Shown here one piece after another: positions 1 through 64,000 of a stretch of 64,000 nt of DNA (position 1 is its first letter; each line of letters starts with the position of its first letter). The notes under the pieces were generated by a model. That model saw nothing but the letters and a program-made list of their open reading frames with translations, ran no database searches and was not told where the DNA came from. Where the stretch lies: NCBI GenBank assembly GCA_016792805.1, contig JAEUHX010000034.1, positions 124,001-188,000 of the forward strand, read 5' to 3'. A program made the translations under genes and the position numbers. The stretch is from Planctomycetota bacterium. GTDB taxonomy: Bacteria; Planctomycetota; UBA1135; JACQFD01.

Positions 1-1013
1 TCGCGGAACGGCGGGAGCAGGTCGACTACGGGAATCTTGAGGAATGCCGCCGCGCGCAGGAACTCGTCGTGGAGCTTTTGGTTCATTCCCGAAGCCACCA
101 CCTGCTTCGCCTCGGCGCTCATCGCCGCCACTGCCTCGGGGGCTACGAGGTCGTACGGCGGCAGATAGACGAGCAGCAGCTCGGACTGGAACTCCTTCGC
201 AACGCCCGCCAGCGCCTCGAGCGACTTTTCGATTTTTCCGACGACGATCTTCATGCGCTCCGGCTTCTCGAAAAAGTACGAAGCCTGACCGAGCCCCTGG
301 TTCGAAATTTCCGAGCCGCGCTTGGGAAGATTGAGCTTCTTGAGTCGCGCCAACGATTCTTGAATCGTCGTCGACGCGCGCGGCGGCTCGAGCGTGAGAT
401 CGTCGCCGAAGTGCGGTCGGCTCGGATCCTCCAGCTCGTGAAAATCATTGCCGCCGAACACAATCACCACAATTGCGTCGGGCTTGAGCGTGCGCGCCAC
501 TTGCCGCGCGCGCAGCGAATATTGATACAGCGAATAATAGCCGGAGGCGACGTTCACAACGCGCGCCGACGCCGTCTTCGGCCGCGCGCGCAGCGCCTTC
601 TGCACCAGCGCGCTCACGTTCTCTTCGTTGCTCACCACACCCATCGTGTGGCTGTCGCCCAGCACGATCGCGCACGGGCGCTCCACCGGCTCGGACACCT
701 TCGCCGCCTCGATCCATCCGTGGGAATCGTGAACGCGCCGAAATGTGGCACTCACTTTTCCGTCGATCGAGCTCATCTCGCCCGTCACTTCGAAGTTCGG
801 CCGCGGCCTCCAGCCGATCTCGTCGTCGATCACATATTGCTTATCGCGCGCCATGAGCTTCTCGCCCGACGGCAGCTCGCCCGCGCTCTCGATCATGCGC
901 GGCCGCGTACGATCCCACAAAACGTACCCGAGGTAGCCGGCCGCGCCCGCGCAGGCCGCCATCCAAACCGCGAGCAGAAGACGCGCGCGGGGCGAGCTCG
1001 GGAGCGGGCTCAC
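1..1013 (-). CDS. SGNH/GDSL-type hydrolase, C-terminus cut off by the window edge
   Basis: This is the N-terminal 337 residues of a probable envelope-anchored SGNH-fold hydrolase or esterase. The GTG start at 1013 is followed by a short basic stretch and a hydrophobic segment (about residues 11-33) that can act as a signal anchor. Block I is LGDSHTMG with the nucleophile candidate Ser121, and a GGND block lies near residue 188; both are typical of the SGNH superfamily. The Asp-x-x-His block would lie beyond the window edge. It is transcribed away from the S9 peptidase gene, with about 170 bp between the starts. Members of this fold act on acyl or acetyl esters of lipids or glycans; the substrate cannot be told here. 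The start is uncertain because no clear Shine-Dalgarno sequence precedes it. Confidence 0.75.
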   Translation of the reverse strand, partial: MSPLPSSPRARLLLAVWMAACAGAAGYLGYVLWDRTRPRMIESAGELPSGEKLMARDKQYVIDDEIGWRPRPNFEVTGEMSSIDGKVSATFRRVHDSHGWIEAAKVSEPVERPCAIVLGDSHTMGVVSNEENVSALVQKALRARPKTASARVVNVASGYYSLYQYSLRARQVARTLKPDAIVVIVFGGNDFHELEDPSRPHFGDDLTLEPPRASTTIQESLARLKKLNLPKRGSEISNQGLGQASYFFEKPERMKIVVGKIEKSLEALAGVAKEFQSELLLVYLPPYDLVAPEAVAAMSAEAKQVVASGMNQKLHDEFLRAAAFLKIPVVDLLPPFR

Positions 1014-1181
1014 GTAGGTTGGTCGGCGTCGGGGCGCGGCATGGAGCCGCGGAGCTTACCCTGCGGCGCGCGCGCCGTCGGGCGCAGCCTCGCTCCCGCG
1101 GCGGCGATTTCCCCCGGTGGCGCCGGCCGTCCGGCGGCAAGATGCGCGCCTCCGTACCGCCACTCCACTCGACGAACGATC

Positions 1182-3254
1182 TTGAACCTCGCTCGCCCGC
1201 TCTCCGCGCTCGCTCTTCTCGCTCTCACTCTGGGTTGCGCTGGCGCGCCCCCCGTGGCCGCGCCGCCGCGCGTCGCCCACGCCGGGCCGCTCACCATCGA
1301 GGAGCTGCTGACGCTTCCGTCGCTCGCGGAGCCCAAGCTCTCGCCCGACGGAAAGCGCGTGCTGTTTGTGGTGAACGAGCCGACGCTCGCGCCTGGCGGG
1401 CGCACCCGGAGCGCTGTCTATTGGATTCCGGCCGATGGCAGCGGCGCGCCGCAGGTTCTCGCCGGGACGCCGCCTGGTTTCTCACAAATCCAGTGGGCGC
1501 CCGACGGGAACTCGCTCCTCGGCACGGCGCCCGTCGACGGCGTACCGCAGGCGTGGCTCGTGCCGCTCGGCGGCGCGCCCGCGCGCGCGGTCACGAGCAT
1601 GCCCAAGGGTGTTGCCGAGCCGATCTTCTCGCCCGACGGACAGATGATTGCATTCGCCTCCGATGTCGACCGCCGTCCGCGCGATCGCAACGCGCTCGCG
1701 GCGCGCGTCATCGACGGGCTTTTGTTCCGTCACTGGACCGAATGGCGCGACGACGTGCGCACGCACACATTTGTGCAGTCGCTCTCCGGCGGCGGCGCGC
1801 GCGATCTCACCCCCGGCGATTTCGACGCGCCTGGGTTCTCGCTCGGCGGCCCCACGCCTTACTGCTTCTCGCGCGACGGGCGCACGCTCTTCTTCACGCG
1901 CGGCGCCGAGAAGGACGAGGCGATCTCCACAGATTTTAATGTGTATTCCGTTCCCGTCGACGGGAGCGCGCCCGCAAAGCGCCTCACGCCGGGAGGCGGC
2001 TGGGACGGCTCGCCGCTCGTTTCGCCCGACGGCCGCTGGCTCGCGATTCGTTCGCAGGCGACGCCCGGCTTCGAGTCGGATCTGTTCACTGCACAAGTCA
2101 TCGAGCTCGCCACGGGACGCATGCACCGCGTCGGTGCCAATGTGGATTGTTGGGTCGACGAGCTGGTGTGGCTGCCCGACTCGACGGGGCTGCTGCTCGT
2201 GACGGAGTTCGAGGGCTCGCGCGCGCTCTGGCGCGCGCCGCTGCACCAGCCCAACGCCGAGCGGCTTTTTGTGGGGAACTTCTCCGGCATCGGCGTCGAT
2301 CCTGCCGCGCGCTTCGTCGTCGGACGTTACGCGACGCTGCGCCGCGCGGGCGAGGTGGCGCGGTTCGACCTCTCGGGCGGCGTGCGCACGAACGGCCAGC
2401 TGCGCGCGCTCACGAAGTGGAATGATGAGTTCTTTGCACACAAAGAGATCGGCGAAGCCGAGTCGGTTTGGATCCCCGGCGCCAAAGGGGCTCCCGGAGC
2501 GCGCGACGGAAAAATCCAAGGATGGCTCGTGAAGCCCCCGGGCTTTAAGGCCGGGACGCGCTATCCGTTCCTGCTGATGGTCCACGGCGGACCGCAGCAG
2601 GCGTGGCTCGACAACTTCAGCGGCTCCATGTGGAACCCGCAAATTTTCGCCGCCCACGGTTATGTGGTGTTGGCGCTGAATCCGCACGGCTCCACCGGCT
2701 TCGGCCAGGCGCTCACCAATCAGATCTCGGGCGATTGGGGCGGCGCCGTGTTCGAGGATTGCATGTCGGCGTGCGACTGGGCTGTGGCGCAGGGATTCGC
2801 CGATCCCAAGCGCATGGGAGCCTTCGGCGGCTCCTTCGGCGGATATATGGTGAACTGGTTCCTCGGTCACACCGACCGCTTCAAGGGCCTGGTGTCGCAC
2901 GCCGGTGTTTACAATTTGGAGTCGATGTGGGGCGTCACCGAGGAGCTTTGGTTCCCCGAGTGGGAGCTGAAAGGCCTGCCTTGGAACTCCAATCAATACA
3001 CCGACCGGTCTCCCCACAAATATGCGGCGAAGTTCAAGACGCCGACGCTCGTGACCCACGGCGAGCTCGACTATCGCGTGCCGATCGGCGAAGGCATCCA
3101 GCTCTACCAAACGCTTCAGCGTCTCGGCGTGCCCTCGCGGTTTTTGTACTATCCTGACGAAGGGCACTGGCTGCTGAAGGCGCGTAACCGCGAGCTGTGG
3201 ATTCACACCGTGGTCGATTGGTTCGATCGCTACGTGAAAGGCACGAAGAGCTGA
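1182..3254 (+). CDS. S9 family prolyl-oligopeptidase-like peptidase, predicted lipoprotein
   Basis: A 690-residue exported serine peptidase. I chose the TTG at 1182 because it gives a compact lipoprotein signal ending in the lipobox LTLGC; the frame stays open far upstream, but that part is antisense to the SGNH gene. The N-terminal half is a WD-like beta-propeller with repeated LSPDG/FSPDG-type blades from about residue 45 to 410. The C-terminal alpha/beta-hydrolase domain has the triad Ser551 (in GGSFGG), Asp630 (in GELDYR) and His662 (in DEGHW). This is the dipeptidyl/acylaminoacyl-peptidase branch of S9, which removes or cleaves short peptides. The product is probably a periplasmic or outer-membrane-attached peptide scavenger. 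The Nudix gene starts 4 bp after its stop. Confidence 0.9.
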
Positions 3255-3258
3255 TCGC

Positions 3259-3738
3259 GTGGCGGGGGATTTCGAGCAGCGTCCCGACTTCACCGGGGTC
3301 TACGGCTGGCTCGAGGAGGGCGAGAGCGTCCTCCTCGTGTCCACGCTCCGAGACCTCGGTGCTGCCGGTAAGAAGATTTGTTGGGAGCTCCCCGGCGGAA
3401 AAGTGGAGCCGGGCGAGCACCCCGATCAAGCCGTCGTGCGCGAGATGCGCGAGGAGACGGGGCTCGACGTGCGCATCCGAAAAGTGCTCTTCCGGTTCGA
3501 CGGTGAGCGGTGGTCCGGCCCGGCGCGCCGCTATGGCTGGACCGGCATCTTTTATGAACTTGAGCGCGTCGGCGGCGTGCTGGCGCCCGCCGACCGCGAA
3601 ACCCTCGGCGCGCGCTTCGAGCTCGTGGCGCGGCTGCCGGAGATCTTCACAGCTCCCTACCACCGCCCCGTGCTCGATTGGCTCGGCAGCGGCCGCACGC
3701 TGCAATCGGGCCGGCTGCGCTGGGACGACCGCGCGTAG
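3259..3738 (+). CDS. Nudix hydrolase
   Basis: A 159-residue protein with a full Nudix box: GGKVEPGE, then seven residues, then REMREETGL, matching G-x5-E-x7-R-E-U-x-E-E-x-G-U. Nudix enzymes hydrolyse nucleoside diphosphates linked to another moiety using Mg2+ bound by the glutamates of the box. The length and the simple one-domain plan fit ADP-ribose or NDP-sugar pyrophosphatases of the ADPRase type, but the substrate is not certain. The start is GTG at 3259, four bases after the S9 peptidase stop, so the two are probably co-transcribed. The gene ends against a small hairpin that overlaps the stop codon of the convergent thioredoxin-fold gene. Confidence 0.85.
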
Positions 3739-3753
3739 CAAAAGCTACTTTTT
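3735..3753 (+). terminator. short hairpin plus T tract between convergent genes
   Basis: GTAGC (3735-3739), an AAAA loop and GCTAC (3744-3748) are followed by five Ts. The stem is only 5 bp, so this is a weak candidate intrinsic terminator for the S9-Nudix unit. It spans both stop codons, because the convergent gene ends at 3745. Confidence 0.45.
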
Positions 3754-4731
3754 CTCGACCGCCTCGCGGATTTGTGAAACAAACTTCTGCGGGTCGAGCG
3801 ACGTGGCGAGCAGCTTCCCGTCGCGCCCCACGAGAATTCGTCCAGGCACCGTCGTGACCAAATATTGCTTCCCGCGCGGGCTTTCGAAGGCGAGGCCGTC
3901 GTAAAGCACAGGCCACGGCATCTGTAGTTTCTCGGTAAATGTGCGCAGCGCGGCGGCGCCGTCGCCGAGCGGCTCGCCGCCGCCGGGCACCGAACGGATG
4001 CGCTTCCCGTCGAGCGACACGCCGAGGATCTCGAAGCCTTTGTCGCGCAGCTCCTTGTAGAGCGGCTTCAGCTTCTCGATGTCTTGGATCGACGCCGCAG
4101 ACCCCGTCGACCAATAGTGAACGAGTACCACTTTTCCTCGGAACATCTCCTCGTTCACGATTCGGCCGTCGACGGCCGACGCGCTGGGCACCTCCCACGG
4201 CGCGCCCACTTGGAGCCGCTGCCGTCCCTTCGCCACGTCGATCAGAACCTGCGCCGCCTTCGCCTCGTCGGAGTCGCCCTGCGCCATCGGCGTGAGCGCG
4301 TCGATCGCCGCCGCGGGATCGGCCTCCACGAGCCATTGGTGAGCTTCCATGCGGAGGAGCGGCGCCCACGGCGCCGTCGAGCCCCGCAGCTCCCCGAGAA
4401 TTTCTAACAGCTCCGCCTTCGCTTCGGCAGGCGCCATCCCTGCCAACGAAAGCGTCGCGGAGAGCACGCGCGCACGCGCGCCGGCCACGCGGCCGACGTG
4501 GGCTTTTGCGAACTCACGCAGGCGCTCGCGGCTCGCGAGGTAGTAGGCCGATTCCTCGGCCGTGACCGCCTCGCCCGTCCCGACGCGCGGCCGCCCGCCG
4601 CGGATTTGTGACAAAAGCCCCTCGAGCTGGGAGGCCTCAATGGCGTCCTGGTCGAAGGGCTGCGATTGCGGCGGCTCCTGGGCCTGCGGCGCGGCAGCCA
4701 GAAGAGTGAGCAGAAGCCGGGGCGAAACCAT
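3745..4731 (-). CDS. TlpA/AhpC-like thioredoxin-fold protein without a redox CXXC
   Basis: A 328-residue protein with a cleavable-looking signal peptide (residues 1-18), a helical domain of about 150 residues and a C-terminal TlpA/ResA-like thioredoxin domain (about 175-328). The fold is supported by VGAPWEVPS, the strand VVLVHYWST, the cis-proline region TTVPGRILVGRDGKLL and the KLKPLYKEL helix. Where family members have W-C-x-x-C, this protein has G-Ser211-Ala-Ala-Ser214, so both cysteines are serines and disulfide chemistry is not expected. It may be a structural or binding paralogue. The ATG at 4731 directly precedes the signal sequence; the open frame further upstream lacks one. Confidence 0.8.
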   Translation of the reverse strand: MVSPRLLLTLLAAAPQAQEPPQSQPFDQDAIEASQLEGLLSQIRGGRPRVGTGEAVTAEESAYYLASRERLREFAKAHVGRVAGARARVLSATLSLAGMAPAEAKAELLEILGELRGSTAPWAPLLRMEAHQWLVEADPAAAIDALTPMAQGDSDEAKAAQVLIDVAKGRQRLQVGAPWEVPSASAVDGRIVNEEMFRGKVVLVHYWSTGSAASIQDIEKLKPLYKELRDKGFEILGVSLDGKRIRSVPGGGEPLGDGAAALRTFTEKLQMPWPVLYDGLAFESPRGKQYLVTTVPGRILVGRDGKLLATSLDPQKFVSQIREAVEKK

Positions 4732-4835
4732 GGAGCCAGGATACTTGCGCCAACGGCGACGCGGCGGGCTGCGGAAATTGCGGGAAATGGGGCGGCCCGT
4801 GCCGCGTCCATCGCTCACACGCACGGTACTTCTGG

Positions 4836-5801
4836 ATGAATCAGCCGAATCCAACGCGGCCCCGCGCGGCGTATCCGGCGGCGCGCGCGCCGTGGGCCGC
4901 CGTCGGGCTGCTCCTTGTCGCTCCCAGCTGGGTTCCGGCGGCTGCGCTTCCCGCAGCCTGGGCCCTCGGAGCTTCCAACTCCGGTGTCGATGCCCTCCTC
5001 GAGCCCGGGGTTGCCGCCGCGGAGCCGAGCGCCCCATCGGCCGAGATACGCGCGGGCGAGCCGCTGGGGGGCGATGCCCGTGAAGAGCGCGACGGCATCG
5101 CCGCATTCCTCTGCGATGTCGCCGCGCTCTTTGGCTTCGGCGACGTGCGCGTCACGCTGCGCGAGACCGCGCGCGCCCTCGCGCGCCTCGGCGGGGTTTC
5201 GTTCCGGCTCGTCCCAAGCTCTTTCTGCTACGGCACTTGGGCGCAGCTCCGCGGGTTTCTCGAGACGGTGGAGCGCGAAGGCGACGGGCTGCGCGTCACC
5301 GAACTCCTCGCGGAGCGGGCGCTCGAGGAGGGCGCGCTCGCCGTTCCCGCGTGGCACTTCCAAGCGACGATCACGCGTGAGCGCGCCGCCCAGGACCGTG
5401 CGCCGCGACGTCCGAGCGATCCGGAAGGGCTTCCTTCCGCGTGGGTCGGAGCGGTGCGCGTTCTCCGATGGATTGAGTCGGCGGCGACGCCGCTCCCCAT
5501 CGAGGTGCTCGGGCTTCGCTCGCGCGGCGTGGCGCTCTCGCCGCCGGAGATGTCCGACATCGAAGTGCGCGCACTGGTTTGCGTGCCGTACCACGGCGCG
5601 GCGACCGCGGCCGCGCTTGACGGCCTCGCCTCGGAGATGGCTGAGGATGGCAGCTGCTTTGGAGCCGACATCGCAGGATGGATCCCAATCGGCGCCCACG
5701 CCGTCCTCGCGGAGCTCGTGGTGCGCATCCGCGTCGGCCAGTTGCCGCTCGGCGTGCCGCGCAGCGTCCTTGCGCCGATGCCGAAGGCGGGGGCGCGCTG
5801 A
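4836..5801 (+). CDS. exported protein, possibly PilO/GspM-like
   Basis: A 321-residue protein with a proline-rich cytoplasmic start and one hydrophobic segment (about residues 19-45), then a periplasmic domain. The stretch around residues 126-140, FCYGTWAQLRGFLETVE, followed by a strand and a charged helix, resembles the ferredoxin-like domain of PilO/GspM proteins, where Y-x-x-L-x-x-F-L-x-x-L-E precedes the second strand. The arrangement seems repeated once toward the C-terminus. PilO and GspM form inner-membrane scaffolds of type IV pili and type II secretion. No pilM, pilN, pilQ or gspL lies nearby, so this assignment is tentative. The gene is divergent from the thioredoxin-fold gene and 40 bp ahead of the glycosidase. 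Confidence 0.5.
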   Translation: MNQPNPTRPRAAYPAARAPWAAVGLLLVAPSWVPAAALPAAWALGASNSGVDALLEPGVAAAEPSAPSAEIRAGEPLGGDAREERDGIAAFLCDVAALFGFGDVRVTLRETARALARLGGVSFRLVPSSFCYGTWAQLRGFLETVEREGDGLRVTELLAERALEEGALAVPAWHFQATITRERAAQDRAPRRPSDPEGLPSAWVGAVRVLRWIESAATPLPIEVLGLRSRGVALSPPEMSDIEVRALVCVPYHGAATAAALDGLASEMAEDGSCFGADIAGWIPIGAHAVLAELVVRIRVGQLPLGVPRSVLAPMPKAGAR

Positions 5802-5841
5802 CACAGACGCCTCTGGCGGTGCGGCCAGCTAGGATGCCGCC

Positions 5842-8343
5842 GTGGTCGGACTCGCCGCAGCCGCGTTTTTGTGGTTTACACAGTCGTTCCCGCAATCAAA
5901 GCCGGCACGATCGGAACAGATTCGCCTCGTCGAAGGGTGGCGATTTGCGAAGGACGCCGAGGATCGCGGCCGCGCGCTCGGATTCGCGCGCGCTGAATTT
6001 GTAGACTCTTCGTGGAGCCCGATTCGCCCGGGCGATTCTTGGGAATCCCAGGGATTCGCCGGCTACGACGGCATCGGGTGGTATCGGTTGCGGTTTCGCC
6101 TCGAGCGGGCGCCGCAGTCCGATGGGCTGCTCGAACTCGGCGCAGTTGCCGACGCCGATGAAACATTTCTGAACGGCGAGCGCGTCGGGGCGGTCGGGAT
6201 CGATCGCCCAGGCGAAGAGCGCGCTCCGGGCGAGGAGCGGCGATACTGGATACCGCGCGCGCTGCTCAGGGAGGGCGAAAATGTGATCTCCGTCCGCGTG
6301 TTCGACGGCGGCGGCGAGGGCGGAATCCTCGGCGCGATTCCGCAGCTTCGCCTCACCGAGCAGGCGGCGGAGCTGGCTCGGATGGCTGCACGGCGCCCGA
6401 CGGGATTCGCCTGCGCGAATTTTGCATTTTTCATGGAGATGGCTCCCGACGGCGAGTTCCCGGCTCGGATTTGTTGGAACCCGCCTTGGGAGGGCGTGCC
6501 CGTTGAGCAGATCGGTCTCGGGTCGCTCTCGATTCGGGAAGGGCCCGTGGAGGTGCCCGCACGCAGCGCGCTTGCGGGCGCGGTGGAGCGCGCCTGGCCC
6601 TTCGCCCGCGCCGAGTATGTCTCGGAGCGCATCCCGGGAATTATTGCATCCATCGAGGCGTTCTCGCCGGTGGCGCCCGGCGGCCATCCCTTCTGGCCGG
6701 CCGTCCCCGTTGGGCTCGCCTCCCTGCGCGCGAAGAATCTCACAGAACGGGAGCGCGTGATCGACTTCCTGTTTCATTTTGTCTTCGAGGGCGACTTGCG
6801 CGGCGTCGTGAGCGAGCCGCGCGGCAATGTTCAAGTTTCGGGATTCGACTCCGACGCCTTCTCGGCGCGCACGACGGGCGAGACTTGTGAGTTCTCGTCG
6901 GGCGACGTCCGCCAATGGGGCGTGCGGCTGCGCGTGCCGCCTGGCGGCGAAGCCGTCGTCCCCATCGCCTTCGCCCGCTCGCCGCGCACGCGGATGGGGG
7001 CGCAGTCGGCGGCGTGGCCGAGCTCCGAGGAGATCGCATCCGACGCTGTCCGGACGATCCAGGAGGCCCGCGACGTGACGGCGGCCGTCGATGGGTGGAT
7101 TCCTCGCACGGGCATTCCCGAGATCGACTCGGCGCTCCGCTGGTATCTCGCCAACGCCATGATTTGCACAAAAATTGCGGCCGAGACCGACGCGGCAATT
7201 GTTACAGGAACCGGCATGGGCATCGAGGAGGCATACTGGGCCTCCGATTTTCATAAAGTAATTTTTCCGGGCATCGAGCGGAGAATGGTGACCTCCACGT
7301 TTCTCGCTCAGGGCAGCGACGGCTCGGTGCCCGACGCCGTACTGCCTGTCCGGGCCGGTTCCGGCACCGCCCGCTCGAGCGCAGCCGCCGTCCTGCGCGC
7401 GTTCCGCGATGCCCTCTGGACAGTGGATTTCTCGCTCACAAAAAACCTCGCGGCGAACCTGAAGGGGGCCGCCGTCTGGATGACTTCACTCGACCGCAAT
7501 GGGAATGGGCTGCCCGAGGAGACGGCGGCAGCCGAGGCGTGGCGCGGCGATCTCCCCGAGGGGGCGGAGTCGCCCGCGACGGCGGCGCTCGCGCGCGTGG
7601 CGTTGGCGCAGGTGCTTCTCGCCATGGAGCAAGGGGGCGATTCGGCGGAGGCTATCGAGGGCGTGCGAGGAAAGGCGGCGACGATCGAGCGCATGATGGA
7701 GCGGAACTTCTCTGAAGGAGGCCTCTGGGACGGGGCGCGTTATGTGGCACGCCGCGGAAAGGCGCCCGAGGCTGCGGAGGTGGCCGACCTTGCGATCCTA
7801 CTTTTCTTCGGTGGGCTCCGCTCCGAGCGCGCCGCGGCGGTCGCCGATGATCTGCGCGTGCGCCGCGCTCCGCAGCCTCTCCGTCCATGGTTACTTTTCC
7901 TCGAGGCGTGGGCCCGCGCCTCCGCCGGGCGCACCTCGGAAGCGCTTGATTTGTTGACTCGCGGCGCCCGCGCCGACCTCGTGTCGACGGGCGAATCGCT
8001 CGCGCATGAAGCGCTCGACGGCAAAGACGGCCGGCCGCTGGGGCGGCGCCCCTACGCCGGCTCCTCGGTGTTCTTCGGTGCCGTGTTCCATGGGCTGTTC
8101 GGCGTGGCGCGACAACCGAGCGGGCTCCTGCAGGTTGCGCCGCGCAACCTCGGCGGCCGTCTCTGGCGCGTTTCTATTCCGATTCCCGAAGGTGACCTCG
8201 AGGTGGCCGCGGAGTCGGCCGACGCTGTGCGGATCCGCTGGGTGCTGCGTTCGGAGCTCGCCGTGCACGTGGCGCCGGAGGGATTCCCCGCGTGGTTACA
8301 AATTCTCAAGCCGGGAAGCGGAAGCCACCGGCTGACAAGATAG
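5842..8343 (+). CDS. GH116-like glycoside hydrolase with N-terminal sugar-binding domain
   Basis: An 833-residue protein starting at GTG 5842 with a short hydrophobic N-terminus, probably exported. Residues 25-170 look like the jelly-roll domain of GH2-type beta-galactosidases (GWYRLRFRLER, a beta-sandwich, then ETFLNGERVG). Residues 190-400 resemble the beta domain of GH116 enzymes such as non-lysosomal glucosylceramidase, with WPFARAEYVSERIPGI, EAFSPVAPGGHPFWPAVPV and a KNLTERE block. The last 430 residues form an all-helical (alpha/alpha)6-type domain (EIDSALRWYLANAM and LDRNGNGLPEE). GH116 enzymes are retaining beta-glucosidases or beta-xylosidases. I could not place the catalytic Glu and Asp with confidence, so activity is inferred from domain order alone. 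Confidence 0.65.
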   Translation: MVGLAAAAFLWFTQSFPQSKPARSEQIRLVEGWRFAKDAEDRGRALGFARAEFVDSSWSPIRPGDSWESQGFAGYDGIGWYRLRFRLERAPQSDGLLELGAVADADETFLNGERVGAVGIDRPGEERAPGEERRYWIPRALLREGENVISVRVFDGGGEGGILGAIPQLRLTEQAAELARMAARRPTGFACANFAFFMEMAPDGEFPARICWNPPWEGVPVEQIGLGSLSIREGPVEVPARSALAGAVERAWPFARAEYVSERIPGIIASIEAFSPVAPGGHPFWPAVPVGLASLRAKNLTERERVIDFLFHFVFEGDLRGVVSEPRGNVQVSGFDSDAFSARTTGETCEFSSGDVRQWGVRLRVPPGGEAVVPIAFARSPRTRMGAQSAAWPSSEEIASDAVRTIQEARDVTAAVDGWIPRTGIPEIDSALRWYLANAMICTKIAAETDAAIVTGTGMGIEEAYWASDFHKVIFPGIERRMVTSTFLAQGSDGSVPDAVLPVRAGSGTARSSAAAVLRAFRDALWTVDFSLTKNLAANLKGAAVWMTSLDRNGNGLPEETAAAEAWRGDLPEGAESPATAALARVALAQVLLAMEQGGDSAEAIEGVRGKAATIERMMERNFSEGGLWDGARYVARRGKAPEAAEVADLAILLFFGGLRSERAAAVADDLRVRRAPQPLRPWLLFLEAWARASAGRTSEALDLLTRGARADLVSTGESLAHEALDGKDGRPLGRRPYAGSSVFFGAVFHGLFGVARQPSGLLQVAPRNLGGRLWRVSIPIPEGDLEVAAESADAVRIRWVLRSELAVHVAPEGFPAWLQILKPGSGSHRLTR

Positions 8344-8374
8344 TGCGCGCTGCACCCTACGCGTTCGCATCCCT

Positions 8375-9055
8375 ATGACCAAGTCCATTGCCGTCGTCGA
8401 AGATGAGCGTGACGTGGCTGATCTGTTGCGCCACGCCCTCGAAAAGGAGGGATTCGAGGTGCGCGTCTATCATGACGGGAAGATTGCGCTCGCCGAATTG
8501 TTGCGGAAGCCGCCCGACCTCGTCGTGCTCGACTGGATGCTGCCGGGCGTCGACGGGCTCGAAATCTGTAAGGCACTGCGGCGCGAGCCGCGCACGGCGG
8601 AGACGCCCGTCTTGATGCTCACGGCGCGCGAGGAGGAGATCGACCAAGTGACGGGTCTCGAGGTCGGTGCCGACGACTACATCACAAAACCGTTCTCGCC
8701 GCGCGTGCTCGCCGCTCGCGTGCGCACGGCGCTCCGGCGCCGCGCGACGGGCTCGTCCGACAGCGAAGTGTTGAAAGTGGGTCCCATCACGATCGACCAA
8801 GGGCGCCACCAAGTGACGGCCGACGGAAAAGTGGTTTCCTTGACGGCCACGGAGTTCAAGCTTCTTCGATTCTTAGCGTCTCGCCCAGGGCGCGTGCGCA
8901 CGCGCTTGGAGATCGTCGAAGCCGTTTCGGGAGAAGTGGCGGTCCTGGAGCGAACCGTCGATGCCCATGTGACTTCTCTGAGGCGCAAGCTCGGTGCGCC
9001 GGGTGAACTCGTGGAGACCGTGCGGGGAGTCGGCTATCGGCTCCGAGAGGAATGA
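8375..9055 (+). CDS. phoB: PhoB-type response regulator
   Basis: A 226-residue OmpR/PhoB-family regulator. The receiver domain (1-120) has the acidic pair Glu9/Asp10, phospho-acceptor Asp53 in VLDWMLPG, the switch Thr in LTAREEE and Lys105 in YITKPFSP. The C-terminal winged helix (about 130-226) has the recognition-helix region VLERTVDAHVTSLRRKLG. It overlaps the downstream kinase by ATGA, so the two are translationally coupled and form a PhoB-PhoR pair. With pstSCAB and phoU downstream, its role is the phosphate-starvation response. No CTTCAC repeat pair is seen directly upstream of this gene, unlike the second regulator. Confidence 0.88.
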   Translation: MTKSIAVVEDERDVADLLRHALEKEGFEVRVYHDGKIALAELLRKPPDLVVLDWMLPGVDGLEICKALRREPRTAETPVLMLTAREEEIDQVTGLEVGADDYITKPFSPRVLAARVRTALRRRATGSSDSEVLKVGPITIDQGRHQVTADGKVVSLTATEFKLLRFLASRPGRVRTRLEIVEAVSGEVAVLERTVDAHVTSLRRKLGAPGELVETVRGVGYRLREE

Positions 9056-10425
9056 TTGAAGCTCTCGGCGCTCCGGCGTGGAAGGCGGCGCTCGCGGCGT
9101 TCTTTGTAGCAATCGCCGGCATTCTGCTCGCGAGGCTCGCGGGCGAGATCTCGTGGGGGCTCGCGGGCGGCAGCTTTGCCGTTGCCCTCCTCGCAGCCGT
9201 CGCGGCCGCATGGGCCGCGTCGCGATCGATCGCTTCCGAGCTCGCGCCGATCACGCGGGCCGTCGCGGCGCTGGCGCGCGGCGAGCGCCCGCCGCGCCTG
9301 TCGGAGGGGCGCAAGGACTCCTTCGGCGCGCTGGCGCTTTCCGTCGATGAGGCGGGCGCCGCACGCGCCCGGGCCGACCGGCAGGCAATCGTCGAGATGT
9401 TGGAACTCCGCGCGATTCTCGACCACGCCGCCGAGGGAATCATTGTGCTCGGCGAGGAGGGGCGCGTGCAGCTCATCAACGGCGCCGCGCGCCAGATTTT
9501 CGACGCGCCTGCCGACGCCGCGGGCAAGCTCCTCGTGGAGATCACACGAAATCCGGGAGTGCAACAATTTCTCGACGGGCTTCGCGCGCGCAGCGGGCGC
9601 ACGCAGATCGACCTCGAGCTGCCCGACCCGGAGATTCGTTACATTCGCATCGTGGGCGGGCTCGTACCTGGGAGCGCCGATCTTCCAGAGCGCATCGTGC
9701 TGCTGGTTTCCGACGTGAGCGACCTGCGCCGGCTCGAGCGCGCGCGCATCGATTTTGTTGCGAACGCAAGCCACGAGCTCAAGACGCCCCTCGCATCCAT
9801 TCTCGGCTACGCGGAGACGCTGCACGACGATCCGGAGCTCGACGCGCCGACGCGGGCGCGATTTCAGGAAGTCATTCTTCGCAACGCGCGGCGGCTGCAG
9901 GATCTCGTCGACGATTTGTTGCGTCTGGCTCGGATGGAGTCGTCCTCGACGGCTTTTCACCTGGAGCAGCTCGATCTCCGGGAAGTTGTGCGGACAGTGG
10001 TCACTCTTCGGAGTTCCGACGCGGCGACACGCTCCGTCGAGCTCCATTGTGATCTTCCCACCTTGCCCGTCGCTCTAACCGCCGACCGGGAGGCGCTCTT
10101 GCAGTGCGTCGACAACCTGGTCGGAAATGCCATCAAATACACGCCGACCGGCCGCTCCGTCTCGGTCTCGCTCCTCGCTGACGACGAGTCGGCGAAGATT
10201 GTGGTCTCCGACACGGGTGTCGGGATCGCGCCCGAGCACCTCCCGCGCATTTTTGAGCGCTTCTATCGGGCAGATCCCGGCCGCGGCCGCGAGACGGGAG
10301 GAACCGGGCTCGGACTTGCCATTGCCAAGCACGCTGCCACGCTCCATGGCGGCACCATCGAGGTGGAGAGCGAGCTCGGCAAGGGCTCGCGATTTGAGGT
10401 GATTCTCCCCTTGGCGAGGACGTAG
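9052..10425 (+). CDS. phoR: PhoR-type sensor histidine kinase
   Basis: A 457-residue membrane kinase. Two hydrophobic segments (about 13-30 and 37-57) are separated by only a few residues, so there is hardly a periplasmic sensor domain, as in PhoR proteins that sense through the Pst-PhoU complex. A HAMP-like linker (60-110), a PAS domain (115-225), a HisKA with His241 in NASHELKTPLASILGY and a HATPase follow. The ATPase shows the N box NLVGNAIKYT, the G1 box DTGVGIAPEHLPRIFERFYR and the G2 box GGTGLGLAI. It phosphorylates the co-encoded PhoB and probably also the second regulator, which lacks its own kinase here. Confidence 0.88.
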   Translation: MIEALGAPAWKAALAAFFVAIAGILLARLAGEISWGLAGGSFAVALLAAVAAAWAASRSIASELAPITRAVAALARGERPPRLSEGRKDSFGALALSVDEAGAARARADRQAIVEMLELRAILDHAAEGIIVLGEEGRVQLINGAARQIFDAPADAAGKLLVEITRNPGVQQFLDGLRARSGRTQIDLELPDPEIRYIRIVGGLVPGSADLPERIVLLVSDVSDLRRLERARIDFVANASHELKTPLASILGYAETLHDDPELDAPTRARFQEVILRNARRLQDLVDDLLRLARMESSSTAFHLEQLDLREVVRTVVTLRSSDAATRSVELHCDLPTLPVALTADREALLQCVDNLVGNAIKYTPTGRSVSVSLLADDESAKIVVSDTGVGIAPEHLPRIFERFYRADPGRGRETGGTGLGLAIAKHAATLHGGTIEVESELGKGSRFEVILPLART

Positions 10426-10433
10426 TGCCCCGC

Positions 10434-10450
10434 CTTCACGGATTCTTCAC
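10434..10450 (+). promoter_or_regulatory. candidate Pho box upstream of second PhoB-type regulator
   Basis: Two CTTCAC units at 10434-10439 and 10445-10450 are exactly 11 bp apart, the helical period of Pho boxes in enterobacteria, Bacillus and Streptomyces (whose unit is GTTCACC). The same pair recurs upstream of pstS. It lies 44 bp before the GTG of the next gene. Confidence 0.6.
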
Positions 10451-10494
10451 CCGATTCGGGGTTCCCGTTCGCGATTGCGGAGTTCCCTCTGGAT

Positions 10495-11181
10495 GTGTCC
10501 ACAAAAGAAATCGCCCTCGTCGAGGATGAAACGGATCTCGCCGACCTCCTCAAGCACCACTTGACGCGCGAAGGTTACCGCGTTCGCACGTTCAGCGATG
10601 GAAGGCTTGCGCTCGCGGGGATCGAGCGTTCCGCTCCAGACGCCATTATTCTGGATTTGATGCTCCCCGGAATGGATGGGCTTGAGATCTGCCGCCAGCT
10701 CCGGCGGCGTCCCGAGACGGCAGGGCTGCCGATCCTGATCTTAACCGCCCGCGGTGATGATACAGATCATGTGGCCGGGCTTGAAGTCGGCGCCGACGAT
10801 TATGTAACGAAGCCGGTTTCGCCGCGCGTTTTGATTGCGCGGATGCGGGCGCTGCTGCGCCGCTCGACGCAGGAGAGTGAGCCGACGGAAATCTTGACCA
10901 TCGGCGAGCTTCGGATCGACTCGGGGCGCCACGAGGTCGCGGTGTCGGGCAAGCCGGTGATCCTGACCCATAAGGAATTCCTGATTCTTCGATTCCTCGC
11001 GGCGCGCCCCGGGCGCGTGCGGTCGCGCGCCGAGATTGTCGACTCGATCTCCGGCGGGCCGAACGTGCTGGAGCGGACGATTGACGTGCACGTCGCGGCC
11101 ATTCGCCGCAAGCTCGGGAAGTCGGGCGAGCGGCTTGAGACCGTTATCGGCGTCGGCTACCGCCTGCGGGACGACCTCTGA
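10495..11181 (+). CDS. second PhoB-type response regulator
   Basis: A 228-residue OmpR/PhoB-family regulator, clearly a paralogue of the one at 8375 with the same length and plan. Phospho-acceptor Asp54 lies in ILDLMLPGMDG, Lys106 in YVTKPVSP, and the winged helix has VLERTIDVHVAAIRRKLG. The GTG start is followed by STKEIALVEDE, aligning with the N-terminus of the first paralogue. It lies 69 bp after phoR, behind its own candidate Pho box, and upstream of pstS. It has no dedicated kinase here, so it may share PhoR or act as a second layer in the Pho response. Either paralogue could be the true PhoB. Confidence 0.85.
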   Translation: MSTKEIALVEDETDLADLLKHHLTREGYRVRTFSDGRLALAGIERSAPDAIILDLMLPGMDGLEICRQLRRRPETAGLPILILTARGDDTDHVAGLEVGADDYVTKPVSPRVLIARMRALLRRSTQESEPTEILTIGELRIDSGRHEVAVSGKPVILTHKEFLILRFLAARPGRVRSRAEIVDSISGGPNVLERTIDVHVAAIRRKLGKSGERLETVIGVGYRLRDDL

Positions 11182-11209
11182 GGCAATGAGGAGGTGCCCG
11201 GCGCGAGCT

Positions 11210-11226
11210 CTTCACACGATCTTCAC
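11210..11226 (+). promoter_or_regulatory. candidate Pho box upstream of pstS
   Basis: CTTCAC at 11210-11215 and again at 11221-11226, 11 bp apart, 96 bp before the pstS start. It has the same unit and spacing as at 10434, suggesting a shared PhoB binding site. Confidence 0.65.
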
Positions 11227-11321
11227 AAGGCGAGCAGCGGTTCTTCTCGGTCGGGTGTGAGCCTCTTGGCGCTGCGGAATCAGGTCGGTTCCTGGATCCG
11301 TCGGCAGGAGGAACACCTCGC

Positions 11322-12305
11322 ATGCGTCTGACTCTCGCGTCTCTCGCTCTTGGTTCCGGCACGCTCGCGCTGCTGGGGTGGCCCGTGGCGCAGACGGTCC
11401 CCGTCGACCCCCAGATCCCAAAGTACACGCGCGTCGCCGGCGTGACGGGAAATCTCAACTCCGTGGGGTCGGACACGCTCAATAATCTGATGACGCTCTG
11501 GACTGAGGGGTTCAAGAAGCAGTACCCCGGTGTCAATATTCAGGTGGAAGGCAAGGGCTCGGCGACGGCGCCTCCCGCGCTGATCAAGGGGACGGCACAG
11601 ATCGGGCCGATGAGCCGTCTCATGAAGGCGACGGAGATCGACGAGTTCGAGAAGGCCTTCGGCTACAAGCCGACGGCGGTGAAGGTCGCGATCGACGCAC
11701 TCGCAGTTTTTGTGAATAAGGACAACCCGATCGAGAAGCTCACGATGCCACAGATCGACGCCATCTTCTCGTCGACGCGCAAAGGCGGTCTCGCCAAGGG
11801 AATTAATACTTGGGGAGACCTCGCACTCACCGGCGATTGGGTCCGCAAACCGATCAGCCTCTATGGCCGCAATTCGGCCTCGGGCACCTACGGCTACTTC
11901 AAGGAGCACGCGCTCTACAAAGGGGATTTCCGCGACTCCGTGAAGGAGCAGCCCGGCTCGCCTGCCGTCGTGCAGGGGATCACGGAGGATCTGGGCGGCA
12001 TCGGCTACAGCGGCATCGGCGTGCGCACGTCCGGCGTGAAAGCGCTCTCGATCGCCGAGAAGGAGGGCGCGCCGTACGTCTCGACCGATACGGAAAATGT
12101 GTACTCAGGCAAGTATCCGCTGACGCGCTTCCTATATGTGTATGTGAACAAGGCTCCGAACAAGCCGCTCGACCCGCTCGTCCGGGAATTCTTGAACTTC
12201 GTGCTCTCCTACGAGGGACAGGAGATCGTGGTCAAGGATGAGTTCTTCCCGCTCACGGCCAAAATTGCGGCGCCCGAGGCTGCCAAGTTCTCGGCGGCTC
12301 AGTAA
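11322..12305 (+). CDS. pstS: phosphate ABC transporter substrate-binding protein PstS
   Basis: A 327-residue periplasmic phosphate-binding protein with a signal peptide (about residues 1-25). Phosphate-binding features of the PstS family are seen: VGSDTLNNL near residue 47, a [11 protein letters not shown] block, the GPMSR loop and [10 protein letters not shown] near residue 184, where Ser/Thr hydroxyls and an Arg bind the oxyanion. The ATG is preceded by AGGAGG at 11307-11312, a strong ribosome binding site with 9 bp spacing. It is the first gene of pstS-pstC-pstA-pstB-phoU and lies just behind a candidate Pho box. A structured repeat lies between it and pstC, which could reduce downstream expression relative to this abundant binding protein. 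Confidence 0.93.
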
Positions 12306-12415
12306 AGGTGCGGAAGCAGTCGTTCGCCCCGCGCTCCGCGTCACGGGCTGGGGCGGCGATGTAGCTGCGCACCAGCAGGTCGTTGAGGAACTCATTCCGG
12401 CGCTTCTTGTCCCCT

Positions 12416-12504
12416 TTTCGCGATCTCATCGTCGAGCCGCGATTGACGTAACTCCCTGGCTACGCCTCGAGCGTCTCTCCTCGATCTCGCGAAAAGTGAA
12501 CCTC
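12416..12504 (-). repeat. dispersed repeat family 1, partial copy (copy F)
   Basis: An internal portion of the family-1 repeat lies between pstS and pstC. On the minus strand it contains CGCGAGATCGAGGAG, GGCGTAGCC, GGAGTTACG and GATGAGATCGCGAAAAG, in the same order as in the copies at 30.0, 41.7 and 44.5 kb. The central stem is CGTAGC/GTTACG with one G-T wobble (+ strand 12447-12452 and 12459-12464). The terminal inverted repeats are not recognisable. Confidence 0.65.
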
Positions 12505-12539
12505 GAATCGCTCGAAAGCAGTTTCTCAATAATCTGCTC

Positions 12540-14753
12540 GTGAAGCCCTCGCTTTCCATCTCGCCCTCGCGGCGGCTCAAAGACCGGGCCGCGCGATGGA
12601 TCGTGTCCGCCGGCGGCCTCGCGATCGTTGCGTCGATTCTTGGGATCTTCTTATTCATTCTCGCGGAGGTGCTTCCGCTGCTGAGCGGCGGCAGCTTGAA
12701 GGAGGAGCCCGCGGCTGCCGACGCTGCGCCGCTCTCGGTGGCGGCCATGCTCGACGAGCATCAGTCGACGCTTGTGGCGCTCGGCCGCGACGGGGTCGTG
12801 CGCTCGCGCACGGCGGCGGAACCCTTTTTCGAGCTCGCTTTTGAGGGATACACATCGGAGCCCGTGCAGCAGGCCGCGCTCCTGCCGCACGGCCGGGGAT
12901 TCCTCGCCGCGACGCGAAGCGGCGCTCTCTGGGCGCTTTTGTTGCGATTCGACGTCGAGTACCGCGCAGACGCCCGCGTCACGAAAGCGGTCGCGGCGGG
13001 AGCGCAGCCGATCGATCTCGACGCGGCGGGAAGCGCACCGGGGCTCTTCTCCGGAGCTGTCGCGCCCGAGGGCGGCGGTCTTTTTATTGCGGTCGTCGGC
13101 GGCGCGCGGCTCGTGGCGGTGCGCTCCACCACAAAAGAGAACCCCATCACGGGTGAAGTGACGGCGAGCTGGTCGCAGGTCTCGCTGCGGCTTCCGGATG
13201 GGATCCCCGCAGGCGCGATCCGGGCGATGTGTGTCGACGGCTCGGCTCGGCACGCCTTCGCGGCGGCCGCCACCGGTGAGATTCTCTGGTGGGAGATTAC
13301 CGATGCGGAAGGAGAGCGGACCGCAAAAGTAACAGCGACGGAAGGTGCGGCCCCGACGGCGCTCGCGATGCTGATCGGCGACCGGTCCCTCGTCCTTGGG
13401 CGCCAGGACGGCGCGATCGAGACCTACTCCATGCTGCGCGACGAGAAGGCGGGATGGCTGCTCCGGCGAATTCATACGTTTACGCCGCTCCAGTCAGCCG
13501 TCACCGCGCTCAGCACGTCGCTGCGCAACAAAGGATTCCTCGCGGGCGACCAGACCGGAAATGTAGCTCTGTACTATTCAACATCGGAGAGGCTGCTGGA
13601 CAGCCTGCGGCTTCAAGTCGGGCCGATCGTTTCGCTCGATCTGGCGCCGAAGTCCGACGGCGCCGTGGTCGTGGGGGAGTCGGGCATTGCGCGACTCTCC
13701 ATCGAGAATCCGCACCCCGAAGTGACCTGGAGTTCACTTTTCGCTCCGGTCTGGTACGAGGGCGACCCCGAGCCGACGACGAAGTGGCAATCGACGAGCG
13801 GCACGGACGACTTCGAGCCGAAGCTCGGGCTGTTGCCTCTGCTCATCGGGACGCTCAAGGGAACGTTCTACTCATTGCTCTTGGCGATTCCCCTTGCGAT
13901 CTTCTCCGCCGTCTACGCCTCACAATTCATGGCGCCGGCGCTTCGACAGATCGTCAAGCCGATGATTGAGATCATGGCGGCGCTTCCGAGCGTCGTGCTC
14001 GGATTCCTCGCGGGACTCTGGCTCGCGCCGCGCGTCGAGCGAAGCCTCGTAGGAATGTTGATCATGGTGGTGCTCCTGCCGGCATCGGTTCTATTGGCTG
14101 GCGCCGCATCGACAATGATCTCGCCGAGCTTGCGGAGCCGCTTCCCGGCGGGGGTCGCCGCAGCCTGTTTCATGCCCGTGCTTCTGGTCGCGGGCGCCCT
14201 CGCTCTCTCTCTCGGAGGGCCCGTTGAAGATTCACTTTTCGGCGGCAACGCCGGGCAGTGGATCACGGATCACCTTGGAGTGAACTTTGAACAGAAGAAC
14301 GCCATCGTCGTCGGGCTCGCGATGGGTGTGGCAGTAATCCCCATTATTTTTTCGATCGCCGAGGATGCCCTCTCCAACGTGCCGAGGAGCTTGAGCTCGG
14401 GGTCACTGGCCCTTGGAGCAAGCCGCTGGCAGACCGTCGTGCGCGTCGTGATTCCGACCGCGAGCCCCGGCATCTTCTCCGCCATTATGGTGGGATTCGG
14501 GCGTGCCGTCGGCGAAACGATGATTGTGGTGATGGCGACGGGAAATACTCCAGTGATGAGCTGGAGTCCGTTCAATGGATTCCGCACGCTTTCGGCGAAC
14601 ATCGCCACGGAGATTCCCGAGGCAGCCCAAGGAAGTACACATTACCGGGTGCTCTTTCTCTCGGTGCTCCTACTTTTTGTGGTGACGTTCGCGGCCAACA
14701 CGGTGGCGGAAGTGATCCGGCAGCGCCTGCGCAAGCGCTATGCGTCGCTTTGA
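12540..14753 (+). CDS. pstC: phosphate ABC transporter permease PstC with large periplasmic insert
   Basis: A 737-residue permease starting at GTG 12540. One membrane helix (about residues 20-46) is followed by a roughly 380-residue extracytoplasmic domain rich in short beta-strand repeats, then the usual six-helix permease (about 425-737). The ABC-coupling EAA-type loop is LALGASRWQTVVRVVIPTA, followed by GFGRAVGETMIV, both characteristic of PstC. Short PstC proteins have about 300 residues; long forms with an insert are known in other Gram-negative bacteria, so the insert is a family variant. It may help the binding protein dock. It pairs with PstA, which also carries an insert. Confidence 0.88.
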   Translation: MKPSLSISPSRRLKDRAARWIVSAGGLAIVASILGIFLFILAEVLPLLSGGSLKEEPAAADAAPLSVAAMLDEHQSTLVALGRDGVVRSRTAAEPFFELAFEGYTSEPVQQAALLPHGRGFLAATRSGALWALLLRFDVEYRADARVTKAVAAGAQPIDLDAAGSAPGLFSGAVAPEGGGLFIAVVGGARLVAVRSTTKENPITGEVTASWSQVSLRLPDGIPAGAIRAMCVDGSARHAFAAAATGEILWWEITDAEGERTAKVTATEGAAPTALAMLIGDRSLVLGRQDGAIETYSMLRDEKAGWLLRRIHTFTPLQSAVTALSTSLRNKGFLAGDQTGNVALYYSTSERLLDSLRLQVGPIVSLDLAPKSDGAVVVGESGIARLSIENPHPEVTWSSLFAPVWYEGDPEPTTKWQSTSGTDDFEPKLGLLPLLIGTLKGTFYSLLLAIPLAIFSAVYASQFMAPALRQIVKPMIEIMAALPSVVLGFLAGLWLAPRVERSLVGMLIMVVLLPASVLLAGAASTMISPSLRSRFPAGVAAACFMPVLLVAGALALSLGGPVEDSLFGGNAGQWITDHLGVNFEQKNAIVVGLAMGVAVIPIIFSIAEDALSNVPRSLSSGSLALGASRWQTVVRVVIPTASPGIFSAIMVGFGRAVGETMIVVMATGNTPVMSWSPFNGFRTLSANIATEIPEAAQGSTHYRVLFLSVLLLFVVTFAANTVAEVIRQRLRKRYASL

Positions 14754-14775
14754 GGCACGAAGGAAGCACCGAATC

Positions 14776-16410
14776 ATGACCCTTCACACCCGAAAGCCCG
14801 AGCGCGGCACGAGCTACATGTGGCTTTGCGGCGGCGCGCTTTCGGTCAACTTGCTGCTCGTCCTCGGGCTTCTGGTGCTGCTGGCGGTCAATGGACTGAG
14901 CTACTTCTGGCCTGGTGAGATCGTGCTCCTTCGCAAGGGCGATGGAAGCGCGTTCCTGGGCGAGATCTATCAGCGCCAGGAGATTCCGAAGCCCGCAGGT
15001 TCGCTGGAGCCTTCGCTCTGGCGTACCCAAGTGAAAGTTGGGAATCGAGATCTGTATGGATTCGAATTCGTTTGGGTGGATGACGACCAGATCGTCAGCC
15101 GCGAGACGCCGGCCGAGGCGCTGCTCGTGGAGCGCCTCGAGTTCGGTGCATTCTTTGGGTATCTGAAGGAGCTTCGCCTCGCCTCGGGAGAGCGGATCTC
15201 GGGAGACGATTTGTGGAATCGGCTCGGCTCCTTGCTCGAAGCGAAGGAACGCGAGCGCGAGGCCGTCGCGGATTTCGAGGCGGGGCCGATCGCGATGCTC
15301 AATCGCGAGCTCGAGGCCGTTCGGCTCGGCACTCGGCGCGCCGAGCTGCGCGCGGGCGACCCCGCCGATCGTGCCGCGCGCATCGCGGAGCTCGAGGCGC
15401 GCCGCAAGTCCGCTCTGGCGTTGTTCGAGACTAGGGGCGAGGAGTTGCGAGCGATGCGCGAGTCGCTTCGCGCGGAGATCGCGGTGCTCGAGGAGGTGGG
15501 CGGCAAGCGTAAGGAGCTCGCAGTCTCCGAAATTGTGAGAGTCACTCCTTCAAACCGGCTCGGCGTTTCCGGAAAGCTCGGCGTGTATGCGTCGCGCGTG
15601 CGGGAGTTTTTGCTGGATGATCCTCGGGAGTCGAACACCGAGGGCGGCATCTTCCCGGCGATTTTTGGCACGGTAATGATGGTGTTTCTGATGTCGTTCG
15701 CGGTCGTGCCGCTCGGCGTGATCGCCGCACTCTACCTGCGCGAGTACGCGAAGGACGGCGCGGTGGTCCGCGCCGTTCGAATCGCGGTCAACAATCTTGC
15801 GGGAGTGCCTTCGATCGTCTTCGGCGTCTTTGGGCTCGGCTTCTTTGTGTACTTCCTGGGCGGCGCGATCGATTCGGCCTTCTTCCCGGAGTACGCCCCG
15901 GCAGCCAAGTTCCGAACGGGCGGGATTCTCTGGGCGAGCATCACGCTGGCATTGCTCACAGTTCCCGTGGTGATTGTCGCCACAGAAGAAGGGCTCGCGG
16001 CGGTGCCGCGCGTCGTTCGCGAGGGCTCCCTCGCGCTCGGCGCGACGAAGTTCGAGACGACGTGGCGAGTCGTCGTGCCGGCGGCGGCGCCCGGGATCTT
16101 GACCGGGCTGATTTTGGCAATGGCGCGCGCAGCGGGAGAAGTGGCTCCGCTCATGATCGTCGGCATGGTGAAGCTCGCACCTGCGATGCCGATCTCCGGG
16201 GAGCCACCTTTTGTGCATCTCGACCGGAAGTTCATGCACCTCGGGTTTCACATCTATGACGTCGGTTTCCAGAGCCCGAACGTCGAGGCTTCTAAGCCGC
16301 TGGTTTTCGCGACGGCGTTCCTGCTGGTCGTTGTCGTGACGGTGATGAATCTCGTTGCCATTTGGATTCGTACTCGGCTCCGGCGCAAGTATGCCGGTGC
16401 CGCGGTGTAG
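14776..16410 (+). CDS. pstA: phosphate ABC transporter permease PstA with coiled-coil insert
   Basis: A 544-residue permease. I take ATG 14776, which is 22 bp after the pstC stop and has GAAGGAAG upstream; an in-frame ATG at 14740 would overlap pstC by 14 bp. One helix (about 17-43) is followed by an extracytoplasmic region whose second half (about 140-245) is a charged coiled coil (LLEAKEREREAV, MLNRELEAVRL, IAELEARRKSAL). The six-helix permease then carries the EAA-type loop LALGATKFETTWRVVVPAA and ARAAGEVAPL. The matching enlargements in PstC and PstA suggest that they contact each other or PstS outside the membrane. Confidence 0.88.
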   Translation: MTLHTRKPERGTSYMWLCGGALSVNLLLVLGLLVLLAVNGLSYFWPGEIVLLRKGDGSAFLGEIYQRQEIPKPAGSLEPSLWRTQVKVGNRDLYGFEFVWVDDDQIVSRETPAEALLVERLEFGAFFGYLKELRLASGERISGDDLWNRLGSLLEAKEREREAVADFEAGPIAMLNRELEAVRLGTRRAELRAGDPADRAARIAELEARRKSALALFETRGEELRAMRESLRAEIAVLEEVGGKRKELAVSEIVRVTPSNRLGVSGKLGVYASRVREFLLDDPRESNTEGGIFPAIFGTVMMVFLMSFAVVPLGVIAALYLREYAKDGAVVRAVRIAVNNLAGVPSIVFGVFGLGFFVYFLGGAIDSAFFPEYAPAAKFRTGGILWASITLALLTVPVVIVATEEGLAAVPRVVREGSLALGATKFETTWRVVVPAAAPGILTGLILAMARAAGEVAPLMIVGMVKLAPAMPISGEPPFVHLDRKFMHLGFHIYDVGFQSPNVEASKPLVFATAFLLVVVVTVMNLVAIWIRTRLRRKYAGAAV

Positions 16411-16428
16411 TTGATTTGTGAGTAATCT

Positions 16429-17331
16429 ATGATCGTCTCCCACGCTGATCCTCGATCGAACCTCCGCGATGCCGCCGACGCTCCGCGCGCTGCCGGCCTC
16501 CGTGGCGCCCCTGCTCCGACCCTCCCCGGGCTGCTGACGGCGACCGAGCGCGATCCCGCGCTTCATCCCAAGATCGACGACCCGATCCTGGTGGTGAACG
16601 ACCTGAAGCTCTGGTACGGCCAGAAGCAGGCGCTCCACGGCCTCTCGATGGGAATTGCGAAAAGTAAGATCACGGCGTTCATCGGCCCGTCGGGCTGCGG
16701 GAAATCGACGTTCCTGCGCTGCTTCAACCGCATGAATGATCTCGTCGACGACTGCCGAATTGAGGGAAAGATCCTTTTTGAGGGGCGCGATATTTTTGAG
16801 CCCGGCGTCGATGTGAACGCGTTGCGCAAGCGCATCGGAATGGTGTTTCAGAAGTCGAACCCGTTCCCGAAGTCGATTTATGAGAATGTGGCCTACGGCT
16901 GCCGCATCCATGGCGTGAACCGTCGCGCCGAGCTCGACCCCATTGTGGAGCGCAGCCTCCAGGGTGCCGCGCTGTGGGACGAGGTGAAAGACCGCCTCCA
17001 CGAGAGCGCGCTCGGTCTCTCGGGCGGGCAACAGCAGCGGCTTTGCATCGCGCGGGCGATCGCCGTGGAGCCCGAAGTGATCCTGCTCGATGAGCCCTGC
17101 TCGGCCCTCGACCCCATCGCCACCGCAAAGATCGAGGAGCTGATGCAGGAGCTCAAGAAGAGCTACACTCTCGTGATCGTGACCCACAACATGGCCCAGG
17201 CATCACGCTGCTCGGACTACACGGCGTTCATGTATCTCGGCAAGATGATTGAGTATGGCCTCACCGAAAAGCTCTTCCTGAATCCGATGAAGAAGCAGAC
17301 GGAAGATTACATCACCGGACGCTTCGGCTAG
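16429..17331 (+). CDS. pstB: phosphate ABC transporter ATP-binding protein PstB
   Basis: A 300-residue ABC ATPase. The Walker A is GPSGCGKST (about residue 85), the Q-loop is VFQKSNPFP as usual in PstB, the signature is LSGGQQQR, the Walker B is [14 protein letters not shown] and the switch His is in VTHNMAQA. The C-terminus [21 protein letters not shown] is diagnostic of PstB. Compared with the usual 250-260 residues, it has about 45 extra N-terminal residues rich in Ala, Pro and Arg; the real start could be further in, but no better ribosome binding site is seen. It energises PstCA import and, with PhoU, signals phosphate status to PhoR. Confidence 0.94.
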
Positions 17332-17338
17332 CTCACCC

Positions 17339-18049
17339 ATGGAACGCCATTTCGACCAAGATATTGACGGGATCCGACAGCTCGTGCTGCGGATGGGCGG
17401 CATCGTGGAGCGGATGATTGCGGATTCGCTGCGGTCGCTGCTGGAGCGCGACGACGCGCGCGCCGAGCAGGTCATTCGATCCGACAAGGAAGTCGATGTG
17501 CTCGAGAAGGAAACGGACGAACTCTGCCTCAGCGTGCTCGCGCGCTACCACCCGATGGCCGTCGATCTCCGCCTAATTGCGGCGGTGATGAAGATGGTGA
17601 ACGATTTGGAGCGCATGGGCGATTCGGCCGTGAATATTGCCCAGGGAGTGCTTTTATTGAATCGGGAGCCTCCGCTGAAGCCGTATATTGATCTTCCGCG
17701 GATGGCACAGCTCGTGCAGAACATGGTGCGCGAGTCGCTGGACAGCTTCGTGCAGCGCGACACCAAGCTGGCTCTCGACATTTGCCGGCGCGACGATCAG
17801 ATCGACGCGCTCTATAAGCAGCTTTTCCGCGAGCTGCTGACGTTCATGATCGAGGATCCGAAGACGGTGACTCGGGCGTTGCATCTGCTGCTGATCGCTC
17901 GCAACCTGGAGCGGATCGCAGACCACGCCACAAATATCGCGGAAGATGTGATTTATTACGTCGAAGGGCGCGATATTCGGCACCTCGGAAAGGCCGCAGA
18001 TCTGCCTCCTGGCTCGCCCTCGACGGGAAGCGAAGTGCCGATCGCGTAG
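17339..18049 (+). CDS. phoU: phosphate signalling protein PhoU
   Basis: A 236-residue all-helical protein with two PhoU domains (about 1-115 and 116-225). The repeated metal-binding E/DxxxD motifs are present: RSDKEVDVLEKETDELC in the first half and CRRDDQIDALYKQLFREL in the second, each followed by the long ADHATNIAEDVIYY-type helix that is a PhoU hallmark. It starts 7 bp after pstB and closes the operon. PhoU links PstSCAB activity to inhibition of PhoR kinase activity when phosphate is abundant. Confidence 0.93.
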   Translation: MERHFDQDIDGIRQLVLRMGGIVERMIADSLRSLLERDDARAEQVIRSDKEVDVLEKETDELCLSVLARYHPMAVDLRLIAAVMKMVNDLERMGDSAVNIAQGVLLLNREPPLKPYIDLPRMAQLVQNMVRESLDSFVQRDTKLALDICRRDDQIDALYKQLFRELLTFMIEDPKTVTRALHLLLIARNLERIADHATNIAEDVIYYVEGRDIRHLGKAADLPPGSPSTGSEVPIA

Positions 18050-18080
18050 GGAGCAGGCGTCTGCACTTTCGATGTGTGAG

Positions 18081-18275
18081 TGGGGTCGGCGCGTGCTTCC
18101 TTGGATCGATAAGTTGTATTGAGGCATCGGCTCCTCCTCGATTCGACAGTTGGGGTCGGCGCGTGCGCCGACCGGTCTCGCGGGGCCGTGGCCCCGCAGA
18201 GTTCTGAATCGGTGGTCGGTATTTATCCGCGCGCGCACGCGCGCGCAAAATCGGTCGGCGCACGCGCCGACCCCA
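18081..18275. repeat. dispersed repeat family 2: GC-rich multi-hairpin array
   Basis: The 296 bp between phoU and the phosphoesterase gene hold a palindromic array rather than a gene. A 16-bp unit TGGGGTCGGCGCGTGC occurs at 18081 and again at 18151. The block 18151-18275 is bounded by a perfect 23-bp inverted repeat (18151-18173 against 18253-18275), each arm itself palindromic. Inside are GCGGGGCC/GGCCCCGC (18180-18197), then TTTATC, then an 18-nt near-palindrome (18229-18246). The order hairpin, TTTATC, hairpin, AATCGG-type linker, hairpin recurs at 32.7 kb with different but still complementary stems. A single 15-bp end unit occurs at 47035. Confidence 0.7.
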
Positions 18276-18323
18276 CAGATCAACCGAGAGAGTGGGAGGA
18301 CGCGCCGACACCGCGGATCGACT

Positions 18324-18341
18324 GCGAGCGACTTAGCTCGC
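18324..18341 (-). terminator. hairpin downstream of the phosphoesterase gene
   Basis: GCGAGC, loop, GCTCGC directly after the stop of the minus-strand phosphoesterase gene. No T tract follows, so termination is a guess from position only. Confidence 0.3.
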
Positions 18342-18345
18342 TCCT

Positions 18346-19395
18346 CTAAACGATCGCTCTGCCGCGGTTGCCGGCCGCGGCTCGCGGGAGCGCGTGCAAA
18401 TGTAGGAACGGCACGTGCGGCGGGCAGAAGGCTCGCATGGGCACACACACGACGCCGACGCCGCGTCCCACAAATACTGTCGTGGGGCCGAATCGGTAGA
18501 AGCCGTCGACGAAGCGCCCGCGCGTGTGGGTGGAGATCGGCGGAAACTTGGGGGCGCGCAGCTGGCCGCCGTGGGTGTGGCCGCTCACGACGAGGTCAAT
18601 TCCAATGCGCGAGGCGAGCGGGAGCGCGTCGGGCGTGTGCGACAGAAGGACCGACGTGCGCGTTTCGCGGGCACGCGCCCGCGCGCGCGCTAAGTCGAAC
18701 CGGCCGGCGCCGCCGTCGTCGACGCCGAGGATCGCAAGGTGATCCCCGCGCCTCGAGATGGACAGCGAATCGTTGACGAGGTAGCGCGCCCCGCTGTGCT
18801 CGATCTGTGAAACCACCGATGCAACGGCTCCGGTGTAATGATCGTGATTCCCGAGGACGGAGAGGACGCCGTCGCGGGCGTGGAGCTGCTTGAGCGCCGC
18901 AGCCACCTCGTCGGCCTCATCGGCGTCATAATTGACGAGGTCGCCGCCGAGCACGATCAGGTCGGGCTTCTCGGCGGACACCTTGGCGAAGAGCTTTCGC
19001 AGCGCGTCGGCCTTTAAGTAGGGTCCGGCGTGGATGTCGGAGAGGAAGGCAATCGTGTAGCCGTCGAACCCCGCTTCGAGGCCGCGGATCGGAACAGAGA
19101 TGTGCTCCACCGTCGCCTGCTCGACGAATCGGCCCACGAGACGCCGTCCGGGCGGATGGAGCACGCGCGCGAGCGCTTTCCATGACGTCTGTGCCGCTTT
19201 CTGTAGCTTCGGCGACAAGTGAGGAAATGCCGAAATGACCTCCGGGTCGTCGGGGCCAAGCGGCGTGAAGTGCACCGGCTGCACAACCGGCTTGCGATGC
19301 ACCGGCGACACCCACTCGAGCCGGCCGGATTCGCCACGGCGCAGCGGCAAGCGGATCCGGATGCGGCCGCGGCGAGTGGGGCGGTGGGAGGTCAT
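18346..19395 (-). CDS. metallophosphoesterase, YkuE/YaeI-like
   Basis: A 349-residue calcineurin-like phosphoesterase. The five metal and catalytic blocks are intact: LSDIHAG (D-x-H), GGDLVNYD (G-D), LGNHDHY (G-N-H-D), LLSHTPD (H) and SGHTHGGQ (G-H-x-H). The arrangement and spacing match the YkuE/YaeI branch, whose members hydrolyse membrane-linked phosphoesters such as UDP-diacylglucosamine. The usual N-terminal membrane helix is replaced by about 100 basic and proline-rich residues, so the protein is probably cytoplasmic or peripheral. It faces the pst operon in convergent orientation; a role in phosphate scavenging is possible but unsupported by a Pho box. Confidence 0.85.
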   Translation of the reverse strand: MTSHRPTRRGRIRIRLPLRRGESGRLEWVSPVHRKPVVQPVHFTPLGPDDPEVISAFPHLSPKLQKAAQTSWKALARVLHPPGRRLVGRFVEQATVEHISVPIRGLEAGFDGYTIAFLSDIHAGPYLKADALRKLFAKVSAEKPDLIVLGGDLVNYDADEADEVAAALKQLHARDGVLSVLGNHDHYTGAVASVVSQIEHSGARYLVNDSLSISRRGDHLAILGVDDGGAGRFDLARARARARETRTSVLLSHTPDALPLASRIGIDLVVSGHTHGGQLRAPKFPPISTHTRGRFVDGFYRFGPTTVFVGRGVGVVCVPMRAFCPPHVPFLHLHALPRAAAGNRGRAIV

Positions 19396-19417
19396 GGCAG
19401 GCTGCTGTCGGCCGCTG

Positions 19418-20677
19418 CTACGGAGCCACGCGAATGGCCTGGCGCGCGAGCACCTTGTTTCCCTGGCCGGTCACATAACGAATCTCGGCGTCGCCGGCCT
19501 GCTTCGGAGCTGCCACAGAAACGGGAGACCCGGAAGACGTATTCTTATAGGTCCCGTGGACCGCGTCGGCCGTGCCGAGCGGCACAATCGTGATGTAATC
19601 TCCCGCATAATTGGGGCCGCTCCACTCGACCGAGACCGCCGCCCCGGGGGCTGTTTCGGCCGCGGCCTTCAGCGATGCGCTCGGAAGCGTGAGCCGAATC
19701 GGCCGCCGCGCGAGCACCTTGCGCCCCTGTCCGGAGACATAGCGGATCTCGGCGTCGAGGTCGTCGACGGGCATCAGCAGCGCGATGGGATTTCCTTTCT
19801 GTGTATTGACATAGTTGCCATACACGGCGTCGGCGGCGCCCTTCGGAACCACGGTCACGTAATCGCCCGCGTTGTTCGGCCCGACCCAGCCGACCGACAC
19901 CGTGGAGCCGCCCACGGCCGAGTCGGGCGCCGTGACTCCGACTTCCGGCACCTGCACCGTGAGGTTGCGCCGCGCGAGCACTTTGTCGGAGCCACCCTGC
20001 CCCTTTGCCACATATCGAATCTCGAAGGTGCCGCTCTCCGCTGGCGCGACGACCACGAGCGGCGATCCCTTCGATGTATCTGTGTAGTTGCCGTACGCAG
20101 AGTCCGGGGCCGAGGGCTTCACGATCGTAATGAAATCGCCCGCATTCTTCGGTCCGGTCCACGTGATGGTGCAGGGCGAGCCGAGCGCAACCGCCTCCGC
20201 CGCCTCCACGGTGGCCATCACCGGATCGACGGCGATCGCGGCGGAGCCGAGCACCTTTCGCGATCGCCTCGCAAAATAGTGAAGCTCATAATTGCCAGGC
20301 TCGAGCGGGGCTATGAGCTCGAGCGGCGTCCCGGCCGAAGTAGGGCGCGTGAGCCCGAGCGGCTTCGCGCCCGGGGCAGGGTTCACAATTTCGATCGAGT
20401 CGCCCGGGTTGTTCGGGCCGACCCACTCGACCGCGAAGCGCGATCCCGCGGCGACACGCGCCGGTGCGCGCAGCGTTGCCGGGGTCAGGACCTCGTCGGC
20501 GTGCGCGCCGCCGCTGCGCTCCGTCGAGGGAGCGGGCGTCGCCGTCGACGCAGAGGCGGCCGGCTCCGCGGACTTCTCCGGCTTTGCGCAGCTGCGCAGG
20601 CGAAGCGCCTGCAAGGCCACGGTCGCCAGGAGCAGGAGAACGAGCCAGACGAGGCTCCGGGAGGGGTTCTTAGCCAT
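19418..20677 (-). CDS. exported or membrane-anchored protein with four 85-90-residue Ig-like repeats
   Basis: A 419-residue protein with a single N-terminal membrane helix (about residues 9-25), a Ser/Ala/Pro-rich linker (30-60) and four tandem beta repeats. Each repeat has the pattern G-S/A-x-V-x-V-x-W-x-GPN-x-x-GD-x-I/V-T-I/V near its start and EIRYV-x-G-Q-G-x-KVLARR near its end. The first repeat is the most diverged and the last three are close. Similar repeats occur in periplasmic VWA-domain and chloride-channel-like proteins of other bacteria, where they look like protein-interaction modules. The function is unknown. It lies upstream of the phosphoesterase gene on the same strand with a 22-bp gap, so the two may be co-transcribed. 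Confidence 0.75.
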   Translation of the reverse strand: MAKNPSRSLVWLVLLLLATVALQALRLRSCAKPEKSAEPAASASTATPAPSTERSGGAHADEVLTPATLRAPARVAAGSRFAVEWVGPNNPGDSIEIVNPAPGAKPLGLTRPTSAGTPLELIAPLEPGNYELHYFARRSRKVLGSAAIAVDPVMATVEAAEAVALGSPCTITWTGPKNAGDFITIVKPSAPDSAYGNYTDTSKGSPLVVVAPAESGTFEIRYVAKGQGGSDKVLARRNLTVQVPEVGVTAPDSAVGGSTVSVGWVGPNNAGDYVTVVPKGAADAVYGNYVNTQKGNPIALLMPVDDLDAEIRYVSGQGRKVLARRPIRLTLPSASLKAAAETAPGAAVSVEWSGPNYAGDYITIVPLGTADAVHGTYKNTSSGSPVSVAAPKQAGDAEIRYVTGQGNKVLARQAIRVAP

Positions 20678-20774
20678 AGTTGCGTCGGGCGTTCGCCGCC
20701 CCGCTCAGTTTGTAGCCGATCGCTGAAGCGCCGGTGCCGCGCACCACGAGGGAGCGCGCGCTGCCCGAGGGTCT

Positions 20775-20792
20775 GCCGGCGAAGAAGCCGGC
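20775..20792 (-). terminator. hairpin downstream of the beta-lactamase-like gene
   Basis: A perfect 6-bp stem GCCGGC/GCCGGC with a 6-nt loop lies 3 bp beyond the stop codon at 20796. There is no T tract, so it could be an mRNA 3' stabiliser rather than an intrinsic terminator. Confidence 0.4.
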
Positions 20793-20795
20793 CCC

Positions 20796-21974
20796 TCAGC
20801 TCCCGGCGTTTCCGGTGAGTTCTCGCAGCACGGCATGGGCCGCCGTGATCCGCGCCGGGATCGGGAAGCTGCGATTCGCGAGAAGCACGACGCCGACATC
20901 GTGCGATGGCACGAAGGCGGCGTAGGCGCTGAAGCCGTTGGTGGAGCCGGCCTTCTGGAAGAGCCGCGCGCCGGCAAGGTGCGCGGGAGGCGCTGTCGCG
21001 TCGCCCGCTTCGGATGCGCTGGAGCGATCGTTTCCCGCGAGAAGCGCTTCCAACGCGATCGGATACGGGTATTGCTCCCAGCCGAGTCCCTGCTCCATGG
21101 CACCCAGCGCAAAGTGCCCGACGTGGGTTCGCTCGACGGCAGCGCGCCACGGCGGTGTCAGCCTCTGCGGCTGCAGATGCGCCGTGACGAAGCGGAGCAG
21201 ATCGGAGGCTGACGTCTTGATGCCGTACGCCTCGTGGCCCAGCACCCCCGGCTGGACGCGCGTCGGAGCACCGCCGCGATTGCGTCCCCAGGCGTAGCGC
21301 GGCATTGCGGATTCCGGCACGCGGATGAAGGTGTCGCGCAGCCCGAAGGCTGGAAGCAGCGTCGACTCGACGACATCGACGAAATCGCCGCCCAGGGCGA
21401 TGGCCGCGCAGCGCCCGAAGAGGCCGATGCTCGGGTTGGAATAGCGGCGCTGCGCCCCCGGCGGCGCCGTCGGGCGCCATTGCCGGAAATAGGCGAGCAT
21501 GGCGATCGAGTCGCTGACCTCGGCGGGAAACTGGAGCGGCAGGCCGCCAGCCGTGTAGGTCGCGAGGTGGAGGAGCGTCGCGCGGTCGAGCTCGCTGCCG
21601 CGCAGCTCCGGCAAGAATCGGCTGGGATGATCGGAGAGCGAAAGATTGCCTTCGACATCCGCATAGGCGCCGAGGGTCGCGGCGAAGGTCTTGCTGATCG
21701 ATCCGATCTCAAAGAGCGTTTGCGGAGAGACGGCCGCGTCGGGCTCCGAGCACGCGACGCCGAAGCAGAAAAAGCGCGGTTCGCCGCGCACCACGACGCC
21801 GAGGGCGAGGCCGGGAACGTCGTGGGCGGCGAGCAGGGGGCGCACTGAGGACTCGACCACGGAGGCGAGCCGGTCGTCGGCCGCGCGGGCGCGCTCGTTG
21901 AGCCGAGCCACCCAGAAGACAAGGCCCAGCGCGGCGGCGGCGGTGACCGCGCTCCAGAGGCGCAGCGCGGTCAT
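20796..21974 (-). CDS. AmpC-like serine hydrolase (class C beta-lactamase family)
   Basis: A 392-residue protein with an N-terminal signal or anchor segment (about 5-22). The three active-site elements of class C beta-lactamases and DD-peptidases are at the expected spacing: Ser92-Ile-Ser-Lys95, Tyr178-Ser-Asn180 and Lys341-Ala-Gly343. In AmpC the last is K-T/S-G; here Ala replaces the hydroxyl residue, although the following STNGFSAYAAFVP is otherwise AmpC-like. The length equals that of AmpC, and GLGWEQYPYP matches its C-terminal half. Because of the K-A-G element it could be a weak beta-lactamase, a peptidase or an esterase. There is no ampR-type regulator next to it. Confidence 0.85.
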   Translation of the reverse strand: MTALRLWSAVTAAAALGLVFWVARLNERARAADDRLASVVESSVRPLLAAHDVPGLALGVVVRGEPRFFCFGVACSEPDAAVSPQTLFEIGSISKTFAATLGAYADVEGNLSLSDHPSRFLPELRGSELDRATLLHLATYTAGGLPLQFPAEVSDSIAMLAYFRQWRPTAPPGAQRRYSNPSIGLFGRCAAIALGGDFVDVVESTLLPAFGLRDTFIRVPESAMPRYAWGRNRGGAPTRVQPGVLGHEAYGIKTSASDLLRFVTAHLQPQRLTPPWRAAVERTHVGHFALGAMEQGLGWEQYPYPIALEALLAGNDRSSASEAGDATAPPAHLAGARLFQKAGSTNGFSAYAAFVPSHDVGVVLLANRSFPIPARITAAHAVLRELTGNAGS

Positions 21975-22209
21975 AGCGTCACGCCGAGCGTGCAGCGCGA
22001 TCGCGCGTCGCAGGACGGACTGGAAAAGTGGATTTCAGCCATCGGTAGCGAGAAGTCGGCCGCTGCGGCGGGTTTGTATCGCACGCGCGCTCCGCTCGGC
22101 GCGATCCGCTCGGCGCGGCGCGCGCCAGGCACTTCGATCGTCGGGGATGGTCCGCGGCTGGGGCGGGATGGACGCTGCCGGCTCGCTCGCCGTACCCTTC
22201 GCCCCGCTC

Positions 22210-22286
22210 GCGCCCGTAGCTCAGTTGGATAGAGCGGCGGTTTCCTAAACCGCAGGCCGCCGGTTCAACTCCGGCCGGGCGTACCA
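22210..22286 (+). tRNA. tRNA-Arg (anticodon CCT)
   Basis: A 77-nt cloverleaf. The acceptor arm is GCGCCCG/CGGGCGT with a G-T first pair, the D arm contains AGCTCAGTTGGATAGAGC, and the anticodon stem GCGGT/ACCGC holds the loop TTCCTAA, giving anticodon CCT that reads AGG. The T arm is GCCGG-TTCAACT-CCGGC and CCA is encoded at the 3' end. No repeated copy of its 3' end and no integrase was found nearby. Confidence 0.96.
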
Positions 22287-22370
22287 AGAACAAACAGTTG
22301 GACGCCTCGATTCCGGAGCTTGGAGCCTCGACGGCTCCGCCGCGTTTCGGAGGGGCCGCTATTTGTGGTG

Positions 22371-22748
22371 CTACAGATCGAGGCCTTCGTGCTGGAGCAC
22401 AATTTCCTCGATCGCCACATCATTGCCTCCTTTGGACTGTTCACGGTTGCGCGTGACGCGCGTGCCCATCAAGGTCACGCGCGCGCCGGAGGAGATGGCG
22501 ACGATCGAAAGGCGCCGTCCCGCGGGAGCCTTGAGCTTGAGTAGCGCCGATATGTGCATCGAGCCGCCCTTCAAGGGAATGTTCCTCCACTGGGCGGCGG
22601 CAGGTTGCTTCTCTGCTCCACCGCCCTGCTGCACGTTATGTGTGAGCTCGTGCGCCTGCACATTGCGCGCCGCACTGCCCTCGCCGACCGCGAGAACTTC
22701 GAAGGCGCCGATCTGAGCGCCATCGAGGAGGAGGCCGAATCGCGACAT
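22371..22748 (-). CDS. gp19-type phage/contractile-system tail-tube protein
   Basis: A 125-residue protein resembling the T4 gp19/Hcp-like tail-tube family. The N-terminus FGLLLDGAQIGAFEVLAVGEG fits the strand-turn-strand start of gp19 proteins. RNIPLKGG corresponds to the family's N-I-T-L-K-R-G strand, and GNDVAIEEIVLQHEGLD is the conserved C-terminus (N-E-V-A-I-E-x-L-x-x-x-H-E-G). It is slightly shorter than the usual 140-150 residues. No sheath, baseplate, spike or ATPase gene is visible on either side. Its function here is unknown: it may be a relic of a tail-like cluster, or a component encoded apart from the rest. It lies 84 bp from tRNA-Arg. The start lacks a clear Shine-Dalgarno sequence. 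Confidence 0.7.
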   Translation of the reverse strand: MSRFGLLLDGAQIGAFEVLAVGEGSAARNVQAHELTHNVQQGGGAEKQPAAAQWRNIPLKGGSMHISALLKLKAPAGRRLSIVAISSGARVTLMGTRVTRNREQSKGGNDVAIEEIVLQHEGLDL

Positions 22749-22933
22749 GGAAACTGTGCTTTTTTTGTGGGCATAGCCCGGGAGTGCGAGAGAGGTCCTT
22801 GTAAGGGAACGGAATAGGATACAGCCTTGGCGTGATTACGGCTCTCGTGTGGGTGCTCGCCATGCGTCGCGCGCACATAAGAATCCAATCGCTGGGCGTG
22901 GTGAGCCCGTAGGGGCGCGCCTAGGATGGCTCC

Positions 22934-25633
22934 ATGGCGACGACGAAGTACCAGGCGCTGTTCTTGCTGACGTGGTTTTGCAGATCAATCGCCCCCGCAC
23001 AGACGGATCCGCTTGCAGATCCCGCGGCGCTCGATCGCGAGATTGTCGCTGAAGTGCGTCAGGTGCTCGACGGCGCATACCAGAGTAAGACGCAGCCCAA
23101 TCTCGAAGCGTGGTGGGCGGCGCTCAAGGGTGAGAATGACGAGGCGCGGGCACGCGCTGGCGCGCGGTTGCACACGTTGCTGGTCCTCGCCGAGCAAGAC
23201 CGCAAGGAAGGTCGGGGGCCCGGAAACAGCGGATTCAAGCTGTATGCGGGACCGCAGGATTTCATTGGCGAGATGCGTTGGCACCTCGCGAAACGCCTCG
23301 GCAGGACGACTTGGTCTGGAAATGGAGAGGCCGCCCAAGCTGCCGCATTGTGGCTACTCCGCAACAGCACTCGCATCGATGAATGCACAAGTGCCGTTGA
23401 GGCCATTGTTCGTATTCGTACACTTGCCGCCGACGACGTGGTGCGCGAGATTGTTCATAAATCGCATTCGACGTTTCGCGTTCTAGCTATGGCCCTGAAA
23501 GCCGCCGGCCAGCGAGAGTTGCGCGACCTTGCGGCCGATGTCTCGGCGCTGCGCGATCATTATCACTCAGACGTGCGAGAGGCGGCGATCGCCGCCGCGA
23601 GGGCGTTGGGGCGCACGGACGAGCCGGCGACTGCTGATCCCAATCGGATGACTCCGATGTTCGCGCGATGGCTTGACCTTGCGGCTGAGCTCGCTGCTGA
23701 ACAGGTGCCTCTCGATGCGCCTTGGGGGAAAGTCACTTTTGCCACCGAGCCCTTCGCCCCCGGATCCCAGCCCAAGACCGTTGAAGGATTCGTGCTGTCG
23801 GGGCCGGGTGGTGTCGGAAAGCGAATCTTGACGGCATGGGGCAGCCTACGAGCGATCGACGTCGCCAGGGATGTAATCGCTCCTGCGTCGCTTGCCGACT
23901 ACGGGAAGGGTCTTCTCGCTCTGCGGGCGCGCTACAACGAGGCCGACATGGAAGAGCAGGAGCGCATCGAAGCTCAATCCGGAATCGCGCGATTTATGAG
24001 ATCGAGCGGCGAGCGCTGGGAGGGCAGTGCGGCAGAGATCTTGACCGCTGCGTGGCTCCATCGCCGGGGAGACGATGAGCTCGCGTGCCAGCTCGTGCTG
24101 CCGATGCTTCGCATTGCAGACGACGAGAGTCAGTTCTTCACCGACCTCCTCGCCAACATCGCGGTTGCGTCCGATGAGGTCATGCTGGAGGCGTTCGTGT
24201 ACCAACGCGACTACGCACGTGCCATCGAGATTGCAAAGAAGCTCGCCCGGCCCGAGTACAGCTTCTGGTATCACCAAGACCGAGCGCAAGCGCTAGCGGA
24301 GCTACTGCCCCGTCGCCTCGAGGATTTTCGCGAGCTCAAGCTGCCGGACGCCGCCTCATGGAGAGAGTTGAAGACAACAATGTCGCGTCGGGCGCAGATC
24401 GAGTTCTTGGCCGCTCGATTGCGTCTCTTGAATTGTATGCAGATGTCCACACCAGGAGGCATTCATTATGGTGACGACCAATATGCCAAGCCGTTCGCGG
24501 CACATGAATGGCAGCTTGGTTTGGAGCCGGAGAAAGTCATAAATCCTTACGTTGAACTTCTTCGCTTGAATCTGCTTGCCGAGGAGTTGGAGCTGCTCCT
24601 GCCGCTGCTTGAGAGTAGCGACTACATCCTCGCCTACGACTTGCACCGATTCTTGCCCATGAAGCCGCAGACGTTGCACCGAGTGCGGTGGGTTGTTGCA
24701 ACTTTGATCGACGCGATCGCTTGCGAAGATCTGGTGGATTCGAAACGGCTCGAAGGCGGGAAAGCAGCTCGCGACGGGCTGTTGGCTGACCTGCGCGGGT
24801 GGTGCAAGCGCAATGCGGGGGTGCCGTTGGCGCTCCGGCTCGCGCAGCGGCTCGATGGGGAGAAGGATTTCACAAAATGGAGATCTCAATTCTGGAAATT
24901 GAACGCTGTAGACGAGGCCATCGCAGCCGACGCAGCCATTCGGCTGGCTCGGAGTCATCCCGAGCACCGCGCTGCGGTAGCGAAGCTCTTCGTCTTGCTC
25001 GGCCGGGAAGAGCAACTGAAAGACGCGAGCGACTGGTACTTCGACGCCGATGCCGATCCCGAACTGCGCTTTTGGTCTGCATTATTACTGATTGCCTCCG
25101 GAAGCGATAAGGAGGGGAAGTGTCTCGACTATGCGCTGAAGCGGCTCGCGGATGAAGAGACCACAATAGTGAACGCTGCGCTGCCGGCGCTGCTCGCAGG
25201 CGGCGGCGACGGAGGCCGCGCATTTCTTATCAACTGTCTGCAGGGGAAGGGTCCGTCGAGGTTCCAGCCGCGATTTGCGTTCGCGGGGGAGCTCATGCGG
25301 CAGGGTATCCCGGAGGCCTTTGATATGATCGATGCCGCTCTCGCGAAGCCGGATGAGTGCAAGTTGTATGATTGGTCGAACGATAGGCCTTTGACGGAGC
25401 CGGGGCGCGCCGCATCATTGGTCCTCGAGTGGTTTCCCAATCAGGATGGGAACTCTCCCGGCGACGCCGATGTGTCCGGTTCCGTTCAGGCGGCGCGTGA
25501 GCGTCTGCGAAAAGAGTGGGAATCCGTAAGAGCAGGCAAGTCTTCTACACTGCCCCGGCTCCAAGCGCACTTGGAGCTGCCGTGGGGCGAATGGACTCCA
25601 GTGCAATCTTCCGGTTGGATCCGGCGACTCTAG
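22934..25633 (+). CDS. exported HEAT-like repeat protein of unknown function
   Basis: An 899-residue protein with a short signal sequence (about residues 1-22, ending APAQ). The rest is nearly all helical with pairs of amphipathic helices of the HEAT/TPR type, for example AAALWLLRNSTRID, REAAIAAARALGR and RFWSALLLIASGSDKEG. No catalytic motif is visible. Large exported helical-repeat proteins are commonly scaffolds or ligand-binding surfaces. Codon use is less GC-biased at third positions in parts than in neighbouring genes. The downstream dehydrogenase gene begins 12 bp after its stop, so the two are probably an operon. Confidence 0.8.
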   Translation: MATTKYQALFLLTWFCRSIAPAQTDPLADPAALDREIVAEVRQVLDGAYQSKTQPNLEAWWAALKGENDEARARAGARLHTLLVLAEQDRKEGRGPGNSGFKLYAGPQDFIGEMRWHLAKRLGRTTWSGNGEAAQAAALWLLRNSTRIDECTSAVEAIVRIRTLAADDVVREIVHKSHSTFRVLAMALKAAGQRELRDLAADVSALRDHYHSDVREAAIAAARALGRTDEPATADPNRMTPMFARWLDLAAELAAEQVPLDAPWGKVTFATEPFAPGSQPKTVEGFVLSGPGGVGKRILTAWGSLRAIDVARDVIAPASLADYGKGLLALRARYNEADMEEQERIEAQSGIARFMRSSGERWEGSAAEILTAAWLHRRGDDELACQLVLPMLRIADDESQFFTDLLANIAVASDEVMLEAFVYQRDYARAIEIAKKLARPEYSFWYHQDRAQALAELLPRRLEDFRELKLPDAASWRELKTTMSRRAQIEFLAARLRLLNCMQMSTPGGIHYGDDQYAKPFAAHEWQLGLEPEKVINPYVELLRLNLLAEELELLLPLLESSDYILAYDLHRFLPMKPQTLHRVRWVVATLIDAIACEDLVDSKRLEGGKAARDGLLADLRGWCKRNAGVPLALRLAQRLDGEKDFTKWRSQFWKLNAVDEAIAADAAIRLARSHPEHRAAVAKLFVLLGREEQLKDASDWYFDADADPELRFWSALLLIASGSDKEGKCLDYALKRLADEETTIVNAALPALLAGGGDGGRAFLINCLQGKGPSRFQPRFAFAGELMRQGIPEAFDMIDAALAKPDECKLYDWSNDRPLTEPGRAASLVLEWFPNQDGNSPGDADVSGSVQAARERLRKEWESVRAGKSSTLPRLQAHLELPWGEWTPVQSSGWIRRL

Positions 25634-25645
25634 AGGAGCGACCCA

Positions 25646-26791
25646 GTGAGCATTCCGCAGCCCACGCGCCTCTGGCTGAGTGACAGCCGGTGGCGCAACC
25701 TTCAGCGTCCAGGTCCTTCTATTCTGATGATTGCGCTTGGCAGCCTGGCGGCCTGCCGCGCGGGCGTCCCCGTGGCGGCGGCGCCGGGGTCGCTGCGCAA
25801 CGCGCGCGTCGCCGTCGAACGGCCGACGCCGAAGCTCACCATGTTCGTCGGCGAGCTGACGGACGCGCAGCGCGAGCAGCTCGCGCAGGCCGCGCCAAAT
25901 GTAACCATTGTCGCGGGGCTATCCCGAGCGCAGGCTCTCGACCGGGCATCGGAGGCGCACGCCATCGACGCACGCTACGCCACGCGCGAATTCCTCGACG
26001 CGGCAACCCAGCTGCGGTGGATCCAAGCGACGAGCGCGGGAGTCGACCGTTACCTTTCCTTGGCGGAGCCGATCAGCCGACGGAACATTGTATTCACAAA
26101 TATGCAGGGCGCTTACGGACCTGCGATCGCCGACCATGTGTTCGCAATGGTGCTCACGCTCTCCCGCGAGCTTCGCTACTATTCCGAGCGCCAGGCGAAG
26201 GCGGAGTGGGCGCGCGCGAACTCCGATGGGCAGCCCTTCGCGCTCGAAGGATTGACGATGCTCGTGGTCGGCCTCGGCGGGATCGGCACGGATGTGGCCG
26301 AGCGCGCGCACGGATTCGGCATGCGCGTGATCGCGACACGCCGCTCCGACGATGGCGGCCCGTCTTTTATTGAGTACGTCGGCAAGCCGAGCGAACTCCT
26401 GCACTTATTGCCGCGAGCCGATGTGGTCGCGATCTGTGTGCCTCTGACGCCGGAGACCGATAAGTTATTTGACGCGCGCGCCTTTGCAGCCATGAAGCCT
26501 GGGGCGATCCTCGTCAATATTGCGCGCGGAAAAGTGGTCGACACCCAAGCGCTCGTCGGCGCGCTCGAATCGGGGAAGCTCCGCGGCGCGTGCCTCGACG
26601 TGACGGATCCGGAACCGCTGCCGGCAGAGCATCCGCTCTGGCGCAAGAAGAACGTGCTCATCACTCCACATGTCGCCGCGGACTCCAAGCTCAGCGAGGA
26701 GCGCGCTTGGGCGCTGCTCCGAGAGAACGTGCGGCGCTTCGGCGTCGGCGAGCCTCTCTACAACGTGGTCGACTGGAAGGCCGGATACTGA
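25646..26791 (+). CDS. D-isomer-specific 2-hydroxyacid dehydrogenase, predicted lipoprotein
   Basis: A 381-residue protein of the D-2-hydroxyacid dehydrogenase family. The Rossmann signature is VVGLGGIG, and the catalytic residues are Arg in NIARGKVVD, Glu in DPEPLPAEHPLW and His in ITPHVAAD. Unusually, the GTG at 25646, backed by AGAGGAG 7 bp upstream, adds an N-terminus with a hydrophobic stretch ending in the lipobox L34-A-A-C37. If used, the enzyme would be exported and lipid-anchored, odd for an NAD(P)-dependent enzyme. An internal ATG at residue 28 would leave almost no signal sequence. The substrate is unknown; the family covers lactate, glycerate and phosphoglycerate-type hydroxyacids. 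Confidence 0.85.
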   Translation: MSIPQPTRLWLSDSRWRNLQRPGPSILMIALGSLAACRAGVPVAAAPGSLRNARVAVERPTPKLTMFVGELTDAQREQLAQAAPNVTIVAGLSRAQALDRASEAHAIDARYATREFLDAATQLRWIQATSAGVDRYLSLAEPISRRNIVFTNMQGAYGPAIADHVFAMVLTLSRELRYYSERQAKAEWARANSDGQPFALEGLTMLVVGLGGIGTDVAERAHGFGMRVIATRRSDDGGPSFIEYVGKPSELLHLLPRADVVAICVPLTPETDKLFDARAFAAMKPGAILVNIARGKVVDTQALVGALESGKLRGACLDVTDPEPLPAEHPLWRKKNVLITPHVAADSKLSEERAWALLRENVRRFGVGEPLYNVVDWKAGY

Positions 26792-26858
26792 GACCAACGC
26801 GCCGCGGTGCCGCGCCGCCGGGCGCGCCAGTTCAAACAGATTTCTCGCGAGGGATTCG

Positions 26859-28568
26859 TTACTTCGAGTCCGAAGGTCGCGACGCGGGGCGCAGCCGAGC
26901 TGCATCGGCGCACCCGTCTTTGTCGCCGAGCTTACAGGCCGCTTTGTAATAGGCGCGAGCCTTCGAGGCGTCCTGCGCGCGCCCCTTGCCGAACTCGTAC
27001 GCGCGACCCACGAGGCGGTAGATCACGGGGTCGGCCCCCTTGGCGCATTGGGTTTCGAGATGGTCGAGCGCGAAGAGAACGGCCTTGGCCGGCTTCGCTC
27101 CCTCGACGGCGAGGAATTGTGTAACGAGATTCGCCGAGCCCGCGAGGCTCCCGAGCTTGCTCGCGCGGGCGAAGCACTTCGCCGCCATCGTCGGATCCTT
27201 CGGCACGAGCTCACCTCGAAGGTAAAGCCCGCCCATTTCATTCCAGGCATCGGTCGAATCGGCTCGTGTGTGAGCTTTCAACACTTCGACCAGTCCCTTG
27301 CCGGCGTTGGGCCTACCTTCGGCGAGTGCCTTTCGCCAAAACTCAAGCGTCCGGCCTTCGTGCTGCGCCCCCACATATCCCGATCCAAGCATCACCAAGA
27401 ACAGCGCTGCCCAGGCGGTCATGTGTACGAGATTCCACCGGCGGGGCGTCAGTGCGGATGCCTTCTGCGCGGCGCGCTCGAGCCAACCGACCGACGCGAT
27501 CCGATCGATCCAGCGAACACACAGATTCAACAGCGGAATCGGGAGCAGCTTGTCGTAGACCGTGAGCGAACCAGCCTGAGTGAGGATGCCGTAGGCCACG
27601 AACACGGCGCAGCCGTACAGAAATCCGAAGATTGTCTTGCCGACGTTCGTTCGCGGCGACGTGGCCGGGTCGGTGACCAGGAGGTGAAATCCCAGGAAGA
27701 CGGGCGCAGGAATGTTGGAGAAGACAAAGTAGTAGGTTCCCGAGTGCCATTTGTAGATGAGGCTCAGGAGCGCCAGTGTCGCTGCCGCCGTGAGCGTCAT
27801 CAGCGTCACCGAGAAGAAGTACTGAACGATCAGCCCGAGGAGGAAGACCTGCAGGTAGATGTGCTCGGGCTTCGAGAACGTGTCCGCGATTCGGCCGGCC
27901 CAGGTGTACTCCGTCGTGCCGGTTGCGATGAGAATCACCGAAACGATCGCCAGCGCGAAGGCGGATGGATTGAAAATGTGCGAACGGCGGCCGTCTCGCT
28001 CCCATCGCACGAACTCCTTTCCGAACGCTGCCAGCGCGATCATGGCGAACTGGAAGGCGAACCAATCATCCTTGAACCACAGAAACACGTTGGTGCTGAG
28101 GATGATGGGGATCGGCCCGCAGCCAAGGCGCCACGCGCGGCCCCGCGACCAGGCGATGAGCGCCTCCAGCGCGTAGAGAAAGACGAGCTGAGAGAGGATC
28201 AGCGGGATCTCGGTGAAGACGTCGGTCCAGTAGGTGCCCCAGTAGCCATAGATGCAGAGCTGAACTCCACCCTGAATGTAATGTGACTTGAGCGGCGCAA
28301 CGAGTTCCAGGTCATAGGTTCGCCCCGAGCGCAGGCCCGTGGCGAAGAGTGCTGCGGCCCAAATGAGCAGCGCACCGGCCGATCCGAAGAAGGCGTACAG
28401 AAGATTCGGGTTCTGGTGGACGCGCGGAAGCAGCGTTGTCGCCAGCAGCAGGCCAATAAATCCGAGCGCCGCAAGCGGCAGACGCGATCGATTCGGCGCG
28501 GCGCAAGCCGATGCCTTCCACTGCTCGGTCTCGGTGGGCGCCGTCGGGATTGTTGGTTGTGCGTGCAT
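26859..28568 (-). CDS. NqrB/RnfD-like membrane protein fused to Sel1-like repeats
   Basis: A 569-residue protein. Residues 30-400 form about ten membrane helices with features of the NqrB/RnfD family, in which the related subunits carry covalent FMN: HIFNPSAFALAIVSV and LLVTDPATSPRTNVGKTIFG. The last 150 residues are soluble Sel1/TPR-like helical repeats (DAWNEMGGLYLRGE, CFARASKLGSLAG and YKAACKLGDKDGC). The usual FMN-threonine motif S-G-A-T was not recognised. None of the other nqr or rnf genes is present, so this is a stand-alone relative. I start it at ATG 28568; open sequence upstream looks non-coding. The gene could couple membrane redox cofactors to an unknown partner bound by the repeats. 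Confidence 0.75.
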   Translation of the reverse strand: MHAQPTIPTAPTETEQWKASACAAPNRSRLPLAALGFIGLLLATTLLPRVHQNPNLLYAFFGSAGALLIWAAALFATGLRSGRTYDLELVAPLKSHYIQGGVQLCIYGYWGTYWTDVFTEIPLILSQLVFLYALEALIAWSRGRAWRLGCGPIPIILSTNVFLWFKDDWFAFQFAMIALAAFGKEFVRWERDGRRSHIFNPSAFALAIVSVILIATGTTEYTWAGRIADTFSKPEHIYLQVFLLGLIVQYFFSVTLMTLTAAATLALLSLIYKWHSGTYYFVFSNIPAPVFLGFHLLVTDPATSPRTNVGKTIFGFLYGCAVFVAYGILTQAGSLTVYDKLLPIPLLNLCVRWIDRIASVGWLERAAQKASALTPRRWNLVHMTAWAALFLVMLGSGYVGAQHEGRTLEFWRKALAEGRPNAGKGLVEVLKAHTRADSTDAWNEMGGLYLRGELVPKDPTMAAKCFARASKLGSLAGSANLVTQFLAVEGAKPAKAVLFALDHLETQCAKGADPVIYRLVGRAYEFGKGRAQDASKARAYYKAACKLGDKDGCADAARLRPASRPSDSK

Positions 28569-28985
28569 GGAGGATCGCTTCAATGGGCTCTCTCGCGTCG
28601 AATCGAGTCTGTAGCGCCGAGAGCGGATTACGTTCGTTTTCTGGCAAACAAAGCTATTCCGATACGCCCAGCCGTCCACCCGAGCTGTGGCGCGCTCGGA
28701 GCGAGCCCCTCCGTTGCAAACATTCGCTCTACGGTGGGCGCGTAAGAATTCGCGCGTGCCGCGGCGCACCCCCTTGGCGAGAGAGGCGCAGGAGCCGCGC
28801 CTCGTAGGATCTACGCGCAGGATCTGCGGGGGGGCCATCGGCGGATCGAATCGGAGCGCAGTCAATCCCATCGGCTCGGCTACAGTTCATTGCGATGCCG
28901 CGTATCTGTGGCTCGGCCGGTGGCAACGTGGTCGCCGGTCCAGGTCGGATCCACGACGGCAGGTTCTCCGTCCCCACTGCTCGAC
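28569..28985. other. intergenic region between divergent genes
   Basis: This 417-bp stretch separates the divergent NqrB-like and NQ-repeat genes and must hold their promoters. I see no convincing gene. It contains two touching 13-bp palindromes at 28803-28815 and 28816-28828 and the imperfect inverted repeat GCGCGTAAGAATTCGCGC near 28738. An open frame from TTG 28890 could extend the NQ-repeat protein but does not look coding. Confidence 0.5.
28803..28828. repeat. two touching 13-bp palindromes with GAT centres
   Basis: CGTAGGATCTACG and CGCAGGATCTGCG lie end to end. They differ by one base per arm, and the change is complementary, so both keep a 5-bp stem around GAT. This could be an operator for a dimeric protein; no partner is identified. 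Confidence 0.45.
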
Positions 28986-29237
28986 ATGGCTGAAGATCGC
29001 GTCGTGAAGAACCAGCAGAAGATTCTGGGCAATCAGGCCCGGATCATTGCAAATCAGGGCTCCATCAAGTCGAACCAGAAGACGATCCTTGATAATCAGA
29101 AGACGATCAAGGCGAACCAGAAGTTGATTCTCCAGAACCAGGGCAAGCTCAATGCGATTCTTGCCAACCAGGGCAAGCTCGACGCGATTCTTGCCAATCA
29201 AGGCAAGATTCTCGCTGCCCTCGGCAAGCTGAAGTAA
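28986..29237 (+). CDS. small NQ-heptad coiled-coil protein
   Basis: An 83-residue protein made almost wholly of a repeating seven-residue unit beginning Asn-Gln: NQQKILG, NQARIIA, NQGSIKS, NQKTILD, NQKTIKA, NQKLILQ, followed by two ten-residue variants (NQGKLNAILA and NQGKLDAILA). Hydrophobic Ile/Leu recur at heptad spacing with Asn and Lys between, which predicts a long parallel coiled coil with polar core positions. No signal peptide or membrane segment is seen. The ATG at 28986 precedes the repeats directly. Its function is unknown. It lies 56 bp upstream of the predicted selenoprotein gene on the same strand and may share its transcript. Confidence 0.75.
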   Translation: MAEDRVVKNQQKILGNQARIIANQGSIKSNQKTILDNQKTIKANQKLILQNQGKLNAILANQGKLDAILANQGKILAALGKLK

Positions 29238-29293
29238 GCTTTGCCTCGCGGGCGCAGCGGCGAGGTTTGGCCGCGCGCCCGCGGTCTCGTTTT

Positions 29294-29929
29294 ATGAAGA
29301 TCCTGAAGATCGTCGGCTGCCTTGTGGGGCTCGCCGTGCTTGCGGCGGGTGGGTACATCGTTTGGATGATCGGTCCCCGGAACATCATTGGGATGCTCCG
29401 GTACGACACGCGACGCGAGGGCGAACTAAAAGTGGGAGACGCTGCGCCGGACGTTCCGCTGCTCTCGCTCGACGGCGCCGAGGAGAGGCTCGCTGGCCGG
29501 ATCGGCGACGTTCCCACAGTTCTTATCTTCGGCAGCTTCACCTGACCGCCGTTCCGGCGCTCGGTCGAGCGCCTCGAGAAAATCGCCGCCGCTCACGCGG
29601 AGCGCGCAAGATTCTTGACCATCTATATTCGCGAGGCGCATCCGACGGATGAGTGGCAGATGACGGTGAACGAGAAGGAGGACGTCTGCTACCCCCAGCC
29701 GCGGACGACGGACGAGCGCGTCTCGATCGCGAAAGACTTCGTCCGCAGGTTCCACTATTCGATCCCGATGCTCGTCGACCCGATCGAGAATCCCGCCGAT
29801 CGGATCTACGCGGGGTGGCCTGAGCGGATCTATATCATCGGTGCGGACCGCAGCATCCTCTTCAAGGGTGAAATGGGGCCCTTTGGCTTCGATCTCGACG
29901 GCCTCGAGGCGTGGTTCGCAGCTCGCTAG
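29294..29929 (+). CDS. iodothyronine-deiodinase-like selenoprotein, in-frame TGA read as selenocysteine
   Basis: A 211-residue product if TGA 29543-29545 is read as Sec84. There is an N-terminal membrane helix (about 6-24), then a thioredoxin-fold domain of the iodothyronine deiodinase family. The active site reads FGSFT-Sec-PPF, the same pattern as F-G-S-x-T-U-P-P/S-F in animal deiodinases. Downstream, in the same frame, are IYIREAHPTDEW, matching the deiodinase I-Y-I-x-E-A-H-x-S/T-D-x-W block, and PERIYII with ILFKGEMGPFGF, matching P-E-R-L-Y-I-I and the K-G-x-x-G-P block. Similarity on both sides of the TGA rules out two separate genes. A SECIS-like hairpin follows. The physiological role is unknown: reductive dehalogenation or peroxide/thiol chemistry are possible. 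Automated annotation would split it into two short ORFs. Confidence 0.85.
29543..29573 (+). promoter_or_regulatory. selenocysteine codon and candidate bacterial SECIS hairpin
   Basis: After the TGA at 29543-29545 and a 10-nt spacer, a perfect 7-bp stem GGCGCTC (29556-29562) / GAGCGCC (29567-29573) closes the loop GGTC. The loop begins 17 nt after the TGA, within the range seen for bacterial SECIS elements, and starts with G residues as SelB-binding loops usually do. Confidence 0.7.
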
Positions 29930-29978
29930 GATTCCCGCGGCGTTCTCAATCGGCGGCCCCGTCGATGAGCCCGTGACA

Positions 29979-30110
29979 GAAGTCGTCCGAGCTGCGGCCA
30001 TGGACTTCTCGCGGTCCCATCGTCGGACGGCCCCGCCGTAACTTCTTGTTACGTCTACGGCAATCCTTCTCGATCTCGCGCAAGATCCGCGCGCTCGCAG
30101 TGCGCAGCAC
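29979..30110 (-). repeat. dispersed repeat family 1 (copy G)
   Basis: A nearly full-length core of family 1 on the minus strand: GCGAGCGCGCGGATCTTG, CGCGAGATCGAGAAGGA, GCCGTAGACGTAAC, AAGTTACGGCG and CGCAGCTCGGACGAC in order. The central stem is CGTAAC/GTTACG (+ strand 30037-30042 and 30048-30053), a compensated version of CGTAGC/GCTACG in the copy at 32.6 kb. It lies between convergent genes and supplies the end of the EamA reading frame. Confidence 0.75.
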
Positions 30111-30993
30111 CGGTGCGAGCACCTGGAGCGATCTTGCCAGGGGCAGCGAACCTCGCGGCAAGCCAGGTGCCGAGCAGGATCGTCGCGCCGCCGGCCAGCA
30201 TCGTGGGGTGCAGCGGCTCGCCGCGGAAAATTGCACTCCAGAGCACGCCAAAGGCAGGAATCAGATAAGTGACCGTGATAGCGCGCGAAGGCCCGATATT
30301 CTTGATGAGCCGAAAGTACAGAACATAAGCGAGCCCCGTGCAAACGATTCCGAGTGCGACGGCGGCAGCCCAAGCGGCGGAGCTCGGGACGGCAGCCGGC
30401 GGCATGACAGCGGCAAGAGGCAAGAGAAGCATGGCGGCGGCGATCTGGCTTCCGCCGGCGATCACGATGGGGTTCACACCCGCCAGCCTTCGTCGCGTGT
30501 AGTGCGTTGAGACTCCGTAGCAGAGCGCAGCCAGGAGGCCGGCGCCGATCGCTACACGATCTCCCGCGACGCCGAGCTTCTCCCACACGAGAAGTACAAC
30601 TCCTCCGAAGCCCAACAAAAGCCCGGCGACGCGCGCGATCGGCCAGCGTTCCCCAAGAAAGACCATGGAGATGAGGCCGGCGAAGAGCGGCGCCGTCGCA
30701 TTGAGCACCGAAGAGTAGCCGGCAGGCAGGCTTAGCGTCGCAAAGGCGAAGAGAGAGAACGGAATCGCGGAATTGAGGGCTCCGAGAAAAAGTAACTTCT
30801 TTGGATAGGCGGCCGCCTCGCGCAGCGCTCCCCGAGATGACAGGATCGCCCCGAGGAAGGCCGCGGCGATGAGCACGCGCACTGCAATGAGCGGAACAGG
30901 CCCGAACTCGGGACTCGCCGTCTTCATGAGCGGGAACGATCCGCCCCAGATGGCGCCCAGCAGCAGAAACTCTGTGATGTCGGAGCGGCGCAT
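30055..30993 (-). CDS. EamA/DMT-family transporter
   Basis: A 312-residue inner-membrane protein with ten predicted helices in two EamA halves (about 5-140 and 150-285), each rich in Gly/Ala/Pro and with typical motifs such as APLFAGLISMVFLGER and the second-half block IGPSRAITVTYLIPAFGVLWSAIFRGE. Family members export amino acids, metabolites or nucleotides. It follows the Lrp/AsnC-type regulator by 7 bp on the same strand, a common arrangement in which the regulator controls an amino-acid exporter. The last 18 or so residues (GAAHCERADLARDREGLP) are encoded by the family-1 repeat, so the original C-terminus was probably replaced when the repeat arose. Confidence 0.88.
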   Translation of the reverse strand: MRRSDITEFLLLGAIWGGSFPLMKTASPEFGPVPLIAVRVLIAAAFLGAILSSRGALREAAAYPKKLLFLGALNSAIPFSLFAFATLSLPAGYSSVLNATAPLFAGLISMVFLGERWPIARVAGLLLGFGGVVLLVWEKLGVAGDRVAIGAGLLAALCYGVSTHYTRRRLAGVNPIVIAGGSQIAAAMLLLPLAAVMPPAAVPSSAAWAAAVALGIVCTGLAYVLYFRLIKNIGPSRAITVTYLIPAFGVLWSAIFRGEPLHPTMLAGGATILLGTWLAARFAAPGKIAPGARTGAAHCERADLARDREGLP

Positions 30994-31000
30994 CGAGACG

Positions 31001-31474
31001 TTACTCCGTCTCGGCGGGAGATGCTTCGATCGGAAGCGCCGCGCTTTCCTTGAGCGTCCTTAGCACAATTGTGGAGCGCGTTCCGCGCACGCTCGAGATC
31101 GGGCCGAACCGCTCGCTCAGGACGCGCGCAAGGTCTTCCGTGTCGCGCACCCGGAGCTTCACCAAATAGCAATCGTCCCCGGCGACGAGATGGACCTCTT
31201 GAGCCTCGGGGAATTTTGCAAACTCGAGCCCGGCGAGCTTTTTGCCGCCCGGCTCCGCCGTGCTCACAAAAACAAATGCGGTCAGGCCGAGGCCGACGCT
31301 CTTTGCGTCGATCCGGCTCTCATAGCCCAGGAGGACTCCGCGCTGCTCAAGCTTGCGGATCCTCTCGAGGATCGCCGAGGGCGCCATCTCGAGTTCACGA
31401 GCGATGTCGGCATTGCTGATGCGGGCATTCCGCTGAAGGAGCCCGAGGATGCGCAAATCGATGTTGTCTGCCAT
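31001..31474 (-). CDS. Lrp/AsnC-family transcriptional regulator
   Basis: A 157-residue regulator: an AsnC-type winged HTH (about 1-60, with LRILGLLQRNARISNADIAREL and APSAILERIRKLE) and an RAM/ActD ligand-binding domain (70-150, VHLVAGDDCYLVKLRVRD). Proteins of this family form octamers and sense amino acids. It is the first gene of a two-gene unit with the EamA transporter, so export of an amino acid or related metabolite is its likely target. The 290 bp upstream, shared with the divergent 75-residue gene, should contain its operator; I found no clear Lrp box by eye. Confidence 0.9.
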   Translation of the reverse strand: MADNIDLRILGLLQRNARISNADIARELEMAPSAILERIRKLEQRGVLLGYESRIDAKSVGLGLTAFVFVSTAEPGGKKLAGLEFAKFPEAQEVHLVAGDDCYLVKLRVRDTEDLARVLSERFGPISSVRGTRSTIVLRTLKESAALPIEASPAETE

Positions 31475-31764
31475 GTTTCGAAGTAAATTCGATTAGAGAC
31501 TTAAATTGCCGTTGATTCGTTTCTGGCATGAATACAGCGCCGAATGAATGGCTGTCAAGGCTCCCGTGCGGCGACTGGCGCTGTCGGCGTCGGCGCACCT
31601 CGCTGGCGCATTCCGCTTCGGGGGCGAGGCCTGCCGCGCGGCTCTCCCTTGTCCTGCTGTACCCACCAAAGTGGTATACCGTCCCACTGCCAGACGGCGC
31701 CTTAAGCCGCGCGAGATCGCTCGCGTGCATGCGCCGCGAAATCGACCCCCAATCGCCACCTCCC

Positions 31765-31992
31765 ATGGCCACGAAATGCCCCGTCACGCGCGCGGAGTTC
31801 CTCGCCAAGGCCGAGCCGGTCAAAATTGAGATCGGTGGCACGATCATCCTCGCGGATAAGAAAGAATTCTCCACTGGCTCCTTCGGCTGGTATGCCAACG
31901 GAAAAGCTACCGTGATGGTCGACGGCAAGCCCGTGCCTGTTCAAATATCAGCAAACTTGACTGCGATCGGCAGCAAGGAAGCAGGCGCTTAG
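31765..31992 (+). CDS. small conserved protein of unknown function (75 aa)
   Basis: A 75-residue soluble protein with alternating beta-strand character: VKIEIGGTIILADKKEFSTG, SFGWYANGKATVMVDG and VPVQISANLTAIGS. The K-E-F-S-T-G-S-x-G-W-Y-x-N-G-K core is, as I recall, shared by small uncharacterised proteins of other bacteria. It has no cysteine pair or signal peptide. The start is ATG 31765; the frame extends upstream without a better ribosome binding site. The HTH gene begins 34 bp later on the same strand, so the two may be an operon. Confidence 0.65.
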   Translation: MATKCPVTRAEFLAKAEPVKIEIGGTIILADKKEFSTGSFGWYANGKATVMVDGKPVPVQISANLTAIGSKEAGA

Positions 31993-32026
31993 GCGCCTTT
32001 CATTTTCCATACCCATCGAGATATCA

Positions 32027-32506
32027 ATGTTCTTTGGCGAGTGGTTAGCTTCGCGCAGGGCGGAGCTCGGTCTCACCCTTCGCGACATCGCCGAGACGGC
32101 TGGCGTGCCGCCGATCAAAGTTTCCCTTTGGGAGCGCGGATATGAGGATCCGCCCTACGAGGTGCGCGACGCCTGCTGGGATGCCATGAAGCGCGACGGC
32201 GAAGTGCCGCCGCTCGACCCGGCGCCCTTCCTGATGAAGCGGGAGGATCCGCTCGCGGCCGTGCAGTTCAAGCCCGCGCGACGCCGCGGCAAAGGGAAGC
32301 TCTGGATCGAGGAGTTCGCCGAGCAGAAGGGGACGACGCTCGACGACGTCCTGCGCGCATTCGGAATGAACCCGGCTACCAAGTATCAGTGGCGGACCGG
32401 AAAATTGCCTTCTTACCAAACTCGCTGGAAGATCATACAGTTCCTCGAAGTGCCGGAGGCGCTCGTCCGCGAGCACGGCTGGGACAGTCGCGACAGCGAC
32501 GGGTAG
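32027..32506 (+). CDS. XRE-like helix-turn-helix protein
   Basis: A 159-residue DNA-binding protein with an N-terminal Cro/C1-type HTH (about residues 5-50: LASRRAELGLTLRDIAETAG, then VSLWERGYEDPP). A basic linker KPARRRGKGKLW leads to a second helix-turn-helix-like segment (about 100-150: TLDDVLRAFGMNPATKYQWRTGKLP). No sensor or enzymatic domain is seen. It follows the 75-residue gene and faces clpB; two structured repeats fill the space between them. The target genes are unknown. Confidence 0.75.
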   Translation: MFFGEWLASRRAELGLTLRDIAETAGVPPIKVSLWERGYEDPPYEVRDACWDAMKRDGEVPPLDPAPFLMKREDPLAAVQFKPARRRGKGKLWIEEFAEQKGTTLDDVLRAFGMNPATKYQWRTGKLPSYQTRWKIIQFLEVPEALVREHGWDSRDSDG

Positions 32507-32559
32507 GGAATGGGGCGGGGGGTCGGACTTACCCCGATCGATTTGTAGGGTTGGCGCTT

Positions 32560-32723
32560 GGAGGACGTTTCAAAAGTCATCCGAGTTGCGCGTGGGCTTC
32601 GTCACCCATCGCTGCGTCGCCTCGTCCTCGTCGTAGCTCCTTGGCTACGCCTGCGGCGATGCTTTTTGCGCTGGGCGACGAATCCTCGCGCTCGCTTTGC
32701 AGAGCACTTTTGAAACGTCCTCC
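32560..32723 (-). repeat. dispersed repeat family 1, copy with perfect terminal inverted repeats (copy A)
   Basis: A 164-bp element bounded by a perfect 18-bp inverted repeat, GGAGGACGTTTCAAAAGT at 32560-32577 and its complement at 32706-32723. On the minus strand the interior reads GCTCTGCAAAGCGAGCGCG, GCAGGCGTAGCCAAGGAG, CTACGACGAGG and CAACTCGGATGAC. The central stem CGTAGC/GCTACG lies at 32632-32649. It encodes nothing recognisable; the form is that of a MITE-like or REP-like element between convergent genes. I see no obvious target-site duplication. Confidence 0.8.
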
Positions 32724-32738
32724 TTGCGCCGAGCGATG

Positions 32739-32833
32739 GCGCGGGGCTTGCCCCGCGCGAGGAGCAATGGGCAGCGCGATGCTTTATCCGGACGCGCACG
32801 CGCGTCCGAATCGGCGCGGGGGACGCCCGCGCC
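32739..32833. repeat. dispersed repeat family 2 (second copy)
   Basis: Three successive GC-rich hairpins: GCGCGGGG/CCCCGCGC (32739-32758), a palindrome CGGACGCG-CACG-CGCGTCCG (32789-32808) preceded by TTTATC, and GGCGCGGG/CCCGCGCC (32813-32833). The order and linkers match the array at 18.15-18.28 kb although the stems differ. It lies between a family-1 copy and the clpB stop, so it may also end clpB transcription. Confidence 0.6.
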
Positions 32834-32875
32834 CCATACGGCTTGGGAAAGGAGTTCCTGGCGCCGCCCTCGGCG

Positions 32876-35503
32876 TCACGACGCCCGCGTCGTCCGGCGG
32901 CGGCCCGTCGGCGACGACTCCACTTTTTGGAACGTGAAGCCGTCTGCCACCGCGTCCACTTTCACATGGTCGCCTTCGACGATCTCGTCGTTTAGTAGCT
33001 TCGTCGCGAGTTCGTTCTGAATGCGGCTCTGTATCAGCCGCCGCAGGGGGCGTGCGCCGTACACAGGATCGAACCCTTCCTGCGCCAGCACGCTCTTCGC
33101 CTTGTCCGTGAGTTCGATGGTGATTCCACGGGCGCCGAGCTGAGATGCCACTTTTTCGACTTGGATCGACACGATCCGGAGCAGGTCGTCCTTCGACAGC
33201 CGCCGGAAGACGATGATCTCATCGATGCGGTTCAGAAACTCGGGGCGGAAGTGCCTGCGCACGGCCTCCATCGAGCGACGCCGCTGCTCCTCGTCCGTCG
33301 GAACGCGTTCGTCCTGCGCCGCCGTGCCGAGGTTGCTCGTCATCACCAGCAGCGCGTTCCGGAAATCCACCGTTCTGCCTTGGCCGTCCGTGAGGCGCCC
33401 ATCATCGAGGATCTGTAAGAGCGTGTTGAACACATCGGGGTGTGCCTTCTCGACTTCGTCGAACAGCACCACCGCGTAGGGCTTGCGGCGCACCGCCTCC
33501 GTCAGCTGGCCGCCCTCCTCGAAACCAACATATCCCGGAGGAGCGCCCACGAGACGGGAGACCGAGTGCTTCTCTTGATACTCCGACATGTCGAGCCGCA
33601 CGATCGCTCGCTCGTCGTCGAAGAGGAATTCCGCCAGCGCTTTGGTGAGCTCCGTCTTGCCCACGCCTGTCGGGCCGAGGAACAGGAACGAGCCGATCGG
33701 ACGGTTCGGGTCCTGGAGCCCCGCGCGGGCGCGGCGCAGCGCATTGGCGACGGCGCCGACGGCTTCCTCTTGGCCGATCACGCGCTTGCCGAGCCGCGAC
33801 TCCATTTGTACGAGCTTCTGCTTCTCCGTCTCGAGCAGCTTCGAGACGGGGATTCCCGTCCACTTGGAGATCACTTCGGCGACGTCCTCGTCATCGACCT
33901 CCTCCTTCAGCATGCGCCGCGTCTTTTGTACGTTCTGCAGCTCGGCGTTGGCCGTCTCAAGCTGTTTTGTAAGGGCGGGAATCTCACCGTAGCGGATCGC
34001 CGCCACGCGATCGAACTCGCCGCGCCGCTCGTGCTGCTTCTCGGTTTCCTTGAGATCCTCAATCCGCCGCTTCAGCTCGCGGATCTGTGTGATCTTCGCT
34101 TTCTCCGACTGCCAGTGGGCGCGCATCTGTACGGCCTCTTCGCGCGCCAATGCCATCTCTTTCTCGAGCGCTTCGAGCCGCTCGGCGGCCGCCGGGTCGT
34201 CTTTCTCGCGCTGAAGCCCCGTGCGCTCGATCTCGAGCTGCCGGATCCGGCGCTCCACCGCGTCAAGCTCCGTCGGCATCGAATCGATCTCGATGCGAAG
34301 CCGCGACGCGGCCTCGTCGACGCAGTCGATCGCCTTGTCCGGCAGGAAGCGGTCCGCAATGTAACGTTGCGAAAGCTGCGCCGCCGCCACGAGGGCGGAA
34401 TCTTGAATTCGGACACCGTGGTGCGTTTCGTAGCGCTCCTTGAGGCCGCGAAGTATGGCGATCGAATCGTTCACCGAAGGTTCGCCGACCATCACCGGCT
34501 GGAAGCGCCGCTCCAGCGCCGCGTCTTTCTCGACGTGCTTTCGATACTCATCGAGCGTCGTCGCGCCGACGCACCGCAGCTCGCCTCGGGCGAGCGCAGG
34601 CTTCAGGAGATTGGCCGCGTCGACGGCGCCCTCGGCTGCTCCGGCGCCGACCAGCGTGTGAAGCTCATCAATAAACAAAACCACTTCTCCGGCGGATTCT
34701 TGCATCTCCTTCAGCACCGCCTTGAGCCTCTCTTCGAACTCGCCTCGGAACTTGGCGCCCGCCAGGAGCGATCCGAGGTCGAGCGCCATGACGCGCTTGC
34801 CCTTCAGCCCCTCCGGGACGTCGCCCTCCACGATGCGGCGCGCGAGCCCTTCCGCGATGGCCGTCTTGCCGACGCCGGGCTCGCCGATCAGCACGGGGTT
34901 GTTCTTCGTGCGGCGCGAAAGCACCTGGATCACGCGCCGAATCTCCTCGTCGCGGCCGATCACCGGATCGAGCTTTCCCTTGCGCGCGAGATCTGTGAGA
35001 TCCTTCGCATACTTTTCGAGAGCCTGGAATTTGCCCTCGGATTCTTGGTCGGTCACCCGGTGGGGGCCGCGCAGCTCCTCCACCTGCTTTTGTACGGACG
35101 CCTTCGTGAATCCGGAAGACTTCAGCAACTCCGCCACAGCGCCGCGCTTGCGCTCGACCAGCGAAAGGAACAGATGATCGACCGAGACATACTCATCCTT
35201 CATCGAGTGGGCGCGATCGAAGGCCGCGTCGAGCGCCTCCTTCAGATCCGCTGAAAGATACACTTGGCCGCCCGCGCCTGTCACCGTCGGCAGCTTCTCG
35301 GCGAGCGCCACCGCTTTCTTGCGCAGCTCTTTCGGATCGACGCCGAGCTTGCGCACGAGCGTCGAGACGACTCCGCCCTCGTCCTCGAGGAGGCCGGCGA
35401 GGAGATGTTCACATTCGAGCGTCTGTTGATGTTGCCGCTCCGCGAGCCGGCGCGCCGACTCGAGCGCCTGTTGCGCCCGAGTTGTGAGTTTGTCGAGTTG
35501 CAT
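32876..35503 (-). CDS. clpB: ATP-dependent disaggregase ClpB
   Basis: An 875-residue class-A Clp/Hsp100 protein with the full ClpB plan: N domain with two Clp_N repeats (1-145), AAA1 (about 160-395) with Walker A GEPGVGKT and Walker [10 protein letters not shown], the long M-domain coiled coil (about 400-530), and AAA2 (about 545-770) with Walker A GPTGVGKT, pore loop GYVGFEEGG and Walker [16 protein letters not shown]-terminal D2-small domain follows. It works with DnaK to rescue aggregated proteins in the cytoplasm. The M domain and lack of a ClpP-binding loop separate it from ClpA/ClpC. The last 20 residues are a basic low-complexity tail. A sigma-54-like promoter lies upstream. Confidence 0.96.
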
Positions 35504-35543
35504 TGCGTTCGGCCTCCCGAATTGAGGTGCCGCACGCTTCCCC

Positions 35544-35558
35544 GCAACCGGAGTGCCA
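35544..35558 (-). promoter_or_regulatory. candidate sigma-54 (-24/-12) promoter of clpB
   Basis: On the minus strand the sequence is TGGCACTCCGGTTGC: TGGCAC, five bases, TTGC. It has all ten fixed bases of the sigma-54 consensus with exact spacing. Transcription would begin near 35532, about 30 nt before the clpB ATG. No sigma-32-like or CIRCE element was noticed. An enhancer-binding activator would be needed; none is encoded nearby. Confidence 0.5.
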
Positions 35559-35667
35559 GCGGCTGTGCTACCCCTCCTTCCTATGGGACTCAGCAGCCCT
35601 CAAACGCCGCCGCCGCGCCCATCTGCCGGAATGGCGGGCGCGGCGGCGCAGAAGGTGACACCCGGGA

Positions 35668-35743
35668 GGGACGTTTCAGATGTGCTCCGCAAGGCGAGGG
35701 CGACGAGGCCCGCGCGCCGCTCGGATGACTTTTGAAACGTCCT
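35668..35743 (+). repeat. dispersed repeat family 1, internally deleted copy (copy B)
   Basis: A 76-bp element with the outer inverted repeat GGACGTTTCA at 35669 and TGAAACGTCC at 35733-35742. It retains GTGCTCCGCAAGGCGAG on the left and GCTCGGATGACTTTTG on the right, but the central stem region is missing. It resembles a short derivative of copy A and lies between the clpB promoter region and the kelch gene stop. Confidence 0.75.
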
Positions 35744-35769
35744 TCCGGGGCGCGCCCCGGCGGGGCGGG

Positions 35770-37335
35770 TCACGGCGCAAAGAGCTCGCAGGTCGGCTGG
35801 AGGGCCGCCACGCCGCCCGTTTCAATGCCCCCGAAGAGGAAGATGCGCTGACCGTCATGGGTCGGCGCGGCGTAGTGGAACGCCCGCTCATGATTCATGT
35901 TGCCGAGCACGGTCCACGAGGTGCCGTCGAAGTTCTCGACCGAGGTGAGAACCGTCGGCGCGAGGACGCTCCCGACTCCGCCGCCGCAAACCACAAATGT
36001 ACCCGTCGGCAGAGAAGTCACGGAATGGCCGCAGCGCGGCGAGTTCATCGGTGCGCCGGCCGCCCACGTATTGGTGGCGGGATTGAACATCGACACGTCG
36101 GCGATGGCGTTGAATGAAAACGACGTGATCGAACCCGTGGCGCCGCCCGAAAGAACGATGCGCCCGTCGACCAGCGTCCCGACGCTCGCCAGCGCGCGCG
36201 ACGTGCCGGGCACGCTGCCGGTCGAACTCCAAGTATTTGTTGCCGGGTTATAGATCGCGGCCGTGTTGAAGAACGACGGGAGCGAGAAAAGACCCGGTCC
36301 GGCTCCGGTGGCCGCCAGCACGCGGCCATTTGGCAGCAGAGAGACCGCGAGCCCTGTCCGCTTCCACGGCATCGGAGCCGCATTGCTCCAGGTGCCGGTG
36401 GCGGGATTGTAGATCTCCACCGAATCCGTGGCGCTCGAGACGATTGCGAGAGCCGCATTCAGAGGCGTGGTGTTGTCGACTTGCGTCGATCCGCCGAGCA
36501 CCATCACGCGGCCGTCCTGGAGCTTCACGATCGAGTGGAAATAGCGCTTCTGCGTCATCGGCCCCGTCGGCACGACCGTATTCGTCGCCGGATCATACAG
36601 CTCCGCCGAAGTGAGCGTATTATTGAGATCATCGTTGCCGCCGCAGACAAGGATCTTGCCATTATTGAGTGCCGCAGCGCTGGCGAATGCGCGCTCGATC
36701 ATCATGTCGGGACCCGACGTGACATCCTGCATCTTCCGGTCGTAGCGCTCCGTCGTCTTGAGATAGGTGCCCCCTTGGAGCGCGCCGTCGTTCCCGCCGA
36801 ACACGATGTGGTCGCCGTTCGGCATCACCGCGCCCGGCATGAACCCGCGCGTCTTGATCGGTACGTCGAGGCAATCGGTCGACGTCCCGTGCGGGCCCGC
36901 GACCACGATCACCACATTATTCGAGAGCTTATCGATGAGCGTCGTCGGGCCGGGAAGCGTGAACGCCTGGCCGTAGAGCTTCGCGCTGAGTCCGACGAGC
37001 GTCGGGAAGTTATTCAAGATCTGCAGAGCCGGGAACGGCTCCGGCGTCGTGCCGTAGGCACCGCCATAGCTGAACATCGAGATGTCGAGGCTGAAGGCTC
37101 GCGTATCTGTGGGATCGATGAACGCGATCGGCAGCGGACCCGTCGTGTCCGCGAGCGCCACCACCCAGAACTGCCCGGGCGGCGTTCCCGTCACGGTGAA
37201 GTTCCAGGGCTCGAACAGGATTCCGCCGGAGACGTCGAGGACGAGGTCCTGGGCGACCGCGGGACGGGAGAATCCGGCGGTCAGGAGGGCGGCACCGGCG
37301 AGGAGGGCGATGGAGCGAGTCAGATGCTTCGTCAT
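35770..37335 (-). CDS. exported kelch-repeat beta-propeller protein
   Basis: A 521-residue secreted protein. ATG 37335 gives a signal peptide (about 1-29, ending AVAQ). Residues 30-150 form an N-terminal beta domain; from about 155 on there are six to seven kelch blades with the pattern ML-DGRV-LGG, then the Y-N/D-P-A-T-N/G-T-W motif (SVEIYNPATGTW, AAIYNPATNTW, VSMFNPATNTW). Kelch propellers of the galactose-oxidase type bind other proteins or glycans, but the copper ligands of galactose oxidase were not recognised, so a structural or binding role is more likely. The frame runs on upstream to 37407 without a signal sequence. A family-1 repeat lies 26 bp beyond its stop. Confidence 0.82.
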   Translation of the reverse strand: MTKHLTRSIALLAGAALLTAGFSRPAVAQDLVLDVSGGILFEPWNFTVTGTPPGQFWVVALADTTGPLPIAFIDPTDTRAFSLDISMFSYGGAYGTTPEPFPALQILNNFPTLVGLSAKLYGQAFTLPGPTTLIDKLSNNVVIVVAGPHGTSTDCLDVPIKTRGFMPGAVMPNGDHIVFGGNDGALQGGTYLKTTERYDRKMQDVTSGPDMMIERAFASAAALNNGKILVCGGNDDLNNTLTSAELYDPATNTVVPTGPMTQKRYFHSIVKLQDGRVMVLGGSTQVDNTTPLNAALAIVSSATDSVEIYNPATGTWSNAAPMPWKRTGLAVSLLPNGRVLAATGAGPGLFSLPSFFNTAAIYNPATNTWSSTGSVPGTSRALASVGTLVDGRIVLSGGATGSITSFSFNAIADVSMFNPATNTWAAGAPMNSPRCGHSVTSLPTGTFVVCGGGVGSVLAPTVLTSVENFDGTSWTVLGNMNHERAFHYAAPTHDGQRIFLFGGIETGGVAALQPTCELFAP

Positions 37336-37430
37336 AGGAGCTCGAGTTCGGGGGCGCAGACGAAGAGAGGACTCCTCCAGGGTAGAGTCCGGCGCCCGAA
37401 AGCGCACCCTGGCACCCCAGATTGTTCTCC

Positions 37431-38282
37431 ATGCACGAGCCCGCCACGACGCCGCTTCTCCGCCCCGACAGCTTCCGCGATCGCACGGTCATCGTCACGG
37501 GCGGAGGGACGGGGCTCGGCCTCGAAACGTCGCGCACCTTCGGGCGCCTCGGCGCGCGCGTGATCGTCCTGAGCCGAAACCCCGAGCACCACGCGCAGAT
37601 TCGGGAGGACGGCGCGCGGGAGCGCTTCGAAGTGGAGACGGCTGTGCTCGACGTGCGCGAACCCGACCGCGTCGCTGACGTGTTTGACGGGATCGCCAAG
37701 CGCCATGGCCGCATCGATGTGCTCATCAATAACGCCGCCGGCAATTTTCTCTGCCCGGCCGAGAAGCTTCGCGCCAAAGGCTGGCGCGCCGTGATCGACA
37801 TCGCGCTGAGCGGCGCCTTTTATTGTGCACAGGCAGCTGGCCGACATATGTTGCGCCGCGGCTCCGGATCGATTGTGAACGTCATCGCCACCTATTCGTG
37901 GTCGGGGATGCCGGGAGTTGTGCATTCTGCCGCTGCGAAAGCCGGCCTCTGGGCCGTGACGCGCACGCTTGCTGCCGAGTGGGGCTCCCGCGGCGTGCGC
38001 GTCAATGCCATCGCCCCCGGGGTGTTCGAGTCCCAGGGCGCTGAGCAGAATTTATGGTGGACGCCGGAGCTGAAGCAGTCGGTTCTCGGGGGCGTTCCAG
38101 CCGGGCGCTTCGCAACGACTTTTGAAGTCGCGCAGGCCATCGCATTCCTCGCGTCGGAGTACGCTTCTTATATGAACGGGACGTGCCTCACCATCGACGG
38201 CGGGCGCGAGCTGCCGAAGGGGCTAGGCGGTACGCCGTTCGACGCCGCGACCTCGATCGGGCGCCGGGCGAGCTCAGGCTGA
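37431..38282 (+). CDS. SDR oxidoreductase, 2,4-dienoyl-CoA reductase-like
   Basis: A 283-residue short-chain dehydrogenase. The cofactor motif TGGGTGLG (near residue 22) and NNAAGNFLCPAE (near 99) are typical of 2,4-dienoyl-CoA reductases. The canonical Tyr of YxxxK is replaced: the segment reads VVHSAAAKAG, with His at the Tyr position and the Lys retained. The same is seen in the dienoyl-CoA reductase group, where another Tyr is catalytic. These NADPH enzymes remove double bonds during beta-oxidation of unsaturated fatty acids. ATG 37431 is preferred over TTG 37422. Its 3' end overlaps that of the convergent aminotransferase gene by 9 bp. Confidence 0.85.
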   Translation: MHEPATTPLLRPDSFRDRTVIVTGGGTGLGLETSRTFGRLGARVIVLSRNPEHHAQIREDGARERFEVETAVLDVREPDRVADVFDGIAKRHGRIDVLINNAAGNFLCPAEKLRAKGWRAVIDIALSGAFYCAQAAGRHMLRRGSGSIVNVIATYSWSGMPGVVHSAAAKAGLWAVTRTLAAEWGSRGVRVNAIAPGVFESQGAEQNLWWTPELKQSVLGGVPAGRFATTFEVAQAIAFLASEYASYMNGTCLTIDGGRELPKGLGGTPFDAATSIGRRASSG

Positions 38283-39401
38283 GGCCGCCTTCTGCACAGT
38301 TCGGATTGCCTCCGCAACCCGCGCCACGGTTGCGCGGTCCATCCCAATGTAAGAAGGCACATAGAGGCCGCGTTCCCAGAGACGCCTTGAGACGGGGAAC
38401 TGTGCGTTTGCCTTTCCCTCGAACATGGACTGCTGGTGCGTCGGGTAGAAGAACGTCCTTGTTTCAACTCCGAGGGAGTCGAGACGGCGTTGGAGTTCCA
38501 CGCGCGAGAGGCCAAAGTCGTCTTCGACAAGCACTCCGAACACCCAATAAACATTCTGTGCCCAATCGCGCGTCGGCGGAAGAGTAATACCTCGAATTCC
38601 GCGAAGCTCTTCCTCGTACCAGCGCGCTATGGCGATCTTGGCGGCGACGGCCTCTTCAGCGTGCTCCATCTGAGCGACTCCGATGGCGGCCTGAAGATTG
38701 GTCATTCGATATTGAAAACCCACACCATCGTGCACGAATCGAGTCTCGTTCGACCGGCCGAGGCAAAGATTGCGCAGCGATCGCAGCCGCGCGGCGGTGG
38801 TATCGTCGTCGGTGACCACCATTCCACCTTCGCCAGTAGTAATAATCTTGTTGGCGTAGAAGCTGAACGCGGCCGCGATGCCGAAGCTCCCAGCTCGGCG
38901 CCCGCGGACCGTGGCCCCGTGGGCCTCCGCAGCGTCCTCGAGAACGGTGAGGTTTCGCCGCCGCGCAATCTCTGCAATCGCGGCCATGTCACACGGATGT
39001 CCATAAATGTGAACCGCGAGGATGGCTTTCGTGCGGGGCGTGATGGCCGCCTCGATCTTCTCCACGTCGACCGTCCACGAGTGCTCATCGGCGTCGACGA
39101 ACACCGGCTTCGCGCCGAGGTAGAGCAGCGCGAAGACCGGCGCCATCATCGTGAAGTCAGGGCAAATGACCTCGTCGCCGGGGCCGATCTCGGCAGCGGC
39201 GAAGGCGAGGTGGCACGCCACGGTGCCGTTGGCGCAGGCGATGCCGTAACGAACACCACAAAAATCGGCGAACGAGCGCTCGAATCGGTCGAGATACTCG
39301 CCCGCAGAAGAGATCCAGTTCTCCTGGAGAGCCTTTGTGACGTACGGCAGCTCGTTGCCCCACTGATGGGGCCGGCTGACTGGGATTCGCGGCTGAGGCA
39401 T
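38274..39401 (-). CDS. DegT/DnrJ/EryC1 aminotransferase, perosamine-synthase-like
   Basis: A 375-residue PLP-dependent sugar aminotransferase. The Schiff-base Lys is in SFYANKIITTGEGGM, and CANGTVACHLAFAAAEIGPG and VLEDAAEAHGA are family motifs. The pattern is closest to GDP-perosamine synthase (PerA/RfbE), which turns a 4-keto-6-deoxy sugar into a 4-amino sugar. It starts 4 bp after the epimerase stop, and the pair probably makes an amino sugar nucleotide for the glycan locus. The preceding AAGTAAGG may serve as its ribosome binding site. It is the last gene of the minus-strand run. Confidence 0.88.
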   Translation of the reverse strand: MPQPRIPVSRPHQWGNELPYVTKALQENWISSAGEYLDRFERSFADFCGVRYGIACANGTVACHLAFAAAEIGPGDEVICPDFTMMAPVFALLYLGAKPVFVDADEHSWTVDVEKIEAAITPRTKAILAVHIYGHPCDMAAIAEIARRRNLTVLEDAAEAHGATVRGRRAGSFGIAAAFSFYANKIITTGEGGMVVTDDDTTAARLRSLRNLCLGRSNETRFVHDGVGFQYRMTNLQAAIGVAQMEHAEEAVAAKIAIARWYEEELRGIRGITLPPTRDWAQNVYWVFGVLVEDDFGLSRVELQRRLDSLGVETRTFFYPTHQQSMFEGKANAQFPVSRRLWERGLYVPSYIGMDRATVARVAEAIRTVQKAASA

Positions 39402-39405
39402 AACC

Positions 39406-40410
39406 TTACTTGAAGACCGCGGTCCCTTCGACGAAGTCCTCCCAGCTCCAGCGCTTTCCATGGCTGTTGAACCAGTCCACAGTCCACTTGAGCCCGTCCT
39501 CGATGGAGCAGCGCGGCTTGACGGAGATGTACTTCCGGAGAAGCGAATTATCACAACGGAAGCGATCGATATCGAGGCGCCGCAGTCGGCGAGGATCGAC
39601 CTCAATCTTCAGGTCCTTGACGCCCATGATCTCCGCGATTCTCCGCGTCAGCCACTCCACGGAGTAGCAATTGTCCGAGCCCACTTGGACGGGCAGTCCG
39701 AAGGGGGCATCGCTGCGCATGAGGTCGATCAGCCAGCGCGCCGTATCATGCACATAGGTGAAATCTCGCTCCGCCTTGAGATTCCCGAGCCGGACGACGT
39801 TCCCGCGCGCGAGCTGGGCGATGATCTCGGGAATCACATAGGGTTCGGTCTCGCGCGGCCCGTAGGCGTTGAAGATTCTCGCCACGAGCACGGGGACGTT
39901 GTGCTCCTTGTGATATGTGAAGCAGAGGCGATCCGCGGCAAGCTTGCTGACGGCATAGGTATTGAGCGGCAGCAGCTCGGTATTCTCAGTCACTTTCTCT
40001 GTGGGCGCCTCGCCGTACACTTCCGTGGAAGACACATAAAGGTAACGCTTAATGCCGAACTGTTTCGTCGCCTGGAGCAGGCTGAGACATCCCAGCACGT
40101 TGATCTGGAAGAACCGCGCAGGCACGTCGTAGGCGGTCGGAACATACGTGTCGCCGACCGTGCTGAGGATGAACTCAACTTTGTTTTCCGTGATCGCTTG
40201 CGCCACGCGCCACGGGTCGAGGACGTCGCCCGAAACTACGGTGATCTGCTCTCGCACCTCGGACAGGTTCGCCAGAGTGCCATGCAAGAAATTGTCGTAG
40301 ACCACGACGCGGGCGCCGTCGTCCAGGAGCTCGCGGACGATGGCGGAGCCGACGAAGCCGGCGCCGCCGGCAACCATCACTGTTTTCCCTCGAATGTCTA
40401 AGAGTGCCAT
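39406..40410 (-). CDS. NDP-sugar epimerase/dehydratase
   Basis: A 334-residue extended SDR. The nucleotide motif GGAGFVGS is near residue 15, the catalytic Ser is in YVSSTEVYG, and Tyr/Lys are in YAVSKLAADR. The family converts UDP- or GDP-activated sugars by 4-keto chemistry; UDP-glucose 4-epimerases and GDP-mannose dehydratases look alike at this level, so the exact reaction is open. The aminotransferase immediately downstream would use a 4-keto-sugar product, favouring a dehydratase-type or epimerase role in the same route. It begins 56 bp after the GT2 stop and is probably co-transcribed with it. Confidence 0.87.
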   Translation of the reverse strand: MALLDIRGKTVMVAGGAGFVGSAIVRELLDDGARVVVYDNFLHGTLANLSEVREQITVVSGDVLDPWRVAQAITENKVEFILSTVGDTYVPTAYDVPARFFQINVLGCLSLLQATKQFGIKRYLYVSSTEVYGEAPTEKVTENTELLPLNTYAVSKLAADRLCFTYHKEHNVPVLVARIFNAYGPRETEPYVIPEIIAQLARGNVVRLGNLKAERDFTYVHDTARWLIDLMRSDAPFGLPVQVGSDNCYSVEWLTRRIAEIMGVKDLKIEVDPRRLRRLDIDRFRCDNSLLRKYISVKPRCSIEDGLKWTVDWFNSHGKRWSWEDFVEGTAVFK

Positions 40411-40466
40411 GGAGAGGAATCCTCAGCTTGTGCGGAACTGGGACGGGGGTTGAGGTTCGCAAATCG

Positions 40467-41234
40467 TTAACAAGCTCCGCGAAGCGCTTCCCATCGGAGG
40501 CGCGCCACGGTGCCCAAGTATTTCATGCCTTTCGAGATCATTCCGGACTCGGTCTTTGATTCTCCGGACCGGCGAGGAACGCAGACGTACGGAATCTCAA
40601 CGATCCGAAATCCTCGACGGTGAGCCCGGAAGATCAAGTCGATAAAGTATTCTCCGTAGTCGCCGCGAAGAGAGATTTGCTCGAAGACGCTCCGGCGAGC
40701 GGCGATGAACCCGCTCGTGTGATCGCGGAAGTCGCGCACCAGGAGCATGCTGGAGAGCGTTGTGATCACGCTGCTCAGCCAGATGCGCAGACGCGTGCCT
40801 GTGCGGGAATCGCTGCCGCCCTGAACATATCGAGATCCCACCGCAATATCACAGCGGCTCTCCACCGCGCTCACGAGCGCCGGGAGCAGCTCGGGAGGCT
40901 GTGAGAAGTCACAATCGAGCCAACAGATGATGGAGCCGCGGGATTCACGAATGCCTCGCTGAATCGCGGATGTGAGCCCGCGTTCACCAATGCGCCGGAT
41001 GACTCGAAGTTCAGGTGTTGTCTTCGACCTGATCTCGGCGATTCGCCACGTCTCGTCCGGCGAATTGTCGTCTACGACGATGAGCTCTAGATCCCAGGCC
41101 TTGAGAGCATGGCGAATTGCAATGATGAGATCTTCAATATTACCCGCTTCGTTGTAAGTCGGAAGAATGACCGTCACATGAGGCCGGACAGATCCGGCCC
41201 CGGGCGTCGACATCGGCTCGGCGGGGAGACTCAT
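40467..41234 (-). CDS. GT2 glycosyltransferase, polyprenyl-phosphate sugar synthase-like
   Basis: A 255-residue GT-A family glycosyltransferase. The DPM1-like blocks are VILPTYNEAGNIEDLI, IVVDDNSPDETW, GLTSAIQRGIRES and WLDCDFSQPPELLPALV (the D-x-D-like metal site); there are no C-terminal membrane helices. Dolichol-phosphate-mannose-synthase relatives move a sugar from an NDP donor to a polyprenyl phosphate. The product could feed the GT-C-like membrane protein encoded upstream in the same operon, since GT-C enzymes use polyprenyl-phosphate sugars. Confidence 0.87.
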   Translation of the reverse strand: MSLPAEPMSTPGAGSVRPHVTVILPTYNEAGNIEDLIIAIRHALKAWDLELIVVDDNSPDETWRIAEIRSKTTPELRVIRRIGERGLTSAIQRGIRESRGSIICWLDCDFSQPPELLPALVSAVESRCDIAVGSRYVQGGSDSRTGTRLRIWLSSVITTLSSMLLVRDFRDHTSGFIAARRSVFEQISLRGDYGEYFIDLIFRAHRRGFRIVEIPYVCVPRRSGESKTESGMISKGMKYLGTVARLRWEALRGAC

Positions 41235-42073
41235 CAGTTCAGCAGGGACCAGGCTCGGACTGTGCGGGGTGCGGTCCGCTCCGTCTCAAAGAAACACTGC
41301 CGATCGGCTCTCGTCCACCGGATGCCGGCAGTTTGTGTGTCCTATTCTGCATCCATGGATGAAGAGTGACAAGCCCATGGCCTCCGGTGGATCGTGTTGC
41401 CGGTTTTGAGCGAACGCCGCAAAAGGAGGTCTCCCAGCGACGCCGGCGCGCAGCGCTTCGACCTCGGACGTCGCGGGCACGCTTACTTGCGCTCTGGCAG
41501 GGGCTTGCGAGTTTTGCAGCGGCGCGGTGAGCCCACGGCGCTCCTCGGCGTGTTGCAGAAATCCGGGCAGCGAAGCCTCTGCGGAACGGCTCGCGCCGAT
41601 CCTGAGCCAGAAGTCCGCCTCAGGAGCCTTGGGCAAAAGTGCCCAACAATGCGAGCACTAGCTGCCCGTGGCAAAAGTGCTCCGCAGAGCGAGCGCGAGG
41701 ATTTTTCGCGAGATCGAGAAGGACCGCCGTAGACGTCGCAAGGAGTTACGACGCAGCCGCCATCCTCGAGCTCAATCGGCGGACCCGCCTCTCTTCGCTG
41801 TCCATTCCTAGGGAGCGGCGAAAACTGCAGTTGCTCCGAGGTCAAGAAACCAAACAACGGGGTCCTTGGGCGGCACCTTCCGGGGTGCGGCGAGGCCGGA
41901 ATCCCGCCTTGCGGCATGGGGGCAGCGAGTGAAAGAAACAGGCAGCCCCGGTTCTTGACTTCGCAGATCCCAAGATTCGGACTCGAGAATGCCTTCGGAA
42001 CCTCTTCGGCGAGGCAGGATTGGCAGAACTGCCAGTGATTTCAGCGCCGACGCGGCCCCTCGCTGCCCGGCGG
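41235..42073. other. 839-bp region without a recognised gene
   Basis: Between the GT-C-like gene and the GT2 gene there is no ORF with a recognisable family or protein-like codon use. Short frames near 41394-41932 exist on both strands but look like shadows of GC-rich DNA. Besides the family-1 copy, the region holds a 7-bp stem TTGGGCA/TGCCCAA (41628-41645) whose loop is AAAG, and a second GGCAAAAGTGC end unit about 40 bp upstream of the repeat. It may be the remains of a lost gene. Confidence 0.5.
41670..41755 (+). repeat. dispersed repeat family 1, left half (copy C)
   Basis: GGCAAAAGTGCTCCGCAGAG at the left end is followed by CGAGCGCGAGGATTTTTCGC, AGATCGAGAAGGACCGCCGT and AAGGAGTTACGACG. 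The right half (normally AGCTCGGATGACTTTT) is missing, replaced by unrelated sequence after 41755. It lies between two glycosyltransferase genes. Confidence 0.72.
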
Positions 42074-44341
42074 TCAACGATGCGACGGAGAGGCCGGAGA
42101 GGTGCTCGCCGGAGCGAGGTCGGCGCCGCGAAGAAGGAACATGGAAAGCTCGTTCTTCTCCAAGGGAAGCCGGCTCTTCGAGATCTTCATGGGTGTTCCT
42201 TCGACGACGAGCGGCGGATGTGAACGGTTGCCCGCATCCCTGGGAATCTGTGGGAGGAGTGCCGCGAGGCGCAGCCGTCTCCTCGGATCAGCACGGAGGG
42301 CGGCCACCAAAGTAGCTGCGGGTGTTGCGACGCGGATGCGTCGAGGCGCGTTGCTCGACTCCTGGGGGCTGAGGTTCGCAGCAGGGACCTTTAAGTACTC
42401 GCAAACCGTCGTGCCGTTCGACTCCACCACATGCAACAAGAGAACAGGAGTCCATCGGCCGCGGAATCGGCCTCTCAGATCGATCATGAGAGTCTCCCCA
42501 AAGCTCCCGCTGCCGAACGCAAACTTCTCAATGACCGCAAAGAGCTCACGATCCGGAGGCGCTCCAGGCACGAGGAGGGTTGCGCAGTCTTCGCTGCCTT
42601 CGGCTTCCGCCGAAAGCTCCTCGATCTGAGGACAAAAACGCAACAGCTCAACTCGGCCGCCATCGTCGAGCGGGATCGGGGGCGCGGCTTCAACAAAAAT
42701 GGGGAACCGCGCACCGTCCGACTCCTCGAGAAGCACCCTTGTTCCGCTCTCGTACGGATCGGCTTTTTGGTTCGGGCTAGGCCGCACGGCCAGGATCAGG
42801 TCAAAGCGACAGATCCGGCTTCGAAGCAGCGTTTGATTCGCTTGGATGCTCGCGAGCGGCTGGAGTGGAATTGTTTCAATGTACAGGCCCATCCCGCGGC
42901 GACCGCACTCCGCTCGGATATTATAAGGATGGAGCACGGGATGGTTCGCAAGCAGCATGATCCCGGACGAAGCCGGCAGGTGGAGACTGTTGATCGCTCT
43001 CAGGATCAGTGGAAGCTTGAAGTCGTTACGAATGTCGAACCCCGTGCCGCGGAGCGAATCCGAGTAGGCCGTGGAATGGATCCAGAGCGGAAGTGTGGTT
43101 CGAAAGGGCCCGATGTCCGGAGGGTCCTTGGGATTCGGAGAAACGAGGAATGTAAGCGCAATGATGGGGTGAAGCACTGCGACAGCGAGCGCGACGGAAG
43201 CAATGCGTTTCACGGCAATCGCGCCGATCGAGGCGATGCCGCGAACAATTGCGAACGCCACGAACCCCATGAGAGGAATATGAAGCGTCGCCTGGCATCG
43301 CTGCGAGACGAATAAGAGCAGGAAGCAGCCCAGCAGGTAGGCCATGAGTGCGCCCGCCACCGGCCAGGACCAGAGAGATCGGAGCTGTGATCGACGCTCA
43401 AAGACTTGAATGAGCAGTCCACAGAAGCCGAGCACCAGCATCGGGATTCCCGGTCCCGTGAGAGAGTTCCAGTAAAGTGCGTAGTGAACATTCTCCCAAG
43501 AAAGACCCGAGCCGGCTCCTGCGTACACGGACGCACGGCTCCCATAAGTTACACTTGACACATAGTCGAGCAGATCTCTGAGGTTTCGGGCGTACCAAGT
43601 TGCGGCGACTGCTCCCGCGATACAAGTTGCTGCGAGCATTCCGGCAAGTGCCCTCATCCTCGTCGGGCGGCGGAGCGCCGCCGCGGCGATCACCGCCGCC
43701 GGGCCCACGAGCAGAAGCGGTCCGCCGGCTCGCGTGACCGAGGCGAGTCCCGCCGCGGCTCCCGCCGCGAGCGTCGGAATCCACCGCGTGAATCCCTGGC
43801 TCGCGAGCATCGCCCATGTGGTGAGCGCCACTATGGCGGCCAGCGGGAACTCAAACATATAGAAACGTGAGTTCCCGAGGACTGCAGGAAACGACATCCA
43901 GGCCAAGGCCGTGGCATAGCCGGTCCAGCGCGCGCCCTTGGCTCGCGGATAGAGCCAGGCGATGGCGCGAGCCGTCGAGACCAATAATACGAAGGTGAAC
44001 GCGAGCAGCACGCTTTCCGCAACAATTCGGCGCTCGCCGAAGAGAAGCATCAGAATTGCAGAGGACGTCGGCACAAGCGGAGTATTTGTGCCCGAAGTCG
44101 ACGTCCACGCCTCGAGGAATCCCGCGAGCCCGCGAGCCTTCATGAGCTGCAGGCTGTGGTGAGCCTGCCAGTGATACGTTGCAGCGTCCCACACGGGGAA
44201 CTGCCGCGCTGAGCCGTCTCTCTCGGCTGCCCACCACCAAAGACCAGCGAATGCAGCGGTTGCCAGGAAAGCGAACAGCCACACCGCGTGGTCGCTGGGC
44301 GGAATCTCACTCCGATGTTTCAATTCGATCGGTTCAGGCAT
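42074..44341 (-). CDS. membrane protein, GT-C glycosyltransferase-like (ArnT/PMT type)
   Basis: A 755-residue membrane protein. ATG 44341 is chosen because the frame upstream overlaps a repeat. About ten to twelve helices occupy residues 20-400. The first long loop contains WDAATYHWQAHHSLQLMKARG and then TSSAILMLLFGER, the pattern of GT-C transferases (ArnT/PMT/GT39-like), where an early D-x-x-x-Y/H motif is catalytic. The last 330 residues form a soluble beta-rich domain (REL, DLRGRFRGRW and similar strands). Such enzymes transfer sugars from polyprenyl-phosphate donors to lipids or proteins outside the membrane. The operon context with the GT2 enzyme and a methyltransferase supports glycan assembly. 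Confidence 0.7.
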   Translation of the reverse strand: MPEPIELKHRSEIPPSDHAVWLFAFLATAAFAGLWWWAAERDGSARQFPVWDAATYHWQAHHSLQLMKARGLAGFLEAWTSTSGTNTPLVPTSSAILMLLFGERRIVAESVLLAFTFVLLVSTARAIAWLYPRAKGARWTGYATALAWMSFPAVLGNSRFYMFEFPLAAIVALTTWAMLASQGFTRWIPTLAAGAAAGLASVTRAGGPLLLVGPAAVIAAAALRRPTRMRALAGMLAATCIAGAVAATWYARNLRDLLDYVSSVTYGSRASVYAGAGSGLSWENVHYALYWNSLTGPGIPMLVLGFCGLLIQVFERRSQLRSLWSWPVAGALMAYLLGCFLLLFVSQRCQATLHIPLMGFVAFAIVRGIASIGAIAVKRIASVALAVAVLHPIIALTFLVSPNPKDPPDIGPFRTTLPLWIHSTAYSDSLRGTGFDIRNDFKLPLILRAINSLHLPASSGIMLLANHPVLHPYNIRAECGRRGMGLYIETIPLQPLASIQANQTLLRSRICRFDLILAVRPSPNQKADPYESGTRVLLEESDGARFPIFVEAAPPIPLDDGGRVELLRFCPQIEELSAEAEGSEDCATLLVPGAPPDRELFAVIEKFAFGSGSFGETLMIDLRGRFRGRWTPVLLLHVVESNGTTVCEYLKVPAANLSPQESSNAPRRIRVATPAATLVAALRADPRRRLRLAALLPQIPRDAGNRSHPPLVVEGTPMKISKSRLPLEKNELSMFLLRGADLAPASTSPASPSHR

Positions 44342-44460
44342 GGAGAGACCACGGGAACCAACTTTCTCGACGTGCTCACCCGGAGACTGTAGCAGCAGGT
44401 CCATCGGCGCGCAGCTCGGAGTTCCAGCACTGCGATCCGACGTTCGGCAAGGTTCAGGCG

Positions 44461-44610
44461 GTGGCAAAAGTGCTCCGCAAAGCGAGCACGAGGATTCTTG
44501 GCGAGTTCAACGAGGACCGCCGCAGGCGTAGCCAAGGAGTTTCGTTGAGGCGGTACGACGAGATCGCCCAAAAGCCCGCGGGCGCAGCTCGGATGACTTA
44601 TGCCAGGGGC
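44461..44610 (+). repeat. dispersed repeat family 1, full-length copy (copy D)
   Basis: A 150-bp element with imperfect ends: GTGGCAAAAGTGCTCCGC on the left against CGGATGACTTATGCCAGG on the right. The interior has CGAGCACGAGGATTC, ACCGCCGCAGGCGTAGCC, AAGGAGTTTCG and ACGACGAGATCGCCCAAAAG. Its outer bases differ from copies A and B (TGGCA instead of GTTTC) while the AAAAGT core is kept. The right end contains the stop codon of the methyltransferase gene. Confidence 0.78.
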
Positions 44611-45353
44611 TGTTGGCCGGGCTTCCGCCCGATTGCTGCCACGGTGGTGCCCCAAGGAAGCCGCACGAACGAGAGGATCCAGGCCTCAATCCTGTAAAGA
44701 ACTCCCAGGAGTGCATTCGCGAGCGCCGACGGCTCGCTCACATCCGATCGTCCCACCGGGTGGCCGCCGAAGGATCTCTGCAACACGCGCCAAGCCGCCG
44801 CGATCGGGAAAAGAAAGAAATTTAGATAGGTGGTTCGTTCGACGGAGAGTCCTGCGCCCTGCAGTAGCCGCCGCAGATCCTGCGCGGAGTATCTCCGAGC
44901 TCCGTGCATTGCAACATCGTGTGGCCCGGAGAGCCACCTCAGCGCTGAATCGGTGATGACAACGAGGCCGCCTGGCTTGAGCACTCTGGCTGCCTCTCGG
45001 ATCGCCGTCGCATCGTCTCCCACATTTCGATGGTAGAGCACGTCGAACAGCGTGATCACGTCGAAGGAACTGTCCGCGAAAGGAAGGTCTGGAAGGGCCG
45101 CGCGCCGGAGCTCCGCGAGGCTGCGCCGCCGAGCGAACCCAAGCGCAACTTCGCTGGCATCCACTCCTGTTACTTTCCCGAACTTTGAGAGCACCAAATG
45201 CATGCCGCCGGTTCCGCATCCAACATCGAGGATCTGCGGATCCTTCGGGAGAACTGATCTTCCAAGCAGCACCTTGACGAACCGGCGCTTGCCCACGAAC
45301 CACCAATGGTGGTCCTCGACTCCGAACATTTTTTCGTATTCTTCAATATTCAC
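44598..45353 (-). CDS. class I SAM-dependent methyltransferase
   Basis: A 251-residue methyltransferase. Motif I is ILDVGCGTGGMHLVL, motif II is VTGVDASEVAL, and VITLFDVLYHRNVGDD and VLKPGGLVVITDSALRWL are the post-I and motif IV regions of the UbiE/COQ5-like group. The GTG start overlaps the dapA stop by GTGA, so translation is coupled. Proteins like this occur in glycan loci, where they may modify lipid-linked sugars, but the substrate cannot be told. The C-terminal 30 residues are hydrophobic (ALLGVLYRIEAWILSFVRLP) and may attach it to the membrane. Its stop codon lies in the end of a family-1 repeat. Confidence 0.87.
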   Translation of the reverse strand: MNIEEYEKMFGVEDHHWWFVGKRRFVKVLLGRSVLPKDPQILDVGCGTGGMHLVLSKFGKVTGVDASEVALGFARRRSLAELRRAALPDLPFADSSFDVITLFDVLYHRNVGDDATAIREAARVLKPGGLVVITDSALRWLSGPHDVAMHGARRYSAQDLRRLLQGAGLSVERTTYLNFFLFPIAAAWRVLQRSFGGHPVGRSDVSEPSALANALLGVLYRIEAWILSFVRLPWGTTVAAIGRKPGQQPLA

Positions 45354-46240
45354 TGCGCCCCTCGAAGCTGGAAGCCGAGCTTCATCATCGCGGCGTCCAT
45401 CTCCTTGCGCGTCTTCTCGCCAACCGTGACGAGCGGAAGACGCACTTCGTCCGACGCAAAAATTCCGGCTCGGTGAAGTGCATATTTCACCGGTGCCGGG
45501 TTCGTCTCGAGGAAGAGCGCGCGGAAGAAGTCGTCAAGACGATCGTTCATGCGGAGCGCCTCCTGCGCTTCACCCTCCGCCACGGCCGCCACGAGTGCGC
45601 ACACATCGGCGGGGACGAGATTGGACGCCACCGACACGACGCCCGTGCCGCCGAGCGCCATGATCGGCAGCGTCGACGCGTCGTCGCCCGAAAGTACCGC
45701 CAAATCGGTGAGCTGGCGCAGCTTCGTCACGCGCTCGAGCTTCCCGGAGGCCTCCTTGACGGCGACGATATTGTTGTAGACGCAAAGGCGCGCGCACGTC
45801 TCGACATCGATCGAGACGGCGGTTCTTCCCGGGATCTCATACAGAATGATCGGGAATCCGGGCACCGCCTTGGCGATCGCCTCGAAATGTCGGAACAGCC
45901 CTTCCTGCGTCGGCTTGTTATAGTAAGGAGTAACCACCAGCGCGCCCGTCGCTCCCGCTTCGCGCGCGTGGCGCGTCTTCTCGACGGCCACCGCGGTGGA
46001 GTTCGAGCCCGTGCCCGGGAATACGGGCACGCGCCCCGCTGCAACCTCGACCACGCGCTTCACGACGTCGTCGTATTCCTTCGAGGTCAGTGTCGAGGCT
46101 TCGCCGGTCGTTCCGCACGGCACAATTCCCGCCACGCCGCCTTCAATCTGATGCTCCACGATTTTCGCCAGCGATTCGAAATCAACATTTCCATTGCGGA
46201 ACGGCGTCGCGATGGCGGTGAAGCAGCCGGCAAGTCTCAC
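45350..46240 (-). CDS. dapA: 4-hydroxy-tetrahydrodipicolinate synthase
   Basis: A 296-residue class I aldolase. The key residues are present: the pyruvate-binding GTTGE block, Tyr in VVTPYYNKPTQEG and the Schiff-base Lys in IVAVKEASG. It condenses pyruvate with aspartate semialdehyde in lysine and diaminopimelate synthesis. GTG 46240, preceded by TTGAGGATT at proper spacing, gives the usual 290-residue length; the frame continues upstream to 46324 but extra residues would be unusual. It lies 64 bp after pdxJ and overlaps the methyltransferase start. Close paralogues (N-acetylneuraminate lyase) share these residues, so dapA is the best but not the only reading. Confidence 0.9.
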   Translation of the reverse strand: MRLAGCFTAIATPFRNGNVDFESLAKIVEHQIEGGVAGIVPCGTTGEASTLTSKEYDDVVKRVVEVAAGRVPVFPGTGSNSTAVAVEKTRHAREAGATGALVVTPYYNKPTQEGLFRHFEAIAKAVPGFPIILYEIPGRTAVSIDVETCARLCVYNNIVAVKEASGKLERVTKLRQLTDLAVLSGDDASTLPIMALGGTGVVSVASNLVPADVCALVAAVAEGEAQEALRMNDRLDDFFRALFLETNPAPVKYALHRAGIFASDEVRLPLVTVGEKTRKEMDAAMMKLGFQLRGAQ

Positions 46241-46304
46241 GGGAGAATCCTCAATTCTTAGAACGGTGAAATAAGTGACAGAAAGCGAGTTCAGGTGAAC
46301 CGGG

Positions 46305-47030
46305 CTATCGGGCCGGAGCGGCACCGATGGCCGCGCGCATCTCGCGCACTGCGGTGTCGAGTCCTACGAGCACCGCCCGCGCGACGATGGCGAATCCAAT
46401 ATTGAGCTCTTCGACGCCCTCGATGGACGCTACGGCCCCGACGTTTTTGTAATCGAGGCCGTGTCCGGCGTTCACGCGGAGGCCCCGGCGTCGCGCGAAG
46501 GCCGCCGCCTTTGCAAGCCGCGCGAGCTCGCGCGCGCGCGCGGCTCCCTTGGCGCGGGCATAGCCGCCGGTGTGGAGTTCCACAAAATCGGCCCCCGCGT
46601 CGGCGCTGGCTCGGATCGCGTCGGCGTCGGGATCGACGAACACCGACACCTCGATCCCGCCCTTTCGAAGCTGCGCAACGGCACGGCCGAGCTCCTTGCG
46701 CTTGCCGACCGCGTCGAAGCCGCCCTCGGTGGTGACCTCGAGCCGGTTTTCGGGCACCAGGCAGACCTGGTCGGGACGAATCTCGCACGCAAAGTCGAGG
46801 ATCGCCGGGGCGACCGCCGCCTCGAGGTTCAGCAGCGTCTTCACCGTGCTGCGGAGCAATCGAACGTCGCGCTCCTGGATGTGCCGGCGGTCTTCCCGCA
46901 GATGTACGGTGATCCCATCGGCGCCGGCCAGCTCGCAGAGCGCCGCCGCCATCACCGGATCGGGCTCAGCGGCGCGGCGCGCCTGACGGACGGTGGCGAC
47001 GTGATCGACGTTGACGTGGAGGCGAGGCAT
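46305..47030 (-). CDS. pdxJ: pyridoxine 5'-phosphate synthase
   Basis: A 241-residue TIM-barrel enzyme matching PdxJ along its full length. Characteristic blocks are [56 protein letters not shown] and [13 protein letters not shown]; the catalytic His/Glu residues sit in these. PdxJ makes pyridoxine phosphate from aminoacetone phosphate and deoxyxylulose phosphate. ATG 47030 starts [10 protein letters not shown] as in other PdxJ. It diverges from rsmD with 51 bp between the starts, an interval that holds one arm of a family-2 repeat. Confidence 0.95.
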
Positions 47031-47034
47031 GGGA

Positions 47035-47049
47035 TGGGGTCGGCGCGTG
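47035..47049 (+). repeat. single end unit of repeat family 2
   Basis: TGGGGTCGGCGCGTG, identical to the start of the units at 18081 and 18151, sits in the short pdxJ-rsmD interval. It is only 15 bp, so it may be a remnant. Confidence 0.45.
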
Positions 47050-47081
47050 GCGAAGCCGCCGATTGTAGTAGCTTGGCTCCC

Positions 47082-47651
47082 ATGCGGATCATCTCGGGCA
47101 CATTGCGTGGCCGGCCTCTCCTCGCCCCGCGCGACGACCGGACTCGCCCGATGCTTGAGAAGACCCGCGGCGCGATTTTTAGCATTTTGGGGGAGGCGGT
47201 CCACGGCGCTCGGGTCCTCGACCTCTACTCGGGTACGGGCTCACTCGGCTTGGAGGCGCTTTCGCGGGGTGCGGCGTCGGCCACCTTCGTGGAGCGCGAT
47301 CGAACGGCGTTCGGGTTCCTCGAGCGCAACCTCCAGCAGATGGCGGTGGCCGATCGAGCGAAGGCGCTCCGAGCGCCCGTTGAAGCGGCGGCGCGCTCCC
47401 AAGCGGCGGCCAGCGCCGATCTGATCTTCCTCGACCCGCCCTATGTCGAGTGCGAGGTCCGGACGCGGCGCCCGGCCTTGGTGGCGTTGCTGACCGACCT
47501 GTTCGAGCGCGTTCTCGCGCCCGGCGGCTCTCTGGTGCTTCACTTCCCGGTGGGAGAGTTCGAGCCGAAGGCGCTGGCGCTCCTGGAGGGGGCCGACGTG
47601 CGCGAGTACGGTCGTAACGGCGTGGCCCTGCTCTCCAAGGCGTCGTCATGA
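47082..47651 (+). CDS. rsmD: 16S rRNA (guanine(966)-N(2))-methyltransferase
   Basis: A 189-residue RsmD-family enzyme. It starts [13 protein letters not shown] as RsmD does, with [16 protein letters not shown], the SAM motif [20 protein letters not shown] and the catalytic DPPY in [11 protein letters not shown]. It methylates G966 of 16S rRNA during 30S assembly. ATG 47082 lies just outside pdxJ; open sequence upstream is antisense to pdxJ. Its last codon overlaps the nagA start (ATGA). Confidence 0.92.
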
Positions 47652-48751
47652 ACGCCCCGCCCTTCGATCTCGTGGTGGCGAGCCGGCGCACGCTGGTGCA
47701 CGGGCGGCTGCGCCCCGGATGGCTCGCGCTGCGCGATGGGCACGTGGTGCGCTGTGGCGTGGGACCGGCGCCGCGGGCGGCGGCGCGCCACGACGCAGGC
47801 GACGCACCGATTGGCCCCGCGCTGGTCGACACGCACGTCCACGGCTTCGGCGGCCACGACGCGAGCTCGCCGGGGGTCGACGGGCTGCGGGCCATGGCGC
47901 GGGCGCTGATGGACGCCGGCACGGGAGCGTTCTGTCCGACGCTCTACCCGCTCTCGCCGGAGGCGACGCTGGAGCGGCTCGCGGCGATGGGTGAAGTTCA
48001 AAAATCACCTCAACCGGGAGAGGCGGCGATTATCGGCGCCCACCTCGAAGGGCCATTTGTGAGCCCCGATCGTCCGGGCGCGCTTGAGGCCGCGGCGTTG
48101 CGGCGGCCCGATGTGAAGCTGCTGGAGCGGTACCTCGACACGGGAATGGTGCGCGTCGTGACGCTCGCGCCCGAGTTGTCGGGCGCCGATCGGCTGATTC
48201 GGGCCTGTGTGCGAGCCGGGGTGGTGGTGTCGATGGGACACTCGCTCGCAAGCCTCGAACAATGCCGGCGCGCGGCGAAGCTCGGCGCCAGTTCGGTGAC
48301 CCATGTGTTCAACGCGATGGGGGCGATTCACCACAGAAATGCCACGCTCGCGAATTTTGCACTCTTGGAGCCGGGATTCCCGACGGAGCTGATCGGCGAT
48401 CTCCAGCACGTCTCCGCGCCGGCAATCGATTTGTTGCTTCGTTCGCGCGGTGCGGAGGGTATTCGCCTCGTGTCCGACGCGCTGGCGGCAGCTGGAACGC
48501 ACCTGCGGCGCTTCCGCGCCGGCGGCGCCGAGCTGAAGATCCGGGACGGAATCGCTTACAAAAACGACGGGACCATCGCCGGCTCCGCGCGGTCGCTCGC
48601 GTCGAATGTGGCGGGGCTCTGGCGCAGCGGGCTCCTCTCGCTAGAGGAGGCCTGGGCGATGGCCTCCGAGGTGCCCGCCCGGTGCGTCGGCGCCGTCTTG
48701 GTTCGCGGCTACGCGAAGATCCCGGCGGACGCCGGAAGAGCAAACCTATGA
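47648..48751 (+). CDS. nagA: N-acetylglucosamine-6-phosphate deacetylase
   Basis: A 367-residue amidohydrolase. The metal and active-site motifs are [50 protein letters not shown] and [10 protein letters not shown], the set that defines NagA. The enzyme removes acetate from GlcNAc-6-phosphate in amino-sugar recycling, including peptidoglycan recovery. It overlaps rsmD (ATGA) and purE (ATGA), so three genes are translationally linked. The usual partner nagB is not nearby. Confidence 0.92.
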
Positions 48752-49245
48752 ATGCACAAATTGGAATTGTGATGGGATCCCGCTCCGATTGGGAGACGAT
48801 GCGCGGCGCCGCCGAGACGCTCGAGGCGCTCGGCGTGCCCCATGAGGTGCGCGTCGTCTCGGCCCATCGGACGCCCGACATGCTCTTCGAGTACGCCTCG
48901 ACGGCGGAGGCGCGCGGGCTGCGCGTACTCATCGCGGGCGCGGGCGGCGCGGCCCATCTGCCCGGAATGTTGGCGTCGAAGACTGCGCTCCCCGTGCTCG
49001 GCGTTCCGGTGCAGTCGAAGGCCTTGAACGGGATGGATTCGCTGCTCTCTATCGTACAAATGCCGGCGGGAATCCCCGTGGGCACGCTGGCGATCGGCCC
49101 GGCGGGAGCGGTGAATGCGGCGCTCCTCGCGGCGAGCATTCTTGGGATCTCGAATCCACAGATCCTCGAAGCGGTCAAGCGGTGGCGCGCTGCGCGCACC
49201 GCGGAGGTGCTCGCCCACCCCGACCCGCGCAAGGAGCCGGCGTAG
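48748..49245 (+). CDS. purE: N5-carboxyaminoimidazole ribonucleotide mutase
   Basis: A 165-residue class I Pur[26 protein letters not shown] with the catalytic His, [35 protein letters not shown] and [12 protein letters not shown]. It rearranges N5-CAIR to CAIR in purine synthesis, using the product of the neighbouring PurK. Its ATG overlaps the nagA stop and it ends 3 bp before purK. Confidence 0.95.
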
Positions 49246-49248
49246 CCC

Positions 49249-50406
49249 GTGCGCGTCGGGGTTCTGGGAGGCGGCCAGCTCGGCAGGATGCTCGCCCTCG
49301 CGGGGCATCCGCTGGGCCACAGCTTCACATTTCTCGATCCGACGCCCGATCCGCCGATGGCGGCCGTGGCGCGCGGAATCCGGGCGTCGTTCGACGATCC
49401 GGCGGCGCGCGAGGAACTCGCGCGGGCGAGCGATGTGTTGACTTTCGAATTCGAGAACGTGTCGCTCGAGGCGGCCCGCTGGATCTCGCAGCGCGTGCCA
49501 CTCATGCCTTCGCTGCGGGCGCTGGAGGCAAAGCGGGACCGGCTCACGGAGAAGCAACTCTTCGCATCTTTGGGAATTCCGACGGCGCGCTACGCGACGG
49601 CTGGGACGGCCGATGAGTTTGAGCGGGCGGTGGAGGAACTCGGTTTCCCCGTCGTTGTGAAGACGCGCTCCCAGGGCTACGACGGCAAGGGGCAGGCGGT
49701 GCTCCGCGATCCGCGGCATCTCCAGCGCGTTTGGGAGGCGCTCCGCGGTGCGCCGCTGCTGCTCGAATCTTTTGTGCCTTTCGACCGCGAGCTTTCGATT
49801 CTTGCCGTTCGGGCGCTCGATGGATCAGTGCGATCGTATCCACTCGTGGAGAATCACCACGCGAGCGGAATTCTGCGGAATACGCTTGCTCCCGCCGAGG
49901 GCGTCGACGCCGGGCTCCAGGCGCAGGCAGAGCGTTTCGCGGGGGCGCTCCTGGAGCATCTGCGATATGTGGGCGTGCTGGCGCTCGAGCTGTTTCAGGT
50001 GGGTGACCGCCTGCTCGCCAACGAGTTCGCGCCGAGGGTGCATAATTCCGGGCACTGGACGATTGAGGGGGCCTGGACGAGCCAATTCTCGAACCACATA
50101 CGTGCGGTGACGGGGATGCCGCTCGGCGATACGCGCGTCCGGGGGCGATCCCTGATGGTCAATATTCTAGGCGAGCTGCCGGATCTCGTCCGAACGGCGG
50201 CGGTACCGCTCAGCTCGCTTCATCTGTACGGAAAGGCGCCGAAGCCGGGGCGCAAGCTCGGCCATGTGACGCTTTGCTGCGCGGGGGAGTCGCCGGCCGA
50301 TCTGGCGGCCTTCGACGCGTCGCGCCGCGAATTGTTGAGTCTCGTCGACTCCCACCTCGCGGCCCCGCCCCTCGCGCCGCCGCCGACCCTCCCGTTCCCA
50401 GTCTGA
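49249..50406 (+). CDS. purK: N5-carboxyaminoimidazole ribonucleotide synthase
   Basis: A 385-residue ATP-grasp enzyme. The N-terminus VGVLGGGQLGRMLALAG and TFEFENV are PurK hallmarks; VVVKTRSQGYDGKGQ is the ATP-binding loop, and NEFAPRVHNSGHWTIEGAWTSQFSNH holds the metal-binding residues. It carboxylates AIR with ATP and bicarbonate. The GTG start lies 3 bp after purE. The C-terminal 20 residues are proline-rich and not conserved. Confidence 0.94.
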   Translation: MRVGVLGGGQLGRMLALAGHPLGHSFTFLDPTPDPPMAAVARGIRASFDDPAAREELARASDVLTFEFENVSLEAARWISQRVPLMPSLRALEAKRDRLTEKQLFASLGIPTARYATAGTADEFERAVEELGFPVVVKTRSQGYDGKGQAVLRDPRHLQRVWEALRGAPLLLESFVPFDRELSILAVRALDGSVRSYPLVENHHASGILRNTLAPAEGVDAGLQAQAERFAGALLEHLRYVGVLALELFQVGDRLLANEFAPRVHNSGHWTIEGAWTSQFSNHIRAVTGMPLGDTRVRGRSLMVNILGELPDLVRTAAVPLSSLHLYGKAPKPGRKLGHVTLCCAGESPADLAAFDASRRELLSLVDSHLAAPPLAPPPTLPFPV

Positions 50407-50414
50407 GGTCGCGC

Positions 50415-52439
50415 GTGCGCGTTCTCTTCCTCCAGCTCGCGGCTCCCAGCTATGAGCCTGCCGACCAGCGATCGAACGTGCCGCTGGCCGCGGGGAATCT
50501 GAGCGCTTACGCGAGCGCAGCCCTAGCGGGCCGCGGCGTGGAGATCGAGACGATGCCGCGGGATCTGTTGGATCGCGCCGGCGACGCGGCGCTGCTGCGC
50601 GAGATTCTCCGGCGTCGGCCCGATGCGATCGCAGCGAGCCTCTACTGCTGGAGTTCTCACAGAACGCTCGATCTGCTCTGCCGCGCCCGGGAGGCTCTTC
50701 CCGGGCTGCGCGCCATCGTCGGCGGGCCCGAGGTCGACAAGGGAAACGAATTCTTGAGCTCCTACGCGGGGCGGGCCTTCGACTGGGCCGCCTCCGGCGA
50801 AGGCGAGGAGCTTTTTGTGCAGTGGATCGAGTTCTCCTTGGCCGGATCCGGCTTTGACGCCATCGACGGTCTCGGTGTCGTCGGACCAGACGGCACCATG
50901 GTTTGGGCGCCGCCGAGGGCTCCCGTGCGCGATCTGGCGAAGCTTCCGTCGCCCTACCTCGACGGCTGCCTCGAGCTGCGTCGCGCCGGGATTGCACATT
51001 TGGAAACCGCGCGCGGCTGCGTCTTCGAATGTGACTTTTGCTTCTATCACGCCGACTTTCGAAAAGTGAGGACGTTCCCTCGGGAGCGCGTCGCCAAGGA
51101 GATCGAAGGGCTCCTCGACGCCGGCGTCCATGATCTGTATTTAATGGATCCGACCTTCAATGGCCACTCGGGCTATCGGGAGACGTTGCGCACGCTCAAG
51201 CGCAAGCTCGAAGCGCGCAACGCGCACGTCCACACGGAACTCATCGCCGAGCCGATGAATGCCAAGAATGTGGCGGAGCTCGTCGACTCAGGGATCACGA
51301 GCGTCGAGGTGGGGCTCCAGACCACGACGCCGGATGCGCTGGCGGCTGTGGGACGCCACTTCGAGCGCACCCGATTCGCGCGCGGCTGCCGCGAGCTGAC
51401 GGGGGCGGGGATCGCCGTCGAGATCGGTACGATCGTTGGGCTTCCAAAGGACACGCCCGATGGCATGCGGGCGACATTTTTGTATGCTCGAGATGAGTGC
51501 GGTGAGGGCACGGAGACGGTTCCCTTCATTCTCTCGCTGCTGCCGGCGACGGTCCTTCGCTCTCGCGCGAGCACATTCGGCATCGAGTACCGGCGGTTCC
51601 CCCCGTATCAGATCGTCCGGACGCCCACCTTCGACGACGCGGGCGTCCGCGAAACGCTCCGCACTTATTCACAAATATTCGAGAGCGACCTCGATCCAGT
51701 TCCCACAATACGCCTCGTCGAGTCGGGTGGATTCGAGGATCCGGAGCTCCAGGGCGGGGTGCCGCTGAGGCGAGCCATTCTCACTCCCTCCTCCGCGGCT
51801 CAGGATGTGTGGAGCACGAGCGGAGCGAGGCTCGCGGACCGAGTCGAGGCGAACTTTTGTGTGATTGCGCGCAAGGTGGCCTGCCGAGACGACGTGAGAG
51901 CGCTCACGGCCTTTCTGCGGCCAATCCGCGCGGCGAATCCCCACGGCCTCGTCGAAGTCGCCCTCGAGATCGAGCGCCCCTTCGACCTGCCGGCGGCGAT
52001 CGCGGAGCTGCGCGCCGCGCTCCCGCCGATCGAAGGGCACTACCTCAACGAGCATCTTCGGTTCACCGCCCCGCCAGGAGCCGATCTGTCGCTTCGTGCG
52101 GCGTTGCTCCTTCCGGTCTCCTCCTTCGGCACATGGGGGCGCGGCCTCGCCGAGTGCCTCCCTGCCATCTGGACCGCACAAGTCGCGAGAGAGACGGATT
52201 TGTTGCCTCTACTGGAAGGGCCCATCGAGCTCGGAGCGCTTCTGTTGGATCCCGCCCCCGGGCTCGACATTCGACGCCTGGTCGGGATCGCGGGGGACGA
52301 TGCTTGCGACCTCCGATTCCGTTGTTCCGCCGATCAGCGGGCGGCCGACGAAGCGCTGGGCCTGCCCCCCCACCCGCCCGAGTCGATTGGGATCCTCGGG
52401 GGTGCAGGCGCCCTGCGCACGATTCTCCGCGACGCATAG
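50415..52439 (+). CDS. B12-binding-domain radical SAM protein
   Basis: A 674-residue protein. An N-terminal cobalamin-binding-like domain (about 1-150) is followed by a radical SAM core with Cys202-x3-Cys206-x2-Cys209 (ETARGCVFECDFCFY), EIEGLLDAGVHDLYLMDPTF, VEVGLQTTTPDAL and EIGTIVGLPKDTP. A C-terminal region of about 220 residues has no family I recognise. The GTG at 50415, with TGAGG upstream, gives MRVLFLQLAAPS, the typical start of this class. These enzymes perform methylations, cyclisations or C-C bond reactions on natural products and lipids. The usual D-x-H-x-x-G B12 motif was not seen, so cobalamin use is uncertain. It follows purK by 8 bp but may not share its function. Confidence 0.85.
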   Translation: MRVLFLQLAAPSYEPADQRSNVPLAAGNLSAYASAALAGRGVEIETMPRDLLDRAGDAALLREILRRRPDAIAASLYCWSSHRTLDLLCRAREALPGLRAIVGGPEVDKGNEFLSSYAGRAFDWAASGEGEELFVQWIEFSLAGSGFDAIDGLGVVGPDGTMVWAPPRAPVRDLAKLPSPYLDGCLELRRAGIAHLETARGCVFECDFCFYHADFRKVRTFPRERVAKEIEGLLDAGVHDLYLMDPTFNGHSGYRETLRTLKRKLEARNAHVHTELIAEPMNAKNVAELVDSGITSVEVGLQTTTPDALAAVGRHFERTRFARGCRELTGAGIAVEIGTIVGLPKDTPDGMRATFLYARDECGEGTETVPFILSLLPATVLRSRASTFGIEYRRFPPYQIVRTPTFDDAGVRETLRTYSQIFESDLDPVPTIRLVESGGFEDPELQGGVPLRRAILTPSSAAQDVWSTSGARLADRVEANFCVIARKVACRDDVRALTAFLRPIRAANPHGLVEVALEIERPFDLPAAIAELRAALPPIEGHYLNEHLRFTAPPGADLSLRAALLLPVSSFGTWGRGLAECLPAIWTAQVARETDLLPLLEGPIELGALLLDPAPGLDIRRLVGIAGDDACDLRFRCSADQRAADEALGLPPHPPESIGILGGAGALRTILRDA

Positions 52440-52517
52440 CGGCTCAAGTCGCGCGCGGGGAGATTCCGAAAGTGCGCGCGTCCCCGGCAACCCACCGCAT
52501 CCCCGCGGTTCCTGCCC

Positions 52518-53393
52518 ATGAAGCTCCTCATCACAATTGCCCTTGGCGCGCTCGCCGGCGCTGCGGTCGCCCAGCAGCCGCTCCCGGACAAGACCACCGA
52601 TTCCTTCTCGCGCAATGACCTGCTTTTCAATGCGCTGACGAAGGTGGTTCCTCACTCCCTCAGCGCAGTGCGGAATGCGCCCGAAGCCTACCGAGGCCTT
52701 CCCGTCGAGATGGATGTCCAGTTCCACGAGACGCGAAGATCAACGAATCCATTCTTCACTCGATTTACCACAGAAAGCTATCTGTGCTTCGCTGCCTGGG
52801 GAGCCGAGCAGGCGCTTTGGCATCGCGAAGAGTACGAGAACGACTTCGCTTTCTTCTTCGTGGATCGCTACTCGCAGTACTTCCGTACGATTCTCGAGGC
52901 CAAGCCTTACCAGCGGCTTCGCGTGACGGCGATCGTCCGCGACGTTTTCCGCGGAAGGCCCTACATCGAAGTCACGAAGCTCAAGATCACCGACGATAGC
53001 GTCTCGGAAGCCACGATCTTCCATGGTGCGAAGGCACAGAAGGCGATGGCTGCTGGCGAAACCGGCGCCGCGCTCGCCGCCTACGAGGAGGCGCTTCGCG
53101 CGAACCTTCCCTCGGATGCCCGCGCGCGCATGCTCGCCGACATGGCCAACGTACATCTGGTTCGCAACGACAAGGTGAACGCGCTGGCCGCGCTCGCCGA
53201 CGCGAAGCGGCTCGTGCCGGGCGACAAGCGTTACGAGCAGGCGTACAACGAAGTGGAGACGGCTCCCGCAAAGCCGATCACGGACATCGCGAAGATTGAG
53301 GTTCCAAAAGTGAAGTCGGCGGACGCGCCTGCTTCGCGGCCTTCCGGCGATGCTCCGGCCGATGCCTCCGCCAAGACGGGCGGCGGAAAGTAG
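52518..53393 (+). CDS. exported TPR-like protein
   Basis: A 291-residue protein with a signal peptide (about residues 1-19, ending AVAQ). Residues 25-155 are a beta-rich domain of unknown type (MDVQFHET, SYLCFAAWG, FFVDRYSQYF, LRVTAIVRDVFRGRPYIEV). Residues 165-245 form two TPR-like helical hairpins (KAQKAMAAGETGAALAAYEE and DMANVHLVRNDKVNALAALAD). The tail is low-complexity, rich in Pro, Ala, Ser and Lys. I recognise no enzymatic motif. It ends 121 bp before an intrinsic terminator. Confidence 0.75.
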   Translation: MKLLITIALGALAGAAVAQQPLPDKTTDSFSRNDLLFNALTKVVPHSLSAVRNAPEAYRGLPVEMDVQFHETRRSTNPFFTRFTTESYLCFAAWGAEQALWHREEYENDFAFFFVDRYSQYFRTILEAKPYQRLRVTAIVRDVFRGRPYIEVTKLKITDDSVSEATIFHGAKAQKAMAAGETGAALAAYEEALRANLPSDARARMLADMANVHLVRNDKVNALAALADAKRLVPGDKRYEQAYNEVETAPAKPITDIAKIEVPKVKSADAPASRPSGDAPADASAKTGGGK

Positions 53394-53514
53394 AGTCTCC
53401 ATGGGCCGCGTTCGAGCGGCCCTCGGAGTCCATGCTCCAGAACAGCGTGGTGCGGATTGATACAGAATTCGAGGCGGTTTCCGTCCTCGACCGATACGGT
53501 GTGGTGAAGGGAGG

Positions 53515-53547
53515 GCAGGGTCCGGACTCTTCGGACCCTGCTTTTTT
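53515..53547 (+). terminator. intrinsic terminator
   Basis: A perfect 10-bp stem GCAGGGTCCG (53515-53524) / CGGACCCTGC (53532-53541), a 7-nt loop and six Ts. This is the clearest rho-independent terminator in the window. It most likely ends transcription of the TPR-like gene, though it lies only 31 bp before the start of the sensor gene. Confidence 0.9.
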
Positions 53548-53578
53548 GCTTTCCATCGTGTGACGGAGAGTTGACGCC

Positions 53579-56500
53579 GTGGGCGCGCAGCAATACACAC
53601 ATATCCCGGCGCAAATCTGGGGCAGCACGGTCGTCACCCTGCTGAGCGGTATCGCGTGCGCGCTGGTCGTCTGCCTTTTCGAAATGAGCCGGCAGAATCT
53701 TATTGTGGATATGGCAGTCGAGCGCCGGGCTGAGGATGCTTTGGCGGAGGTCGGCGGACGCGTGCGAGGGCTTGAGACCGGCATCCGCGCCATGGCGCTG
53801 ATGCTCGAAGGGCAGCGCTCGCTGGGTCGGCAAGAGATCGAGACAGCGACGGCGCGGGCTCGAGCGGGCACGGAGGGACAGCTCGGCTGTTACGGGTTCA
53901 TTGCCCGAGTTCCCGCATCCAGATTGCTCCAATTCTATGCTCTCCGGCGGTTCGAGCACGGCGAGCGGTTCTCGATCGATCCCGTTTCGACCGGCGAAGC
54001 GCTCTGGATTGTGCAGTCGGCGGAGAAGCCGACGATTGCAGCACTTGAGCTGGGTGCAACGATGGAGCACGATACAGATCTCCTCAGGGCTCTGGAGAAA
54101 AGTGTGGAAGATGGGCTTGGGGCCGCCCCTGAGGGCGCGAAGTCCGTTCCCGACGACGGTGTGCTTCTGTTTGCTCCAGTCATGGCGCGCAGCGGCGCGG
54201 CCTCCGGCGGGGAGACGCCATCGGAGTGCCTTGGCGTTGCATTCGCCGCCACAAAATTGAGCGAGCTTCTGCCAAGGCCTGGGTCCGCTCTTGCGCAGGA
54301 TCTTCACATACAGCTCATTTCAGAGAAGGGTGCGGAGGCGGCGGCGAGTGACGACGAGCGTGTGCCTCACTGGATCTCCATCGGCGGACGCCGATGGATG
54401 GTCGAGGTAACTGCGAGCGAGCGATTCGCCTCAGCTCACCGATCTCCGACACCGTGGATTCTCTTCGGGATTGCGCTGGCGCTCACCGCCATCAGCGCAG
54501 TCTGGTCGATCGGACGCAATCGCAATCATGCGAGCCTCGCACTCACTCTCAGAGAGAGAACCGAGCAACTGCGAGCGAGCCGCCGCGATGTTGCCATGCT
54601 CTCCGCGCTCGTCTGCTCGCTCGATACGGCGGCATTGGCGACGGACCGAACAGGAGCGGTGGTATGGGCTAGCCGAGGTGTTGCAGACTTATTGGGGTCA
54701 AAAGTTGAGGAACTTCTCGGCACCAACGCGACCGCGCTGCTGCTGGGTGCGGAAACCAATAAAGCGCTCGCGGAGACGATTCGAGCGAGGATTGCCGCCG
54801 GTGAGTCCTACCGTTGGATTGCGCCGATGAGTGCAAGAGAGACGCTCTCGGTTCGAGTGGAGGTCGCCATGCAGGCGCTTCGCACCGAAGATGGCGAGAT
54901 CTCCCACTTCGTATTTTTCCTCACGGACGTTACTTCTCGGCTCCATCGGGAGAGCGAGATTCTTCGGGCGCTGGAGAAGGCGCGCGAAGAGTCCGCGGTG
55001 CACTCAATTTATGTATCGAAGCTCACTCAGGAGATGCGAACGCCGCTGAACGGGATCCGCGGGTTGAGCCACCTCCTCGCCGACGCGGGGCTCGAGGCCG
55101 AACTTCGCGACGCGGCGGCGACGATCGAGGCGTCGTGCGAATCGCTCGTCGAGACGCTTGACAGCGTGTCGTCACTGTCGTCGATGGCGCGAGGCGAGTT
55201 TGCGGTGGAAGAGGGCACCGTGCGTGCAGGGCAGATTCTTGAGGAGATCGCCGCCTCGTTCGCGCAAGAGGCGGCCGACCGCGGAATCGAGCTCTACCTG
55301 GATATGGATCTGCGCTTGCCGATGGAACTCCGCGGCGATGCGCTGCACCTGCGCAAGGTCATGAGCGCCCTCGCAGACAATGCGCTGAAGTTTACATGTT
55401 CTGGATACGTTGCAATCGGAGCGCAGGTCGTCGAGGACGGAAAGCTCGGTCCTGCGATCGAGCTATTCGTCGAGGACTCGGGGTCAGGCATCTCGAAAAG
55501 CGATTGTGCGAGAGTTTTTGAGCCTTTCGAGCGCGGCACGAATCGGCCTGCCCGGCCGGAGCGTGGAAGCGGCCTTGGTCTTTCGCTCGCGAAAGCGCTC
55601 GTGGAGAGAATGGGCGGACAGCTTCTGTATGATTCAACGCCAGGGGAGGGCACGCGTGTCGCCGTTCGGCTGCGGCCGCGCAACCTCGAGCCGCAATCAT
55701 TGAGATTGGATCTCAAGGGGAAGCGAGTTCTGGTTGTCGACGACCACGAGCGTGCGCGCGCGGCGCTCGCGACCGCGCTTCGAGGCGCGGGCGCAGTTGT
55801 GGATCATTTCGCAGAAGTGCACTCCGCCCTCGAGAAGCTCCGGGACGAGGATTCGAAGGGCAGCGCATTCCATCTCGTAGTCCTCGACGTCGACCTGCCG
55901 GAGCGGACCGGGCTCGAGCTTGTCGAGGCGATGCGAGCCGTGGCGCCACTGCGGCCGATCCCCGTCGTGGCCCTCGTCAAGTATGGGCAGCCGCTCGATC
56001 CGTCGACGCTGCGGAGGCTCGGAATCCGCGGCTTCCTCGAGAAACCTTTCGGCTCAGCCGCACTGTTGGATGCGGCGACGGCGGCGCTGCGGGACGGCGC
56101 GAGTGCCGATTTGTGGGAGAGCCCGCGCCGCGGAGCGCGGCCGGCCGGCGCATTGTTTCCGGGGCATGCACGCAAGGCTCTCATCGTCGACGACGACGCG
56201 GTCTGTGGAAAAGTAGCATCCTCGATGCTGAAGAAGCTGGGCTTTCATACACGTGTCGCCGCGTCGGGGGCGGAAGCGCTGGCGATGCTTGCGACGGAGG
56301 CTGCCGATGTCGTCCTCATGGACGTCTCGATGCCGGAGCTCGACGGGTGCGAGGTGACGCGGCGCCTGCGAGCGTCGGAGGGAGACGGACGCCGAACGCC
56401 GGTGCTCGCGGTCACGGCGCATACAGAGCCTCGAGAGCTGAAAGAGTGCCGCGAGGCGGGGATGGACGCCGTTCTCACGAAACCGCTCTCCTTCGCAGAG

Positions 56501-56977
56501 ATCCAGGAAGCGATGCAGCGCTGGGCTCCCGAGAAGGCGGAAGCCTCCGCGTCCGACCCTCCCGCTACGGTGGGCGGCAGCCCGCCGCTCGGCACCCAGG
56601 CCTCACAAATCGTGGCGCGCCTGCGCGCGCTCGGTCTCCTCGACAACCCGGGCACTTGTGAGGAGGCGATGAGATCGTTCGTGAGCGGCGCCGAAGAAAT
56701 TGTGGCATCGGCCCAAACTGCAATCGAATCTGGAAGCAAAGAATCGGGGCTCGAGCTGAGCCGAAGGCTGCGGCGCGTGAGTTCACATTTCGGCGCGCAG
56801 CCTCTCGCCGCCCTGGCGCATGAGCTCGAGGCGGAGATCGACGCTGGTCGGACCGATGAGGCGCTCGCCGTCCTCGAAAAAGTGGAGAGTGAGTTCGTGC
56901 TCGTGCGCCAGGCGGCGCTCGACCTCGTTCAGGACCCCGAGGGACTCCGGCGTTTCCGGGAGCCCGCGGGCGCCTGA
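53579..56977 (+). CDS. hybrid sensor protein lacking both phospho-accepting histidines
   Basis: A 1132-residue protein from GTG 53579, with CGGAGAG upstream. In order: a membrane helix (15-36), a CHASE-like extracytoplasmic domain (40-290), a second helix (293-311), a PAS domain (335-455), a HisKA-like helical pair (470-545), a HATPase_c domain with NALKFT, DSGSGIS and GSGLGLSLAKA, two receiver domains and an HPt-like C-terminus (1020-1115). The H box reads LTQEMRTPLNG, so the phospho-accepting His is Gln484 (codon 55028-55030). In the HPt-like domain the His site is Arg1062 (LSRRLRRVSSHFG). Both receivers keep Asp (Asp770 and Asp915) and Lys (Lys822 and Lys968). It may be a pseudokinase whose receivers are phosphorylated by other kinases. 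Confidence 0.85.
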   Translation: MGAQQYTHIPAQIWGSTVVTLLSGIACALVVCLFEMSRQNLIVDMAVERRAEDALAEVGGRVRGLETGIRAMALMLEGQRSLGRQEIETATARARAGTEGQLGCYGFIARVPASRLLQFYALRRFEHGERFSIDPVSTGEALWIVQSAEKPTIAALELGATMEHDTDLLRALEKSVEDGLGAAPEGAKSVPDDGVLLFAPVMARSGAASGGETPSECLGVAFAATKLSELLPRPGSALAQDLHIQLISEKGAEAAASDDERVPHWISIGGRRWMVEVTASERFASAHRSPTPWILFGIALALTAISAVWSIGRNRNHASLALTLRERTEQLRASRRDVAMLSALVCSLDTAALATDRTGAVVWASRGVADLLGSKVEELLGTNATALLLGAETNKALAETIRARIAAGESYRWIAPMSARETLSVRVEVAMQALRTEDGEISHFVFFLTDVTSRLHRESEILRALEKAREESAVHSIYVSKLTQEMRTPLNGIRGLSHLLADAGLEAELRDAAATIEASCESLVETLDSVSSLSSMARGEFAVEEGTVRAGQILEEIAASFAQEAADRGIELYLDMDLRLPMELRGDALHLRKVMSALADNALKFTCSGYVAIGAQVVEDGKLGPAIELFVEDSGSGISKSDCARVFEPFERGTNRPARPERGSGLGLSLAKALVERMGGQLLYDSTPGEGTRVAVRLRPRNLEPQSLRLDLKGKRVLVVDDHERARAALATALRGAGAVVDHFAEVHSALEKLRDEDSKGSAFHLVVLDVDLPERTGLELVEAMRAVAPLRPIPVVALVKYGQPLDPSTLRRLGIRGFLEKPFGSAALLDAATAALRDGASADLWESPRRGARPAGALFPGHARKALIVDDDAVCGKVASSMLKKLGFHTRVAASGAEALAMLATEAADVVLMDVSMPELDGCEVTRRLRASEGDGRRTPVLAVTAHTEPRELKECREAGMDAVLTKPLSFAEIQEAMQRWAPEKAEASASDPPATVGGSPPLGTQASQIVARLRALGLLDNPGTCEEAMRSFVSGAEEIVASAQTAIESGSKESGLELSRRLRRVSSHFGAQPLAALAHELEAEIDAGRTDEALAVLEKVESEFVLVRQAALDLVQDPEGLRRFREPAGA

Positions 56978-57012
56978 AACCGGGCGCGCGGTGCCGGCAT
57001 CGAAGGCCGGCC

Positions 57013-58911
57013 ATGCTTGCCCTCCTCGCACTTGTAGCTCTCGCTCCCCAGGCGTCCCAGCCGGCCGCGCCGCGCCCCACCGGGCGCCCTCCGATCACGC
57101 CTGCCCAGCCCGGCGTTCGCCCCGGGATCGGGCCGCGCCCTGCAGGACCGACCGCTCCGCCCGCGGGGCCCGGGCCGACGGCCCCGGCGCCGGGGCCCCG
57201 ACCGCTGCTCGGAATCGATACAGGTCCAAATTATGAATTATGGACTTATTGGTGGGAATCGAACCGGGACCGATTTCTCGAGCTCAAGTCTCATGTGGCG
57301 CGCCTGGATGGGATCCTCACTCTTCCACAGGACGGCGACGCCGGGGTGCGTGCCTCCCTGCTGCCTACGGCTTCCGAGCTTCGGCGCGACGTCCTGCCGG
57401 TTCTCTTTCGCATTCTCCGCGAGAGCGACGATCGCGACCTGCTGATGGCAACGCTCCGGGCGCTCGCCGAGATTCGCGATCAGCCCTCGGAGACTGCTGC
57501 GACGATCCTTCCCTTCTTGGGGCACTCCGACGGAACTGTGGGGGATGCCGCGATCCTCGCGCTCGGAATCCTTGGGGCGCCTGAGGGATTGCCCGCGCTG
57601 GCAGCCATCTTCGAGGGCGGCGACGCCGGAAAGGCAGCCAGAGGTCAACTATCCATCGCCTGTCCGCAACGATCGTTGGCGGCCCATGCGCTTGGATTGT
57701 TGGGATCGCGCACGGCCGACGAGAAAGTTACCGAGCGCGTGCGCGATGTGCTTCTCCGGTCGCTCGACGTGGATGGCATGCGCTGCTGGGAGATTCAGTC
57801 GGCCGCGATCGTCGCTCTCGGAAACCTGCCCGATCCCACTCGATCGACCGTTCGCCGTCTCGAGAAGTTTCTAACAGAAAACCGGCGATCCCGGGATGCC
57901 GTCGCAGCGCACGTTCCGCCGGCAGTTGCCAAGATTCTGCGAGATGCACCCCAGGCAGAGCGCCGCGTGCGAGCTCAAGAGATGCTCCGCGAGCTCACAT
58001 CTAGAGGCCAAGGGAACGCGCGATTCCTGCGCGGTTCCTTTGCGATTGCCATGGGCTTGCTCGTGCGTGCGGAAGATCGCGACGCGGGAAAGCTCGCGGA
58101 TGCACTTGAGGCGGCGGCTGAGCGTTTGACCGGCAGAAACGCCGAGGCCGCTGGCTTTTCCTGGATGGCGCTCGGCGAAATCATGGCAACGGGGCGTCCC
58201 GGGAGCCCCGGCGAAAGCGCCCTGCTCGAGCGCGCAGTGCACCAGGGGGGACGCGTCAGCACGCGCATGTGGGCTGCGCTTGCCTTGGGAGTCGGCGGCC
58301 ATGGCCAGCGGCGGCGCGGCGAGTTGAGCGCACCCGATCCCATCGCGAAGGCGCTGCGGACTCGAATGGTGACGCTCAAAGATCCGCTGCAGCGCGCGGC
58401 CTTCTCGATATCACTTGCACTTCGAGGAGATCAAGAATCGGGTCCGCTGATTCTGCGGGCCATGGAGGAAGTCAACGACGAATCGGTGCGCGGCTACTTT
58501 GCACAGGCCCTCGGTCTGCTCGGCCACCGAGAGGCTCTCACCGCGGTCACTGCACTTTTCGAAGCCTCGGAGCGAAAGCCGGAATTGTTGCAAGAGGCTG
58601 CCATTGCGCTAGCGCTCCTCGGCGACAAAAGGGCCGAGGAGCGGCTGCTGCGTCCGCGCCGCGACGGATCGGCACCCGTCGTGGGCGTGTGGAAGGCCTA
58701 CGCGGCTGCGCTCGGGAAAATTGGTGACTATCGCGCCCTTCCGGCGCTCCTGGCCGCTGCGCGAGGCGAGTCGGGATTCGACGACTCCATCTCGCGCGCC
58801 GCAGCGATTCGTGCCATCGGCCGTATCGGCGATGCCGATCTGCTCCCCTGGAGCGAGCGCCTCGCTGCGCACTTCAACTATGTTGCGTCGGAGGAGCCCC
58901 TTCCGAAGTGA
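57013..58911 (+). CDS. exported HEAT-repeat protein
   Basis: A 632-residue protein: a short signal peptide (1-18), a Pro/Gly/Ala-rich linker (20-72), then HEAT repeats to the end, such as DLLMATLRALAEIRD, VGDAAILALGILGAPEG, AFSISLALRGDQE and RGYFAQALGLLGHREA. PBS-lyase-like HEAT repeats of this type act as protein-interaction surfaces in the envelope. No catalytic residues are seen. It is the second such exported protein in the window but is not a close match to the one at 22.9 kb. Its 3' end overlaps the convergent antiporter gene by 38 bp, so expression of the two may interfere. Confidence 0.82.
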   Translation: MLALLALVALAPQASQPAAPRPTGRPPITPAQPGVRPGIGPRPAGPTAPPAGPGPTAPAPGPRPLLGIDTGPNYELWTYWWESNRDRFLELKSHVARLDGILTLPQDGDAGVRASLLPTASELRRDVLPVLFRILRESDDRDLLMATLRALAEIRDQPSETAATILPFLGHSDGTVGDAAILALGILGAPEGLPALAAIFEGGDAGKAARGQLSIACPQRSLAAHALGLLGSRTADEKVTERVRDVLLRSLDVDGMRCWEIQSAAIVALGNLPDPTRSTVRRLEKFLTENRRSRDAVAAHVPPAVAKILRDAPQAERRVRAQEMLRELTSRGQGNARFLRGSFAIAMGLLVRAEDRDAGKLADALEAAAERLTGRNAEAAGFSWMALGEIMATGRPGSPGESALLERAVHQGGRVSTRMWAALALGVGGHGQRRRGELSAPDPIAKALRTRMVTLKDPLQRAAFSISLALRGDQESGPLILRAMEEVNDESVRGYFAQALGLLGHREALTAVTALFEASERKPELLQEAAIALALLGDKRAEERLLRPRRDGSAPVVGVWKAYAAALGKIGDYRALPALLAAARGESGFDDSISRAAAIRAIGRIGDADLLPWSERLAAHFNYVASEEPLPK

Positions 58912-60943
58912 GGCGGGCGCGTGCTTCGCGCACGGCGTCTCGCGAGCCGCTCAGCACGACGACGTCGCCGACGCGCAGGCGCTCTCCGGCTGTCGGAGAA
59001 GTAATGTCTCCGCTTTCGCGGAGTACGGCGATCGCCGTGGCTCCCGTTGCGCCGCGAAGATTGAGCTCCTTCAGCGACTGACCGACCGAGTCGGCGCCCT
59101 CGGCGATCTCGCAGCTCCCAAGTGAGCCGACGCCGGGCAGCGCGTGCTCGATTTCTGTGAGGGTCTCCTCGTCGGTCGCGTGCGCGGCCTGGCTCGCGAG
59201 CGCCTGCACCACGACCTCCGCCCCGGCCCGCGCGTGTCCATACATATCTCGGATGGAGCGCCAAAAGGCGACGGCGAGCAGTCCGATCAGCGCGGCGAAC
59301 ACGAAGCCGCCCCGAAACGGCGGAAGGAACGGCTGCGTGGCCGCGAGGACCGGGATTCCAACAATTCCGACGATCAGCAGCTGAAGAGTTGCAATAAATG
59401 CGGAACGCGGAGCGCGTCCCAAATCGAGGCCGCCCGCCGAAGGCGGCAGCGCCACCTCGGCGAGCTGCGCGGCGATCGCGCGCGCGAGGCGAAATACACC
59501 GAATAGGAACGGCGACAGCAGAAGGACTCCAGCGACGACGGTTCCGCCGCGCACGATGGAATGGGGGAGGCTGAGCCAATCCATGGCTGCGTTCTCGATG
59601 CTCTCATATTGGAATGAGCCCGCCACAATGATGGCAATCATCAGCAGCGCATCCACCGCAAGCAGCAGGCCGGATCTTCTCAACCTCTGAAGCGACGAGC
59701 CCGAAGCTTGCGATCGCCGAATCTTCTCGATCCATGATGCATACAGAGAGACGAAGACCTGCAGCGGGCGTGGCATTCGCCGATCGATCCAATTGGAGAG
59801 TCGTTCCGCGGCGCCGACGTTCACCGGAGTCAAGAAGCTCGTAACCGCGCACACGCCCACTGCAATCGTGTGAAACTTCGAAGGAATTGTGCCCGACCGA
59901 GTTCCGATCTCGGCGATGAGGAAAGAAAACTCACCGATCTGGCTGAGGCTCATTCCGACTTGAATAGAAGTCCGGATGTTCTCTCCTCCAAGGAATGCGC
60001 CCATCGACCCGCCGAGCAGCTTACCCCCCACAACGACCGCCGACAGCAACGCGATGACCAGTGCTTGGTCGAGCAGCTCCGTTGGCGAAAGGAGCATTCC
60101 GATGCTCACAAAAAAGACCGCCGCAAGCACGTCGCGGATCGGATTCACAAGGGTTTCAACACGTTTCGAATAGCCGGCCTCTGCAATCAACGCTCCCACC
60201 AGAAACGCGCCGAGTGCTGGCGAGTATCCAAGAGATGCGATGAGCAGCGCGCCACCGAAGCAGAGTCCTACCGCTGAAACTAACAATGTCTCAGAACTCT
60301 GGAACTTCGTTACGAAACGGAGCATGCGCGGCACCACAAAGAGCCCGCCCGCTACGAATGCAGCGAGAATGGCACCGAGGCGCATCGCATCCTTTGCCAC
60401 ATCGGCGGTCGAGATCTCGTGTCCCGATGTGAGAGTTGAAAGCACCGCCAACAGAAAGATGCCGACGACGTCCTCAACGATCAGCATTCCGAAGGCAATC
60501 TGTGGTATGCGCCCCGTGATCTTCAGCTCCTCGAAGCTCTTGGCAACAATAACAGTGCTGGAGATGCACAGCATCGACCCAAGAAAGAAACTTTCGATTC
60601 CCGACCAGCCGAGTGCCTTGCCGATCGCATAGCCGAGCCAGACCATCAACCCGATCTGGAAGACGGACCCGAAGAGCACCGTGGCGCCGAGCCGGAGAAG
60701 CCGAGTGAGACTCAGCTCAAGCCCGATGGAGAAGAGAATCACAACGACGCCGAGTTCGGCGAGGTCATGAATCGACTTCTCGTTGACCGTAAAGAAGTAC
60801 GGGAAGTTCCTCCCGACCAACATGCCCGCGACGAGATAGCCCAGGATCATGGGCTGCCGGAGCTTCCGGAAAACCACGGTGGTCACCGCGGCTGCGCTGA
60901 GGGCGATTGCGAGGTCGCGAAGGATCGTGGAGTCGCCGGACAT
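58874..60943 (-). CDS. cation:proton antiporter, KefB/CPA2 family, with TrkA-C domain
   Basis: A 689-residue membrane protein. Helices 1-12 (about residues 5-385) are those of CPA2 antiporters: MILGYLVAGMLVGRN, ELGVVVILFSIGLELSL, CISSTVIVAKSFEEL, IVEDVVGIFLLAV and FLVGALIAEAGYS, where the acidic residues bind the cation. Additional hydrophobic segments follow (about 425-580), then a C-terminal TrkA-C/RCK_C domain (about 610-680, LRGATGATAIAVLRESGDI and GERLRVGDVVVLSG). The TrkA-N domain of classical Kef proteins is absent. Likely role: K+/H+ or Na+/H+ exchange regulated by a ligand. ATG 60943 is chosen. It overlaps the convergent HEAT gene by 38 bp. Confidence 0.85.
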   Translation of the reverse strand: MSGDSTILRDLAIALSAAAVTTVVFRKLRQPMILGYLVAGMLVGRNFPYFFTVNEKSIHDLAELGVVVILFSIGLELSLTRLLRLGATVLFGSVFQIGLMVWLGYAIGKALGWSGIESFFLGSMLCISSTVIVAKSFEELKITGRIPQIAFGMLIVEDVVGIFLLAVLSTLTSGHEISTADVAKDAMRLGAILAAFVAGGLFVVPRMLRFVTKFQSSETLLVSAVGLCFGGALLIASLGYSPALGAFLVGALIAEAGYSKRVETLVNPIRDVLAAVFFVSIGMLLSPTELLDQALVIALLSAVVVGGKLLGGSMGAFLGGENIRTSIQVGMSLSQIGEFSFLIAEIGTRSGTIPSKFHTIAVGVCAVTSFLTPVNVGAAERLSNWIDRRMPRPLQVFVSLYASWIEKIRRSQASGSSLQRLRRSGLLLAVDALLMIAIIVAGSFQYESIENAAMDWLSLPHSIVRGGTVVAGVLLLSPFLFGVFRLARAIAAQLAEVALPPSAGGLDLGRAPRSAFIATLQLLIVGIVGIPVLAATQPFLPPFRGGFVFAALIGLLAVAFWRSIRDMYGHARAGAEVVVQALASQAAHATDEETLTEIEHALPGVGSLGSCEIAEGADSVGQSLKELNLRGATGATAIAVLRESGDITSPTAGERLRVGDVVVLSGSRDAVREARARLTSEGAPPTQHS

Positions 60944-61020
60944 CTGCTCTGGATGAGGACGCGGATTGTGCCCCCGCTGTGCGCGCGAGCGGCCGCCGTC
61001 GAATGGGGAGCGCGGATAGC

Positions 61021-62874
61021 ATGCCCGCCGGCCCGCCGCCAATATCGCTCGTGCTGCGCACACTCTCCGTTCGAGGTTTCGCGCTCCTGGAGGACGTCCG
61101 CGTGGACTTCGCTCCGGGGCTCAATGTCGTCACAGGCGAAACCGGCGCCGGCAAGTCACTCCTCGTGGGGGCGCTCGCGTTTCTGCTTGGCGAGAAGGCC
61201 GATGCGTCGCGAGTGCGCGAGGGAGCCGCGGAGGCGTTCGTGGAAGGAGTCTTCGAGCTCGTCGGTGGCGATGACTCCCATCGCGAATTGCTTACAATTC
61301 TGCGGGAGCGGGTTGGCGTGGAGCCCGACGAGGGGCAGCTCGCCGTCTCGCGCTCCCTCGATCGCTCGGGACGTTCGCGTGCGCAGGTGAATCACCGTTT
61401 TCTCACGCGCGAGACGCTCCGCGACGTGGCGAGCTGCCTCGTGGCGATCCAAGGACAACGGGAGCATTCGACGCTGCTGAAGCCGGCGGTTCAGCGCGAC
61501 AAGCTCGACGCCTTCCTCGGGCTCGCCGCTCCGGGGAGCGTGCGTGCGCGATTCATGGCGTTGCGCGCCGAGGCGGCAGCGGCCTGGCGGGAGATCTCCG
61601 AGCTTCGGCGCGCCGAGCGCGAGCGGCTCGACCGGCTGGATTTATTGAAGTTCCAATCCAGCGAGATTCGCGCGCTCGAGCTGACGTCGGGCGAGACGGC
61701 ACGGCTCGAGGAAGAGTATCGAGTTCTTACTCATGTGGAGCGGATCCGCGGCCGGCTGGCTCAGCACCTCGATTCGCTCGTCGAGGCGGAGGGCTCGGCC
61801 GTGGAGCGGCTCGCTTCAGCGCGGCGGGCGCTCGAGGAGCTGGCAGCCATCGCGCCGCCGCTCGGTCCCATCGCGGCGCGGCTCGAGGAGGCGCGGCTGC
61901 TGGTGGACGACGCCGCCGGCGAGGCGCGCCGATATGTGGATTCCCTCGACGCCGATCCGGCGCGGCTCGACGCCGTGAGCCAGCGGCTCGATCGGATCGG
62001 CCGGATTCTCGACCGGTTTCGCGTCGACGAGGCGGGGGCGCTGGATCTCCTGCGAGGCATGGAAGGCGAGATGGAGAAGCTCGAGGGCGCGGCGCAGGCC
62101 TGCGGCGAACTCGAGGGAAAAGTGGAATCCTGGTGCCGAGAGATGGAATCGCTCGGCAAGGAAATCACTCAAACGCGCGTGAAGGGGGCGGAGCGGCTCG
62201 CGCGCGAAGTGCAGGCGACGCTCGTGCGGCTCGGGATGGAGAAGTCACTCTTTGTCGTGACCGTACGCCCGATCGAGGCGCGGCCGGGTGAGACAGAATC
62301 GGACGAGCCGTCGGCATTGGCGCGCAGCGGGCCGGCCGGATTCGACGAAGTGGTGCTTGAGATTGCGCCGAATCCGGGCGAGCCGCTGAAGCCGGTATCA
62401 CAAATCGCCTCGGGCGGTGAATTGTCGCGCGTGGCACTGGCTGTGGAAGCGGCCTGCGCGGAGACGGCGTCCTTGCCAACGGTGCTGTTCGACGAGATCG
62501 ACGAGAACGTCGGCGGCCGCCTCAGTTCGGCCCTCGGCGAGCAGCTGCGGCGGACCGCCCGAGGGCGTCAAGTATTGGTGATCACACATCTCGCTGGCGT
62601 CGCGGCCCACGCCGACCGGCACCTTCACGTCAGCAAGGAGACGGCCGCGGGACGCACGCGAACAGTGGTGCGCGCGCTGGGCGAGGACGAGCGCGTGGCG
62701 GAACTCGCGGCGATGGGCGGTGGCGACGCGCGGCGCCCCACGGCGTTGGCCGACGCGCGCGCGCTGCTGGAGTCGTCGCGGAGGGAGAGCCTCACGCCAG
62801 CGCGCCCACAGAAGCGCGGCGAGAATCACACATCCGCTCCGGTGCGAAAGGGCGCCAAGGAGCGGCGGCGGTGA
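61021..62874 (+). CDS. recN: DNA repair protein RecN
   Basis: A 617-residue SMC-like ATPase. Walker A is TGETGAGKSLLVGAL (about residue 38), the coiled-coil arms occupy about residues 180-410, the signature is ASGGELSRVALAVEA, and the Walker B plus D-loop is TVLFDEIDENVGGRL with VLVITHLAGVAAHAD after it. It acts in the repair of double-strand breaks. At 617 residues it is slightly longer than the usual 550-570 owing to a basic C-terminal tail. GGGGAGCG precedes ATG 61021 at good spacing. It overlaps manA (GTGA). Confidence 0.93.
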   Translation: MPAGPPPISLVLRTLSVRGFALLEDVRVDFAPGLNVVTGETGAGKSLLVGALAFLLGEKADASRVREGAAEAFVEGVFELVGGDDSHRELLTILRERVGVEPDEGQLAVSRSLDRSGRSRAQVNHRFLTRETLRDVASCLVAIQGQREHSTLLKPAVQRDKLDAFLGLAAPGSVRARFMALRAEAAAAWREISELRRAERERLDRLDLLKFQSSEIRALELTSGETARLEEEYRVLTHVERIRGRLAQHLDSLVEAEGSAVERLASARRALEELAAIAPPLGPIAARLEEARLLVDDAAGEARRYVDSLDADPARLDAVSQRLDRIGRILDRFRVDEAGALDLLRGMEGEMEKLEGAAQACGELEGKVESWCREMESLGKEITQTRVKGAERLAREVQATLVRLGMEKSLFVVTVRPIEARPGETESDEPSALARSGPAGFDEVVLEIAPNPGEPLKPVSQIASGGELSRVALAVEAACAETASLPTVLFDEIDENVGGRLSSALGEQLRRTARGRQVLVITHLAGVAAHADRHLHVSKETAAGRTRTVVRALGEDERVAELAAMGGGDARRPTALADARALLESSRRESLTPARPQKRGENHTSAPVRKGAKERRR

Positions 62875-63851
62875 AGGAGCGCTTCGAGCCGCTGCTCTTC
62901 GAGCGGCGGCTACTGGAAAAAGTGTGGGGTGCGCAGCGCCTGCGCGGAATCCTTGGTTTCGAGCTGCCCAACGGAAAGCCGATCGGCGAGAGCTGGGAGC
63001 TTTCGGATCATCCGTCCGGCGAAAGCAGAATTCGCAACGGGCGGTTTGCGGGGCAGACCCTTCGCGAGGTTATGCAACAGTTTGGTTCTGAGATTCTGGG
63101 AGACGCGGCGCCCGCAGCGGGCGGGCGCTTTCCGCTTTTGGTGAAGTTCGTCGATACCTCGGACCGGCTCTCGGTTCAGGTCCATCCCGACGACGCAGCC
63201 GCCGCGAGGCTCGGGGAGCGCGATGGCGGAAAGAATGAAGCGTGGCTCGTGGTGCATGCGGAGCCCGACGCGCGCTTGTGGGTTGGGCCTGCGGAGGGCA
63301 AGACCCTCGCGGATCTGGAGGCTGCGGCCAATGCTGCACAGGTCGTTGCATGCCTCCGCGAGATTCGGCCGCGGGCCGGAGACGTGGTTCCGATTCCGGC
63401 GGGCACGGTCCATGCCATCGGAGCGGGGCTCACGATCTGTGAAATTCAACAAACTTCGGATGTCACCTATCGAGTTTATGATTGGGATCGCCCGGCGAGC
63501 CCGGCGCGTCCACTCCACCGCGCCCAGTCCTTCGCCGTGGCCCGATTCGATCGCCCCGCGTCGGTCGTGCGACCGGAGGTAGTGGCTCACGGCGCCGGCT
63601 GGCGGCGCTGCGCTTTGCCTTCCCCGGGCTCGTTCTCGTGGGAGCTGTTCGAGTCGCGGGTGCCGCTCGACGTGCCGCTCCGAGGGCGGTGCGCGACGGC
63701 CATGGTCCTCGCGGGAGAAGTGAACTTTGGCAGCGGAGCCCGTGCGCGCCCTGGCGAAGCCGTGCTGCTGCCGGCGTCCATGCGCGCCGCGCGCCTCGAA
63801 CCGGTTCTCGGCCGCGGCTTCACCTCCGTCTGGGCCGTTCCGCATTCTTGA
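62871..63851 (+). CDS. manA: type I mannose-6-phosphate isomerase
   Basis: A 326-residue cupin enzyme. The zinc and substrate residues of type I PMI are visible: SVQVHPDDAAA (Gln and His ligands), GKNEAWLVVHAEP (Glu ligand), and IPAGTVHAIGAGLTICEIQQTSDVTYRVYDWDR. It interconverts mannose-6-phosphate and fructose-6-phosphate, feeding GDP-mannose synthesis, and could supply the glycan locus at 38-45 kb. The GTG start overlaps the recN stop. The C-terminal region is shorter than in ManA of E. coli, as in YvyI/PMI of Bacillus. Confidence 0.9.
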   Translation: MKERFEPLLFERRLLEKVWGAQRLRGILGFELPNGKPIGESWELSDHPSGESRIRNGRFAGQTLREVMQQFGSEILGDAAPAAGGRFPLLVKFVDTSDRLSVQVHPDDAAAARLGERDGGKNEAWLVVHAEPDARLWVGPAEGKTLADLEAAANAAQVVACLREIRPRAGDVVPIPAGTVHAIGAGLTICEIQQTSDVTYRVYDWDRPASPARPLHRAQSFAVARFDRPASVVRPEVVAHGAGWRRCALPSPGSFSWELFESRVPLDVPLRGRCATAMVLAGEVNFGSGARARPGEAVLLPASMRAARLEPVLGRGFTSVWAVPHS

Positions 63852-63864
63852 GAGCAACAGATCC

Positions 63865-64000
63865 ATGATCGAACGACCCAAAGCCCATCACGATGACGAA
63901 GACGGCCTCGAACTCGGCGACGACGAGCAGATCGAGGGCATGGAGGCGCCGGCCGCATCGGAGAAGACGCCACGACTTGTGAGGCTCAATAAAGTGCTCG
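63865..64000 (+). CDS. RluB/RsuA-type pseudouridine synthase, N-terminal fragment
   Basis: An incomplete gene from ATG 63865 to the window edge, 45 codons. The first 34 residues are acidic and poorly conserved (HHDDEDGLELGDDEQIEG), and then LVRLNKVL begins, which is how the S4 RNA-binding domain of RsuA/RluB-type enzymes starts (R-L-x-K-V-L-A). Enzymes of this group modify uridines in 16S or 23S rRNA. The catalytic domain lies beyond the window, so the family, and certainly the target, is a reasoned guess. Confidence 0.55.
   Translation, partial: MIERPKAHHDDEDGLELGDDEQIEGMEAPAASEKTPRLVRLNKVL

Follow-up and report, generated by a model that had tools for sequence, protein, structure and literature searches.

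A predicted membrane-anchored, deiodinase-like selenoprotein in a Planctomycetota genome and the second cysteine of its bacterial family

Introduction

Bacterial deiodinase-like proteins, in selenocysteine (Sec)- and cysteine-containing forms, were first reported in 2005 from the Sargasso Sea by Zhang et al. (PMC1088965), who proposed a redox role on the ground that bacteria would not be expected to have thyroid hormones. Such proteins have also been counted in GOS (PMC2398784) and are listed in reviews, the roles of families of this kind being largely unknown; our literature search, made mostly outside subscription journals, returned no paper on the function of the bacterial proteins. For the animal enzymes, a proton relay has been proposed in Dio2 that consists of Ser127, Thr129, Tyr157, Glu160 and His162 with a further His182, and re-reduction has been proposed to proceed via a peroxiredoxin-like selenenyl-sulfide cascade (PMC11592359).

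Here we describe a gene of this family in the window, by which we mean the whole 64,000-nucleotide stretch of Planctomycetota DNA that was analysed. The gene is a well-supported addition to the family described in 2005 and not its first case. It shares with the published bacterial deiodinase-like selenoproteins (PMC1088965; PMC2398784; PMC13188914) the PF00837 domain, Sec at the catalytic column, a SECIS element of the bacterial type and the occurrence of Cys forms. It differs from them in coming from a named phylum with its own genome and Sec machinery, in carrying the motif UPPF, where one review lists UxxC, and in belonging to a clade with a cysteine at position 132, a comparison in which the published metagenome sequences were considered by description only. 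With animal Dio1-Dio3 the predicted product has in common the fold, the position of Sec, an N-terminal membrane anchor and the Ser, Thr, Tyr, Glu, His and Trp residues of the active site, whereas its second relay His is replaced by Pro and its substrate-clamp Arg/Lys by Met, and its putative SECIS is of the bacterial type, inside the coding region.

Results

A deiodinase-like reading frame with one in-frame TGA

The preliminary description had claimed that one frame, broken by a single TGA at the Sec column of animal deiodinases, encodes a membrane-anchored protein that automatic annotation would split in two, and each of these points was borne out, the anchor as a predicted helix. Between the ATG at 29294 and the terminal TAG at 29927-29929, the TGA at 29543-29545 is the only in-frame stop, and translation table 11 yields two separate ORFs, 29267-29545 and 29615-29929. 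The read-through product matches the Pfam family T4_deiodinase (PF00837) with 104 bits (E=1e-29; curated cut-off 27) and, by phmmer, mouse Dio3 (4tr3) with E = 6e-21 and Dio2 with E = 3e-17. The TGA column reads FGSFT-U-PPF in the window and FGSCT-C-PPF or FGSAT-C-PPF in the Sec-to-Cys Dio crystal constructs. The features of the locus are collected in Table 1.

Table 1. Positions of the gene, its predicted functional elements and the adjoining small gene in the window.
Feature	Position	Strand	Evidence or remark
Small NQ-repeat protein, 83 aa, NQxxIxx repeats, directly upstream of the Sec gene	28986..29237	+	possible partner
Deiodinase-like Sec gene, 211 aa, with its TGA read as Sec (U84)	29294..29929	+	frame, Pfam, phmmer, homologue alignment
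Membrane anchor at the N-terminus, helix predicted for residues 2-26	29297..29371	+	AlphaFold2 secondary structure, hydrophobic sequence
UGA read as Sec84, catalytic Sec column of animal deiodinases	29543..29545	+	alignment to Dio structures and homologues
SECIS-like hairpin GGCGCTC-GGTC-GAGCGCC, 7-bp stem, GGTC loop	29556..29573	+	stem-loop geometry, family comparison
Y111, E114, H116, deiodinase proton-relay network	29624..29641	+	62/62 bacterial sequences
Cys132, putative resolving cysteine	29687..29689	+	sole second Cys at either alternating site; clade support 100/99

An AlphaFold2 model of the product, built from an alignment of 33 natural sequences, has a pLDDT of 94 and a pTM of 0.86. 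Its nearest solved folds are Dio3 and Dio2, with TM scores of 0.70-0.72 by query length and ~30% identity, followed by thiol-disulfide oxidoreductases (DsbE, ResA and TlpA-type) and peroxiredoxins. The deiodinase domain is also recognised by NCBIfam NF038285 (E = 5e-52), but the long N-terminal part of that model is missing from the window protein, which covers model positions 177-337 of 347 only and, at 177.5 bits, falls short of the cut-off of 250. On these predictions the gene product belongs to the bacterial deiodinase-like family as a selenoprotein with a thioredoxin fold and a membrane anchor, and its catalytic domain probably faces the periplasm since the N-terminus is basic, the one feature on which this orientation is based.

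The membrane anchor, the probably periplasmic domain and the fold matches that rank directly after the deiodinases would also suit an envelope thiol-disulfide oxidoreductase of the TlpA/ResA kind, which targets protein disulfides and not small molecules. However, the protein contains neither CxxC nor UxxC, UPPF being found instead, its second cysteine is distant in sequence, and its sequence is much nearer to deiodinases than to thioredoxins; we regard such an activity as very unlikely. Peroxiredoxins have the thioredoxin fold and one attacking chalcogen with a distant resolving cysteine, an arrangement that the window protein would share, whereas its scores against the Pfam families AhpC-TSA and Redoxin (PF00578/PF08534) are 17.2 and 17.4 bits, below the cut-offs of 26 and 26.6.

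Selenocysteine machinery and conservation of the TGA

A search of the host genome (5.74 Mb, 91% complete) for selA, selB, selC and selD, which the preliminary description had put forward as a check, found all four, with tRNA-Sec, SelA, SelB and SelD each above curated cut-offs. The tRNA-Sec scores 72 bits (cut-off 47) and is called by ARAGORN as tRNA-SeC with anticodon tca, and it lies with selA and selD on a single contig within about 6 kb. Sec-type SelD proteins carry an in-frame TGA, and the host SelD (G000:C29:206048-206968, L056) has one of its own, U11 in ACAGU, which makes it a selenoprotein candidate.

At the Sec column, TGA is present in all 38 relatives recovered from genome contigs, most of which belong to Planctomycetota, Myxococcota and Acidobacteriota, and SelB is present in 19 of the 21 genomes tested among them. 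Three of the 38 are RefSeq Polyangium isolates (L019-L021), and a sequencing error confined to the window is thereby excluded. Alignment, by which the TGA position was checked solely for sequences extracted as loci, gave 59 loci with TGA and three with TGC, so that the column, where U or C had been anticipated, holds TGA throughout except for TGC in one nested clade. These three Cys forms group together inside the TGA forms with a support of 100/97 and, judged from the tree, are a natural Sec-to-Cys exchange; two of their genomes, 99-100% complete, are without SelB and one has it, among the matches listed. Across Planctomycetota, again among the matches listed, SelB occurs in 87 of 96 genomes with the TGA form compared with 148 of 296 others (p = 1e-13, kinship ignored), and its absence from the nine remaining TGA-form genomes is possibly due to incomplete assembly.

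Two further observations concern individual genomes. The copy of the acidobacterium gp2 AA101 (L054) has a stop 58 codons past the TGA where its relatives read on, and would be a frameshifted or decayed copy. Three to five PF00837 genes per genome, nearly all of them TGA-bearing, are found in G058, G146, G005 and G158 among the matches listed, which suggests expansion of the family in these genomes.

A SECIS-like hairpin after the TGA

The loop of the hairpin in Table 1 begins 17 nt after the TGA, the geometry of bacterial SECIS elements. In comparison with synonymous recodings the window hairpin reached p = 0.11, and 0.056 under a narrower stem-loop geometry that was picked after the first result; neither value is significant alone, as the window hairpin barely beats its recodings because the gene is GC-rich. 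Minimum free energy was rejected as a SECIS test since it discriminates poorly in GC-rich genes (mean z -0.86 after the TGA; window z 0.02), and stem-loop geometry against synonymous recodings was therefore used. Over 24 representatives of less than 65% identity, the stem after the TGA is stronger than in synonymous recodings with a Fisher p of 2.4e-15. Under the same scoring rule, no stem signal was found at control offsets of -25, +20, +40 and +60 codons in the same 24 representatives, or at the corresponding position in the three TGC forms. The earlier proposal of a SECIS directly downstream of the TGA thus stands as regards the perfect 7-bp stem and the family-wide signal, but the evidence from this sequence alone is weak.

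The hairpin codons are near-frozen at the synonymous level in the clade of the window gene, across three phyla, with an excess codon identity of 0.35, compared with 0.00 outside the hairpin (p = 0.00015 by permutation). In one relative (L023) the hairpin carries a compensating synonymous pair, CGC/GAG to CGT/GAA, and the one exception within the same family is L064, with a stem mismatch.

If the TGA were a true stop or a sequencing error, the downstream part would be a pseudogene remnant, as the two separate ORFs under table 11 could be taken to indicate. This explanation is effectively refuted: the TGA is common to all close homologues in three phyla, whether they come from isolates or from assembled genomes, the protein sequence is conserved past it, the SECIS codons are frozen, the hairpin is family-wide and the Sec machinery is present in the genome. 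The UGA is almost certainly decoded as Sec, through SelB and tRNA-Sec together with the hairpin that directly follows it.

Active-site residues

Residues S81, T83, Y111, E114 and H116 of the product are the counterparts of Dio2 residues 127, 129, 157, 160 and 162. T83 is kept, like the three residues of Table 1, in every one of the aligned bacterial sequences and S81 in 59 of them, where the 62 sequences counted are those with a recognisable FGSxT[U/C] motif, a filter that excluded L076, L079 and L083; the loop Trp of the deiodinase active site is conserved in the bacterial alignment as well. The second relay His (Dio2 His182) is absent, its place being taken by Pro136 in the window protein and by Pro in 59 of the 62 bacterial sequences, and the substrate-clamp Arg/Lys (Dio3 Arg275, Dio2 Lys241) is absent from the window product, which has Met194 instead. 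With the relay kept and these two positions changed, it looks as though the selenium chemistry has been retained without the recognition of thyroid hormone.

The same residues bear on a reductive dehalogenase, our second choice, in which Sec84 would use the chemistry of the animal deiodinases to release iodide, bromide or chloride, the substrate being a naturally occurring halogenated aromatic or phenol and not thyroxine. In its favour are a fold and a Sec motif nearest to those of Dio3 and Dio2 and the conservation of the five relay residues (Ser, Thr, Tyr, Glu, His) together with the loop Trp. Against it stand the loss of the second relay His and of the clamp and a neighbourhood in which no gene was recognisable as one for dehalogenation; the conserved residues could also serve other selenium chemistry. 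We therefore consider dehalogenation unlikely.

A second cysteine at one of two sites

Each of the 62 sequences has one further cysteine, either near C132 (37 sequences, the window protein included) or near position 149 (25 sequences); none has both and none has neither. As far as we found, this alternating pattern is new, and a requirement for a second cysteine appears to be general in the bacterial members. The C132-type sequences form a single clade in the tree and span Planctomycetota, Myxococcota and Acidobacteriota, so the swap between the two sites may have been a single evolutionary event.

Genomic neighbourhood

The small NQ-repeat protein, which has no match in Pfam or NCBIfam, is encoded directly upstream of the Sec gene in the window and in two further Planctomycetota loci (L017 and L018), and divergently adjacent to it in an acidobacterial locus (L037). 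Its gene is rare (3 of 294 Planctomycetota genomes and 6 of 347 genomes of the phylum of L037), and several copies (further loci L092 and L094-L098) occur without an adjoining deiodinase gene. From its position it is a possible partner of the Sec protein. One could also suppose that the C132 clade is a distinct envelope dehalogenase of natural halogenated aromatics, with the halogen-competent residues kept, the resolving cysteine moved and the NQ-repeat protein added in some lineages, a proposal that we hold to be quite improbable.

The other neighbours in the window are genes for a 2-hydroxyacid dehydrogenase, an RnfD/NqrB-like membrane protein with Sel1 repeats, an EamA transporter and an Lrp regulator. 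They were rejected as a guide to function, as they are not conserved beside other copies; the neighbours in Acidobacteria (inorganic pyrophosphatase, phosphatase and others, named by eye) were likewise set aside since they look like ordinary synteny. Inspection by eye had hinted at an RnfD-like gene next to other copies of the NQ-repeat protein, but a Pfam search did not bear this out. The membrane protein in the window (26859-28730, minus strand) has weak similarity to NQR2/RnfD/RnfE fused to the Sel1 repeats. The final 31 codons of the EamA-like ORF (window about 30055-30150, minus strand) match, at 71%, DNA beside selA and selD on another contig (L055/L056), which may reflect a repeat dispersed in the genome or an ORF called too long at its end.

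Discussion

We favour, with a probability of about 0.6, a periplasm-facing Sec thiol-redox enzyme with a peroxiredoxin-like cycle that is resolved by Cys132. In such a cycle the Sec84 selenolate, held in the network of S81, T83, Y111, E114 and H116 at the outer face of the inner membrane, would attack an oxidant or electrophile, Cys132 would resolve the selenenyl species to a selenenyl-sulfide, and a thioredoxin-type donor would re-reduce the latter and close the cycle. The role proposed for C132 in resolving oxidised Sec84 is based on the peroxiredoxin-like cascade that has been proposed for the animal deiodinases. Our first choice is chemistry on peroxides or oxidised thiols; the substrate, put forward tentatively and at a little under even odds, would be a peroxide or another oxidised small molecule.

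The ever-present second cysteine points to a common Sec-Cys mechanism in the bacterial family. This family is common in Planctomycetota, where PF00837 was found in 118 of the 392 genomes sampled, mostly in the TGA form (among the matches listed), and annotation that takes TGA as a stop would thus truncate or split many of its genes. The locus provides a Sec protein that is anchored in a genome and has relatives in cultured Polyangium, and the role of the bacterial 'deiodinases' is thereby open to testing.
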